64,000 nucleotides of DNA from Owenia fusiformis (lineage: Eukaryota; Annelida; Polychaeta; Sabellida; Oweniidae): the NCBI GenBank assembly GCA_903813345.2, contig CAIIXF020000009.1, positions 4,956,030 through 5,020,029 on the forward strand, given 5' to 3'. Position 1 is the stretch's first letter. The number at the start of each line of letters is the position of its first letter. Positions 1 to 64,000 of this stretch are shown here, one piece after another. The translations under genes were made by a program, and so were the position numbers. The notes beneath the pieces were generated by a model that was not told where the DNA came from, searched no databases, and saw only the letters and a program-made list of their open reading frames with translations.

Positions 1-205
1 ATTGACCCAAATCAATTGTATCTGGTCGACCTAAATAGGACTTGATCAATGCTCACTGTTTGCACCAGTTCTACATTGCATGCAAATAGGTTTTTTTATT
101 GATTGTAAGACTGTTGATGTGTATATTTTTTACAAGATCTATTGATTCGATACAATTGTATGTAGCAGCTTTTATGTGTGTTTTGGTAAGCAGGTCATAC
201 TCACT

Positions 206-734
206 GGTGATCCACTCGATTACGCTGGCTACCAAAACGGTTCGTTTTGGTAACAAAATGTCGGAACGTCGAAGGTACGATTTTTCTTTTTTTCTTATTT
301 CACGCGTTGTAGGCAGAATCCCCACGATGTTTTTTCTCACAAACGTATATCAGTATCATATGTTTTAGAAAATGTTCATGTTTGCGAAAAAATAGCTCAG
401 AAGACAACAGAATCGTCGATTTAATTCCTCACTTAAGTTACATAAACGGTTTTGGTTAAAAGTGCAGATCTTAACTGTTTTTCAAAAAACCGTTTATGTA
501 ACTTAAGTGAAAAATTAAATCGACGATTCTGCTGTCTTCTGAACTATTTGTTCGCACATATGTAGATTTTCTTAAACATATGATACTGATACACAAACGT
601 ATATAAAAAATGTCGTGGGAATTCTGCCTACAACGTGTGAAATAAGGAAAAGAGAAAAATCGTACCTTCGACGTTCCGACATTTTGTTACCAAAACGAAC
701 CGTTTCGGTAACCAGCGTAATCGAGTGGATCACC
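206..734. mobile_element. Fold-back (long palindromic) element, 529 bp
   Basis: The left arm starts GGTGATCCACTCGATTACGC at 206 and the right arm ends with its complement at 734. The arms are about 240 bp and nearly identical, with a short centre near 465-495. It lies in the FDXR intron left of 3005. No target duplication is evident. Confidence 0.85.
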
Positions 735-1085
735 ATTAATCTAAATGAGCATTATCCCTGCTTCGAACAAATTTGATTTTTTTACATAATATAGATTTGA
801 ATGTCTTCTTTTGAATAATCAGAATTTGATTTGGGTAATATTTATAGATTTTTCGCAAAAAAAATATTAGCGCAGTACACTATTGAACTTCTTTCCCCAA
901 ATCGAGACTTGTATTTTATTGAATCGGTCTAATTGAGCATTATCCCTGCTTCAGACCAATTTGTTATTTTTACATCTTGTAGATTTAAATGTTCTCTTTT
1001 GAATATTCAAAGTTTAATTTGGGTAATATTTCTATATTTTTCATGAAAAAAATTATTAGCCCAGGAGACTATTCTCCAAACCGAG
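735..1085. repeat. Dimeric ~190-bp repeat, copy 1
   Basis: Two tandem units beginning GAGCATTATCCCTGCTTC (752 and 935), each with a segment like TTTAATTTGGGTAATATTTC and a CCAGGAGACTATTCT-type end. A second dimer lies at 38660-38945. Confidence 0.8.
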
Positions 1086-2059
1086 AATCGTCCTTTGCCA
1101 TTGATAAAGATGTGAGTGAAAAATCAAAACTGTAAGAATAGGCTAAAAATGAAACTTTACTAATCTTAATCTTGTGGCATTGCCAACGTCCTGAAGATAA
1201 ATTCAAATGAAATATATTTATTAATACAGTGTCTCTCACACTGTTAAACTTAGGTTACTATAGCAATCATATTAAATATAACTGTACAAAAGAAAAACAT
1301 ACTTTTCATTTCGTTTTATCTGCTGAATTAGTTGAGCTTCTGATTTTGCAGTTTCATTCTTTATCTCTCCCTTAAGTCTTCAACTTCAGCTAGGGTGTAC
1401 AGAGATTGCTCTCTGAAAGTCTATACTGTTTTCTGTCTCTTTTATTCATATCTGGTATTATATATATCCAAGTGTATCATTCCCAAATACACACAATGTT
1501 TGTTCAGCTATCTAAGCCAATCCACCTTGGCGGTGTCCCGGGGGGCGATGTTCTTTATTGAAACTTTTTATTATTTCTAATACCTGAGAAACCTGAAGGT
1601 AACGTAATCCTTCCTCCATTTACTGATATGTTAAATGAACCTCTCCGAGTTTATAGTTTTATACAGTGATTTGTCCTTAGATTATTTTTAACTTTCAGTT
1701 TTCTGATGTACGTTTTTAGTTCAATTAAAGCAGTTTAATGCTGTCTATGGAATCACATCTGAAACTGTTTTAATCAATCAATCCCTTTTGGTATCAATAC
1801 CATTTGGTACACTGTTATTCAAATGCTCTAGTCAACTGTTTGTCTCTTATTGCCTTTATGAAGATATTCAATAATACTTCACATGCACCTGATACAATTG
1901 CCATCCAAATTCCAATATGCATATTGTATTTTTCAATTCTAAACTCATGTGATTATTCACAGCACTACTTGTGGGTTTCTCTGTATGCAAATAAAATTTT
2001 CATGATTTGAATTTGTTATCTCTGAGTTTGAAAAAGTACACCGTCAACATGCTCAGTTA
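1086..2059. other. FDXR intron, nothing recognised
   Basis: AT-rich DNA with only short open frames. I see no exon with family similarity and no clear repeat. Confidence 0.5.
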
Positions 2060-2630
2060 TGATTTAACTCTTAGATAAATGCCAATCTTAAATGAATGCT
2101 GATCCAAAATGAATGCTACTCTTAAATGAGTGCCATTCTTAAATGAATGTCGACTTTAAATGAATGCTACTCATAAATAAATGCCACTCTTGAATAAATG
2201 GCAAACTTAAATGAATGCCAATCTTAAATGAATGCTGATCCAAAATGAATGCTACTCTTAAATGAGTGCCATTCTTAAATGAATGTCGATTTTAAATGAA
2301 TGTTACTCTTAAATAAATGCCACTCTTAAATAAATGCCAATCTTAAATGAATGCTGATCCAAAATGAATGCTACTCTTAAATGAGTGACATTCTTAAATG
2401 AATGTCGATTTTAAATGAATGCTACTCTAAATAAATGCCACTCTTAAATAAATGGCAAACTTAAATGAATGCCAATTTTAAATGAATGCTGATCCAAAAT
2501 GAATGCTACTCTTAAATGAGTGCCATTCTTAAATGAAATGCTACTCTTAAATAAATGCCACTCTTAAATAAATGCCAATCTTAAATAAGTGCCAATCTTA
2601 AATGAATACCGATCCAAAGTGAATTCTGAT
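2060..2630. repeat. 16-17-bp minisatellite with higher-order units
   Basis: Runs of CTTAAATGAATGCYRAT-like units (AATGAATGCTACTCTTA, AATAAATGCCACTCTTA). A longer block of about 115-130 bp, marked by GATCCAAAATGAATGC, recurs at 2101, 2228, 2353 and 2486. Confidence 0.9.
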
Positions 2631-3004
2631 CTTTATAATTATTGTTGTTTTATGTTGGATAATTATTGATCTTCTGATGCACAAATGATTTTTTTATATC
2701 TGATTGGATTATTGTTCAATAAATAATTTATAAATGTTGAATGTTATCAGAGTGGAGCTATATAAGGCTTTGGATATGGGGTTCATCCCGAGTGAAATAT
2801 GCTCATCTACCCTAAAACTCTACATGGCATAGGATAAAGTGTATTACCACAAGATATTGCCTAAATGGATAACAATAGAGTTCCTCAGAATTATAGTCGA
2901 AGTAAAGCGTAGATTTACCATGGGTTTGATTTACATGTTATTTACTTGTCATAGTTTATTGTTATTGAAATATTCTTTATTTATGTTCTGTATTTTGTTT
3001 TCAG
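2631..3004. other. FDXR intron before exon 3005, nothing recognised
   Basis: AT-rich sequence that ends in the polypyrimidine-like tract and acceptor of the exon. No coding similarity found. Confidence 0.5.
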
Positions 3005-3127
3005 AATGTTATCAACACATTTACCCAAACTGCACAAAATGACAGGTGTCGCTTTATCGGAAATGTGCATGTCGGTGATGATGTCACAGTGGCCCAGTTA
3101 CGCCATCTTTATACAGCTGTTGTGTTT
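3005..3127 (+). CDS. FDXR: FDXR coding exon ([10 protein letters not shown] segment)
   Basis: Follows a TTTTCAG acceptor and ends at GTACGT. It is 41 whole codons, reading from [10 protein letters not shown] to LYTAVVF. The earlier FDXR exons are not visible in the 3 kb to its left. Confidence 0.95.
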
Positions 3128-6100
3128 GTACGTACCAAAAATTGTTATTCCTAAAATATTTTCTTATTGTTCATGTTTATTTCAATGAATCATTAGACAA
3201 AAACAACAAATTACATAAAAGTGTCAGGATTAATTTAATATTGATCTGTTATGTGGTTTATACTATATTCACATAGCCAAGGTGTGTCCAAATCCAACTC
3301 AGGCCTTGTTTCTTAAACTTGGCACTCAATCTTCAGCATTTCTTGTGCAAAGTTTGAAACAATGCCTGAGTTGCAATGATCACAGTCTACAATGCACCGA
3401 GTCCAGGGTTTAAATCCTGAAGTTGATATTTTAGAAATATGGCACAGATAAGTTTGATTATACTGTTCTTCCTTGAGTTTAGCACCATCTTTCTGAAAAC
3501 TAAAGTTAGAAATTTCCAATTTTATGTTTGATGGTGAAATTATGTTTTGTTTGTATCACCACCAGAAGTTGTGGTTCCAACTTTTTTGTGGGTGGTGTTT
3601 TGCGGTTAGAATTTGTCAGCAGTTGGTGTTCTGTCGAAACTGAAAGCCACTGGCATGGCCTAAAAGTGTTCAGATTGTCACTTATTCAGATATCCAGGTT
3701 TTACGATATGAAATGGTTTATTATTTCACAACCAGAAGTAGCGACATACTATTTTTGGGTATGGTGTTCGACAGTCTGTGGTTGGTGTTTGTTGGTTGAC
3801 TTTTTTGAGGGTTGGTGTTCAGCTTCTGTAATAAATGGCTGGTGGTGACATTTTACATGTTAATTCCTTGTTGTTTTATTGGTGCAGATACATAAATTCT
3901 TTTTTTTTGTTATTTATAGTGCTATGGTGCTGACGATGACAGAACACTAGGGATCCCTGGAGAGGTAAATACAAAACCCAATATATTCTAGTGTCCGTGC
4001 AAATATTGGAATGTATTTTATTTATATATATTTATTTATATTTTTTGATATGCATCGAATTGTTTGTAATTTTATGAATTAACACAATAGAAATTATTTT
4101 GGTCAATAGTTTATTACACCTAAACTAAGAACAATGTTATATAATATTAAAATTCAAAATTACATAATATTTTTTAAATGCATAGATAGAGCTAATAGTA
4201 AAAATATATCATATACGTCATACAAGGTTCAGGCTATTGAGATTATCTTAAGGCCAATCTATAGGATGATTTGTTTATCCTATACTGTGTGTGTTTTGTA
4301 CGTAAATTTTCAGAATCCCTGTACTTAACATTTTTTTGGGGTCTCCCTATTCTGGAATGATATTCAAATTCTATTAATTTCTTCATAAAAAAGAGCTATA
4401 TTGGTTCTATAATTTCATATATCGTTCACACCATATTTAGTTTTGTACAAAACATTATTTTGATACAAAAATGTCCAAAATTTTAATTTTTTCCCATAAC
4501 AGGCAATGTACAACTCCCAGCACAACAGGACATAAAGTCAGCCTATTTATTTACCTCAAATACATTAGTATTGGATATCACATTTTCAAAACCTGCAGTA
4601 GGCTATAGCCTCTCAGGCATAAAAAGTTATATAGAATTAATAAATCATATTTGGAACATTGTTACATAATATTTTATAAGATTAGTTATATTATGTTGGC
4701 TAATTATTTTTGTTCACTTAGCCATGTTCCTACTATAGTAGACTAGATATACTCAAAAAAGCGAAATGATTTAAAATATTGTAATATTCTGCCTCAGCAG
4801 TGAAAAATGTATTAGGGATGATTGCTATCCATGGATCATTATCTCCAGCATGATTGCTAATCAATGGATCATATTCAGCATGTAGATTGCAAATCCATGG
4901 ATCATCTTTGGAATGATTGCTAATCAATGGATCATCTTCAGCATCATTGTTAATCCATGGATCATATTCAGCATGTAGATTGCAAATCCATGGATCATCT
5001 TTGGAATGATTGCTAATCAATGGATCATCTTCAGCATCAAAGCATCACAGATCATAAACGCATAAACATTCAAATCAAAGTACTTTCTACAAATGGAGAT
5101 AATGTTCTTTAAAATTATTTTCAAAAATGATTCCCACCTTTCTTACACCTATGAAATGTACTATCATTTCTATTTTTTATAATATAGTCACTTTATAAGG
5201 CACAGAAAAATGTATTCTCTTATTTCAACCCAATGATAGATGTCTCTAGTGAGTTTCTTCTAATTCATCAACATAGTCTGCAACTTCTGTAACGAGCCTA
5301 ACAGCTGCTGCGACATCATGATCATACACCCCTAAGATTACAATACCTTTCACTAGGAAAGCAGTAAAACCTCCAGTACGCCCATCCGTTGCAAAAAGCG
5401 CACGGTTTTCTTGAAGTTTTCCTGGCATGTACAGGGAACCAGTGCCAAGATCGATGCCATCTGGGTTAAGCGCATCTCTGTCGCCTTTTATTAGCTTCAC
5501 CAGTGACTCTCGGGTAGATCTCAAAGGCTTGAATGTGATTGGTTGGTTGGCTCTGACATCACAATTAATGGCATTTATCACAATAGCATGTGATATTCTT
5601 CCTGATCGCATTAGTTTTCGCTCAACAAGTTCTTCAGCGAAAGGATCAGACTTTTTCTCCTTGGTACCCTTTAATTAAATAGTTCATTTAAAGTTTTGAA
5701 TTCGTAATTGAAAATACAATGAATTACTCCGAATCAAGCTGTACTTTTTGGAAGTATGTACATTTACAATAGGAAGGTTAAGAAACACATTTTTAAAAAC
5801 TTGTACGTGAACGTATTATGATCCTCTGTTGATCAATTCTACCATTTGTTTTGTTAGTACCTCAATTGAAATACTCAATTCTGATTGGTTTATGAGCGGT
5901 TGATGAGCGGCTACTTTTGAAAAAAATGTTTTTTAAATATTGAAATTTTTTAATTTTGAAAAAAATCGAAATAACAAGTTGTGAAAAAATTACAAATATT
6001 CGACAGTTTGGGCATTTTTGCTAAAATATGATACATACACTTATCAAATATGTTCGCATGATATTCGATAATATATACTTCCAATTATTATATTCTTCGG

Positions 6101-9100
6101 ACTAACAAAACAATTGTTAACGTCTCTATTCGGTCAACTGGCAAAAGTGTATTCCTCAACAGTAAACCTTGAGAGTACTGTTGACAGTACTTTCAAGGTT
6201 TACAGTATCGGTATACAATTTTGCCAATTGACCTCAAGAGAGAAACTGTTTAAGGGTATACAGAAAAAATTGTAATAAGTTCCCTTGAAAAGTGAATTGA
6301 GAGCGGGATAGTAATCCCCAGGGTCGAAATATTACACGCTCATGTACAGATTCTTTTAAAAATATGTAACTTAACCTTTCTAATACCCAGGGGTTTCATT
6401 AGTTTCAGGCAACAGGCGATTTTCACTTGTTTTCACAAAATTGCTTGTTTTTTTTAGGGACTTTTCAACTTGTCCATGTTAAATTTATGATTACCATTAA
6501 TTTTGCCATTGTTTTCATTTATTTATTTAGCCTGTTGTGAGAAATTCTAGTGAAACCCCTGAATACCTATAACATGAAACTCTATTATAGCTTGTACATT
6601 AACAATTGAAATTGCATTTTTATTATGCATGAGAATAACATCTGGGATGAATGTAATGGATTAACATCCCAGACATAGCATGCATAATTTCTTACAAACG
6701 CTACATACTAAATTTATATATATATGAATTTATATATCTTAATACACTACATAATATATATTTAAAAAATACTTACAGAGCATTGAGCTCCCATTTCTAG
6801 TTGTTCTGTTGTAGACATTTAATAAACTTGATAATATCCTTTAATAATAAATGTGTTAGTCAATCACCAATAATTGCAATGTATGTCTGAGTTCTACCAG
6901 CATAAAATGTTTAAATGAACTGCATCAACTGGAATTACATTCATTTATAATACGTATATGCGTCAGAAACAATTTCCTATGCATGTGAAGATAGTGTATT
7001 AAAACAGATGATGAGGTCATCAAATGAGGGTGATCTCTTATGGAAATGTAATTTTAACTAAGCTTGTATTCGCAAAAGCAACTAACGCCTGTCAGCTACT
7101 GGATTAACCTACTTTTTCATGACCTACTAATTAAAATATGAATGGAATAGTGACAGGTACTATTCCTATTTAAATGAGTTTCCCATAAAATAGCAGGTCA
7201 ATCCGGTAGCCGGCAGGCGTTAGTTGCATTTGCTCTACATTGCTAATTGTCTTTAAAAAATATTAGTAAATGAATCAAATGTAGAGGTGTTTAAAGGATT
7301 AAAAATTAGGAATCCCACTGAATGTTTAATCCAGGGTTGTGGTGAGGAGGTGAGGCAAAAATTATTGAGGCAAAATGCTTATAGGTGAGGCAAGAAGTTT
7401 ATTATATTATATATATAAATTTTGTTGAGGTAATTGCCTCACCTGCCTACCTCATGCTCGGCTGCACCAATGAAACTGAAAAGGATTTTAAGATTCTTAC
7501 CATTTTAATAATCTATGATATTAATATTTCTTCTCGAGACCCCTTTGATTATGTAACTATAATTTAAAATTATCAACATGAGGGTATGATATCCCCTATA
7601 TTCATCGTTTATTAAAGGGCCAATATCTGTAATACTTCCTGGTCATCTCAACCTTATCAACTCAACCAAATAAATCCCAATCCCAAGTCAACTCAACCCA
7701 GTAAAACTCTACCTTAAGTCAACTCAACCCCTAGTCAACTCAAACCCAGCAAAACTCATCCCTAAGTCAAATCAAGCCAGTGAAACTCAACCTCAAGTCA
7801 ACTCAATCCCAGTAAAACTCAACCCTAAGTCAACTTAACCCCATTAAATCTCAACCTCAAGTCGGAACAACCCCAGTAAAACTCAACCGCAATAAAACTC
7901 AAATTAATTGATCATAGGGTTTAAGACTAATATAAGCAGGCCCGAAGCCAGGGAGGGTTTACAGGGTTCGGGCGAACCCTCCCCCCCCCAGGCCAAAAAT
8001 TCTTTCAAAATCATGCAGTTTTTCCCATTTTTAGCATTTCTCAAGTGATTTTAGTCATATTTGGGCCAAAATTGTCAAATGTGAACCCCTCCTGGAAATT
8101 TTTGAAAACTGAACCCCCCTTGGCAAATCCTGGCTATGGGCCTGATAAGGTTGAAAGCATTATTGCCACAATTTAACATATTTTACATGTGGCAGTGAGG
8201 CAGCTGTGAGTTTAGGACCCAGATGCATCATCACTTTCATTTTAATGGGGGATGGGGATCAAATCAAAATGTAATAAATTTTTATAAATTATTATTTTGA
8301 TACATCCCCCAATGTGTGCTTAATAACATCCGGGGATTTTATATAATTTACTAGCATAACAGAAATGTATCGAAGACAAGCTGATTGTGCATAGCTATAT
8401 CCAGTAATTTTTATTAACATGGTAATATACATGATTACAATAATACATAACATACATAGCTTCATTGATGTACCGTATTCTCTGTAATTACCGTAGCAAA
8501 AAATGACATTGTTCATTTGAAAGTCCTTGATACAACACCAAAAACAAGTCTTACCGCAGTCAGTTTGACATAAGCCACTGCAATCTTCTGTTCCCTCCTT
8601 TTTGCATTTTTTGTGATGTAAAATGTGATTGGTTAAGAATTTTCTGATATTGGATTATGTTAGAATAGATAAATAATACTGAAATATATACATATACACA
8701 TACAGTATGTTTATACAAAACCACATACACCACATACATATTCATCCCATGAGTGGGTTTGTCACATTAGTCTCTACTTTTAATTATTTGAACAAAGTTT
8801 GCTACTTATGTGATAAGCCTACAAGCAGTCTCAACATTATGGTTAAACACCCCTAAAACTAAGATGTCCTTCACTAGAAATGCTGTAAAACCTCCGCAGT
8901 GGCCATCAGTCGCAAACAGCTCACGGTTTTCTATCACTTTTCCTGGCATATACACTTTACCAATGCCAAGGTCGATGCCATCTGGGTTGAGTGCCATTGT
9001 ATCGCCTTGTATTAGCTTCGCCAGGGCCTTTCGGGTAGATCTAGAAGGCCTGAATGTGATTGGTTGGTTTGCTCTGACATTAAAATTACTGAGGCAAAAT

Positions 9101-12100
9101 TGTTGAGGCAAAATGCTTATAGGTGAGGCAAGAAGTTTATTATATTATATATATAAATTTTGTTGAGGTAATTGCCTCACCTGCCTACCTCATGCTCGGC
9201 TGCACCAATGAAACTGAAAAGCATTTTAAGATTCTTACCATTTTAATAATCTATGATATTAATATTTTTTCTCGAGACCCCTTTGATTATGTAACTATAA
9301 TTTAAAATTATCGACATGAGGGTATGACATCCCCTATATTCATCGTTTATTAAAGGGCTAATATCTGTAATGCTTCCTGGTCATCTCAACCTTGTCAACT
9401 CAACCAAATAGATCTCAATCCCAAGTCAACTCAACCCAGTAAATCTCAATCCCAAGTCAACTCAACCCAGTAAAACTCTACCTTAAGTCAATTCAACCCC
9501 TAGTCAACTCAAACCCAGCTAAACTCAACCCTAAGTCAAATCAAGCCAGTGAAACTCAACCCCAAGTCAACTCAACCCTAAGTCAACTCAACCCCATTAA
9601 ATCTCAACCTCAAGTCGGAACATCCCCAGTAAAACTCAACCGCAATAAAACTCAAATCAATTGATCATAGGGTTTCAGACTAAGGTTGAAAGCATTATTG
9701 CCACAATTTAATATATTTTACATGTGGCAGTGAGGCAGCTCAATCCCAGTAAAACTCAACCCTAAGTCAACTTAACCCCATTAAATCTCAACCTCAAGTC
9801 GGAACATCCCCAGTAAAACTCAACCGCAATAAAACTCAAATCAATTGATCATAGGGTTTAAGACTACGGTTGAAAGCATTATTGCCACAATTTAATATAT
9901 TTTACATGTGGCAGTCAGACAACTGCGAGTTTAGGACCCAGATTCATCATCATTTTCATTTTGATTGGGGATGGGGATCAAATCAAAATGTAATCAATTA
10001 TTCATCATAAATTATTATTTTGATACATCCCCCAATGTGTGCTTAATAACATCCAGGGATTTTATATAATTTACAAGCATAACAGAAATGTATTGAAGAC
10101 AAGCTGATTTTGCATAGCTATATCCAGTAATTTTTATTAACATTGTAATATACATGATTACAATAATGCATGGCATACATAGCTTCATTGATGTAGAAAA
10201 TACACGTGATGAGACAAAAAGCTCAGTCAGAATTACTGAACAATATACATTTATTACAACGATTTTTGAAACCTATATACTTCTTATTGTTACCACCTTG
10301 CCAGGCCTGTTCTCCATGTTCTAGGGGTATTAGTGCTAGTTTAGAAGGCATTTATTTTACTATATTGACCTGAGCAATATGTGACATCATAGTGGCGGAC
10401 TAAAATGGATATTTCAGCCCGGCAATGTTCCCCGGTTCAGTGCATATAATTTTCGTTCAGTTGCACTCCGCTCTTGCTATTTCAGCCCTGGGCATAAATG
10501 ATGGTAATAATACTTATAATATCATTTCTGCAGGCAAAATAATAAAACATTGCACCTTATTCCTTAGGCCCTTGGCCCAATATTTCACTATATTGCCCTT
10601 TGAAATGACGTTATCGTACTATTAACACATTGTAATATCCATGATTGTAGTGATGAATTACTTGAGATAACTATAGCTTCAATACACATGTCACAAAAAG
10701 CTAAATCGGAATTACTGAACCAATATCATTTTCAATCCCTAGAAAGTTGGTGCTGACCTAGTATTTACATGTTGTGAATCTCTAATTGCCAAAATAACAT
10801 TAATAACAATTGGTATAACATTTTTATCTGAATAATAATTCTTATTTCTAATTTCATGTTTGATTATCTCTATAATCAGTTTTAGCAAAAAATGACATTG
10901 TTCATTTGAAAGTTCTTGATACTCCAGTTATGAGTCGGTTTGACATAAGCCACTGCATTATTCTGTTGCCTCCACTTTGCATTTTTGTGATGTAAGAATA
11001 GTCAAAATTTTCTGAGATTGAATTATGTTAAAATAAATAAATAATACTAAAAATGTACATTTTATTTTACGTTTGTTTATACAAGACCTGCATTTGTAGC
11101 TTGGGCAAGTTAGTCCAAAAGAGATAACAAACTATTTTAACTTTACTTGTTATTCCCATGGCAACGTGAGTGGGTGTGTTACATTAGTCTCTACTTTTAA
11201 TTATTCGAACAAAGTTTGCTACTTCTGTGATAAGCCTACAAGCAGTCTCAACATTATGGTTAAACACCCCTAAGACTAAGATGTCCTTCACTAGAAATGC
11301 TGTAAAACCTCCACAGTGGCCATCAGTCGCAAACAGCTCACGGTTTTCTATCACTTTTCCTGGCATATACACTTTACCAATGCCAAGGTCGATGCCATCT
11401 GGGTTGAGTGCCATTGTATCGCCTTGTATTAGCTTCGCCAGGGCCTTTCGGGTAGATCTAGAAGGCCTGAATGTGATTGGTTGGTTTGCTCTGACATTAA
11501 AATTACTGGCATTTATCACAATGGCATGTGATAGTATTCCATTTCGCATAAGTTTACGCGTGACAAGTTCTTCAGCAAAGGGATCTGGTTTCTTCTCCTT
11601 GGCCCCCTGCAATGTCAACAATCAATATAAATTCAAAGTTTTAGAAATGTTTATTATCATAACCTTTACTTCATTGATCAAACCAAATTTGTGGTCTTAC
11701 CAAACACCATACAATACAATCCATGTCAATACAATACAATGCAATACATGTACAATATATGCTATACAATATACTACAATAAAAAACAATGTACTTTCAT
11801 ACAAAATATTGCATTACAACATAATATAATACAATAAAATTTAACATGATACAATACTATGCAATGCAATGCAATACAATACAATAGAGTACAATACAAT
11901 GCAATGTAATGCAATGCAATGAAATACAATACATATAGTATATACACGATTTTTTTATTATTCATCTCGGCTTGGCATGCTCTTGGATTTATATATCCTT
12001 TTTTATATAAATATTCAAATAGATAGCTGATGCTTAAACATTAAGCATTTAATAAACAAGAAGAAGAAACAAGAGAGAAAGAGAAAGAGGAGAAGAGAAA

Positions 12101-15100
12101 GTTGCAGGGTTTGCATATCATGGTGAACATTTCAAGTTAACATGTCTTACTCTTCACCTTGTCTTATACTGTAGAAATTGTAAATAAAATCATATTGTCT
12201 GTGATATTATGATTTCTTCAAATGAATTATATTACATTCTCATTCAACTATGTTTGAAAAAAATATTACTTTAAATATTGCTTACCTTTGAGCTTTTAGC
12301 TCTAGTTTGGAGTTCTGTTGAAGGCATTTATCAAATTAATCCTCAAAATTCTCACATTTACTACCAATAAATTCTGCTATCTTTTTGCTATTATTTGGAA
12401 CAGATTATGAGAAGATATAATTAAATAAAATTGAATTATGCAATAATTTTGTAATGTATTATTATTATTTATAAGGGTTATAAGGGTTATTCCCCTTCAT
12501 TAATCAGGGAAGGCAGCTATTAAATTGCATCTAAACATCTGATGTCATTGAACAGTGTGTTGTTCAAATGAATTCATTTGAAAGGAGGTGCTGGTTTTTA
12601 ACAACATTTAACATTAACAAGCTAATTAATTGTCCCTACACACCCTGAAGATTTATATTATTGACATATTGGCAGCCTGTGTCATTAAGTTTTTCGGGTA
12701 GCGTAGTATAGCATAGTATAGGGACAAGTTTGTGATTTAGATAACCTACCTAATGAACCTCTTCAGTGAAAAGATTAACATGTATACGATGAATACAGTG
12801 ACCAATCACTTTTAGAATTTATTATTAAATACAAAGAGTGGTCAATAAATTTTGCAAGTGACATCTTTCTGACAATATTTGAAATTATGAAACTAATTTT
12901 AAGGTATTCCCTTCAATGAATGTCTTATTCCTTTATCATATGTACTGTAATGGACTGAAACATCAAAAAAATTGAAGGTACAATACACATGTTTTTATCA
13001 ATATTTTTCATATAACTTTATTTCATTCAGTGTAACAATAAATTAACATTACATTTACAAAAGGAAGATATGCTAACAATTGAAATTAAATTGAATTTGT
13101 ACATCAGAATTCAGCAACCCAAAATGTATGTGATATGGTGCATTATATACTACTGATTAATACAAGTGTTATTTGTACATCAGAATTTAGCAACACAAAA
13201 TGTATGATATGGTGCATTATATACTACTGATTAATACAAATTTTATTTGTACATCAGAATTCACCAACACAAAATGTATGATATGGTACATAATATACTA
13301 CTGATTAATACGAGTGTTATTTGTACATCAGAATTCAGCGACACAAAATGTATGATATGGTACATTATATACTACTGATTAATACGAGTGTTATTTGTAC
13401 ATCAGAATGCAGCAACACAAAATGTATGTGATATGGTGCATTATATACTTCTGATTAATGCAAGTGTTATTTGTACATGAGAATTCAGAAACCCAAAATG
13501 TATGATATGGTACATTATATACTACTGATTAATGCGAGTGTTATTTGTACATCAGAATGCAGCAACACAAAATGTATGATATGGTACATTATATACTTCT
13601 GATTAATGCAAGTGTTATTTGTACATGAGAATTCAGAAACCCAAAATGTATGATATGGTACATTATATACTACTGATTAATACGAGTGTTATTTGTACAT
13701 CAGAATGCAGCAACACAAAATGGTTGATATGGTACATTATATACTACTGATTAATGCAAGTGTTATTTGTACATGAGAATTCAGAAACCCAAAATGTATG
13801 ATATGGTACATTATATACTACTGATTAATGCAAGTGTTATTTGTACATGAGAATTCAGAAACCCAAAATGTATGATATGGTACATTATATACTACTGATT
13901 AATACGAGTGTTATTTGTACATCAGAATGCAGCAACACAAAATGTATGATATGGTACATTATATACTACTGATTAATGCAAGTGTTATTTGTACATGAGA
14001 ATTCAGAAACCCAAAATGTATGATATGGTACATTATATACTACTTATTAATACAAGTGTTATTTGTACATGAGAATTCAGCAACACAAAATGTATGATAT
14101 GGTACATTTTATACTAGTGATTATTAGATGGCTTTAAAAGGTGAGTTAATGTATTAAAACAGGTGTATTAAGCGGCAGTGTCACATTTCTTCTACGGTAG
14201 CCATACAGCGGGCGTAGATTCTAAAAATTATAGAAAATCTTCATCATACTGCTTATATTTTATGCTGCATATTTCTCTCTAATTTTCAGGAAGCTGATGC
14301 TGCCGTATGGTTGCCGAAGATTAAATGTGACAGAGGCTTTAGACATAATTTAAATCTATACTATGTCTATGTCTCTATAGTTATCTATGTACTGTACAAT
14401 CTATTTCTGTTACAATAAAGATCATTTTACATTCCAGGATATCCATGGTGTTTATTCAGCTAGATCTTTTGTTGGCTGGTATAATGGACTGCCTGAGAAT
14501 ACACAGGTAATGCTTTAAGTATGTACTTTATGCATTCTGACACTTCAACCATCTCTGCCTTGCTAAGAATTCACTACATAACAGTAAAACCTATCTGAAC
14601 ACCCCTCTTGTCAAAACTTTATGTGAACACATATTTCCAATCTGCAAATTTGAACACTTTTGGCCAATCCAAGTGTTCTCTTTAGACAGGTTTTACTGTA
14701 TCCAAGTCTAATAGAAAGTTGTAATCTCTCACAATGTACTCCATGTATAGTACTATATACAATTATTGACCTCTCCAGAGGTTTACTGTCAAAATTATAT
14801 ACCGAGACTGTAAACCGAGACCGTAGGTCGAGGTTTACAGTCGAGGGATATAATTTTGACAGTAAACCGAATGGAGAGGTCTATAATCGTTTTGTTAGTC
14901 CGAAGAATATCTTAGATTTTTCTGATTTGGGTGGTTTTACCTTTTCCTGACTTCTGCAGTTCCACAACCATCGCTTTGAAAACATCGTTTGATGCCTTGA
15001 ATTCAGACTTGGTAATGTCCATCTTAAGTGTCTCTCTGATGTATCGTGCCACTCCCCATTTAAGAAGCTGAAATGATTTCAACTTATAAAGTCCACTGTC

Positions 15101-18100
15101 TTTTTTTCTAATACCAACGTAAAACTTTTTCAAAAAATTATCTGCATCTGCCACGGCAGTAAGTTCACTCAATGGAGTCAAATTACTCTCCTGGGTGAAG
15201 TCTACTAAAAGCTTTGTACAAAGTTTTAGATTTTTCTTCGTATTTTGACTGTCTTTACTCTCTAAGAGACTAATACTATCCTCATCTTCAACATTTTTGA
15301 AACGGCTAGTGCTAGCGGCGGCCATTTTATCGTCTGATAATGACGTCATTTTAGTGGAATGCTGGGAATATTATTCACCGGCAATGCATTGCGCGGTGTA
15401 CAGTTAAAATTATTCACCACTCGTTGACCAATCAAAATCGAGTATTTCAACTGAGGTACTAACAATGTAAATTGTTGCTACATTGAGCTGTTTCAATTTG
15501 AGATTAAAAAACTTATTGAGCAAAGGCAATTAACCATTGAATGTAAAGCGCACATATAAAGATACTACATGTTTTGGTTGCCACTTTTACCTAGTATGAA
15601 TTCTATAATGTACGTTAAGAGAATATTTATGCATAAATGTTTTGGAACAAACATCACATGTGAAGTTCTTTTCTCCATTTTGAATTCTATAATGTTTGTT
15701 ATGATTTGACTTTCTTGTAAATGTTTTAGAACAAGCATCACATTTAAAGTTCGTTTCTCCAGTTTGAATTCTACAATGTTTGTTAAGATTCAACTTTATT
15801 GGAAATGTTTTTAGAACAAACATCTCATTTAAAGTTCTTTTCTCCAGTATGAATTCTATGATGTACCTTAAGACTGAACTTATGTGTAAATATTTTAGAA
15901 CAAACATCACATTTGAAATTCTTTTCTCCAGTATGAATTCTATAATGTCTGTTAAGATTTGACTTTATTGAAAATGTTTTTGAACAAACATCACATTTGA
16001 AATTCTTTTCTCCAGTATGAATTCTATAATGATTGTTAAGATTTGACTTTATTGAAAATGTTTTGGAACAAACATCACATTTGAAATTCTTTTCTCCAGT
16101 ATGAATTCTAAAATGTCTGTTAAGATCTGACTTTGTTGAAAATGCTTTAGAACAAACTTCACATTTGAAATTCTTTTCTCCAGTATGAAGTCTATGATGT
16201 ACCTCAAGACTGAACTTATGTGTAAATATTTTAGAACAAACATCACATTTGAAATTCTTTTCTCCAGTATGAATTATTATGTCACCACCAAAAGTGGTGA
16301 CATATTGTTATGGTCTCCGTTTTTTTTGCGACGGCGTCCGGCGGTTGGTGGTTGGCGGTTGGCGTCCGGCGGTTGGCGTCTGTAACAATTTCTTACAACT
16401 TCCTATAACTTAACAAATACTGTTTAGACTGACTTCAATTTTTTTCTAAATCATCTACATGTTCTCAGAAGTTCAAATCTGACTTTAGATTTGACATTTG
16501 ACCTTCGATGACCTTCTCAAGGTCAAAAAGGTCTTTTTTCAACTTGCTTCACATTGACTAATTTTTTTTTCAAAATCATCTACATGTTCTCAGAAATTCA
16601 AATCTGACTTAAGATTTGAGATTTGACCTTCAAATCTGACTTTAGATTTGACATTTGACCTTCAATGACCTTCTCAAGGTCAAAAAAGGTCAAAAAGGTC
16701 TACAATTTCTTACAACTTCCTATAACTTAACAAATACTGTTTAGACTGACTTCAATTTTTTTCTAAATCATCTACATGTTCTCAGAAGTTCAAATCTGAC
16801 TTTAGATTTGACATTTGACCTTCGATGACCTTCTCAAGGTCAAAAAGGTCTTTTTTCAACTTGCTTCACATTGACTAATTTTTTTTTCAAAATCATCTAC
16901 ATGTTCTCAGAAATTCAAATCTGACTTAAGATTTGAGATTTGACCTTCAAATCTGACTTTAGATTTGACATTTGACCTTCAATGACCTTCTCAAGGTCAA
17001 AAAAGGTCAAAAAGGTCTGTTTTCAACTTGCTTCAAATTGACTAAATTTTTTTTTCAAAATCATCTACGTGTTCTCAGAAATTCAAATCTAACTTAAGAT
17101 TTGACTTAGGATTTGACCTTCAATGACCTTCTCAAGGTCAAAAAAGGTCAAAAAGGTCTGTTTTCAACTTGCTTCGAATTGACTAAAAATTTTTTTCAAA
17201 ATCATCTACGTGTTCTCAGAAATTCAAATCTGACTTTAGATTTGACTTAAGATTTGACATTTGACCTTCAATGACCTTCTCAAAGTCAAAAAAGGTCAAA
17301 AAGGTCTTTTTTCAACTTGCTTCAAATTGACTAAATTTTTTTTTCAAAATCATCTACATGTTCTCAGAAATTCAAATCTGACGTTAGATTTGACATTTGA
17401 CCTTCAATGACCTTCTCAATGTCAAAAAAGGTCAAAAAGGTCTGTTTTCAACTTGCTTCGAATTGACTAAATTTTTTTTTTAAAATTATCTACGTGTTCT
17501 CAGAAATTCAAATCTGACTTAAGATTTGACCTTCAATGACCTTCTCAAGGTCAAAAAAGGTCAAAAAGGTCTGTTTTCAACGTGCTTCAAATTGACTAAA
17601 AAAAATTTTCAAAATCATCTACGTGTTCTCAGAAATTCAAATCTGACTTTAGATTTGACTTAAGATTTGACATTTGACCTTCAATGACCTTCTCAAAGTC
17701 AAAAAAGGTCAAAAAGGTCTTTTTTCAACTTGCTTCAAATTGACTAAATTTTTTTTTCAAAATCATCTACATGTTCTCAGAAATTCAAATCTGACTTTAG
17801 ATTTGACATTTGACCTTCAATGACCTTCTCAATGTCAAAAAAGGTCAAAAAGGTATTTTTTCATCTTGCTTCAAATTGACTAAAATTTTTTTCAAAATCA
17901 TCTACATGTTCTCAGAAATTCAAATATGACTTTAGATTTGACATTTGACCTTCAATGACCTTCTCAAGGTCAAAAAAGGTCATAAAGGTCTTTTTTCAAC
18001 TTGCTTCGAATTGACTAATTTTTTTTTCAAAATCATCTACATGTTCTCAGAAATTCAAATCTGACTTTAGATTTGACATTTGACCTTTAATGACCTTCTC

Positions 18101-21100
18101 AAGGTCAAAAAGGTCTGTTTTCAACTTGCTTCAAATTGACTAAAAAAAATTTCAAAATCATTTACGTGTTCTCAGAAATTCAAATCTGACTTTAGATTTG
18201 ACTTAAAATTTGACATTTGACCTTCAATGACCTTCTCAAAGTCAAAAAAGGTCAAAAAGGTATTTTTTCAACTTGCTTCAAATTGACTAAATTTTTTTTT
18301 CAAAATCATCTACATGTTCTCAGAAATTCAAATCTGACTTTAGATTTGACATTTGACCTTCAATGACCTTCTCAATGTCAAAAAAGGTCAAAAAGGTATT
18401 TTTTCATCTTGCTTCAAATTGACTAAATTTTTTTTCAAAATCATCTAGATGTTCTCAGAAATTCAAATATGACTTAAGATTTGACATTTGACCTTCAATG
18501 ACCTTCTCAAGGTCAAAAAAGGTCAAAAAGGTCTTTTTTCAACTTGCTTCAAATTGACTAATTTTTTTTTCAAAATCATCTACATGTTCTCAGAAATTCA
18601 AATCTGACTTTAGATTTGACATTTGACCTTTAATGACCTTCTCAAGGTCAAAAAAGGTCAAAAAGGTCTGTTTTCAACTTGCTTCAAATTGACCAAATTT
18701 TTTTTTTTTCAAAATCATCTACATCTTTTCAGAAGTTCAAATTTGACTTTACAAGTTCTCAGAAATTCAAATCTGACTTAAGTTTGAACTCATAATATTG
18801 TGAGCAACTAGGTGGTGACATTTTGTCATGTTAATGCCTTGTATAATGTCTGTTAAGATTTGACTTTATTGAAAATGTTTTTGAACAAACATCACATTTG
18901 AAATTCTTTTCTCCAGTATGAATTCTATAATGTCTGTTAAGATTAGACTTTTGTGTAAATGTTTTAGAACAAACATCACATTTAAAGTTCTTTTCTCTAG
19001 CATGAATTCTATAATGTTTGGTAAGATTTGACTTTCTTGAAAATGTTTTAGAACAAACATTACATTTAAAAGTCTTTTCTCCAGTATGAATTTTATAATG
19101 TTCCACTAGTTTAGACTTATATTTGCACACTATATGGCATATATCACAAATATGTTTCCCTTGGTGGCCATTTACCAGTCTCTGAAAACCACTTGTAAAA
19201 ATGTTGTCACTAGCCGTATCATTATTCATCAAAGAAGCATAACTGTTTGTCATACTTTTGGCAGTTTTTATCCGATTAAGATTAATTATCACACCATCAA
19301 CATCATTTATCACACCATCAGTGTTATTTATCATAGTTTTACCACCAGTTTTACATCACATCATCAGCATCTTTTACTATATCAACATCATTCATGACCT
19401 TGCTTCCAAAGTCCATTATGTTTTCCATAGTAAAGGTAAATTCAGCATTAGTTCCCTGGTCTCGTGGTTACCTCAATATATTAAAAAGATACTATTCCTG
19501 AATAAAGTATATGAATTTATTCAATGATGATGAACCTTCTACCAATCTCAGACAGTTCTTGATGTATCCTTTATGTATGGTATGGAATTCATACAAGACT
19601 CTTATGTCACACTATCATTTGGTTTATTGTCCAAAGAATCATTCTCTTTCAGTCCAAAATAGCGTGTGTATGTCTAAAATCATCAAATATTAACACTAGC
19701 ACCTCTTAAAAATGTACCACTTTTTATTATGTCTTACTCTGTTTTCAGCAGTATCGTTATAATATACATGTATAGTATCCTAGTATTAAGCATGTTGTTT
19801 TGCTTATCACTGTCTTAAATTGTATGTAAATTAACTGTAACTAGGAGGCCCATGGCCTTAAAAGTTTTGAAATAAATATATATGTATCCTAGTACTCCTG
19901 GTGTTATTTGAAGCGCTTGTTTGGTTCTTGTATTATTTTTTGCAAAATGCTATGGCTTCTCCCACACACATAACCATGCGTATATGAGCTCTGCTATACA
20001 GATAAGACATTTGAACAGCTGTTATGGTTACTCTAGTTAGGCTATATTTACTCTACTTTAAAGGCCAGTTTTAAAGTGCTAGCAACTCCCATTAAAATAT
20101 CAGGTTACGTCCACACTTTAACATGGTACAGATAGACAGGATTAGTTCATTTCTTCATCCTAGGTTTAATTAACAGCATTGCTTAATACTGTAATAAATT
20201 GCCGGGCCCTCTCTCTGAACAAATACTTGGTAGCGTGGCTAGGGCCGGGAATATTACGACACTAAATTTTGACTTGGTCTTTAATTGAGTTAATCAAATT
20301 ATTTGCTTGGTCATTAAGGAAAATTTGGAATAATATAATACTGGAAGGTGCTGACACCTTTAAATGACAACTGGACTGAATAGTGCAAACTGTGGGAGGG
20401 GGTGATTGCAATGTATAATGATATAAATGGAATCTTCAACGCAACTTGCACCTAAGTATTCTCAACAGATCGCAATACTGAGCTTGATATGACCCCTTAA
20501 ATATATGAAGATGAAACAATCTGTTGAAAATAAACTTAAATCAAATTGACCACTTTATGCAAAACAAAAGACAAAGAAATTAAGATTATATAATTTTAAT
20601 AATGATATAAATCTGAGTATATAGAATATATGTATAAAATGGTATAATTACAAAGGAATATTTACATAATCAGAGTCACGAAGTTCGAACGAATAAGAAA
20701 CTGTTATCTCTCAACAGGAACGATCTTATTATTGAACTTACTCTTGATTAAGAATCTCACCAATCTCACTAACTATCTCATTCCCAACATTTAACTCCAC
20801 TTACATGACAAAAGTTCTCTGCACTACATATGTGCATGACCTGAACTAATCAACACTTCAATGACCATGAGCACCTTAAAATAATGGAACACTCAAACAA
20901 CCTTATCTAGAGATGTTTTTCTACAGCTATGTCAGGCAAAATCTTAGATATAGTTCTTCAGATATGTCAGGCAAAATCTCGATATAGCTGTACAGCTATG
21001 TCAGGCAAAATCTTAAGATATAGTTGTACAGCTATTTCAGGCAAAATCTTAGATATAGTTCTATAGCTATGTCAGGCAAAATCTCAGATATAGTTCTACA

Positions 21101-24100
21101 GCTATTTCAGGCAAAATCTTAGATATAGTTCTATAGCTATGTCAGGCAAAATCTCAGATATAGTTCTACAGCTCTGTCAGGCAAAATTTTAGATATAGTT
21201 CTACAGCTACAGCTACACTTTTGGCCAGTCCAAGTGTTCTCTTTAGACAGGTTTTACTGTATCCAAGTCTAATAGAAAGTTGTAATCTCTCACAATGTAC
21301 TCCATGCAATACTATGTAAATTGTTGCCATATTGAGCTGTTTCAATTTGAGAAATCAACTTATTGAGCAAAGGCAATTAACCATTGAATGTAAAGGGCAT
21401 ATACAAAGTTAATACATGTTTTGGTTGCCACTTTTACCTGGTATGAATTCTATAATGTACATTAAGAGAATATTTATGCATAAATGTTTTAGAACAAACA
21501 TCAGATGTATAGTTCTTTTCTCCCTTTTGAATTCTATAATTTTTGTTATGATTCGACTTCCTTGTAAATGTTTTAGAACTAGCATCACATTTAAAGTTCT
21601 TTTCTCAAGTATGAATTCTACAATGTTTGTTAAATTCCACTTTATTGGAAATGTTTTAGAACAAATATCTCATTTACAGTTATTTTCTCCAGTATAAATT
21701 CTATAATGTTTGTTAAGATATGACTTTCTTGTAAATGTTTTGGAGCAAACATCACATTTGAAATTCTTTCCTCCAGTATGGATCCCATAATGTTCATTGA
21801 GAACTGACTTTATTGAAAATGCTTTCGAACAAACATCACACTTAAAGTTCTTTTCTCCAGTATGAATTCTATGATGTAAGTAAAGAGTATACTTTTGTGC
21901 AAATGCTTTCGAACAAACATCACATTTAAAGTTCTTTTCTCCAGTATGAATTTTATAATGTTTGTTAAGACCTGACTTACTTGTAAATGTTTTTGAACAA
22001 ATATCACATTTGAAATTCTTTTCTCCAGTATGAATTCTATAATGTGTGTTAAGATATGACTTTGTTGTAAAAGTTTTGGAACAAACATCACATTTGGAAT
22101 TCTTTTCTCCAGTATGAATTCTATAATGTCTGTTAAGATTTGACTTTATTGAAAATGTTTTAGAACAAACATCACATTTGAAATTTTTTTCTCCAGTATG
22201 AATTTTATAATGTCTGTCAAGACATGGCTTATTTGTAAATGTTTTTGAACAAACATCACATTTGAAATTCTTTTCTCCAGTATGAATTCTATAATGTTTG
22301 TTGAGATTTGACTTTATCGAAAAAGTTTTGGAACAAACATCACATTTGAAATTCTTTTCTCCAGTATGAATTCGAAAATGTCTGTTAAGATCTGACCTTG
22401 TTGAAAATGCTTTAGAACAAACTTCACATTTGAAATTCTTTTCTCCAGTATGAATTCTATGATGTATGTTAAGAGTAGACTTTTGTGCAAACATTTTAGA
22501 ACAAACATCACATTTAAAGTTCTTTTCTCTAGTATGAATTATATAATGTTTGTTAAGATTTGACTTTATTGAACATGTTTTAGAACAAATATCGCATTTA
22601 AAATTCTTTTCTCCAGTATGAATTCTATGATGTATGTTAAGAGTAGACTTTTGTGCAAAAGTTTTAGAACAAACATCACATTTAAAGTTCTTTTCTCTAG
22701 TATGAATTCTATAATGTTTGTTAAGATTTGACTTTATTGAACATGTTTTAGAACAAACATCACATTTAAAATTCTTTTCTCCAGTATGAATGCTTGTAAA
22801 TGTTTTACTAGAAGTAGCATCATTCATCAAAGAAGCAGAACTATTTGTTAAACTTTTGGCAGTTTTTATCCCATCAAGATTAATTATCACACCATCAACA
22901 TCATTTATCACACCATCAACATCATTGATCACACCATCAACACCATTTATCACACCATCAGCGTTATTTATCATAGTTTTACCATAAGTTATCACATCAT
23001 CAGCATCTTTTAGTATATCACCATCATTGCTACCAAAGTCCATTATGTTTTCCATAGTAAAGGTGAATTCAGCATTAGTTCCCTGGTCTTGTGTTTACCT
23101 CAATATATTAAATAGATACTATTCCTGAATAAAGTATATGAATTTATTCAATGATGGTGAATCTTCTACCAATCTCAGATAGTTCTTGATGTATCCTTTA
23201 TGTATGGTATGGAATTCATACAAGACTCTTATGTCACACTATCATTTGGTTTCTTGTCCAAAGAATCATTCTCTTTCAGTCCAAAATAGCATGTGTATGT
23301 CTAAAATCATCAAATATTAACACTAGCACCTCATAAAAATGTACCACTTTTTATTATGTCTTCCTCTGTTTTCAGCAGTATCGTTATAATATACATGTAT
23401 AGTATCCTAGTATTAAGCAAGTTTTGCTTATCATTGTCTTAAATTGTATGTAGATTAACTGTAACTAGGAGGCCTGTGGCCTTAAAAGTTTTGAAATAAA
23501 TATATATGTATCTTAGTACTCCTGGTGTTATTTGAAGCACTTGTTTGGTCCTTGTATTATTTGCATAATGCTATGGCTTCTCCCACACACTTAACTATGC
23601 AATTATAAGTTTATCTGCTACACAGATAAGACATTTGAACAGCTGTTATGGTTACTCTAGTTACTATATTTACTCTTTAAGATAAGCAGGTTGTATCAAG
23701 TCTAGTTTGTTTATTTGGCATTTATGCACCTTATACAGCAATATGTGTTTGATAGCTTATTGGATAAGCTAATGTTCCTGGCCAAAAAGAAAACATAATT
23801 TTCACCCAGATTTCAGTCTACCAATTCATGTTATGCCAAACTAGTCCATCTAATCTTCCTTATCAGTCTCAATACAATTTTTATCAGAAATATAAAGAAC
23901 AAAAATGTACCACCATGACTGTACTAGACATGACTTTATCGTATGGTCTGTAAAATGAAGCCCTCTGATTGGTCAGTTCTTGTGCTGTACCAATCTGTAC
24001 TGCTACTGAGATTGTCCCTGTTGATCATCTCCGTCGAAATACAGAAAATATTGGTACGGAGGGGACAATCTGAGTAGCAATGACAGAGGATCACACAATA

Positions 24101-27100
24101 AAAACGTTATTGAATGATTTGAAGTGCAATACAGGATATATTCTGTCTCAATATTCTGTATTGGCACTCGACTTCATCTCGTACTAGTATGGAATTTCTC
24201 GAGCAGAATATATCCTGTATTGCACTTCAAATTATACAATAACTTATATTCTAGAACATGTGCAGGGGCTTTGCCTCCTTTCAGTCAGGAGGGGTGCGAT
24301 TGCCAAAAATATTTCAGTTTTTAGTCAGGGGCATTTTTAGATTGTCGTATAGACAAGCCAAAAAATTAAAATTTATCTTGAATTTTACAAAAATTGATGC
24401 AACTTTTTATTTGTAATGGGGGGGGGGGGTGGCTACGCCTATGATGTATCTATATGGAATTGTTGCTTTGAATATTATTCTGATTGCAACAAAGGAACTT
24501 GCAAATATAATTTTATAGCTGAATTTTATACTATCTTACATACAATTTTCAATGATCTGAACAATGTTTATATATACAGTATTGTTTTCCACTTTTATTT
24601 AGGCTATGGCAGAAAAGGAACATCAAAACAGCATTTAATCCAAGAGAGAGATCGAAAATATGTAATCACTCAAATACTTGTCAGTGGATTTGGATCAAGT
24701 TTTTTTATCCTGATGCCAAATAATCAATGAATAACTATGAATAATAATAATATATCACTTATATGAATCAAAGAGTACAAGTACAATAATGAATATTTAT
24801 TTTATTATAATTTACATGTAATATTACAATTATAAGCAAAACATGCACTGATAAATCTCTTTAGACTGTTACAGTTGTATGAATAAAGTATTGGTGGTGT
24901 TGATGGTCTATCATCCATCATTTTTTGCATCGAATTACTGCCACCCTTTGGCATTTAAGTGGAATATGGGGCATGCATTCTAAAACATTTTTCTCATTCC
25001 CACTGCAGTCAAACATAATGAAAGATGGGTTGGCTTCACTCAGAAGAGAAAGGTCCTCTATAAACTGAACTCTTTTGTAAGGTTGTGAGTTTTGTCGACA
25101 GATTACTTTTGCAGTTGGTTGGTTACTTATGCGCCATCGATCCATATTATCTCCACAGATGTATCTACGTTTCAGTTTTCCTGGCATGTAGAATGTCTCC
25201 TCATATTTTATTTTGTTAATTCGTATTTTTATAGTTTCTATCCTCAGATCACAGAATACAATAATTCTCTTAAATCCATCGCAGTAGACATCAACTCCAT
25301 GGTTGTAGCTACATTTTGATAGATTTTCCTCATCACCGTTACATTTAACATGACTCATAACTATATCATCATTTGCGTTGTTTTCTGTATCAAATATGCC
25401 ATATTTATCTTCTCCAATGACATAATCACCTACAAGAATTAGGTTACCATTAAAGATTAAGAATGCATTGCATTTACAAAAAAGGATTTTTTCTTCAATT
25501 ATTTCTCCTTACTTGTTGAGTCATGTGGAGTGTATCCCCTGCATGCAACTTTTGTTTCATTGATTCCCCATCCATGTGCACAGACTGCACCACGTTTACT
25601 GTTAAAATGGATCTCCACCTGACCATAACCTTTTGATACCAGTTCTGGTCTTGCGGTAAAGTTGGTTGGTAGACTCTCTAAAAGTAGAGGATCAATTCTT
25701 TAGCTTTTGTTTTTCATATTCTTGTGTATCTCCCATTCACCTGGTGCACAGCCAACAGCAAAACAAAACTGAACTGTTCCCAGGATTTGTAGAACATTTA
25801 TCTTACAATGCTACAGCAGGGCTGTCAACTTGGGACCATCTAACATAATTTTGGACACCTAAAAAAAACGATTTTTAAAAATATCAACAAGATGTGTGAT
25901 TTGCGTGATATTTGATCATACACGCTAAATTTATGCATGATTTCTATTTTTCCAGCAAATGCGTAACAATCACGCCTAATGCGTGAGGGTTGACAGGGCA
26001 GCTACAGATATGTCAGGCAAAATCTTAGATAAAGTTCTACAGCTATGTCAAGCAAAATCTAGAGATATTTTTCTACAGCTATGTCAGGCAAAATGTTAGA
26101 TATAGTTCCAACAGCTATGTCAGGCAAAATCTTAGATAAAGTTCTACAGCTATGTCAGACAAAATGTTGGATATAGTTCTACACTTATGTCAGGCAAAAT
26201 CTTAGATATAGTTCTACATCTATGTCAGGCAAAATTTTAGATATAGTTCTACAGCTATGTCAGACAAAATGTTGGATATAGTTCTACAGTTATGTCAGGC
26301 AAAATCTTAGATATAGTTCTACAGCTCTGTCAGACAAAATGTTGGATATAGATCTACAGTTATGTCAGGCAAAATCTTAGATATAGTTCTACATCTATGT
26401 CAGGCAAAATTTTAGATATAGTTCTACAGTTATGTCAGACATATGCACAAGTTAAATACATTACCATGGTTGTGCCAGAATAAAACAATTAGTATAATAT
26501 GAACTTAGGACACCTTTTTAATGCTAAAACTAAAATAAAAGATTAACAACCTCTTTTTACCTTAAAATGTTTACCTGGCATATTACTGTGACAAAAGACA
26601 GCTGGATAGTCATAGTCGTACTTATGCCATCGATAACATGAACTGCTTGTATCAATGATGCAGTCCATTCCTCCATCAAACCTCTCCTCACATCTCAATT
26701 TATGGGTAATATAGTTATCAAATGAGTAATTGGATCTGAAGTGATACACAGAGGTTGTTGTGTATTCAGGTGGGAAACCCAACAGTCTGCATATAACCCT
26801 TGCTTCTTGGATTCTCCATTGCCCATTGCATACCCATAGTCTGCATCTACACTCTTTTGTTTTAGGTGATATATCATAGAGGCTCATTTCTGGAATACCT
26901 GTAAATAATGTTGTCGTGTCAAATACTTGCTTTACCTAATGCTGTAAAATACATCTTCGAATTTCAAGGTGGTTGAAGGTGGGGTACTAATAACTGAAAC
27001 CTTGTGAAGCAAGATGGTCAAATAAGAATTATTGTGAAATTATAATATGAACTGTTCCTCAGTATAATGTACCTTTGTATTGTCCCTCATTTTCTAGACT

Positions 27101-30100
27101 TATATTCAAGTGCCTCATATCACAAGTTAAAATAATGGTATCACATCGATGATGCCAATATGGTATTTTAGCTCTTTCATCCCATGAGTCGTATGTGCAA
27201 TCTTTAAGATGACCTTCATCCCCCATGCATTGCAGATCAGTCTCTACGTTTATACCCCCTGGATGAAATTGTAACTTCTTTAGAATGAAACTTGATTCAT
27301 CATATCCCAACATTCTACAGACGACTCTCGTGACATTGTAGTGCCATACGTTTTCTCGATACCTATAAGTACACACAGGAAGCCAACGACTTTCATTTTG
27401 AGCTCGAGCAAGTAGTCGTCCCTGATGCCCACCTTCTAGACGAAATTGGGAATGTTCAAGAATAGCTACAATGAATTAATGGTCGGTTTAAACCAATTTT
27501 GAATTACACATGCCAATTAATCTGTTTGCAGAAATCTGTTTTTGAAAGTTTTTTCTTAGTCTGGTAATAATTTTCATCAACAGGCAACTCTTTTACTCAT
27601 TTGTTCACAAAGGTTAGGAAAATCAAACTTACGATTTGGCCCTTCTGGACATTGAATTTCTACAAGTTTACGAAGGTATTGTCCTTTATATACATCATGT
27701 CTCCAATTAGACGATGAAAATACCTGGCATTGTTCAAGTTCTGTCTCTGTTCCTTCACAGGAAAACGCCTTTGGAAATGCTCCACCATAATGTGTGAAAT
27801 AAATTTCCTGTTTTACCTCAGTAAAACGTAATCTTGTATATCTTGGATCACCTCCTTTCCTTTGGCATACCAATTTTGCCATATGTTTGTCTGCCATAGA
27901 TACTGGTTGCCATTTGTTTTCAATTTTAACCTCAAAAACACCAACCTTCAGTGTGCTGTTTAAAGTATTGAATCTAATTGGAATTTTGTGACATGTTAAA
28001 CTGAGGAGTTTGCCTGGACAAAGTGATGGATACATTTTTCTCACTGGCTCTTTATGTTGACAATCCTTTATGTTGCTTTCATTTCCAAAGCATTGGACCT
28101 GATGAAACCAAACTGGTGTCTTTCTTGACCATCCATGATCTTTTGATGTTTGGATAATCTGTCCATCCTTGCTATCTTCTCCCAATTGTCTACATAACAC
28201 TTTGCCAATGTGTTGAAGATTTGACGAGGAAAGGCAAATATAACCCCATATTCCTTCATGTTGAACTTGTATTCCATTCGCTGCATCAAGCTTTATCTCA
28301 TCATGTGATTCATGCTTGTGGCATATTGCAATTGCATCATGTCTTTTCTAAAGCCAATGTTAACATACAATAATACATCATATGGGAAAAATTGGCAATA
28401 TTCTATAAAGCTGTGTATATATTATACATACCAGGCCCGTAAGACACTTTTCTCCAAGGGGGGTGCGGTTTTTAGCAATTACTAAAGAGAATATAAAATT
28501 TTTTTGCCGCGTAAATCAAATCGCGTAAGACAGAGGGGGGGGGGGTCAGTTACTCCCTATATTGGTTTGGAATTAACAAAATGCAACTTACAAACGTTCC
28601 AATTGTTTTGTGGGGGGGGGGTGTGAGGACTGGTCCACTCCCCCTAGAAAATTTTACTGTTTTGAGATGCTATTTGGTGCTTTCTGGGCACTTTCAAAGT
28701 GTAAGTTTCTAAGTAGTACGCCACCACCATGGGAATAAGAGTTGGGTGAATAAAAAAACGAGCATTCAGGGGTGTCTGGGGGTTCTCCCCCAGGAAAATT
28801 TTGAAATTTGGTTGTATTTGGAGCGAATTTGCAACCATCTGGTACGCCTGTGCGTTATGAGTCAATAAGAAAAATGTGAATTTTTTTCAAATTCTTTTGG
28901 GGGGTGTCAAAGAGGATGAGAGGGTGAAGTGGGGTGGGGTGCCAGTAGGGGAGCAAGGGGTTGTCTCCCAGAAACATTTACCATATCAAGGTGCTATTTG
29001 ATGATGTCTGGTCACTTAAAAAATGTCTGAGACAATACATGAAATTCAGAATATTTTCTTTTGTTTTGTGGGGGATGTAAGGGGTGGCTAACTCTCCTAG
29101 AAAATTTTACAATTTAAAGATGATATTTGGTGCTTCTGGGCACTTTTAAAGTGTATTAGTCAATAAAAACATTGAAAAACAATCACAATTTTTTTCAAAT
29201 TTTGGGGGTGTCAAAGGGGGGGGGGGGTGGAGGGGTGCCAGAGGGGGAGCAAGTGTTTGTCCCCCATATCAAAATTTACAATATCAAGGTGCTATTCGAT
29301 GAAGTTTGGGCACTTTAAATGTGTCTGTGCCTTCACAATTTTACGACGCTATTTGGTGCTTTCTGGGCACTTTCAAAGTGTATGAGTCAATTAAAGAATT
29401 TGAGAAAATCACAATTTTTTTTTTGGGGGGGGTCAAGGGGGGGGGCGCCAGGGGGGGAGGGGGTTATGCAAGTGCAAGATGCAAGAGGGGGAGCAAGTCC
29501 CCCAGAAACACTAACTACAGTGTATATTAAGGAGCTATTTGATGATGTCTGGGCACTTTAAAAGTGTCTGAGACAAAACACTAAAATAAATTTAGAACTT
29601 TTCCATTGTTTTGTGGGGGGGGGGGGGGGGGTGTGAGGGGTGGCCAATACCCCTAGAAAATTTTACAATTTTAAGATGCTTTTTTGTGCTTTCTGGGTAC
29701 TTTCAAAGTGTATGAGTCAATGAAAAAAAATTACAAAAAAAATATTTTTTTTCAAAATTTTTTTTCAAATTTATTTTGGGGGGTGACAAAGGGGGGTGCG
29801 GTCGCACCCATCGCACCCCCCCCATCTGACGGCCCTGCATACAATGCAAATACACTGAGATCTCATGAATCTCAATAGATAAATATACATGTACATAAAT
29901 CAAAAGAAACCAAAATGCTGTATCTAATAGTATACATATTTTGTGTAAATAAATACTTATTCATTCAGTATTGGAATTCACCGAATTATACCTGTAGATG
30001 ACTACAACATTTTTACAATATTTCCATTGGACATAACACAGTATTTTGTAAATACTATACCTCACATTCTTCAATTTCTCCCCATGGAGTATGTGTGCAT

Positions 30101-33100
30101 TGTCCTAAAAGTGTCTCATTCTATTGGACATAACACAGTATTTTGTAAATACTATACCTCGCATTCTTCAATTTCTCCCCATGGAGTATGTGTGCATTGT
30201 CCTAAAAGTGTCTCATTCTATTGGACATAACACAGTATTTTGTAAATACTATACCTCGCATTCTTCAATTTCTCCCCATTGGGTACGTGTGCATTGTCCT
30301 AAAAGTGTCTCATTCTATTTGACATAACACAGTATTTTGTAAATACTATACCTCACATTCTTTAGTTCTTCCCCATGGAGTATGTGTGCATTGTCCTAAA
30401 ATGTTTCATTCAATTGGACATAACACAGTATTTTGTAAATACTATACCTCACATTCTTTAGTTCTTCCCCATGGAGTATGTGTGCATTGTCCTAAAGTGT
30501 CTCATTCAATTGGACATAACACAGTATTTTGTAAATACTATACCTCACATTCTTTAGTTCTTCCCCATGGAGTATGTGTGCATTGTCCTAAAGTGTCTCA
30601 TTCAATTGGACATAACACAGTATTTTGTAAATACTATCCCTCACATTCTTCAATTTCTCCCCATGGAGTATGTGTGCATTGTCCTAAAATGTTTCATTAT
30701 ATTGGACATAACACAGTATTTTGTAAATACTATACCTCACATTCTTCAATTTCTCCCCATGGGGTATGTGTGCATTGTCCTAGATATGTCTCATTCTATT
30801 GGACATAACACAGTATTTTGTAAATACTATACCTCACATTCTTCAATTTCTCCCCATGGGGTATGTGTGCATTGTCCTAGATATGTCTCATTCTATTGGA
30901 CATAACCCAGTATTTTGTTAATACTATACCTCACATTCTTCAATTCCTCCCCATGGAGTATGTGTGCATTGTCCTAAAATGTCTCATTCTATTGGACATA
31001 ACACAGTATTTTGTAAATACATTACCTCACATTCTTCAATTCCTCCCCATGGAGTATGTGTGCATTGTCCTAAAAGTGTCTCATTCTATTGGACATAACA
31101 CAGTATTTTGTAAATACTATACCTCACATTCTTCAATTTCTCCCCATGGAGTATGTGTGCATTGTCCTAAAATGTTTCATTATATTGGACATAACACAGT
31201 ATTTTGTAAAAACTATACCTCACATTCTTCAATTTCTCCCCATGGAGTATGTGTGCATTGTCCTAAAATGTTTCATTCTATTGGACATAACATAGTATTT
31301 TGTAAATACTATACCTCACATTCTTCAATTTCTCCCCATGGAGTATGTGTGCATTGTCCTAAAAATGCCTCATTCTATTGGACATAAGACAGTATTTTGT
31401 AAATACTATACCTCACATTCTTCAATTTCTCCCCATGGAGTATGTGTGCCTTGTCCTAAAATGTTTCATTCAATTGGACATAACATAGTATTTTGTAAAT
31501 ACTATACCTCACATTCTTCAATTGCTCCCCATGGAGTATGTGTACATTGTCCTAAAATGTTTCATTCAATTGGACATAACACAGTATTTTGTAAATACTA
31601 TACCTCACATTCTTCAATTTCCCCCATGGAGTATGTGTGCATTGTCCTAAAAGTGTCTCATTCTATTGGACATAACACAGTATTTTGTAAATACTATACC
31701 TCACATTCTTCAATTTCTCCCCATGGAGTATGTGTGCATTGTCCTAAAATGTTTCATTACATTGGACATAACATAGTATTTTGTAAATACTATACCTCAC
31801 ATTCTTCAATTCCTCCCCATGGAGTATGTGTGCATTGTCCTAAAATGTCTCATTCTGTTGGACATAACACAGTATTTTGTAAATACTATACCTCACATTC
31901 TTCAATTTCTCCCTATGGAGTATGTGTGCATTGTCCTAAAATGTTTCATTATATTGGACATAACACAGTATTTTGTAAAAACTATACCTCACATTCTTCA
32001 ATTCCTCCCCATGGAGTATGTGTGCATTGTCCTAAAATGTCTCATTCTGTTGGACATAACACAGTATTTTGTAAATACTATACCTCACATTCTTCGATTT
32101 CTCCCCATGGAGTATGTGTGCATTGTCCTAAAAGTGTCTCATTCCATTTGACATAACACAGTATTTTGTAAATACTATACCTCACATTCTTCAATTTCTC
32201 CCCATGGAGTATGTGTGCATTGTCCTAAAATGTTTCATTCTATTGGACATAACACAGTATTCTGTAAATACTATACCTCACATTCTTCAATTTCTCCCTA
32301 TGGAGTATGTGTGCATTGTCCTAAAATGTCTCATTCTATTTGACATAACACAGTATTTTGTAAAAACTATACCTCACATTCTTCAATTCCTCCCCATGGA
32401 GTATGTGTGCATTGTCCTAAAAGTGTCTCATTCCATTTGACATAACACAGTATTTTGTAAATACTATACCTCACATTCTTCAATTTCTCCCCATGGAGTA
32501 TGTGTGCATTGTCCTAAAAGTGTCTCATTCCATTGGACATAACACAGTATTTTGTAAAAACTATACCTCACATTCTTCAATTTCCCCCATGGAGTATGTG
32601 TGCATTGTCCTAAAAGTGTCTCATTCTATTGGACATAACACAGTATTTTGTAAATACTATACCTCACATTCTTCAATTTCTCCCCATGGAGTATGTGTGC
32701 ATTGTCCTAAAAGTGTCTCATTCCATTTGACATAACACAGTATTTTGTAAATACTATACCTCACATTCTTCAATTTCTCCCCATGGAGTATGTGTGCATT
32801 GTCCTAAAAGTGTCTCATTCCATTGGACATAACACAGTATTTTGTAAAAACTATACCTCACATTCTTCAATTCCTCCCCATGGAGTATGTGTGCATTGTC
32901 CTAGATATGTCTCATTTCCAGTACAGTTGAAGTTAGCAATACCATAATCTCTTTTTCCTTGTCCCCATTCTTTGCTATTCGTTCTATCCTCAATACTTTC
33001 TGTATGGAAATAATAATGGAAAATGTCTGTCAAATACAAGTGATTGGAAGTAGGCAGTCTCTTTTGAATTATCAATTATTTTGTAATCAAAGTCCAAAAT

Positions 33101-36100
33101 GTTTCCTAGTAATGTTTCACACCTGATGCATATATAGGAATTTCTGTTTTACTCGCATCATAACCAAGATGTCGGCATACTACTCTGGCGTTTTCTATGG
33201 TCCAGCCTTTGTTGCAAATCCTAGCCCAAGGAACCTTTCTTCCAAGGTGACGGTAATATATTTCTACTCTTCCTTTAGCTTTGTCAACAAAGTCTCCAGC
33301 CAATTTCACATCATAGTTATCTTGTTTTGGAGGTGACTTGTCTTAAAACATTGTCATTTCAGTCATACTTTTTTCATTGAATCAAATTAATGTCTAAATA
33401 TAACTTTGTTAATTGGTGATATTACATGTACATGTAAGCCTCTTATATTTAATGTCCCTCCATCTTAATTTTGTGCATATTGCTTTCTGCTGTGAAACAG
33501 CAAAGATAATATTTTCACTTACCTATTGATGCAGATATCCCCCAAATGAGATAACTAAGAAGTACCACTTGACTGTAGATGCTTTTAACAATTTGAACCA
33601 TCTTCACCTTTCAACACTACCTGATGCTATGCATTCATATCTGTGGATAAAATATTATGTGGTTATAACTCATGATAGATCAGCATGTTTTGGATATAAA
33701 GCGTGATATGTTGAACATATTTGAAATAAAATGTGACATTTATGTGAAAATGTTGTGGTTCTTTCTTTGGTATTGATACAGCAGTACACTCTCATTTCAA
33801 CAATTATTGTGAATGCTTGCTCAAATGATGCATTAGACAGTAAAGTATTCTTTATCATTTTATTTCAATTAAGTATTATTATACCATTAAATGAATCGCT
33901 AGTTTTAGAATATATTTCATATAAATATTGCTACTAGCAACAATTTACCTATGACACCATAACTCTGGTAAATCATATCTTCTTTGGTGTATCAAAGTTT
34001 GGAAGCTAACTGACCTTCATTGCTGTCTTCCTCTTAGAAATGCATCATTGGATATTTATCTCCAGTTGGAACCAGATCAAGACACTAACATTGCTGTTTT
34101 GGTAGGTCATTGAAACGTTACTCAATTTTTAGAAATGGCGTCTGCTCCTTAACAAATGCATTATGGGATATTAATTTCCAGTTGGAACCAGATGTAGACA
34201 CTGATAATGCTGTTTTGGTAGGTCATCGGAATGTATCTTCATTTTTAGAAACTGACGTCTGCTCCTTAACAAATGCATTATGGGATATTCATTTCCAGTT
34301 GGAACCACATCTAGACACTGATACTGCTGTTTGGTCATCGGAATGCATCTTCATTATTAGAAACTGATGTCTGCTTTTTAACAAATGCATTATGGGATAT
34401 TCATTTCCAGTTGGAACCACATCTAGACACTGATACTGCTGTTTTTGTAGGTCATTGGAATGTTACCTCATTTTTAGAAACTGATGTCTGCTTTTTAACA
34501 AATGCATTATGGGATATTCATTTCCAGTTGGAACCAGATCTAGACACTGATACTGCTGTTTTGGTAGGGCATGGGAATGTAGCCTTGGATATTGCCAGGA
34601 TATTGCTCACACCTGTTGATATATTAAAGGTAAGATCTCCATGCATGACATTCATTTTACGGGGTTCTACATTAATAAACAGACAGATTTCATCTAACTT
34701 TCATGCTATTTCCATGAAGACCACTCTATATTTTTAATTATTTTCTATTTTATATTATAAGCAATTTTGAATAACAGTAAAACCTTTGTAAGTGGAACAC
34801 ATTGGAACCTCTAAAGAATTCCACTAATACATTTACATAACATTAATTTAAGATCATTTGGTCACTGGACTTTGAAGTGGCCCACTAAGAATGTGTTCCA
34901 CTTACAGAGGTGTTCCAATTAACAGGTTTTATATATTTATTTTAAATAACCTAAATTCAAACTACAAATACAATACCTTTACATACATACTTTTGGGGAA
35001 ATCTCTTATCCTATTTTAAAAATTTATTTCCTGCGTTGATGTACTCTTGGATTTGTCACAGAAAACAGATATAACCCAGCATGCGTTAGAGGCATTGTCA
35101 CGCAGCCGTGTCAGACGTGTGTATACAGTTGGACGGCGAGGCCCTCTACAGGTGGCATTCACTATCAAAGAATTAAGAGAAATGACAAAGATTCCTGACT
35201 GTACTCCTGTGATAAACAAAGAAGACATCACACCATTGGAAAGCATAATAAAAGGTACATTTTCACTTTTGGGTCATTCAATAAGTTTATAAGGAGTTGA
35301 GAAATGAAATGGGAATAATTTTTTCAAGTGGGACTCTGATATAATTTCATGATATTTTTAATCTCATTCTAACCCTTAGATGAAGGTTAATTTTTTTACC
35401 ATGTATCAATGAGGTTAGATTTCTAACCCTTGTGTGATGCACAGGGGTTAGATATCTAACCCTTGTGCCCTTGTTCAGGTTAAGGCAGGTTAAATATCTA
35501 ACCCTTGTGCGTCGCACAGGGGTTAGATATCTAACCCTTATGTGTAACACACAGGGGTTAGATATCTAAAACTGAAGTTAATTTCTACATATAAACACTG
35601 AATGTTATTCCATTTTAGGGAATACAGGCTCAAACTGAAGCTAATTTCTTCATGTAAACACTCAATGTTATTCCATTTTAGGGAATACAGGCTCAAACTG
35701 AAGTTAATTTCTACATATAAACACTGAATGTTATTCCATTTTAGGGAATACAGTCTCAAACTAGCTAATTTCTTCATGTAAACACTGAATGTTATTCCAT
35801 TTTAGGGAATACAGGCTCAAACTGTAGCTAATTTCTACATAATGGAAAATGCACTCATTGGCTCACACAGTGAGCCTATGGGATTGACCAGGCGTCCGTC
35901 CGTCCGTCCGTCCGTTGGTCCGTCCGTCCGTCCGTCTGTCCGTCCGTCCATCCGTCCGTCAACATTGGCCGCACAAATTAAAACTGCTATTCGGATTGAG
36001 TCATATCCACATTCATTTTATGCATATCCATAATGCCTATTTGACCTATCATCGCCATTTCCCAAGTTCGCCCGGTTTCCGAGAAATTGCGGATTTTGAC

Positions 36101-39100
36101 GTCAAAAAGTCAACTTTTCTGTAAATACTAGACACTTTGTTGAAGTGGAACTTTCAAATAACTTTTAGTAGTTGGTGTATATGCAACTCATGTCCTCTGA
36201 AGATTTCAAATCTCTTGGAATTACGGTTTTTGGTGTTTACTCTATAAAATTTGAAAAAAAGTAGGACTTCGTCATTTTCAAGAAACTTTCTCATGTATAA
36301 AGTCAATGGCAGGTTTTGTGATTGACAAGATTCTTAAAGTTTGCCTTATACTTGATCATTTCCTGCAATAAATTACATCATTAATAGATTTAAGCATTCC
36401 CTACATATTTCTCAATATATGTCAGCATCAAATTTTTACCGTTTTTGAAATATTTGACGTCAAAAAACAGTAAAAATAAGTTATTTTTCAACTTGCTTCA
36501 ATTTGACCAAATTTTAACTCCCGGGATGTAACATTTTGAAACGTTCACAGAATATGTATAGAGAACATATCTACATAATTTTTTTCATTTGTACATCTCT
36601 TTACTCGAAAAAATAGTTTGCTAAATTTGAGAAATAAGAACCATTGTTTTATAAAGAGAATTTAATAGATTCACCATTTTTTATCAGTCAATGGTATGGA
36701 ATCTTAAACTATATCTAATTTTATTAACCCATTATGTTTCTTTTGCACTTCAGATATTCCAAGGCCAAGGAAGAGACTATCTGAGCTTATGATAAAAACT
36801 GCAAAGGCTGAAATGACAGACTCATCCAAAGAATGGCATTTGAAGTTCCTACGTAGTCCATTAGAGATCATAGCAGACAATACAAACTCACGTGTTGGAG
36901 CCATACGTCTTGGAATCAACAAACTTGAGGTTTGTTCAGGCCTTGATATATTTATTGACTTCGTGGGCGTTCGGTGGGTTCGATCGCACCTTTCACACAT
37001 AGATAATAAAAAATAGAACCATTGGTTAGAAGAAAAGAGCTTTAAAATGCTTTTTATTTGAAGCTTCTAGCTCAATTTTGAAGGAAGTTGCATCGATTTT
37101 TGTAAAATTCAAAACAAATCTTAAGAAAAATCTTTATTTTGGTAGCTTATGCCACAATTGCATCCCGCTGACTGAAAACTGAAATTCTTTTGGCGATTGC
37201 ACTGGAAGCGATTGACTGAAAGCTGGATATGCCCTTGGACTTAGTATATATCATCCTCCGAACACAGGCCTCTAGAACTCATACATTAAGAAGTAGAAAG
37301 AAGGAACATAGTGGATGATGTCTGGACCCCTGTGTTCGAAGGATGAGTATATAGTTCATGGTCACATAGTCAGTCTACGATAGTATCATCAAAATTGCAA
37401 GTATACACATAACATATGCACAACTTGTGAAGTATTATTCATGGTTGAGGAATGATTTGAATTATCATTATACTGACAGACAGGTTGAGTCATTACATAT
37501 TATTTTGATATTGCCATAATCAAAAGATTGATCCTTTGTACTGCCATATACATGAAATGTGCAACACTTGTTATATTACACATTTACAGGGAATTACTGT
37601 AGATTTTTATACCACTTACATAGGAGGAATTTAAGTTTTAAACTTTAAATTAAACAATGGTTTCAGGACAGCTAATTAAACAATACACGTAAAACTATAA
37701 TACAGAGCAAACACCACCTCTTTAAAATTTCCCAAACCAAAATATGTCAAAATCAAGTCCATTTGAGGCCAATAGCAAAACATAATAATGCAGTCAAAGA
37801 GTGTAATTTTAATAGTACTATCCAGATTTATTACAGCTTTGTATTTAATTAGAGTTATATGCTCTTGGAAAAAATGTGTTATTTTTTAACTCTTAGGGTC
37901 CCTTAGATGAGAAACAAAAATCTATACCCACAGAGGAAGAGGAGTCGTTGCCATGTGGACTGGTGAGTAACCATGGTAACAGGAAGATGTTTTATTACAT
38001 TATTTTATTATAGAATGATAATAACAGATTAAATGATTGATGAATAAAGATTGGTGTAGTACTTGAGGTCCTACATGTAGACCCTCAAAGAAAAACATCA
38101 ACTTCATGTGTAGATCTGTTATAAACACTTTTTGCAATTATATCTCTCCCATATTTGCTCATATTTTGAATCTGAAAAATACCCCAAATGTTGAACATTT
38201 TTGCTTGGGCCCAGGTGTAAAGCTATATGTTTTTGCTCAGATTTTGATATTACTTTATTTATTTGCTATAGGTGTTACGAAGTATCGGATACAAAAGCAT
38301 AAGTATAGATGGTGCCATTCCATTTGATACAAAACAAGGGATTATAAAAAATACTGCTGGTCGGGTACATGGTGAAAATGGTAAGATGTAATTTCAAATG
38401 TTTCATGCTTCCTATATGATGATTTGTTGAGTTGATTGTAATTTGTATGTCACCACAAGATGTATCATGTTTAAAGTTTCTAAATCAGCTGATACATATT
38501 GCACTTTGTAAGTTTCATTGCAGGTTTTAGCTCATAGATCTTAGAGGTTTTCCCTGTTTCTATATAAAGCAAAATGTTTTAAAGAAATTAATATTTTGAA
38601 TTATATTGGTTATACATGTACTTTGTGATTTCATCTACATTCTTGGTTTGGAGAATGAAGTTCATCAGTCTTCTGCGTGTTATGCCTGCATTGGACAATT
38701 TTGATATTTTTGCATATCGTAGATTTATATGTCCTCATTTGAATATCCATAATTTAATTTGGGTGATATTTCTATATTTTTCATAAAAAAATTATGATCT
38801 ACTGAATGTTATGCTTGCTTCAGACTTTCTTGTAGATTTAAATGTCCTCTTTTGAGTATTCATAATTTAATTTGAGTGTTATTTCTATATTTTTCATGAA
38901 AAATTTATTAGCCCAGGAGACTGTTCTCTAAACCGAGACTTGTCCTTTTCATCCTGTCAGACCATTGAACAGTGCTAATTTTATATATTACTGGCTCTAT
39001 TCCTGCAATATTATTTCTACTTTCTAGCATGAAAGGTTCTCTCTCTGATGATTTTGGTTGACATCACTTCTCCTCATACTTGCGATTTATCCTTGTTGAT

Positions 39101-42100
39101 AATCTGATAATGATGCATGTGCACATGTATATAACTTATTGCCTTCTCTTCGTTAGTGTAATTTAATTAATTCCCAAAATAGGCTGATATCACTTATGTG
39201 ACTTAAGGAAATACTCCCTTTGGCACACCTGGGATTGTGCCGGGACTATATAAGTGGCTACAATTGTTCAATTCATCAGTCTCTTAGTAGCTCTCCATAG
39301 ATTCACAATATTCAACATGCAGACCATACTCGCCATTTTCGTAGGATGTGTTGCAGCAGTGGCAATGGCCAGCGATTATGCCACGTAAGTAATTTTCTGT
39401 GTTCGACACTGATGTATTTATTTTTTTTAAATTGAAGGCATGAGCACAGATTTATTTCAGTTCATTTTGTGGTAAATGCATAGAGTAGATAAACATTATA
39501 TTTGTATGACATACACATACATGTTTTTTGTATATTCAGTAATGTGTTATAATGTCCGTTGATCCTAATGTTGCCATCTGTGCTTATTCAGTGGAGTTTT
39601 CAATCAGTTCGTGTCATCTTATTTATTAAGTTTCAAAGTAATCATATTATGTCATGAACAAATTCCCCAGCATGATAATCTCATTGTATTTCCAGCAAAG
39701 CATATGAGCCCAAATACCCAACTCATGGTTACCAGAGCAATGATGGTTACCAGCAGGAATCTTATGTCGCCCCAAGCTACAACAGCCATGACAGCTACAA
39801 AGCCCCAAGCTACAACACTCATGACAGCTACAAAGCCCCGAGTTACAACAGCCATGACAGCTACAAAGCCCCAAGTTACAACAGTTATGAAGCCCCAAGC
39901 TACAACACCCATGACAGCTACAAAGTCCCAAGTTACAACAGCCATGACAGCTACAAGGCCCCAAGTTACGACAGCCATGACAGCTACAAAGTCCCAAGCT
40001 ACGACAGCTACGAGACCAAGAGCTACAGTCACTGCAACAGCTACGGATATGGGTCCTACATGTACAACACATGCAGAAAATGTGCCACCACATACAGCAG
40101 CTTCACATGCCCCAAGAGCTACTACCCAGCAGAGACACATGTTGCCCAGCCAAGCAATGGACATGATAGCTACAATACCTACAACAGCTACAACACATAC
40201 CAGGCCCCTGCCCAGAAGTTCCACTTCAAGCACTCTGATGACACCTGTTTCTGGCAGTGTGATGAGGCTGGAAAAGCCCTTGCCCGTCCCTGCCCTTATG
40301 GACTCGTCTTCGATGAATACAAGGGTGTCTGTGTTACCAAGGAATACTAAACTAACTCATTATTTTATTTTATGGACTTTCACTTTGAAATAAATATTTT
40401 TAAAAATGTCATGAAAGTTTATTATAAATACATTGCGCTCGACTGCAAATATTTTGTCATCAACTTGAAATGAATAAAATAATGAATTATATAAATATGT
40501 ATACACTTGTTAATTATTTATAATGGATGTAATTAGAAGTTGTACATAAAGTTTAAGTAGGGATATAGAGGATCTAAGCTATCCATCAGTTCATCCATCC
40601 ATTCTTCCATAGAGTTGAAACCTTCATATCATTTGTCAGGTTGTCATATTTGATTCATATTTGATATGGTAATCTGAGACACTACTGTCGTCAGTTATAT
40701 CTAGCTCATGCATCCATTCTTTCCATTCAGATTGACATATATGGTTCATATTTGATATAACAATTTCAGATAATACTATTGTTGGTTATACCTAGCACAT
40801 GTAGCATGGACTGTCAAAATCAGCACTGATATTTGTATAGGGTGTTGTTTTCCCCCAAATGAAGTTTAAGTAGAGATATAGAGGAACTGTTCATCCATCC
40901 ATTCTTCCACGGAGTTGATAACCTTTATATACCAGTTGTCAAATAGACATATGGTTCATATTTGATATTAAAATCCAAGACACTAATGTTGGTTGTGTTG
41001 CGTAGCAGGAAATGCACAAAATCACCCCTGATTTGAGTTAACATATATTGTCTGAATTCAGTCATTGCTGAACTGTTCTTCTATTTCAGGTTTGTACTGC
41101 AGTGGATGGGTCAGAAGGGGACCTACAGGGGTCATACTAACCACAATGACTGATGGGTTTGATGTTGGGAAAGTCATAGTGGAAGATCTGAACTCTGGTG
41201 CTATACAAGCTGATCATACACATGTTGGATATGATGGCCTTATGGTTACTCTTAATAAATCAGGTATGTATTATGAAGGGATTGAAGTGGTCAAGAGGCT
41301 TCATTTTGGAGTATAAATATGCTTATATCCTGATTTCTTAAAAAAGTACTTTTTTAAGATTTTTAATCACTGCTTTCCAATTCTGAGTCTAGTTTTTGCC
41401 ATCTTCATCAATTTAAGATTGACAAATTAGATTTAATTTTCATTAAAATAAACTTTATTTTCTCAAAATTAAACAATGGTATATAGGGGAAAATAAGCAT
41501 TTATTTATATATGTAGTACACTGTATAGTATAAAACTTGTAAATATAGTAGCAATATAGAACTGTACATGTACATGTACTACATTGAGTATGTATGAATA
41601 AACACATGGACAAAATAGATATACATATAATCGATTAAAACATATGTAAATAAAATAAAGCTTCATCCGAACATACTCATAAAATGTACATAAAAACAAG
41701 CAAATAAAAATAATTATATATACATAAATGTAACTCATGTAGGACAATATATACAAAAACTATATCTTTATGTGTATGATTTGATATTCAGAACACAAGG
41801 ATAAACATATATAAGAATTTGTAATTCCTGAAAGTCAATCCAGTAAAAAGAAATATCACAAATAAGCACTTTTTGTTATTAAATTCCTAATGGTTAAGTG
41901 TAAAGTAAAATGAAACTGTGTAATAGATAAAAAAAAAGAAGAATGGAATGATAATTTGATAACCTGCTGAAAATCCCTCCTTGTGTTTTCTAAAATCAAT
42001 AGTAGATTATCTGTATAGTCAGTACCCAAGGACTGAAGAGATATCACATTGATCACACCATTTCATGAGTCAATCGCCAAAACTTAATTCCTCATTCTGA

Positions 42101-45100
42101 TTAAGCAAAGTCTGTCTTAACTCATTCTGATACTCATAGCATCTTTCTGTTTCACCTGAAACATCTCAGAGCTGAGAAGATTTGAGATGTCATGGTTTAT
42201 CATGATGATCTTAACTAACACTTGGGAAAGCTTTCATGGATAGCAGAGGTTGTGGATACCACAATGTTAACTTCTGATTCTATATGATGAGTATCAATCA
42301 AATTTTCTGCAATTCCTATTTTTATGTTTGAGAGTTCCATTCCGCTGATGCTAAGTACTAGTACTGTCCATCTTTGCAGTCTATCATTGCAGTTCCTTCA
42401 CAGTCATTACTGTTTCTAAGTCTCCTAAAATCAAAAGGTACAATGTAATGTAGTATGATAGCATGGCTCAAACCCTCAATTGCATATATGAAAGTATGCT
42501 GAAAGTTTAAATGCTTTCTCAAAAATGTGTTCATATTTTCATGTTAAGTGATATCGATAAAGACCTAAAAAAACAAAATCCGGTGTCATAATACGATAGC
42601 CTGTTATTAATTAAAACTTAAATGAACAAACTACTGAACAAAAATTGAATGATAATCTAGTTGCTTGTACCTATTCATATATTTCCTTCCCTTCAGCATA
42701 TAGATCATTGCTCCAAGGCCAAATAAACAGACTGCCAGTAAGCAAACTGAAAAACATTAGACAAATAGTTGAAATACATTGAAAAATTGTTGAACTATCA
42801 TTGTTATGAAACATTGACATCTGTACAAATCCCAGTGTTTTTAAAAAAATATGCAAAATAGAAATATATTTAAAAATAATGGATTAATCATTATACATTA
42901 AAAGTATGTGATTATTAGTCTAATATCTACTAGCAAACTTTTACATTTCAAAATAACAACTGAATACTTGCATATTTATATTGATGCAAATTATTATATA
43001 TTGGATGTAAACAAACTAAATAAATCACCTAATGTTACCAACACAACAGGAGCAACCGAGATCTTTGTTGATCCTTCTGATGTTGATGCTGTATCCATAC
43101 CACTGCCCAGAACAGTACTTGAAAATGTACCCATAGTGTGCTGTTGATACGACACTGTTTGGGTCTTAATCAGTCCTATACTTGGGCTTCTTGTAGTCTC
43201 TTGCAATAGTTTATTCTTAATGTCTGGTTGGCCATGTTTTGAGGCTAGCTGGTGGTTTAAATCTGCGTCTGGTTTCTGGGTACTACTGATCGAAGGTTTT
43301 CTAGGAGGCGAAATACAGTGAAACATTATCTTTTCGTATATCTGTCCACTTCCTGGTGAAGAGATTATGTTACAAGAGGACATCCCCTTACAATAATTCT
43401 TCAGCCTAAATAGTCTGACATGTTCATTCACAGAATAGTGTATCTTGTCTGGATCTTTACGGGTCCTATCATTGAATGAAAAGGTTGCTATAATTTCTAC
43501 TTCATTACCCTGTTTGCAGCTTAAAGACATTGCATCCTGTTTGTCCCCTTTGACATACCGTTCACATGAGTAGCATATTTTCATTCTCTTCTCATTTTGA
43601 GCACATGATGAGTAATCAAACACTGGCCTAAGCTTATAAACACAAGACGATTGTCCAAAACATTTTAACAGATCAGGGTCCCATTCAGATCTTGGTATGG
43701 AACGGTTGACAAATATTTTGCATCCAGCTTGTATCGCATCAATTACATTTAGGGCTGCATGTAGTTTATCTCGGCAGTTCATTCTTATATTTTGGTTAGC
43801 GTTTCCCTCAATGCACCGTACAGCATCTGCAATCAAACAAAACTGGGGATTAAAGGAGGCAAAGTCAGACAAATTCATGATCTCCAATATGTTAAAGATT
43901 TAATCTATTTACCCATCATGATAACCTATATCTTATATGATTGGTTGTGCACTACACCATGATATTATTTGAGTATTTTTGAGATCTTTCATCTCAGCTT
44001 ATCTTTTTTTGCAGATGATATTGCATTTCCCTGTATTTATACATAGATGCAATGCTATTGTCTGTTGTAGTTGTGTCATTTGTTCTTATTGTCATTGTTG
44101 ACAATATAAAAACTGATATCCATGACATTTAGTGCAATACATTATAGTCAAAACAGAAATGTTTGGGAGTACTTTGAATTTAAAAAACAAGCAATCAAAT
44201 GACCATATTGAAACAGTTTATGTAAAAATAGAAACATTTATATTTATCCTAACTTTTGTATATTTTAGTTTGTTTTGTAATTTAGCTATCATATTTGTGT
44301 CCTCTTATATTTTGATACTTCTCTGCCATGTTATTTTCGGAAAAATTAACATGGCTGAAACTCCCTAAATTACAAAAGGCCACAGCTTTGCTGCACATTA
44401 TACATTACTATCTGAAATATACAAAAGTTAGGATAAATATAAATGTTTCTATTTTTACATAAACTGTTTCAATATGGTCATTTGATTTCTTATTTTTTAA
44501 ATTCAAAGTACTCCCAAACATTTCTGTTTTGACTATAGGTCTCAAAATGTTCATAGACTCCTTTGTGGTGAAAAATTGCATCATCTCTTCTGGAATATTA
44601 GATTAGATTAGTCACATCATGCCATGTTTTTAATGTGTGATATTCCGCAAACATCATATTTTCTATCTTAGTTATAATTTTTCAATTAATACATTATTTA
44701 AAACATTATTTCAGGTTTACTTTACTAAATGTGTCTATTTAATTATGAGTTCAAAATGAAATAAATGAAAAAGTAAATGAAAATATGATGAAATAATGAG
44801 GCGGGGAGCCTTGGCATGATGACTATGCAAAATGTTAAAACTGCATTATCAGCAATTAAACAGCCGATGTCTTTTGATTTCCTTTTTTATTACCTTAGAT
44901 TTAGATTCAGATTATTGATCATAAATCTAATCTTAACTGTAAATGTACATCTGCCATTTAATTGACATCAACTCAAAACATGTACATACATGACATGCCG
45001 GTTGCAAAGTTCATGTTATTCATGTATTTGATAAAATGTACTTATGAAGACGTGAAGACGTTAACCATTTTAATGATTTAATAAAGCATTAGTACTTACC

Positions 45101-45789
45101 TCCAGAAACTAAAGTTGCTAGATAAGCAACCATGATTATTATGATCGTGTTTTTCTTCATATGTCTTATTATAAAGTATTCTACGACGTTCTCCATTGTG
45201 ATTTTTCTCTTATGATGAAATACCTAGGCCTTATCTACCATATATACATAGTTTAGTCTAGTTATATCCAGTTCACTTTTTGGGAAGTCCCAGATTACTG
45301 AACGTACTCTTAAATTACTTTATGATTATAATACACTTGCTCAGGTGTAATTTTAAAATTCACATTAGTGTAGATGTACATTGAAAAATTTGATGTATAC
45401 CCCAAATACCCCAAAACCTTCATTATTTGTGATGTAATAGTGTATTCTACAAAAATTCAAAGATCTGATTTTAAATGAATAACTGATACATTTTGAACTT
45501 TGGTATTTTTAGGAAAGTTTATGTCCAAGTCTGTTGATACTACAAATTGAAATTTTAAAAATGTGGGGTATTTTTAGAGACATAATTCGTTTAAATAAGA
45601 AAATATATAGGAATTCTTTGTTTTCATGAAGGATTTCCACAAACTCTTATTTTTATTTCAGGAGTGAAAACTGTGTCGTTCTCAGAATGGGAGAAAATAG
45701 ACAATGCTGAGAGTAGAAATGGAGAAAAGGTCGGGAAACCACGAGAAAAGTTCACAAACATTAAATCAATGATGGATTTAGTAACATGA
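3005..45789 (+). CDS. FDXR: Adrenodoxin/ferredoxin reductase, mitochondrial (3' ten exons; 5' end off window)
   Basis: This flavoenzyme passes electrons from NADPH to mitochondrial ferredoxin, feeding steroid hydroxylation and Fe-S cluster assembly. Coding exons are 3005-3127, 3920-3964, 14438-14506, 34528-34629, 35062-35254, 36754-36929, 37897-37962, 38272-38380, 41090-41263 and 45662-45789; they sum to 1185 nt (394 residues plus TGA) and every junction is in phase with GT-AG ends. Visible motifs are [10 protein letters not shown], the [11 protein letters not shown] segment, the NADPH-binding [29 protein letters not shown], the SIGYKS strand and the FAD-side [11 protein letters not shown]. 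Roughly the first 100 residues (mitochondrial leader and N-terminal FAD-binding motif) are missing because they lie left of the window. The introns are huge (about 10 and 20 kb) and host several other genes. Odd point: exon 34528-34629 carries an array of partial copies in front of it. Identity is secure from family knowledge. Confidence 0.97.
3536..3870. mobile_element. Degenerate relative of the 16276-18841 element
   Basis: Left end TATCACCACCAGAAG with an inverted GTTGTGGT, right end GGTGGTGACATTTTACATG then TTAATTCCTTG. The right end matches that of the big element at 18830. It has several GGTTGGTGTT motifs inside and no satellite. Confidence 0.65.
3920..3964 (+). CDS. FDXR: FDXR coding exon ([14 protein letters not shown])
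   Basis: A 15-codon exon between TATTTATAG and GTAAAT, in phase 0 on both sides. It encodes [15 protein letters not shown], the usual YGA-D-R-L-IPGE stretch of the family. Confidence 0.93.
3965..4829. other. FDXR intron, AT-rich, nothing recognised
   Basis: No exon, RNA gene or repeat family could be supported in this stretch. Confidence 0.5.
4830..5038. repeat. Minisatellite around CCATGGATCATCTTC
   Basis: Units of about 36 bp (AATCCATGGATCATATTCAG and relatives) arranged in a ~108-bp higher-order duplicate. It lies downstream of profilin-like gene 1. The minus-strand frame through it looks accidental. Confidence 0.8.
5246..6818 (-). CDS. Profilin-like protein 1 (two exons)
   Basis: A probable actin-monomer-binding profilin of the divergent profilin-4 type. 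Exon 1 is 6818-6777 ([14 protein letters not shown], then donor GTAAGT); exon 2 is 5668-5246 after AATTAAAG. Both are in phase 0 and give 154 residues, slightly longer than usual profilins (about 125-140). The fold-like pattern visible is a helix ending in an -SHAIVI- strand, a central region ending NPDGIDLG, then [20 protein letters not shown] and a C-terminal helix. The short N-terminal exon and charged KEKKSDP linker have no clear match. The intron contains a miniature Crypton-like element. Gene 3 (11184-12327) is an intact paralogue with the same structure. The gene structure is firm; the profilin name rests on pattern similarity only. Confidence 0.68.
5850..6256 (+). mobile_element. Miniature relative of the Crypton-like element
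   Basis: Starts TTGTTAGTACCTCAATTGAA and includes CTGATTGGTT, matching the end of the 14757-15466 element read on the other strand. Its other end (from about 6098) repeats TATTCTTCGGACTAACAAAA and finishes in a long hairpin (arms around 6133 and 6232). It has no coding capacity and lies in the intron of profilin-like gene 1. The exact borders are uncertain by a few bases. Confidence 0.7.
6819..7072. other. 5' flank of profilin-like gene 1
   Basis: AT-rich DNA upstream of the first exon. No TATA box or other promoter element stands out. Confidence 0.4.
7073..7236. mobile_element. Small hairpin element (~163 bp)
   Basis: The ends CAACTAACGCCTGTCAGC at 7080 and CCGGCAGGCGTTAGTTGCA at 7210 are inverted copies, with further pairing of GGATTAACCTAC and AGGTCAATCC inside. 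No coding capacity; probably a MITE. Confidence 0.7.
7640..7900. repeat. Short tandem repeat of CAAGTCAACTCAACCCAGTA type
   Basis: Irregular units around AACTCAACCCYAAGTC; a longer version lies at 9390-9850 in the neighbouring duplication unit. Confidence 0.85.
7937..8144. mobile_element. TIR element, CAGGCCCGTAGCC type, copy 1
   Basis: Ends CAGGCCCGAAGCCAGG and CCTGGCTATGGGCCTG, flanked by ATAAG on both sides (5-bp target duplication). Unit 2 of the surrounding duplication lacks it. The inside has a poly-C run and AATCATGCAGTTTTT. Confidence 0.85.
8763..9089 (-). pseudogene. Truncated profilin-like copy 2
   Basis: Nearly identical to exon 2 of the intact profilin-like gene at 11184-12327, but broken in two ways. 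Its 5' part stops at 9089, exactly where the duplicated GAGGCAAAA-type sequence begins, so the first ~40 codons of the exon and the small first exon are missing. Near the end a GAA codon of the paralogue (ITEVANF) reads TAA (just after CRLIT). It is a by-product of the tandem duplication with units starting near 7343 and 9090. Very low divergence from copy 3 points to a recent event. Confidence 0.8.
9090..11606. repeat. Tandem duplication unit 2 (ends in profilin-like gene 3)
   Basis: Same order of landmarks as 7343-9089, expanded by extra CAACTCAACCC repeats and by a partial internal duplication (about 9690-9750 with 9880-9910, and 10131-10260 with 10617-10720). The junction at 9089/9090 cuts the profilin exon of unit 1. 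Confidence 0.85.
10190..10890. other. Extra DNA in duplication unit 2
   Basis: Not present in unit 1. It contains ATTTCAGCCC repeats and a second, diverged copy of the GATTACAATAATGCATGGC-like flank, suggesting an insertion plus local duplication. No gene seen. Confidence 0.55.
11184..12327 (-). CDS. Profilin-like protein 3 (two exons)
   Basis: An intact paralogue of the gene at 5246-6818. Exon 1 is 12327-12286 ([14 protein letters not shown], donor GTAAGC); exon 2 is 11606-11184 after ATTGCAG, phase 0, giving 154 residues. The linker [15 protein letters not shown] and the core [19 protein letters not shown] and [20 protein letters not shown] resemble a profilin-4-type fold (actin binding, inferred). 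The intron holds a run of CAATA-type simple repeats at 11700-11945. The C-terminus ([12 protein letters not shown]) differs from paralogue 1 ([12 protein letters not shown]), so the two proteins have begun to diverge at the actin-facing helix. The name is by pattern only. Confidence 0.68.
11700..11945. repeat. Simple repeat (ACAAT/GCAAT)n
   Basis: Runs of ATACAATACAATGCAATG in the intron of profilin-like gene 3; the open frames on both strands here are artefacts of the simple sequence. Confidence 0.9.
12328..13090. other. 5' flank of profilin-like gene 3, nothing recognised
   Basis: AT-rich DNA without recognisable promoter elements, genes or repeats beyond short AGTATAG runs near 12700. Confidence 0.45.
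13095..14115. repeat. ~72-bp satellite array (about 14 copies)
   Basis: Each unit contains TTATTTGTACATCAGAATTC, CAACACAAAATGTATGATAT and TATACTACTGATTAATAC. Two sub-variants (GTACATCAGAATGCAG and GTACATGAGAATTCAG) alternate in the later part, a higher-order pattern. Confidence 0.93.
14176..14332. mobile_element. Small hairpin element before an FDXR exon
   Basis: TGTCACATTTCTTCTACGGT at the left pairs with a near-complement ending AAATGTGACA at 14331; inner CAGCGGGCGT/GCTGCC parts do not pair fully. It ends ~106 bp before the acceptor of exon 14438. Confidence 0.7.
14438..14506 (+). CDS. FDXR: FDXR coding exon ([11 protein letters not shown])
   Basis: A 23-codon exon between ATTCCAG and GTAATG. 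It holds the invariant [15 protein letters not shown] segment. It sits between the profilin cluster and the zinc-finger duplication. Confidence 0.96.
14757..15466 (-). mobile_element. Crypton-like non-autonomous element with terminal hairpin
   Basis: Comparison with the duplicate locus at 21.3 kb defines the insertion: flanks are shared up to 14756 and again from 15467. The right end, read on the minus strand, starts TTGTTAGTACCTCAGTTGAA; the left end is an imperfect hairpin of about 114 bp (14768-14881) with arms starting GACCTCTCC and GGTTTACTGTCAAAATTATA. It carries the recombinase fragment 14912-15349. A short relative with both ends lies at about 5850-6256. Confidence 0.72.
14912..15349 (-). 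mobile_element. Crypton-like tyrosine recombinase N-terminal fragment
   Basis: An open frame of 145 codons with the N-terminal helical (SAM-like) domain seen in Crypton transposases and their host-domesticated relatives (KIAA1958/ZMYM type): [20 protein letters not shown], then the [19 protein letters not shown] and RYIRETL patterns, ending in a GKGKTT-like segment. The catalytic tyrosine-recombinase domain is absent, so the protein cannot act alone. The frame lies inside a 710-bp inserted element (14757-15466) that is lacking from the duplicate locus at 21.3 kb. It may be a deletion derivative or an exon of a longer element. Assignment is from pattern memory. Confidence 0.6.
16276..18841. 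mobile_element. 2.57-kb satellite-bearing transposon inserted in zinc-finger gene A
   Basis: Interrupts a zinc-finger coding repeat: GTATGAATT at 16275 would continue at TATAATG 18842. The left end has a perfect hairpin, TGTCACCAC and GTGGTGACA around a CAAAA loop; the right end has GGTGGTGACA followed by ATTTTGTCATGTTAATGCC. The interior (16400-18790) is a ~130-190-bp tandem repeat, about 14 units, rich in GACCTTCTCAAGGTCA and AATCATCTAC. The architecture recalls Helentron-associated or pearl-type elements of marine invertebrates (inferred). No coding capacity. Confidence 0.75.
16390..18790. repeat. Internal satellite of the inserted transposon
   Basis: Tandem array of roughly 14 units with segments CAACTTGCTTCAAATTGACT, AATCATCTACATGTTCTCAG, repeated AAATCTGACTTTAGATTTGA and a palindromic GACCTTCTCAAGGTC. 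Unit length varies because the TTTGAC segment is itself duplicated in some units. Confidence 0.85.
20061..20919. other. Spacer between zinc-finger duplicates, nothing recognised
   Basis: AT-rich DNA without recognisable coding similarity or repeat structure. Confidence 0.5.
20920..21215. repeat. Satellite AGCTATGTCAGGCAAAATC, array 1
   Basis: About eight units of 36-39 bp of the type GATATAGTTCTACAGC plus TATGTCAGGCAAAATCTTA. The same satellite forms a second array at 25995-26440. Confidence 0.92.
21425..21669 (-). pseudogene. Decayed zinc fingers downstream of the intact gene's stop
   Basis: After the TGA at 21670-21672 the sequence still reads D-C-SKTF and, after frame changes, [21 protein letters not shown]. 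The TGA replaces the first Cys codon of a finger and is shared with copy A (15825-15827), so the shortening happened before the locus duplicated. Confidence 0.75.
21670..23055 (-). CDS. C2H2 zinc-finger protein, 13 fingers (single exon)
   Basis: A 461-residue single-exon protein, probably a nuclear DNA-binding regulator. Residues 1-80 are acidic and contain a short repeated unit of the form DGVIN(D/G)V, encoded by near-perfect 24-bp DNA repeats. From about residue 92, 13 C2H2 fingers follow, each of the form CDVCSK-F-x-L-H-x3-H joined by HTGEKNFK-type linkers; the DNA-contact positions vary (SIKSNLN, AQKSTLN, STRSDLN, TNKPCLD and others). The last finger ends IYTGENNCK before TGA. Further decayed finger sequence follows the stop, and a paralogue at 15587-19434 is broken. 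No KRAB, SCAN or BTB domain is visible. The uniform linkers and near-identical fingers suggest recent internal duplication. Confidence 0.93.
   Translation of the reverse strand: MENIMDFGSNDGDILKDADDVITYGKTMINNADGVINGVDGVINDVDGVINDVDGVIINLDGIKTAKSLTNSSASLMNDATSSKTFTSIHTGEKNFKCDVCSKTCSIKSNLNKHYRIHTREKNFKCDVCSKTFAQKSTLNIHHRIHTGEKNFKCDICSKTCSIKSNLNKHYIIHTREKNFKCDVCSKMFAQKSTLNIHHRIHTGEKNFKCEVCSKAFSTRSDLNRHFRIHTGEKNFKCDVCSKTFSIKSNLNKHYRIHTGEKNFKCDVCSKTFTNKPCLDRHYKIHTGEKNFKCDVCSKTFSIKSNLNRHYRIHTGEKNSKCDVCSKTFTTKSYLNTHYRIHTGEKNFKCDICSKTFTSKSGLNKHYKIHTGEKNFKCDVCSKAFAQKYTLYLHHRIHTGEKNFKCDVCSKAFSIKSVLNEHYGIHTGGKNFKCDVCSKTFTRKSYLNKHYRIYTGENNCK
23930..24245. mobile_element. Double-hairpin element
   Basis: Contains TGATTGGT near one end like the Crypton-type elements, then two successive hairpins: 23998-24083 (CTGAGATTGTCCC with GGGGACAATCTGAG) and 24106-24243 (TTTGAAGTGCAATACAGG with its exact complement). 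No coding capacity. Exact borders unknown. Confidence 0.6.
24246..24917. other. 3' region of the SRCR gene
   Basis: Contains a GGGGTGCGATTGCC motif, a poly-G run at 24418, and minus-strand AATAAA candidates near 24797. No other gene recognised. Confidence 0.45.
24918..25429 (-). CDS. SRCR gene exon 8 (end of domain 6, domain 7, stop)
   Basis: After TTCTTGTAG it encodes [15 protein letters not shown], then a divergent last unit with [10 protein letters not shown] and [13 protein letters not shown], and stops after RCKK. There is no membrane anchor. Confidence 0.9.
24918..33601 (-). CDS. Secreted multi-SRCR protein, 849 residues, eight exons
   Basis: A secreted scavenger-receptor-type protein, probably binding microbial or self ligands outside the cell. 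Exons are 33601-33523, 33341-33123, 32999-32857, 28347-27633, 27465-27073, 26898-26575, 25677-25513 and 25429-24918; they sum to 2550 nt with matched phases. Residues 1-26 form a signal peptide (hydrophobic [13 protein letters not shown]). Seven SRCR-like domains follow: 1 about 38-157, 2 about 164-267, 3 about 270-380, 4 about 394-500, 5 about 505-622, 6 about 637-735, 7 about 740-848. The hallmarks are clear in domain 1 ([37 protein letters not shown]) and domain 4; domains 2, 3, 5 and 7 are divergent. No transmembrane segment or anchor follows domain 7 (ends VAVIRCKK). The gene is nested antisense in FDXR. A 97-bp array derived from the exon 3 donor region fills the next intron. No precise orthologue is recognised. 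Confidence 0.9.
25513..25677 (-). CDS. SRCR gene exon 7 (first half of domain 6)
   Basis: After CTACTTTTAG it encodes [37 protein letters not shown] and ends at GTAAGG. Confidence 0.9.
25995..26440. repeat. Satellite AGCTATGTCAGGCAAAATC, array 2
   Basis: About 12 units of the satellite also found at 20920-21215, here inside an intron of the SRCR gene. Variants with GTCAGACAAAATGTTGG alternate with the basic form. Confidence 0.92.
26575..26898 (-). CDS. SRCR gene exon 6 (domain 5, divergent)
   Basis: After TTATTTACAG it encodes [14 protein letters not shown] and a Tyr- and Asp-rich second half with the cysteines of an SRCR unit, ending at GTAAAC. Confidence 0.88.
27073..27465 (-). CDS. SRCR gene exon 5 (domain 4)
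   Basis: After TTCATTGTAG it encodes [25 protein letters not shown] and [13 protein letters not shown], a canonical SRCR domain in one exon; donor GTACAT. Confidence 0.92.
27633..28347 (-). CDS. SRCR gene exon 4 (end of domain 1, domains 2 and 3)
   Basis: A 715-nt exon after GGCTTTAG. It closes domain 1 (AIAICHK), then holds two divergent SRCR units recognised by [32 protein letters not shown] and [13 protein letters not shown]. The donor is GTAAGT. Confidence 0.9.
28432..29837. mobile_element. 1.4-kb TIR element with CATAC target duplication
   Basis: Ends CAGGCCCGTAAGAC and its near-complement ACGGCCCTG, with CATAC on both flanks. The inside has at least three direct repeats of about 470-550 bp, marked by TGTTTTGTGGGGG, CCTAGAAAATTTTAC and CTGGGCACTTTCAAAGTG, each with poly-G runs. 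It is related by its ends to the 208-bp elements at 7937 and 56322. It sits in intron 3 of the SRCR gene. Confidence 0.82.
30000..32856 (-). repeat. 97-bp tandem array of an SRCR exon-intron boundary (~30 copies)
   Basis: Each 97-bp unit, read on the minus strand, contains about 59 nt homologous to the end of SRCR exon 3 (the GQCTHTPWG and EECE codons), the GTATAG donor and ~38 nt of following intron. In most units the exon's ATATCTAG has become TTTTAG, creating an acceptor-like site 44 nt before the donor. Two units (near 30780 and 30876) keep the exon-like CTAGATATG form. Units are very similar, so the array is young. The + strand open frames across it are a by-product of the 97-bp periodicity. 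Confidence 0.95.
32857..32999 (-). CDS. SRCR gene exon 3 (second half of SRCR domain 1)
   Basis: Follows TTCCATACAG and encodes [20 protein letters not shown] to GIEECE, ending at a GTATAG donor. This donor side is the source of the ~30-copy array at 30000-32856. Confidence 0.88.
33123..33341 (-). CDS. SRCR gene exon 2 (first half of SRCR domain 1)
   Basis: Begins after TGTTTTAAG and encodes [18 protein letters not shown], then [20 protein letters not shown] and [11 protein letters not shown]; donor GTGTGA. Confidence 0.87.
33523..33601 (-). CDS. SRCR gene exon 1 (signal peptide)
   Basis: Starts [11 protein letters not shown] and continues with a hydrophobic core ending GISASI, then a GTAAGT donor after one extra base. 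The ATG at 33601-33599 is the only one that joins in frame to exon 2. Confidence 0.85.
33602..34019. other. 5' flank of the SRCR gene / FDXR intron
   Basis: Short AT-rich stretch between the SRCR start and the FDXR boundary array. The SRCR promoter should lie here but no TATA element is clear. Confidence 0.45.
34020..34580 (+). repeat. ~117-bp tandem array of the FDXR exon acceptor boundary (5 copies)
   Basis: Starts of the exon-like part are at 34066, 34182, 34299, 34411 and 34528 (spacings 116, 117, 112 and 117). Each unit has TTCCAG (TCTCCAG in the first) followed by TTGGAACCA and the first ~50 nt of the FDXR exon, then ~60 nt of intron (AATGCATTATGGGATATTCA). In units 1, 2 and 4 a GTAGGT falls exactly 36 nt after the acceptor. 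Confidence 0.95.
34528..34629 (+). CDS. FDXR: FDXR coding exon with NADPH-binding Rossmann motif
   Basis: A 34-codon exon from TTTCCAG to GTAAGA. It encodes [11 protein letters not shown] followed by the [11 protein letters not shown] dinucleotide-binding loop. Only this last member of a five-copy array keeps the full reading frame through [10 protein letters not shown] to a donor. Confidence 0.96.
35062..35254 (+). CDS. FDXR: FDXR coding exon ([17 protein letters not shown])
   Basis: 64 codons plus one base, from the TTGTCACAG acceptor to GTACAT. It contains [19 protein letters not shown], which contacts NADPH in the family. Confidence 0.96.
35375..35570. repeat. Array of palindromes GGGTTAGATATCTAACCC
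   Basis: Three or four palindromic blocks joined by TTGTGCGTCGCACAGG-like spacers that are themselves inverted repeats. It lies in the FDXR intron after exon 35062-35254. Confidence 0.88.
35565..35842. repeat. ~62-bp tandem repeat
   Basis: About 4.4 units of TTAATTTCTACATATAAACA, CTGAATGTTATTCCATTTTA and GGGAATACAGGCTCAAACTG. Each unit has a TTTTAGGG acceptor-like site, but no coding sequence follows. Confidence 0.9.
35860..36690. mobile_element. Dispersed element with GGCTCACACAGTGAGCC hairpin and (GTCC)n
   Basis: Opens with a perfect hairpin at about 35859-35875, then a GTCC microsatellite (35890-35960), then AT-rich DNA with CAACTTGCTTCAATTTGACC, a motif shared with the 16276-18841 satellite element. 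Borders are not certain. Confidence 0.6.
36754..36929 (+). CDS. FDXR: FDXR coding exon ([11 protein letters not shown])
   Basis: Starts in phase 1 (G|AT) after CACTTCAG and encodes [19 protein letters not shown] through LGINKLE. The donor is GTTTGT, weaker than the others. Confidence 0.92.
36930..37896. other. FDXR intron with a small hairpin element at 37240-37355
   Basis: CATCCTCCGAACACAGGCCTC and its near-complement CCCTGTGTTCGAAGGATG flank a short centre. A relative lies at 52068-52163. The rest of the intron shows nothing. Confidence 0.65.
37897..37962 (+). CDS. FDXR: FDXR coding exon (LPCGL)
   Basis: 22 codons between ACTCTTAG and GTGAGT. It encodes an acidic linker (TEEEES) followed by the conserved LPCGL. 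Confidence 0.93.
38272..38380 (+). CDS. FDXR: FDXR coding exon (SIGYKS)
   Basis: 36 codons plus one base between GCTATAG and GTAAGA. It encodes VLRSIGYKS, then VPFD-like [10 protein letters not shown] and AGRVHGEN. Confidence 0.95.
38660..38945. repeat. Dimeric ~190-bp repeat, copy 2
   Basis: Same family as 735-1085: units with GTTATGCCTGCATTGGAC and GTTATGCTTGCTTCAGAC, TAATTTAATTTGGGTGATAT, ending CCAGGAGACTGTTCTCTAAA. It lies 370 bp upstream of the Tyr-rich protein gene. Confidence 0.8.
39247..39253 (+). promoter_or_regulatory. TATA box of the Tyr-rich chitin-binding gene
   Basis: CTATATAAG lies about 70 bases before the ATG of the nested gene, leaving room for a start of transcription near 39275-39285 (ATTCATCAGTCTC). 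It is the clearest core promoter in the window. Confidence 0.65.
39317..40350 (+). CDS. Secreted Tyr-rich repeat protein with chitin-binding C-terminus (two exons)
   Basis: Probably an extracellular matrix, tube, shell or cuticle protein. Exon 1 (39317-39384) encodes a signal peptide, [18 protein letters not shown], and exon 2 (39696-40350) follows a TTTCCAG acceptor; the total is 240 residues. The middle consists of eight copies of an 11-residue unit like [11 protein letters not shown], variable at the first, fifth and sixth positions, rich in Tyr, Ser and Lys. A short Cys cluster ([14 protein letters not shown]) follows, and the end ([19 protein letters not shown] and [10 protein letters not shown]) resembles a type-2 (peritrophin) chitin-binding domain. 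Codons in the repeats are richer in C and G than the surrounding DNA. A TATA box precedes it and AATAAA follows at 40389. It is nested on the same strand in an FDXR intron. Confidence 0.87.
40389..40394 (+). terminator. Poly(A) signal of the Tyr-rich protein gene
   Basis: AATAAA 39 bases after the stop codon, followed by an AT-rich stretch; the position is typical for cleavage about 15-25 bases further on. Confidence 0.6.
40552..40995. repeat. Direct repeats after the Tyr-rich protein gene
   Basis: GTTTAAGTAG-GATATAGAGGA with CATCCATCCATTCTTCCA occurs at 40552 and 40863, followed by matching TTCATATTTGATAT segments: a ~310-bp direct duplication. Confidence 0.75.
41090..41263 (+). CDS. FDXR: FDXR coding exon ([11 protein letters not shown])
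   Basis: Begins in phase 1 after CTATTTCAG and encodes [20 protein letters not shown], the conserved C-terminal FAD-binding stretch; the donor is GTATGT. Confidence 0.96.
41264..42357. other. FDXR intron / 3' region of the lectin-like gene
   Basis: AT-rich. It contains a dispersed repeat at 42119-42215 (CTGATACTCATAGCATCTTT), repeated in inverse orientation at 53275-53350. No gene recognised. Confidence 0.5.
42358..45196 (-). CDS. Single-pass membrane protein with two SUEL/Gal-lectin-like domains (four exons)
   Basis: A probable cell-surface carbohydrate-binding protein. Exons are 45196-45100, 43826-43029, 42746-42671 and 42424-42358, summing to 1038 nt (345 residues) with all phases matched. 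Exon 1 encodes an N-terminal hydrophobic segment ([17 protein letters not shown]). Exon 2 holds two Cys-rich units resembling D-galactoside/L-rhamnose-binding SUEL domains: one from AVRCIEGN to CYSC with [11 protein letters not shown], and one from LSCKQGN to IMFHC with [10 protein letters not shown] Ser/Thr/Gln-rich stalk follows. The transmembrane helix is assembled across the exon 2/3 junction (VVLVTL joined to [18 protein letters not shown]), followed by a basic KGRKYMNRR and a short tail ending CKDGQY. A TATATA lies at 45241-45246, about 45 bases before the ATG. A palindromic element sits in intron 1. The lectin assignment is tentative. Confidence 0.75.
44143..44537. mobile_element. Palindromic TA-flanked element, 395 bp
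   Basis: Arms of about 125 bp, almost identical, starting TATAGTCAAAACAGAAATG and ending with the complement. A TA at each end fits a Tc1/mariner-type MITE. It lies in intron 1 of the lectin-like gene. Confidence 0.85.
45662..45789 (+). CDS. FDXR: FDXR terminal coding exon
   Basis: Follows TTATTTCAG and encodes [17 protein letters not shown] and [18 protein letters not shown], then TGA. The FSEWEKID and GKPREK motifs match the family C-terminus. Several AATAAA hexamers lie downstream (for example 46527), so the poly(A) site cannot be fixed. Confidence 0.95.
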
Positions 45790-48700
45790 ATAATGAATAT
45801 GAATTCTTCAATATCATTTACTGTATTACCATAGACTATGAAGGATAGAAAGAATATTCATAAAAAGATGACAGTGCAATCAACCTTACCTACATGTATT
45901 TATATATTTCTCTGAGAGAAGAATAACATATCAATTACACTACTGCCATCTTTATATCATTTATACCCGTACCCATAAATACTGAATTTTTCAGTCTTGA
46001 CTGTTGACATTGCATTTATACTCAAGTACAAAGATTATATAATTTTATCATTTCTGTACTTGCCATGCATCCACCAGCCCCTCCACCAAGATTTTGCTTA
46101 GGTGACAAAAGTTCTTCATCAGCAGGTGGAAAGTATGTTATTTACAGGGTAAATATACCATACACTGAATTGGTGTATTTATCAAAAACAGCAAGTAGAA
46201 TTTGAATCTGTGAATTGTTAAGTTTATATAATTTTAGACAAGAGGAATATTGTTACACCTCAACAACTGGTAGCTTAGACACCTAAGGATAATTTATCAT
46301 GAAGATAGATAGAAAAAGATGACGTAAATGTCAAATTGCCAAAATGACCTATTTAACGATTAGTACATGGACCAATTTCCACAATTGTCATGCAAGAGTA
46401 TCATCTGATCTTACTTTTTGGATTAGACTATATCATAAGTTGGTTTGCTAGGAATTTTAAATTATGATGGTACCAATTCTGAAATTCTGGTTCAGTAGAT
46501 TTTGATGAAAATCAAATCAGTGGTTAAATAAACTTTTGTAAAACACAATTACATCAATCATGAAACGTACCCTTTATTGAGCTATTGTTTGTAACAGTCA
46601 CAGCAACAACATAAAAATGAATATTTTTATTCTTAACTATATTTAACTTTCACATTTTTAAAATTACATGTACAATGTTATACAAGGTGAACCATATTAA
46701 TCAAAAACCTGTTTAAATGAATGCTTATCCTTAATATTTTCCTAAACTGATACAAAAAAATAGTAAGGAATAGCATTCCTTTAAAAGGTATAAATGGTAA
46801 GTGAATTGTACTTTAATTGAATTGAACTGAAAAATTTGAATGCTCTTAAAACTTGTTGAACAGTGATTCAAGGAAATAGTACTGTATAAGTCTTGTATAC
46901 AACCCTAGAAAGTACTCAGATTTATAAAGCAGTTCAGTGACAAGCTAGAAACATACTAATTGACTTTCCAGCTTTTAAGCAAGATTTGTACATTCATATT
47001 GTAACTTGTACATTTATAATATGATGGTGCCAATATTCACACTAGGGTGAAGTAACAGATTAGATTGGTCATTATTTCATGATTTTGGAGAACATGTTAT
47101 GGAAAATAAACGAGCTTGACTAACAAAGGCCCCAGAACTTACATGCTCCCTTTTCAAAAAGATGTACAATGTACACTAACCGTCATAAAGACTTGAACTC
47201 AACCACAATGTAATTTTTTGTAAAGTTTTGGGCACTTATTAAAATTGATCTCCTGTCTTATGTGCTATTTATATTTCTGTATTGTAATGTCAGAATGTTG
47301 TTAATACATAATATTGTGAGAATGGAATCAGCAAAAGAGACCTAAACTATCTAAATGGCAAGAGCTCTGCATTTCAACATGTTCAAATTGCTACAGAAAT
47401 GTTGGAAGTTCAATCACATTTTCATTTTTGAAAAGCTGAAATATTAAAGATACATTCAGGCCCCTAGCCAGGATTTGCCAAGGGGGTTGCACTTTTTGAA
47501 AAATTCCAGTGGCTTTCAACTATCTTATTGAAAGCCCATACTCGAACCTCCCTGGCTACGGGCCTGAGATTGTACTGTGGCCAATGGGAAATTGTTTTGT
47601 CTTTCCTTACAATATGCATTAATCAAAAATTAATTTTCTATTTCCCAAATATGATTCATCATGCACCATCACATTTATAACGCACAGCTTAGATGCAATC
47701 TGATTGGTCGAGAGCTTGTCATGTTTGAATGACATTAAAATCATGGATTTCATTTGATAGTCTCTTGTGTGAGGTATTGATACATTTTGATTTGTTGATT
47801 ATTTGTGATTGTTATTTTAATAACATGTAACATCTTTATCTTAAAAACACATCAACACACTGGTTGTGTTGTGTTACCTTGTACATGTATAAGTACAGGG
47901 TGGGCAAAAATTCTCAGTCAGAAGTGTAATATTTGTAATTTAATTTTATCCCACTCTGTATACTGTATATGTGTAATTAAGATAGAGACAGATACAGGTC
48001 ATTCATTCAAGTGAAAATTAAATAAATAATTATTTTTTATATATACATGTATATATGTGTCATCCTGAGGTAAAAATCAATCACTGTATATGTGTGACAA
48101 CTATAAAATGGTACACTATTTACAGGACAGCCTGTATCCAAGGTCCATAAAGTCCAAATCTTTGCACTTTCTTAGTACCTTCCACTCTCTCTCTCATTTA
48201 CAGTAAAGTGGGCCTTTTGAGAAAAAGGGACCGAACTTGGTTAACGACACTCTCATTATATGTGCCTTACCTAAATATATAAGGATAACTCATCTCTTGT
48301 AAATGAAGACTTGCATGAAGTCTCTAGACTCGACTCATCAAGAGTACAGTGGGAGTTACAATGGCTAGAAAAAGACTACATCTCATTTTATAAACCTTGG
48401 ATGTCAGACTGATTTTCAAAATAACTAGTAATAATCAATGTTACATGGAATAACCTTGACTCGTGTCTTAGAAATGCCTTATGAAAATAGTACATGTACA
48501 TGTTTTTTAGTTTAGCAGAACCACCATTGTCAAATACTTTGGGAGTAAAAGGTTCCACACTTTGTGTGCCTTTAATATTGAATTCCAGTCGACATACAGC
48601 AGAAATATGTTTTCCAATATATTATTTATCAATAGATGTCACATGTGCATAACTTCACATCTTAGTTGATGTGTCATGCTTTGAACATATGTGTTCTGAA

Positions 48701-49272
48701 CTTATTGAATTGACATGTTATTTTATGTGACATTTGCAAAGTGGGCATGGCTACATATGTCATTCTATCGACAATATGTGATGCGTTTGACCAAATGGGC
48801 CATTGTCCCAGTGTCTAAACAACCCCATCTTGGTCCATGTCTATGTTAGGACATGCGTCTTCATGGTTAAGGTAGTGTCCCCTTTCTGACATTCCCATCA
48901 CCGTGATGTCCATATTGTGAAATGTTTGTTGTGATATGTCCTGAAAGGGCACTTATATGTCCATTTTCGCCATTGTCCTTGGGCATATCATCATATACAG
49001 AGCTTCAAACATCATCTTAAGGCTACCATCTTAAGCATGTCATATCACCTTATTGGTACCTAGGCATGTACTGAGGCCACCATGTAGTGAAACATTTCAT
49101 CTTTGTAATATATGTTTTATTTAAAACATATGCAGTGTCACTATTCCAAGTGTCATGTCTCTTCTGATTGAAACGTCAAGCACCCCAACAGCATTAATTA
49201 AAGGCATGACATCTATCTCAAGAGTTAACAGGTTGTTCCTATTTTTCCCAGATGTATCTAGACAGATGTCTC
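45790..49272. other. Region between FDXR and the BMP3-like gene (3' UTRs and spacer)
   Basis: Both genes converge here, so their 3' UTRs must lie in this stretch. AATAAA for FDXR is possible at 46527. It holds a short TIR element at 47456-47568. No other gene recognised. Confidence 0.5.
47456..47568. mobile_element. TIR element, CAGGCCCGTAGCC type, deleted copy
   Basis: Ends CAGGCCCCTAGCCAGG and CCTGGCTACGGGCCTG only 113 bp apart, flanked by ACATT and AGATT. An internal deletion relative to the 208-bp copies. Confidence 0.75.
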
Positions 49273-49464
49273 CTAGCGACACGCACATGAATTCACAGAC
49301 ATATTTGGGTAGTTCTTCAATATTACATTCCTGTCTTCATCAACATATAGCAAAGTGATTGAGGACATGGATTCAGGAACACAGCAGGGGGGTGGCACGT
49401 GAGAATTGATCCCAATGGCATGAACCAAACTCTGAATTGTGGCGTGGTTAGAAGGTTTCATACC
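49273..49464 (-). CDS. BMP3: BMP3-like terminal exon (cystine knot C-terminal half)
   Basis: After TGTTGCAG it encodes [37 protein letters not shown] and ends [12 protein letters not shown] before TAG: 63 residues. Confidence 0.96.
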
Positions 49465-52400
49465 CTGCAACATAGAGAAAATACATTTAACAATTGATAT
49501 GTTTTACCCACATGGGCAATGATAGCAATAATTGGCATGTTTCCACCCAAATGGGCAATGACAGAAACAGTTGACATGTTTTCACTCAAGTGGGCAATGA
49601 CAGAAATAATTGGCATGTTTTCACCTAAATGGACAGAAATAATTGACACGATTTCACTCAAGTGGACCGTGACAGAAATGATTGGCATGTTTTCATCCAA
49701 ATGGGCAATGACAGAAATAATTGACACGGTTTCACCCAAGTGGACAATTACAGAAACAATTGACCTATTTTCACCCAAATGATCAAAGACAGAATGTTTT
49801 CACTATGACAGAAATGATTGGCATGTTTTCACCAAAATTGGCCATGATAGAAATAATTTATACTTTTTCACCTAAGTGGACAATGCCTGAAATAATTGAA
49901 ATATTTTCACCCAAATGGACAATGACTGAAATAATTGACATATTTTCACCCAAATGATCAAAGACAGAAATAACTGACATGTTTTCACCCAAATGGACAA
50001 TGACAGTAATACTTGACATATTTTCAACCAAATGGGCAATGGCAGAAACAATTGACATCTTTTTACCCAAGTGGAAAATTACAGAAATAATTGACATGTT
50101 TTCACCCAAATGGGCAATGACAGAAACAATTGGCATATTTACACCCAAGTGAACAATTACAAAAATAATTGACATGTTTTCACCAAAATGGGCAATGACA
50201 GAAATAATTTAAACGTTTTCACCCAAATGAACAATGACTGAAATAATTGGCATGTTTTCACCCAAATGGGCAATGACAGAAACAATTGACATATTTACAC
50301 CCAGGTGGACAATAACAAAAATAATTGACATGTTTTTACCAAAATGGGCAATGAGAGAAATAATTGACATATTTCCACCAAAATGGACAAAGGCAGAAAT
50401 AACTGACATTTTTTCACCCAAATGGGCAATGACTGAAACATTTTACATATTTTCACCCAAATGGACAATGCCAGAAGACAATGACACGCATTGTTGTTAA
50501 ACTGCAATGAGAGCCGGAGTAGCATACTGATGTACATCCCCATATCAGGTTTATTCTATCCAGCAACCAAAAACAAATACAATGCATTTATTTTCTTGTT
50601 AGTTTATACGCAAAGAGGTTCAGTAAGGGAAACGTAGGAAGGGAGAGTTCTTTCAGGAGGACAGCAAAGTTTGTCTCCGTTTACACTCAGCTTCGAAATT
50701 GTCTTCTTTCTATGTGATCCTTACTGGTAATACACTGAGTTGTTCTGCATGATTTTGAAAGAATTCCTGGCTCTGGATTTATTTATAGCGCAACATGTAC
50801 GCACCAGTTCACCAAGAGTGTTAAAGTTGATGGTGGCGGGCAGTCATCAACTAGCGACATCTTTTATGAAACAAGTTTATAATACTACATAATGCATGCA
50901 GTTGTCATAATATTTGTTAAGATTCTGACAAGGTCTGGTTAGTGTATCACTAACCAGAACATATATTTTATTTCAAAATCTCTTTATGTGAAACCACAAG
51001 TGGGAACAAACTACCATTAATCCGCAGAATATGAAAAAATAAAGTCGGTTCAGATTGACAATGAAATATATCAACATTAAAACACTTGTGAAACGATTAA
51101 AAATTGTTTTTAAATCGGTTATAAGGAGTTATGGTTTTGCTTGATATGTCATCAAGCGTCATCTGTATCCTATCAGACATAGTAACTCAGTTTGAATTTA
51201 TTTAGTGGACGCCAGAACGCTGTGTGGCCTTTTAGTTACAAACTATACGTCATTTAAGTGTATTTTTCTCCATGGTCAGCCCCTTCCTAATGGGAACCCT
51301 CAGCTGTTTGTTTTGAACGCAAGATGATCGTAATACCAAACAAACTGATTTTTAGCCAACGTGTTTTGGGCTGATGTACACATTAGTGAAAGTCGATCTT
51401 GTTTAGATACTCGGAAATTACGCAAATCAAATAATTTGGGATAATCCGATTTTATCAAAAAGGACATTTTGATTAGATATGCGAAAGATTTCGGTAGAGG
51501 TTACACCTCGCTGTACTATTTGGAAGTGAACCTGATTTTGTTTGTTTCTTGATACGTCTTATTGCTATATATAGGCCCTACTTGTTTTAAAATTATTGAT
51601 TCTTCCGAATCTATCAAACTCAGTGGTACGGAAAACATTCTGACCATCTGAACCATTATACCACTGCCCTATAACCGAGGGTAAAGAAAGACACTTCGTC
51701 AGTTTATTAGTCTCGATTTATTCGGTCATCAATTTACAAAACATATTGGATTCATCTGGTTAAAGTAAGTTGTCAGAAATCTCTCAAGAAAGGAACAAAA
51801 CCCTGTGTGGTCCGTCAAATAGATAACAGCTAATAAAATAAATGTTTTCCTATTAAAAACGCTCATATATCGTTTAAAACTAACATTTTGGAGTGCTGAA
51901 AAATAAAACATTCCATGGATGAATAGAAATACAACTTGACAGTATTTTTGAGTTCAAGTTTCTTAGCACGGTTCTTACCCCTCATAGACTCGATATTGCA
52001 AGATTATAGCAACTGGGATTATGGTCGCTTTTCGTTAGAGCTCTGGTTGAGTATAAGGAAATATTTGTCATCCTTCGAACGCAGGGTTCCAGTCGTCATC
52101 CACTAAGTTCCTTCCTTCTTGAAGGAAGGATGTACGCGTTCTGGAGGCCTGTGTTTTGAGGATGATATTTGTAATTACATCACTTTAGGCAAACGGGGCA
52201 TTAAAAAGGAACAAATATCCCTTTTTCATCTTTGTAAGATGGATGTAAGTCCCCTTGGCATTTAGGCTCTGCCTTCGTTTTAAGACGTTTGAAAGTTGAT
52301 ATAAATAACAACCACAATGTCGGACATATCTACCTGAGGACAACTAAAATACTGACATTCAATTTACACGATGTGGTTTACTCTTTTGATCGATTTGTGA

Positions 52401-55400
52401 TTTGATTCAATTAGTGTATATGCCTAAATTGCCATTTTGATCAAGTGTACGTGAAAGACAGTAGATAGTTCTTATCTAGACGAAGTACTCTTAGATTGGC
52501 ATGTTTTTAAACAACCTGGCGTGCACTGAGGGGTGTGGTTGATATTTCATGCCTATTATTGGCCGTTTCTTTGGGAGGTCTCCTGACACCCTGTCTAGGT
52601 ATATCGTGCGATACCCAGATTCGCAAGTGTCAGGTTTAACCATTGTTCAACTGCAGAAATTGATAATCTGGGGTTATAGTATACATATTCCCTTATGAAT
52701 TCATCGTGATGCATTATAATCCCGAACATCGTAATATTTGCATGACACGTGCCTGGAAGCTTGATTGCCTTTTCTGGCTTGCTGATTTTAAGTGGCATTG
52801 GAGTCAAACACTCACTTGACTCGGTGGCAATGCGACGGGGGCCCTTCTCGAAAACAGTCGGGGGCCAATCGATCTGAGTCGAAGTTATGTTAGGGGCCAA
52901 TCATTCTTGGTAGGTAGAGCAATCAATAGTAAACACAGTCATGATCGATCAGTTGGTGGCCAAAAAAGCAATCTCAAATACCTGTGTTGTTTTGAATCGA
53001 ACGTCTCAATTATCTGCAGCTTTAATTATACACGTTAAAACTTGGTTAATCATTTTAAAGTCCATTTATGCAGTTTTAATGTTAATTTTTAGCAGGCCTA
53101 TGTCAATAAAGGTTTGTGCAAAAGATTTGAAAAAATCACGATGCCGTTTGACTACGCTTCTTGAGAGAAGGGAACTTCGTTGTCCGCGCGCATGGTATAT
53201 TGCTATATGTTATAGGATCGATTCCCTTTCTGATTTTTTATAATTAATTTATCATAGATTGAGTTTTATTGACAAGATATCATCATGATAAACCATGACA
53301 TCTCATTTCTTCTCAGGTGAAACAGAAAATGCTATGAGTATCAAAATGACAAGATATAGTCAGGATGAAAATAGCATCGTTAGAGACAGCGTCCTAACAG
53401 TTACTTTCTAGAAAATGTTTGTGGTATCAGAATGGAAAATAATGATCATGATCAATCTCAATATATTGTTTGAACTTCCAAGATTGATGCATTGAATTGT
53501 AATTTCAGTCCAAACCCCAGTCCCAAGAAATGCTTTAATCCTCTATTATGTTACTTAGTAAATGTTGTGTTTTCTGGAAGCGTTGAACAAGACTGATCAT
53601 GGAAATATCACTACAGGGAAAACAGATCAGATAGCCGAACCTGAGATCGTAATTAATGAACGAATGATTGAATGGGTGATACAACACCGTTATCCCATGT
53701 CATCTCATTTCTTGTCAGTTTTGACAACCATGATCTTTATGTTAGGTGCACCCATCTTGAATAATTCACAAGGTTTTAGTTGTCCCATGTATTACCTTAT
53801 TTACGGGCAAGTATAGAATACAAGAAACGTAAAGTTCATTCAAGAGAATTGATCATCATTGAATATAATGATGATACGAGGGGTGCTATAATCTAAACAG
53901 GACCTTCTTCATTTATCCATCTGGTATCCTGTTGGTTTTATAATTTATAAGAACATGCCATCATTGTAGACAGTGTTGTTCATTTTCACATCAAACTTCA
54001 GAACTTAATGAAGCAAAAGATTTCAAAGAGGCTAACAACAAGTTAACGGGACGGGGTGCAAGCCATTGTGCCACTAACATTGCTCATTTCAACATGTTCA
54101 ATGAGATTCAGAATTAAAAACTCTTCAATATTTGATACACTCTTGACATTCACGAGGCTTATTTTGGTTTCTTAAGAGTTTACAGCATCTGGACATAAAT
54201 GCAAAAAAACAAATAGTTCTTTAAATTTCAATAGAGAATGAATGGGACATTAATGTCATGACCAACACGGTGGTTTATGTAGGGGCCTCTTTCTATATTC
54301 GTGTTCCGCGTGAAGACGCCTCAATGCGCCATAACGGGACCCACGACCAATAGCCCTAGGTTAATAAACTAAACTGATAAAGGCTTTTGATAAACTGTTC
54401 TATAATGAACTGCCAACACTCTTCCACGTTCACAGGTCAACGAAAAACAGAGCACCTCAATTTTCAGGACGAATCCGTATTTTTATCAACGGACTGTAAA
54501 TCTCTGTAAATTTTTAGCTAATTCCAATTCGTTATACCGTATTCGCCGTAATAAGCATTATGGTTTATACAAGGATTTGTCTTACACGATATAAGTAACA
54601 TATTGCAAAGAAGGGTCATCCACAGGTTTAACTTTCTTCATTTAGATATTTCGTAAGTTATGTTGAGGTACGTTCAAAAAGTTTTTGGAACGCACGTAGA
54701 CTATAATGGTTATAATGTCGGATATTTTGCATACATGACATAGTAGCTATATGCGTTCGTTGCATTCATTTTTGCTCAATATAACAGCTCTACAATATTT
54801 GCATTTTCATTGCGTCGATTTTGATTAATAAATTATTTTAGAATGATTTTATTATGCCATATATGGATATATTTAAAATTTCTAAGATTTAGATGGAGTA
54901 TTTTACTTACCCTAGAAAGAGGAAAGGAGCACTGACCCGCGCAGTAATGAACGTCGAATGATTTGGGTGCTATCACCCACTTGCTCCACCCAATATCTGC
55001 AAGATCTACGACCAACCTTCTCCTGCCACAGAGTAAAGTTCTGTCTATAGGAATTTGGTTATTTTCTTGTTGCCACGGCTGCACATTTCTAGGTATAGGT
55101 AGCAATGGCTGACGTTTCGAACCTTTATTCTTCCGCCGCTTTTTATTTTTGTTTCTGTTGCGTTCTCTTGAGCGTCTGCTCTTGTTGAATTTGGGCGGAT
55201 ATGGAATTAGTTTTTTGGGAGGTTTACGTGGTTTAATTTGCTGTCTTTCCTGTAAAATACCAGGATGTGTAACCGGGACGTTGTACATCGAGGTGGATCG
55301 AGGTGGCTCGATTGGATCCTCTGGTATCTCGTTGTCATATATTGAACGCCTCTCGCGATTTTGTTTTCTTGTTTCAACTGAATTTCGCATGCTCTGTTTT

Positions 55401-55944
55401 TCGTGAGAGTCTTTGCGTTTTCTGTTCTTTCTCTGATTATGTTTATTTACAGGTCTTAACGCCTTCATGATCTCATTCTCATTTTTATTGAACTCTAACA
55501 AATCTTCAGTTTTGAAATGAGGATCCACGTGATCAACAGTAATGTTCTGATCAATGGCCTTTGAAAATATTATAATAAAGGGCTTTTCCATATGTCTCAT
55601 GAATCGTTTTAATACAATATTGTTGGCGCTGTCACGGTTTTCTTTCACCGTTTCAAAATTGATAGACAGCGAGTGGGTGCGTGTACGTTGAGTTGAGGAA
55701 CAGCTTTTGATTGAGTCTGTGATGTCAAACCATTGCCATCCGTAACTAAACGGACTTAAAGTCCGTGTGCCTATTTGGCTCATGTACACTGGCGCCACCT
55801 CGTGAAGCATAATTTTGATTTCCTTTGATGTTGGCCGAGTCTTCATTTTCTTCTTGTAAAGGTGCATTTCGGCTGACATAATTTTCTCCGTTGATGGTAT
55901 AGAGCTCAGATTAAAATAGAACATCACTTGGCCATTCACTTTGA
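49273..55944 (-). CDS. BMP3: BMP3/GDF10-type TGF-beta ligand (last two exons; 5' exon not found)
   Basis: A secreted growth factor of the BMP3 branch, which in vertebrates modulates activin and BMP signalling. The prodomain plus start of the mature domain is exon 55944-54911; the mature remainder is 49464-49273. They join in phase 0 ([15 protein letters not shown]). The exon begins in phase 1 with [16 protein letters not shown], typical of a prodomain. A basic, Arg/Lys-rich region with RERR and KKRRKNK sites precedes the mature part, which reads [29 protein letters not shown], then [12 protein letters not shown] and ends SVNSCACR. The SCACR ending and [15 protein letters not shown] match the BMP3/BMP3b family rather than BMP2/4 (CGCR). 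The first exon with the signal peptide was not recognised up to 64 kb. Confidence 0.94.
49504..50480. repeat. 39-bp minisatellite in the BMP3-like intron
   Basis: About 25 units of the type GACAGAAATAATTGACATG plus TTTTCACCCAAATGGGCAAT. Because 39 is divisible by 3, long open frames appear on both strands ([13 protein letters not shown] on one side). They begin 40 bp upstream of the last BMP3-like exon's acceptor. No coding role is supported. Confidence 0.92.
50481..54910. other. BMP3-like intron, mostly unassigned
   Basis: Contains a small hairpin element at 52068-52163 (CATCCTTCGAACGCAGGG with CCTGTGTTTTGAGGATG) and an inverted copy of the 42119 repeat at 53275-53350. No exon recognised. 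Confidence 0.5.
54911..55944 (-). CDS. BMP3: BMP3-like prodomain and mature N-terminal exon
   Basis: 344 codons from a TTTTCAG acceptor to a GTAAGT donor. The prodomain has [20 protein letters not shown] and [10 protein letters not shown]; the linker is unusually rich in Arg, Lys and Asn; the mature part starts at [15 protein letters not shown]. Confidence 0.95.
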
Positions 55945-56321
55945 CTGAAAATATACAAAGTAATATGTAAGCAGTTGAACTTTTTGAACGTGCCTCGTGT
56001 CCGTATCTTGACTATGTGTTAACACGTATCCATAATATTCTCAAATACTGTTATTGATCATAAGGTTAAACAATAAAAATGGTTACACAATAAAATTGAT
56101 CATATGTCAAGTTTAAGAAAAACGTTTTTGTCTTGAAATATGATCAATTTTTATACAACTATATCCTTATTTGACTGGAGATATACATGGCTAGAACAGT
56201 ATGTTTCACAATTGATCCTTTGTCTCATGATTGATTTTATTGTTTAATTCAGTTGTCCTTTTTGGTTTTGCAGACTTTACCATGTAAGGGGATAATAATG
56301 AACAGAAGAACATGCACTACA

Positions 56322-56530
56322 CGGGCCCGTAGCCAGGGGGGTTCGATGGGCTCGAGCGACCCCCCCCCCCCCCTGGCCAAAAAAAACTTTCAAAATCATG
56401 CAGTTTTTCACGATTCTGAGCACTTTTTAAGTGATTTTGGCCATTTCTGGACAAAAATTGTCACAAGTGAATCACCCCTGGAATTTTTCAAAAAGTGAAC
56501 CCCCCTCGGCAAATCCTGGCTACGGGCCTG
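56322..56530. mobile_element. TIR element, CAGGCCCGTAGCC type, copy 2
   Basis: Ends CGGGCCCGTAGCCAGGGG and TCCTGGCTACGGGCCTG, flanked by CTACA on both sides. Internal poly-C run and AATCATGCAGTTTTT as in copy 1. Confidence 0.87.
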
Positions 56531-59500
56531 CTACATAATATGAAAATCAACTACGTTTATTACGATTACAGAGTTTGTATTTCACATTGGTGACATGCAT
56601 ACAATTTAACTCTTTAGGTAATCAGTGTTGGTCTGAAAACTGACATTTCAATAAGAAATAAGAAAATACAAGCTTTTGTCGTGCTAAATTCATTTATAAT
56701 GAACCCAGAAAGCTAGATCTGACACGAGATGACAAAACTGGGGCCAAAATACTCCAAAATACTGTTAACTGGGGGATGGCTATCGCGTGAAAGCGTTTGG
56801 CAGAAAGTGACATATCGTTAAAAAGGTTAGAAAGCAGGCTATGTACCCAGCAATTATATGTTTACATTTCAAAATCATTTAAAACGCAAAAGATTTTTTA
56901 CAGCTATACAAAGTATAATGAGGTTTAAGTCTTTACACCCTTTATCAAACGATTTTTCGTTTCAGTCGTTAATTTTTGTATATGTACAGCATGTAAAACG
57001 CTGCTGACTACTGATAACCTGTGGGTGCCATTAATTTTCACCTGGATCGATGTTCAATCATATAGGTTCAAAAGCGATTTACATTTTCAATTTCAATATT
57101 GTCGTCAGTCTATCTTAGTGTAATCTTTAAGAGCCACTTGGAATTTCGTAATACTGTTTGTTTCAGTGCCCGGAAATCCTCTAATTCTTCTGTTATCAGG
57201 GTTTACTCTTTCTCCAAGTATAACTACAGTGTCGTTTTAAGGGGGGAAAACGTGTTTTACGAGGGGCGTGTCGTCAGTTAGTTCATAGACATTTACCCAA
57301 TACCAGTAAATGTACAAGTTGACCAAAAACAGACTTTATTTACGCATATTACAGATTTGAACTGGTGAAAGAATAATGAACTAAGTGACAGTTCGTACTC
57401 AGGCTATCAATAGGACGTACTTGATATATTTCTACTAACAACAACGCAAATCATCAGAAGTACTTGACGCTTTGAGATTACTGTGGCATTAACGTTTTCT
57501 TACGCAATAACGAACACCCCTCGTACACGTGTATTTTGATAATTTAGAATAGTGGTCAAAGGGTTAATCATAAATCCTTATGAATTTCACTTATAATTAC
57601 CTGAGATTCAGAGCCTTGTGCATTGTATATGAAGCTCTCTTTTAAGAAGCAATCAAACTATTGCAAAGGATAGTTCAGTTAAAATCCTGCGAGCCATCGA
57701 AAAAGAAAACACATTCTAGGAAGATATCTTTGAAAATAATCCCATTCACTATGTGTAAATTGGAAACAAACTCCTAAGCATATGTTTGACTCTAATTCTA
57801 TTAGTGATACGTAAATATTTGTTCATGTTTACGAGACTTTAAGTGATACTTTTAACCCTAAATTCAAACGACTTCATCAAAGAAACAAATGGCATTCTAT
57901 AGACTAGGTCCTGGAGCTAAGGTAACATCACATCGCCTTCAATGTTTCTGACCCTTACGAAAATAAAGTTTAATTCCATACACAAAACCTTCAACGGAGT
58001 ACAGGGAATTTGATATACACTGGAGTAAACGGTTTCTTGATGTTCAGCGCTGTTTTGTATCAGGTGTTCTGAATATGATAACTTAATTATAAATATATAC
58101 TTGATTAATAATCAGCCGTATAATTAATATAATGTGCACATCTATAACTAGCAAAGGAAACAAGAGCCTAATATTCAATGATAAGTTTATAACAGGATCT
58201 TTTACATCAGTTAAGGATGCTTTAACAGTGTACCAACATGATTTCAAAATATTATCCGATAAATCGGCGACATTCCAGGGCCTGATCGCGTTTTCTTAAG
58301 TTCTGAGAGCATTTAGATTGAATTTATAGGTTATTTATTCGTATTGACCAAGAGACTAAGGGGTACAGTAAATAAATAAGACCACTTAATGTCTAGTCCT
58401 TCATGATCTCCCTTAACAGCACAACAAAGTGGGATAATACCCAAACACCCTTGACAAGCCAAGTCAACATTCATGACTTATCGCTATTGGACAGAAGAGA
58501 CATATGGTAGTTGATAATTATGGGACAATCTGCTCACCAGATTTTCACTTACTCAGGAACGTTTGGAATGCCTGAAACCAACAACATTTAAAAGAGTTTC
58601 CGCTTGTTTGTCCAGAGTACCAGGGTTGTTTATCCATGCAGCTAAATCATATTGCCTGTTTTGGACAAACAAAACGTCTCTTAATTTTCACATTTTTCAA
58701 TGTTCGACCAGATTTTGAGCGAGGGTGACATGCCATTTAATAACTTCCGACAGGGCGCAGCACCCGTTTGCCCCATTGCTGGGGAAATTAGGCTTTTGTT
58801 TTCGTAACTTTATGAAAATATATCATTTTGAATTCGAATTCAGTGGTGGAAAACAGCATCAAAGCTGAATCAAGCGTGTACTCTTGCATCACAATCGACT
58901 GTGCTCAAAGATCCGATGCGATCAACACCAGTGAGAGGTAGATTGTGCTTACAAGCCCCTTCTTCAAAGGACTTTATTTATGCTTAAATTCACTTGTTGA
59001 ATAACTTTGCGGCAAGGATGACAAGACCTTGTTGGGAGGTGTGTGGAGGCTCACATGGGCTTGTAGCTAGAAAGGGGACAGCATCTTTTCCAATCAATCG
59101 AGGTTGGGCCATGCAGCCGAAGGTAAGCCATACAACCGAAGGTAAGCCTTACAACCGAATTTTGCCGATTCAATCTGACGGAGAATGCCGAGCCTCTATT
59201 TTTGACCAATTAGAGACGTCCTCTTCACATTCGTTGTACCCTCGGCCAACTTCGTTTGCAAAGAAAAGCTTCGGCAATCTTCGGCAATCTCCGGCTTTTC
59301 TTGAGGTATCTTCGATTGATTGCCAAAAGTCGACACCCAGCTAGAAGGAGGAGGGAAAACCCTATGATTCAATTGATGACATACGATTTCCTCCTTCGCG
59401 CACCCTCCTTTTGTCTAAAAACTTACTTCCCTCCCTCTTGGTTTTCAAAGTTTTCAAATTGACCTAGTTTTAAACCAATCAACGATCGACTCGCTAAACC

Positions 59501-60145
59501 AATCAGCGACGATGTCATCTCAATAAAGATTTACATTATAAGCGTATGTCATCTTTGAACCCTGGGGTTTCTCCCCCTCTTTAGCTAAAGTGCGGAGTAA
59601 ATAAGGTGTTGCAACCAAAACATACTCATGAATTTCGAAACTCAAACCAACCGTTTTATTTCAGCTCGTGAAAATCCTAGAAAGCTTTTTTACATTTGAA
59701 ATGTTTATTGTTTACGATATTGTTGAATAAAGATATTTGAGAAAGATGGTGACATAATTACAGTAATAAATATTTTAGTTGAAAGTAATGCGTTTGGCAA
59801 ATATATATTTTTGAACAAACCACCTCTCACGGGTCGCAATAACTTATAAAAATGGAATTTGAACTATATTAAACTGTGTTATACTTTACCTTTAGTAAGT
59901 CAGTTTATACTATTGTTTTATTGCCTTTAAGTAAACATTTCGTTCTCTTTAAGTGTGCTTGAAAAACGTTTAAAAAGTAATTAAATTGCAATTTATGCGT
60001 GTGCAAAATACACATTTCGACTGGAGTCGATTGCAAATTTTTTTTGTTTCATTTGGTACATTTTTTGTATTCTCAGAATCAATGTCAATTCAATGTTCTA
60101 ATTTGATGTTAGCATTTCTAATTTGACATTGGAATTTCTAATAAT
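56531..60145. other. Upstream of the BMP3-like exon, nothing firm
   Basis: Includes one diverged copy of the GAAGCTCTCTTTTAAGAAG repeat near 57630 and short AACCGAAGGTAAGCC repeats near 59120. No first BMP3 exon could be supported. Confidence 0.45.
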
Positions 60146-60215
60146 ATGTGTTTGTTTGTTTGTCTATGTGTTTGTTTGTTTGTTTGTTTGTTTGTTTGTT
60201 TGTTTGTCTATGTGT
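60145..60215. repeat. (TTTG)n microsatellite
   Basis: About 15 TTTG units interrupted by CTATG. Confidence 0.95.
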
Positions 60216-61810
60216 CTGTCTGTGTACCGAAACAACCATACTCGACTTATCCCATTGAACTTGTCATATAAGGTGAAATAATTATCATGTTTTTGAGTCT
60301 ATTTGGTACATTATTAATGTCAAAAACATGACTTTTTTACAAGCTTTAATATTGTATATATTGTCATATCGTTTTGATAAACAAGGATCCACATAGATTA
60401 CATGTGAGTATAAATATAATACATGATAACACGACAAATATAGTATTTTGGGGAGCGATTGGGACGCTCAGCTTATGTCAGGAGTGCACCATTCTGATAC
60501 TCATCGCATCTTTCTCTCTTCAACTAGAAATATTCCATCCAAAGAAAAGCAATGGGAGTGTACTGATGTGTACTGTCACTCAGACCTCGGTTCAAAAATT
60601 CAAATTAATTAGAATGAAGTTGAATGCTGGGACTTGTGAACCCTTTGGTAGTACATTAGTAAAATGAAATCCTAAGGGTATGGATTGTACAGTAAATCTC
60701 AGAGGCTAGAGGTAGGATGAAGAAGCACATTCAAAGGTGCGAAACGAAACTCTTGAAAAGGGTAGATAGACACATGACCATGACCTTCGCCAATGAACTT
60801 GACCTTGATACAAACGAACAGTTGAATATTCACAATATCAAAGATTCGCCTTCTCGTAGCTGCACTGTGTAGTATCTTTGAGTGATTTGCGATCGTGCAC
60901 CAAGCATTTTACAATTTGAGCACATCATGATAAAGTTCTTTGGTTACATGGAAGTACGTATTAACATAAGTGCCAAATGTATGTAAGTTTATTGCAAACT
61001 GCAAGTTCAACATGCCAGTTACAAGAGCTAATGAAGATCTTACACATTTTAAGTGGCACATCCTAACGAGCTACATTTCTGCATTATCTAACATAATCTA
61101 GGAGTAGAAGAACTGAACATCGGCGTTTCTCTCAGACTACCAGCCGATTGGTCAAAACAAACACGTGCTACAAACGCAATGCATGCCGGGAGTAACCTCG
61201 CTTGGGATTACATGCGTTTGCATCTTACAAGGTAGATAATGGTTGTAGAAACATTTCGCCTACTCTTGTACCAGCAATGCAACCAATGTTTCGGGAAAAC
61301 AACAGCGAAAACCCGGGGTGATAACATACATTTCCGTAGAATGTTTTACATAATGAGAAAGAACATGAACAAATGGCAACATTTCATAAACACTAATCCC
61401 GGAAAACAAAAATAGCGTGACCTACGCTGCGCCGGACCCTAGTTATATACTAAGACGAAGCTCTCTTTCAAGAAGTGAAGTCGAACGAATGCAAAGGATG
61501 AGCGTGGCCCAAATATTTTTAACTATTTTTGTTTTGGGTCATTTTGCTATTAATTTATATTCGCTGAATGAAAATAAGGTTACTGGATTTTTCTTTTTTG
61601 ACTATCCCTCGTACATATTTCCCATCCCCTGAGAACCTCCATGTCAGTAGCGTATACAGAGCTATGTTTGGGAGGCAATAACAGATTAACAGGTTATCTA
61701 AATGAGAGAAGTATCTAAGGTATATCTCATGACTTTATCTTTAGATTTCTGGCTTCATAGCAATACTTTCCAAGCCTGTAATTACACTAGAATATAGGGA
61801 ACTAAATGTA
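60216..61810. other. Unassigned sequence with dispersed repeats
   Basis: Holds a CTGATACTCATCGCATCT repeat at 60494 and a GAAGCTCTCTTTCAAGAAG repeat at 61456. The 71-codon + strand frame at 61417 is built over this repeat and is not believable as a gene. Confidence 0.5.
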
Positions 61811-62721
61811 CACTCCCTCCATAAGTTTGACATCCAGATATTCCCTTTTGAAACACTTATTAAAGCTTGTTTATGTATGGCGATTTAAAAATCTTCAAAG
61901 GAGTGGTATCGATATGGAGAACTTTTTGAACACACGTTTCTCTTAAACCAGTCATAAAAAATCTAAAAATTTAACACATCGTCAATGTAATGGTAATCTT
62001 TTGAATGGTAACAATATAATTTGAAATATATATATATACTTTCATCTATATTGTTTTAGAAAACAGATCAAACACTTGTTCTGTTCTTGGTATCATGTTT
62101 CCAGAGTGAAATGAAACATCTTTCCGAACCTCATTGGAACAAAACGACATAAACACAACATGTTTAGGTCTCTCAATATTGTAATTGTACAAAGGAAATG
62201 TTGGTTGATTTAAAAAAAGTATCTTGTTAATGAAATAAAAGCTTTATCTTGATTTTTATCTATTTTGGGGGATTTTGTTTTATTTTTTGAATACTTTTTT
62301 TAAATCAACCAAAAATGCCTTTGTATAACTATAATATTGAGAGGTCTAAAAACATTTTGTATATGCTATTTTGTTCAAACAAGGTTCGGAAAGACATTTT
62401 ATTTTATTCTCAAGATTGGTAGAAAGGAGCAAAAACAATTGCACAAAAAAAACCAAAAAATGTTAACAAAAACAGTTATATAAAATATTTCTAAATAATT
62501 TTCGCATTAAATTGTTGTCAATCAGTCAACATTACATAAAATACCGTGTTTTTGTACAGAACCTTTTCAATGATTGGTTTAAGAGAAAAACATTGTTGAA
62601 TTCAGTTCTCCATATCGATACCAATCCTTTGTCATATATTTTCGAGCAAGTGTAATTAAGGAACAAAAAGTGGCTGCTATCCAATAAGAACTTCTGATTC
62701 TCAAACTTATGAAGGGGAGTG
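61811..62721. mobile_element. Long palindromic TA-flanked (Tc1/mariner-like) element, 911 bp
   Basis: Starts CACTCCCTCCATAAGTTTGA and ends with the complement CAAACTTATGAAGGGGAGTG, with TA on both sides. Pairing continues inward (TGGTATCGATATGGAGAACT at 61909 with its complement at 62608) to a centre near 62250, so nearly the whole element is one fold-back. No transposase frame. Confidence 0.87.
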
Positions 62722-64000
62722 TATCTCTAGTTACAAGTCTAGGATCAGTTTTGGTTAGTTGGGCTTCACTCTCAATTTACTTTGCAATCAGGCACTCAGA
62801 AGTTACATTTTAGATTAAGTTTGATTTCGCTTATTTAAAACAAAGCTTAATTTCATGATTATTTCTAGCCCTAGGGAGACCATATCAAATCTTTGAAGGC
62901 ACCAAGGATTGTATTCCTTCATGTTGATAATTGATAAATCCCAATGTGCATTTTCTTTACATAATTTGGTTCATCATTTTGGTTCAGAGTGTTCGGTGAA
63001 GCCCACATTTGTATCTTCAAAATGTTCTCCTCCCATTCTTTGTGGCTTACACCAAAGGTGCATTCTGATACTCATAGCATCTCCCTCTGTTCCATCACAG
63101 ATGATCTCCAGAAGGATGGAGATGGAGAGGACGTGGCTTACCACGATGCTAGTCTTTCTCAAAGACTGTATCCCCCCCGTCACCTTCACTCTCTTTACCT
63201 GGCAATATACAATCCTAGAAAGAAGGATAAAGGGGGGAGTACAGGGTCTTTTAAGCAAGACTACCACGATGCCAAGTTAAAAGTTGTTTTAGATGTTGAA
63301 GTATTTTGAAAATGGTATAACCATATGACAACTGATCGTTTTTAGTAATCGATTCATGAAAAAAACAGCAAGTTCTTCATCTGATCCTATCAAATCAAAA
63401 GCTGATGCGATTACAATCTTGATTCCACACAAGAAAAAGTAATCCAATATTTCCATTGCATTGTCAGTCAGCCTTCATTCGGAAACCCAAGACAAGTAAC
63501 TCATCACCTCATACGAAGTATTACAAATTGCAATTACTAACTCGAAAATAGAAACTGTTATAATTAATAAAGACTACACTCTGACTCCCAGGAGATGACA
63601 GTACGTAAATAAAGCTCTCTTTACCCTGCGTGCAGAGTCTAGTTAAAGTTCGAGTGAAGACGAAGCTCTCTTTTAAGAAGTGAAGTCAAACGAATGCAAA
63701 GGGTAAGCTCTCTTTTAAATATCCAAAATAAAACTTGAAAAGGGTATACGTTTATGATAGTATATTAATTCTGATTTATTTTGTCTCCTGTGGTGGATTA
63801 TAATTACCCTGTGAGCAGAATCTAGTTATAAACTACTACTAACTAAGACGAAGCTCTCTTTTAAGAGGCGAAGTCGAAAGAATGCAAATGGTGTCATCCT
63901 CCTTTAAATGACTTCAGTTATGCTTAAATATCCATGGAAAGAAGTAAATACCCTTGGACCAATGATGAAAGGGTATGCGATTATAAAATACTGTTTCGGA
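62722..64000. other. Right end: dispersed repeats, no gene
   Basis: Contains CTGATACTCATAGCATCT at 63065 and two copies of GACGAAGCTCTCTTTTAAGA at 63660 and 63848, each preceded by GAGTCTAGTTA or GAATCTAGTTA. No exon recognised. Confidence 0.5.

Follow-up and report, generated by a model that had tools for sequence, protein, structure and literature searches.

A tandem array of exon-intron boundary copies in an SRCR gene looks more like copying-error repeat DNA than a splicing switch

Minisatellites are runs of near-identical units of about 10–100 bp, repeated in tandem and head to tail. Another tandem arrangement is the mutually exclusive exon array of the Dscam type, whose units encode different versions of one protein segment. 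Tandem repeats and splicing have also been connected directly. In human, internal tandem repeats were described on the exon-intron boundaries of recently duplicated genes, and the authors interpret them as an expansion of long-unit repeats, some of which yield new introns or alternative splicing (PMC2812944). Intron gain by tandem duplication has been discussed as well, including Hellsten 2011 and a multi-copy case of 24 bp in fission yeast (PMC4974935), and in C. elegans an intronic minisatellite is associated with multiple splicing decisions (PMC4039745).

How does an array within an SRCR-type (scavenger-receptor-like) gene of Owenia fusiformis compare with these systems? The window, that is the whole stretch of 64,000 nucleotides analysed here, contains an array whose near-identical units follow each other head to tail, as in a minisatellite, and whose unit corresponds to the adjoining exon-intron boundary of its host exon, as in a boundary repeat. 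Its origin from the boundary of exon 3 and intron 3 is clear, and on the whole it looks more like repeat DNA produced by copying errors than like a splicing switch. Among the titles and abstract openings of the best-ranked open-licence papers, none described a comparable array in an SRCR intron.

An array at the boundary of exon 3

The host of the array is an SRCR gene on the minus strand, whose joined exons 2–4 match the Pfam family PF00530 with an E-value of 9.2e-38 and 129 bits, the cut-off being 26.1. Its layout is summarized in Table 1. Intron 3 measures 214–420 bp in 10 other SRCR genes, which makes the window locus with its 4509 bp a clear length outlier.

Table 1 Features of the SRCR gene and its intron 3 array, in positions of the window
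Feature	Position	Strand	Basis and remarks
Exon 2	33123..33342	(-)	3' end from spliced alignment; 5' end approximate
Intron 2, 123 bp	33000..33122	(-)	spliced alignment; the same intron in paralog L006 carries the other array
Exon 3, 143 nt, phase 1 to 0	32857..32999	(-)	spliced alignment; last ~59 nt are the array source
Intron 3, 4509 bp	28348..32856	(-)	spliced alignment
Tandem array of 29 units, 95–97 bp each, in intron 3	30022..32856	(-)	TRF, unit list, alignment
Distal array edge, intron CCAATGGAAATATTG with the 7-bp repeat TGGAAAT in common with exon 3 (TACTGGAAATGAGAC)	30016..30030	(-)	
Exon 4, second SRCR domain region onward	27633..28347	(-)	3' end approximate, from GTAAGT donor

TRF delimits the repeat at 30022–32916, with ~96 bp in 30.0 copies and 95% matches; exon 3 itself counts as the first of these, and the remaining 29 are intronic. 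Each unit joins the end of exon 3 and its donor to the beginning of intron 3. A typical unit reads ATGAGACA(C)TTTTAG, after which come 44 nt of exon-like sequence, then GTATAG and finally ~32 nt derived from the intron. The exon-like piece is 44 nt long in 27 of the 29 units and 43 nt in two. GTATAG is likewise found in 27 units, the other two having GTAATG and GGATAG (one each). All 29 units carry an AG directly before the piece. The tract that contains this AG is TTTTAG in 25 units, CTTTAG in two and the exon-like TATCTAG, as in exon 3, in another two, which leaves 27 of 29 with a tract unlike that of exon 3. The counterpart of the T-rich tract in exon 3 codes for Y-L-G of the SRCR domain, and since three paralog exons hold a similar coding state, the T-rich tract is probably the derived one.

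The heptamer TGGAAAT lies at both edges of the array, in exon 3 as part of TACTGGAAATGAGAC and in the intron beyond the array as part of CCAATGGAAATATTG, and the units represent the segment between these two repeats. At the junction of units the sequence is CCAATGGAATGAGAC, or CCAATGG(A)AATGAG, with one A missing in the units. Units differ from each other at 5.6 positions on average, and 53 nt separate the piece of one unit from that of the next. Within the array, an exact block of 193 bp recurs three units apart and an exact block of 153 bp ten units apart; such block duplications hint that copy number may vary between individuals.

The original prediction had described most of this arrangement. 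Its thirty or so copies of 97 bp correspond to the 30.0 TRF copies of 96 bp and to intronic units spaced 95–97 bp, and its TTTTAG ahead of a 44-nt piece ending in GTATAG is indeed what most units show. The proposed composition of ~59 nt of exon and ~38 nt of intron is about right, the exact split being ambiguous because of the 7-bp junction repeat. The proposed derivation from the exon 3/intron 3 boundary agrees with the unit list, the alignment and the 7-bp repeat at both edges, while the exon 3 donor (exon end at 32857) and exon 4 acceptor (exon start at 28347) agree with the spliced alignment.

When a 201-bp query from the array was compared with the 498-Mb assembly (525 contigs), only this locus was returned, with 15 matches among the best candidates scored. 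A second query, 371 bp long and running from exon 2 into the first part of exon 3, gave one match among the best candidates scored. As very common words are skipped in both DNA searches and scores are computed for the best candidates only, uniqueness is not proven by them.

A sister array on the opposite edge of the same exon

A protein search of the genome led to three paralogs at C4:25.19–25.22 Mb, named L005, L006 and L007, of which L006 is the middle one. In L006, 18 units of mostly 143 bp occupy intron 2 directly before exon 3, and no such array is present in the stretches fetched for L005 and L007. The L006 unit combines the intron end and its acceptor with about 93–98 nt taken from exon 3, plus a spacer that resembles the end of intron 2 in L007. 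It involves the opposite edge of the same exon and, having different breakpoints, represents an independent event. This array from the acceptor side is new here, and the occurrence of opposite-edge arrays on one exon in sister genes deserves a second look.

The distinct changes in the exon-derived part of the L006 units are 9 synonymous, 4 non-synonymous and 1 stop, where 3.4 synonymous changes would be expected (permutation p=0.001). This excess was spotted after the fact and is suggestive. When columns are compared, codon positions 1+2 differ from the spacer (p=0.019), while the comparison of positions 1+2 with position 3 gives p=0.17 and that of position 3 with the spacer p=0.60; with gaps counted, 11 of 93 exon-derived columns are variable vs 21 of 50 in the spacer (p=1e-4). 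Gene conversion was considered as a source of the excess. The two states specific to the L006 exon occur in 0 of 18 units, as does the end found in L005 and L007, so that conversion from the real exons is not supported, although 4 of the 14 variant states in L006 are also found in paralog exons. A stop is present in 2 of 18 units. The distance from the acceptor to GTAATG gives a piece of 104 nt in the same phase in 15 of 18 units and a frame-shifting length in the other 3, and the donor itself, AAT/GTAATG, is weak, with 12% of random GTs scoring as well or better.

How unusual are such arrays? Counting TRF arrays with units of at least 20 bp and at least 2.9 copies, we obtained 18 rows covering 11,866 bp in 12 arbitrary stretches (96 kb), four of these rows belonging to one 145-bp satellite; there are 5 tandem arrays in 15 SRCR loci (97.7 kb) and 17 in the 64-kb window. 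Based on a seed footprint of 1.2%, taken from the unit lengths of arrays with a period of at least 40 bp, the 42 SRCR splice boundaries would be expected to carry about 0.5 arrays vs 2 observed (p=0.09), and as the window array prompted the search, the true surprise is smaller than this value. The view that exon-like units are a common accident of tandem arrays was rejected, because only 3 of 24 rows with units of at least 60 bp passed a loose filter for acceptor plus donor, namely the window array, the L006 array and one of 366 bp. A strict version of the filter passed 0 of 24 rows, the window array included.

Two other queries from the clade returned no further such SRCR array (best 125 of 181 and best 119 of 205 candidates), in searches that could miss distant SRCR genes. 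TRF likewise revealed none in 12 more SRCR loci, 3 of which hold arrays of other kinds. Loci L032 and L033 resemble ordinary multi-SRCR genes with duplicated exons.

Splice sites, reading frames and rival readings

Splice-site strength was evaluated with small matrices from the genome itself, built on 21 introns that occupy two conserved positions in 11 SRCR genes. Of 57 introns predicted in 12 loci, 13 at the two conserved positions were kept and 8 from spliced alignment were added; 44 of the 57 were dropped before scoring, many of them being implausible predictions in distant genes. Held-out matrices, with the tested sites left out, comprise 20 donors and 17 acceptors, and 12 arbitrary 8-kb stretches provided the background of random GTs and AGs.

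The window donor reaches a held-out score of 7.6, which 1.7% of random GTs equal or exceed. Array acceptors range from 1.0 to 7.1 around a median of 3.8, a value that 8.1% of random AGs attain under the small held-out matrix. This compares with a median of 6.5 for 17 real acceptors scored with each left out in turn, and it exceeds 6 of the 21 real acceptors. The true acceptor of exon 4, at 5.15, is equalled or beaten by 10 of 29 array acceptors, and 22 of 29 lie above the 1.5 of exon 3's own CTAG. The array donors are thus true copies of the predicted working donor, and the predicted acceptors extend from poor to passable. In L006 the array acceptors have a median of 9.6, matched or surpassed by 0.6% of random AGs; relative to the true L006 acceptor (5.7), 15 of 18 score higher, 2 equal it and 1 falls below. 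The smallest of the 21 measured introns is 123 nt vs the 53-nt gap between window units. Gaps of about 80 nt, not aligned as introns, separate SRCR open stretches in L033.

RNA folding was considered as a way of hiding the array donors. The hairpin over the donor amounts to -5.7 kcal/mol in the commoner unit type vs -1.8 in the exon 3 type, to which 4 of the 29 units belong (four sequences were folded, two of each). In a local folding model, the accessibility of positions +1 to +6 is 0.078 for the real donor and 0.007–0.42 for array donors; since the real donor falls within the array range, hiding by hairpins was rejected.

The window array itself shows no trace of selection for use as exons. 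Polymorphic columns are about as frequent in the exon-like piece (13 of 44) as in the intron-derived part (10 of 32; Fisher p=1.0), and the distinct codon changes among the 27 units whose piece is 44 nt long comprise 4 synonymous, 8 non-synonymous and 1 stop, with 22:94:10 possible (p=0.18 for the synonymous share). Selection on the exon-like piece was therefore rejected, there being neither excess conservation nor a clear codon bias. As for the reading frame, it had been proposed that inclusion of 44 nt would shift it. This is only half right: a unit added to exon 3 leads to an early stop for each of the 29 units, and a unit that takes the place of exon 3 (phase 1 to 0) leaves the frame open in 25 of 29. 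Extension of exon 3 by one unit would end the protein in ...ECEV followed by a stop.

Regulation of splicing by the window array is possible, and it could take several forms. A decoy or poison-exon array, whose 29 extra donors and acceptor-like sites would divert some of the transcripts to frame-shifted or truncated, decaying RNA and whose length would tune the output, could draw on the 27 of 29 donors that match the working donor letter for letter, as well as on the acceptors that reach the level of exon 4. The stops that follow the addition of a unit or the extension of exon 3 fit it too, as does the precedent of human ABCA7, in which the length of an intronic VNTR has been related to exon skipping (PMC5954066). 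However, the acceptors are weak overall, the exon-like columns are not conserved over the intron part, the stronger donor hairpin leaves modelled accessibility unchanged, and the gap between units is shorter than any intron measured, all of which makes a decoy array unlikely in our view. It has also been considered whether the two sister SRCR genes each turned one edge of the same exon into a splice-site bank, with donors behind exon 3 in the window gene and strong acceptors ahead of it in L006. Most pieces have a phase that would allow them to replace exon 3, and the L006 changes look codon-constrained; the two banks together would form a length-tunable splicing device of an immune-type receptor. 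This would imply truncated, altered or silenced receptor forms, and we regard it as distinctly improbable.

Improbable as well is a bank of mutually exclusive exon 3 ends, from which one unit would replace exon 3 in frame by way of a 44-nt piece in the window gene or a 104-nt piece in L006. The frame retained on replacement, the constant phase of most L006 pieces, the strong L006 acceptors and the synonymous excess in the L006 units speak for such a bank. Yet its units code for nearly one peptide, so that there is little to choose among, and the product would lose part of the SRCR domain including some cysteines; the L006 donor is weak, some L006 units shift the frame or contain a stop, and codon positions in L006 columns do not separate clearly (p=0.17). 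Long near-identical arrays can also be mis-assembled, and either the array or its copy number might be an artefact. This is the least probable of the alternatives, given that the units differ from one another, that the window contains 0 N and that the exon-side edge runs into the gene's own exon 3 within an open, conserved gene structure.

Origin of the array and comparison with known systems

We place a probability of roughly three in four on the window array being a neutral minisatellite that grew by replication slippage or unequal exchange. The 7-bp repeat that flanks the array on either side fits, together with the recurring exact blocks, slippage or unequal exchange followed by block-wise growth. 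A slip between the TGGAAAT repeats would have duplicated the end of exon 3 together with its donor, and unequal exchange would afterwards have multiplied and homogenised the duplicated segment. In one unit, a small clustered change from TATCTAG to CTTTTAG and a subsequent loss of one base may have occurred; as this T-rich change spread with its unit, most units would have become acceptor-like without any selection for splicing. Exon 3 presumably keeps using its own donor because that donor is nearest to the exon 3 acceptor. The next donor downstream reads GTA TAG, an immediate stop, so that leaky splicing would mostly lose the transcript. In a genome this rich in repeats, a drifting minisatellite is the best explanation of the array.

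Some observations are counted against the minisatellite reading. Exon 3 of one four-gene clade has been arrayed twice, at opposite edges. The tract ahead of the piece is altered in 27 of 29 window units, and 22 of the 29 acceptors outscore the CTAG of exon 3 while 10 reach or pass the exon 4 acceptor, all of which selection could also explain; the synonymous excess in L006 is unexpected in a purely neutral array.

If the array is only neutral, it offers a clean natural experiment on how the spliceosome chooses among copies of a site: with 27 letter-identical copies of the predicted working donor here and 18 acceptors in the paralog, of which 15 outscore the real acceptor, RNA data could show this choice directly. 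If it is used, array length would be a quickly mutating means of controlling an immune-type receptor.

With the Dscam type the window and L006 arrays share tandem exon-like units in one common phase beside a constitutive exon. They differ in that each array reproduces only the donor or only the acceptor of the exon and in that its units, being almost identical, do not encode different versions of a segment. As in the intron gain discussed in PMC4974935, a duplicated segment with AG and GT supplies potential splice sites, and most window units run AG, piece, GT. Unlike there, the window segment consists of an exon end and an intron start, only the AG-GT arrangement with predicted sites is in common, and none of the 21 measured introns is as short as the 53-nt interval. 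The VNTR of ABCA7 is likewise an intronic array and shows that the length of such an array can alter splicing; its effect was measured (PMC5954066), whereas the window array consists of copies of a host exon boundary and would be a candidate for such an effect. The human boundary repeats and the window array are alike in being minisatellites over exon-intron boundaries in recent paralogs. While the human repeats average 30 bp in 4 copies, fall variably in exon or intron and have RNA support, the window array is intronic and counts 29 units of ~97 bp (PMC2812944).

SRCR-related loci elsewhere in the genome

The paralogous SRCR gene L006 carries an array of its own, whose units copy exon 3 at its acceptor end and whose acceptors are strong. 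A synonymous excess among the units is suggestive. Two further loci, L032 and L033, are apparent multi-SRCR genes: both contain tandemly duplicated open stretches of ~310-360 nt at a spacing of ~395 bp, and in L033 neighbouring stretches are separated by gaps of ~80 nt.

Features of the window and of loci from G000, the assembly containing it
Feature	Position	Context	Source
18-unit ~143-bp array	L006:1711-4382 = G000:C4:25208710-25211381	intron 2 of paralogous SRCR gene	
L032	G000:C7:35816300-35820000	candidate multi-SRCR gene	
L033	G000:C7:37460500-37463500	candidate multi-SRCR gene	
145-bp satellite	L022 = G000:C2:10000001-10008000		
35-bp minisatellite, core ATGTCAGGCAAAATCTTAGA	window 20919-21209, 26002-26438		tandem-repeat listing
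G-run-rich modules, e.g. GGGGGTGTCAAAGGGGG	window 28500-29830	remainder of intron 3	by eye
117-bp x 4.7 tandem repeat	window 34038-34581	immediately upstream of SRCR gene start	tandem-repeat listing
84-bp repeat arrays	window 15593-16275, 18842-19101, 21441-22791		tandem-repeat listing
461-aa ORF	window 21670-23055	region of 84-bp arrays	
Nested tandem repeat, periods 135, 157, 270, 289 and 413 bp	window 16472-18751		tandem-repeat listing

Other repeats

Outside the main array, intron 3 of the window's SRCR gene holds G-run-rich modules repeated several times across ~1.3 kb. The 35-bp minisatellite forms two distinct arrays with ~5 kb between them, and its core was found in none of the other fetched loci. 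On contig C2, the 145-bp satellite occupies most of the initial 4.6 kb of L022.

Zinc-finger-like arrays

The nested tandem repeat sits between 84-bp arrays which, from their period and the accompanying ORF, look like putative C2H2 zinc-finger coding arrays.
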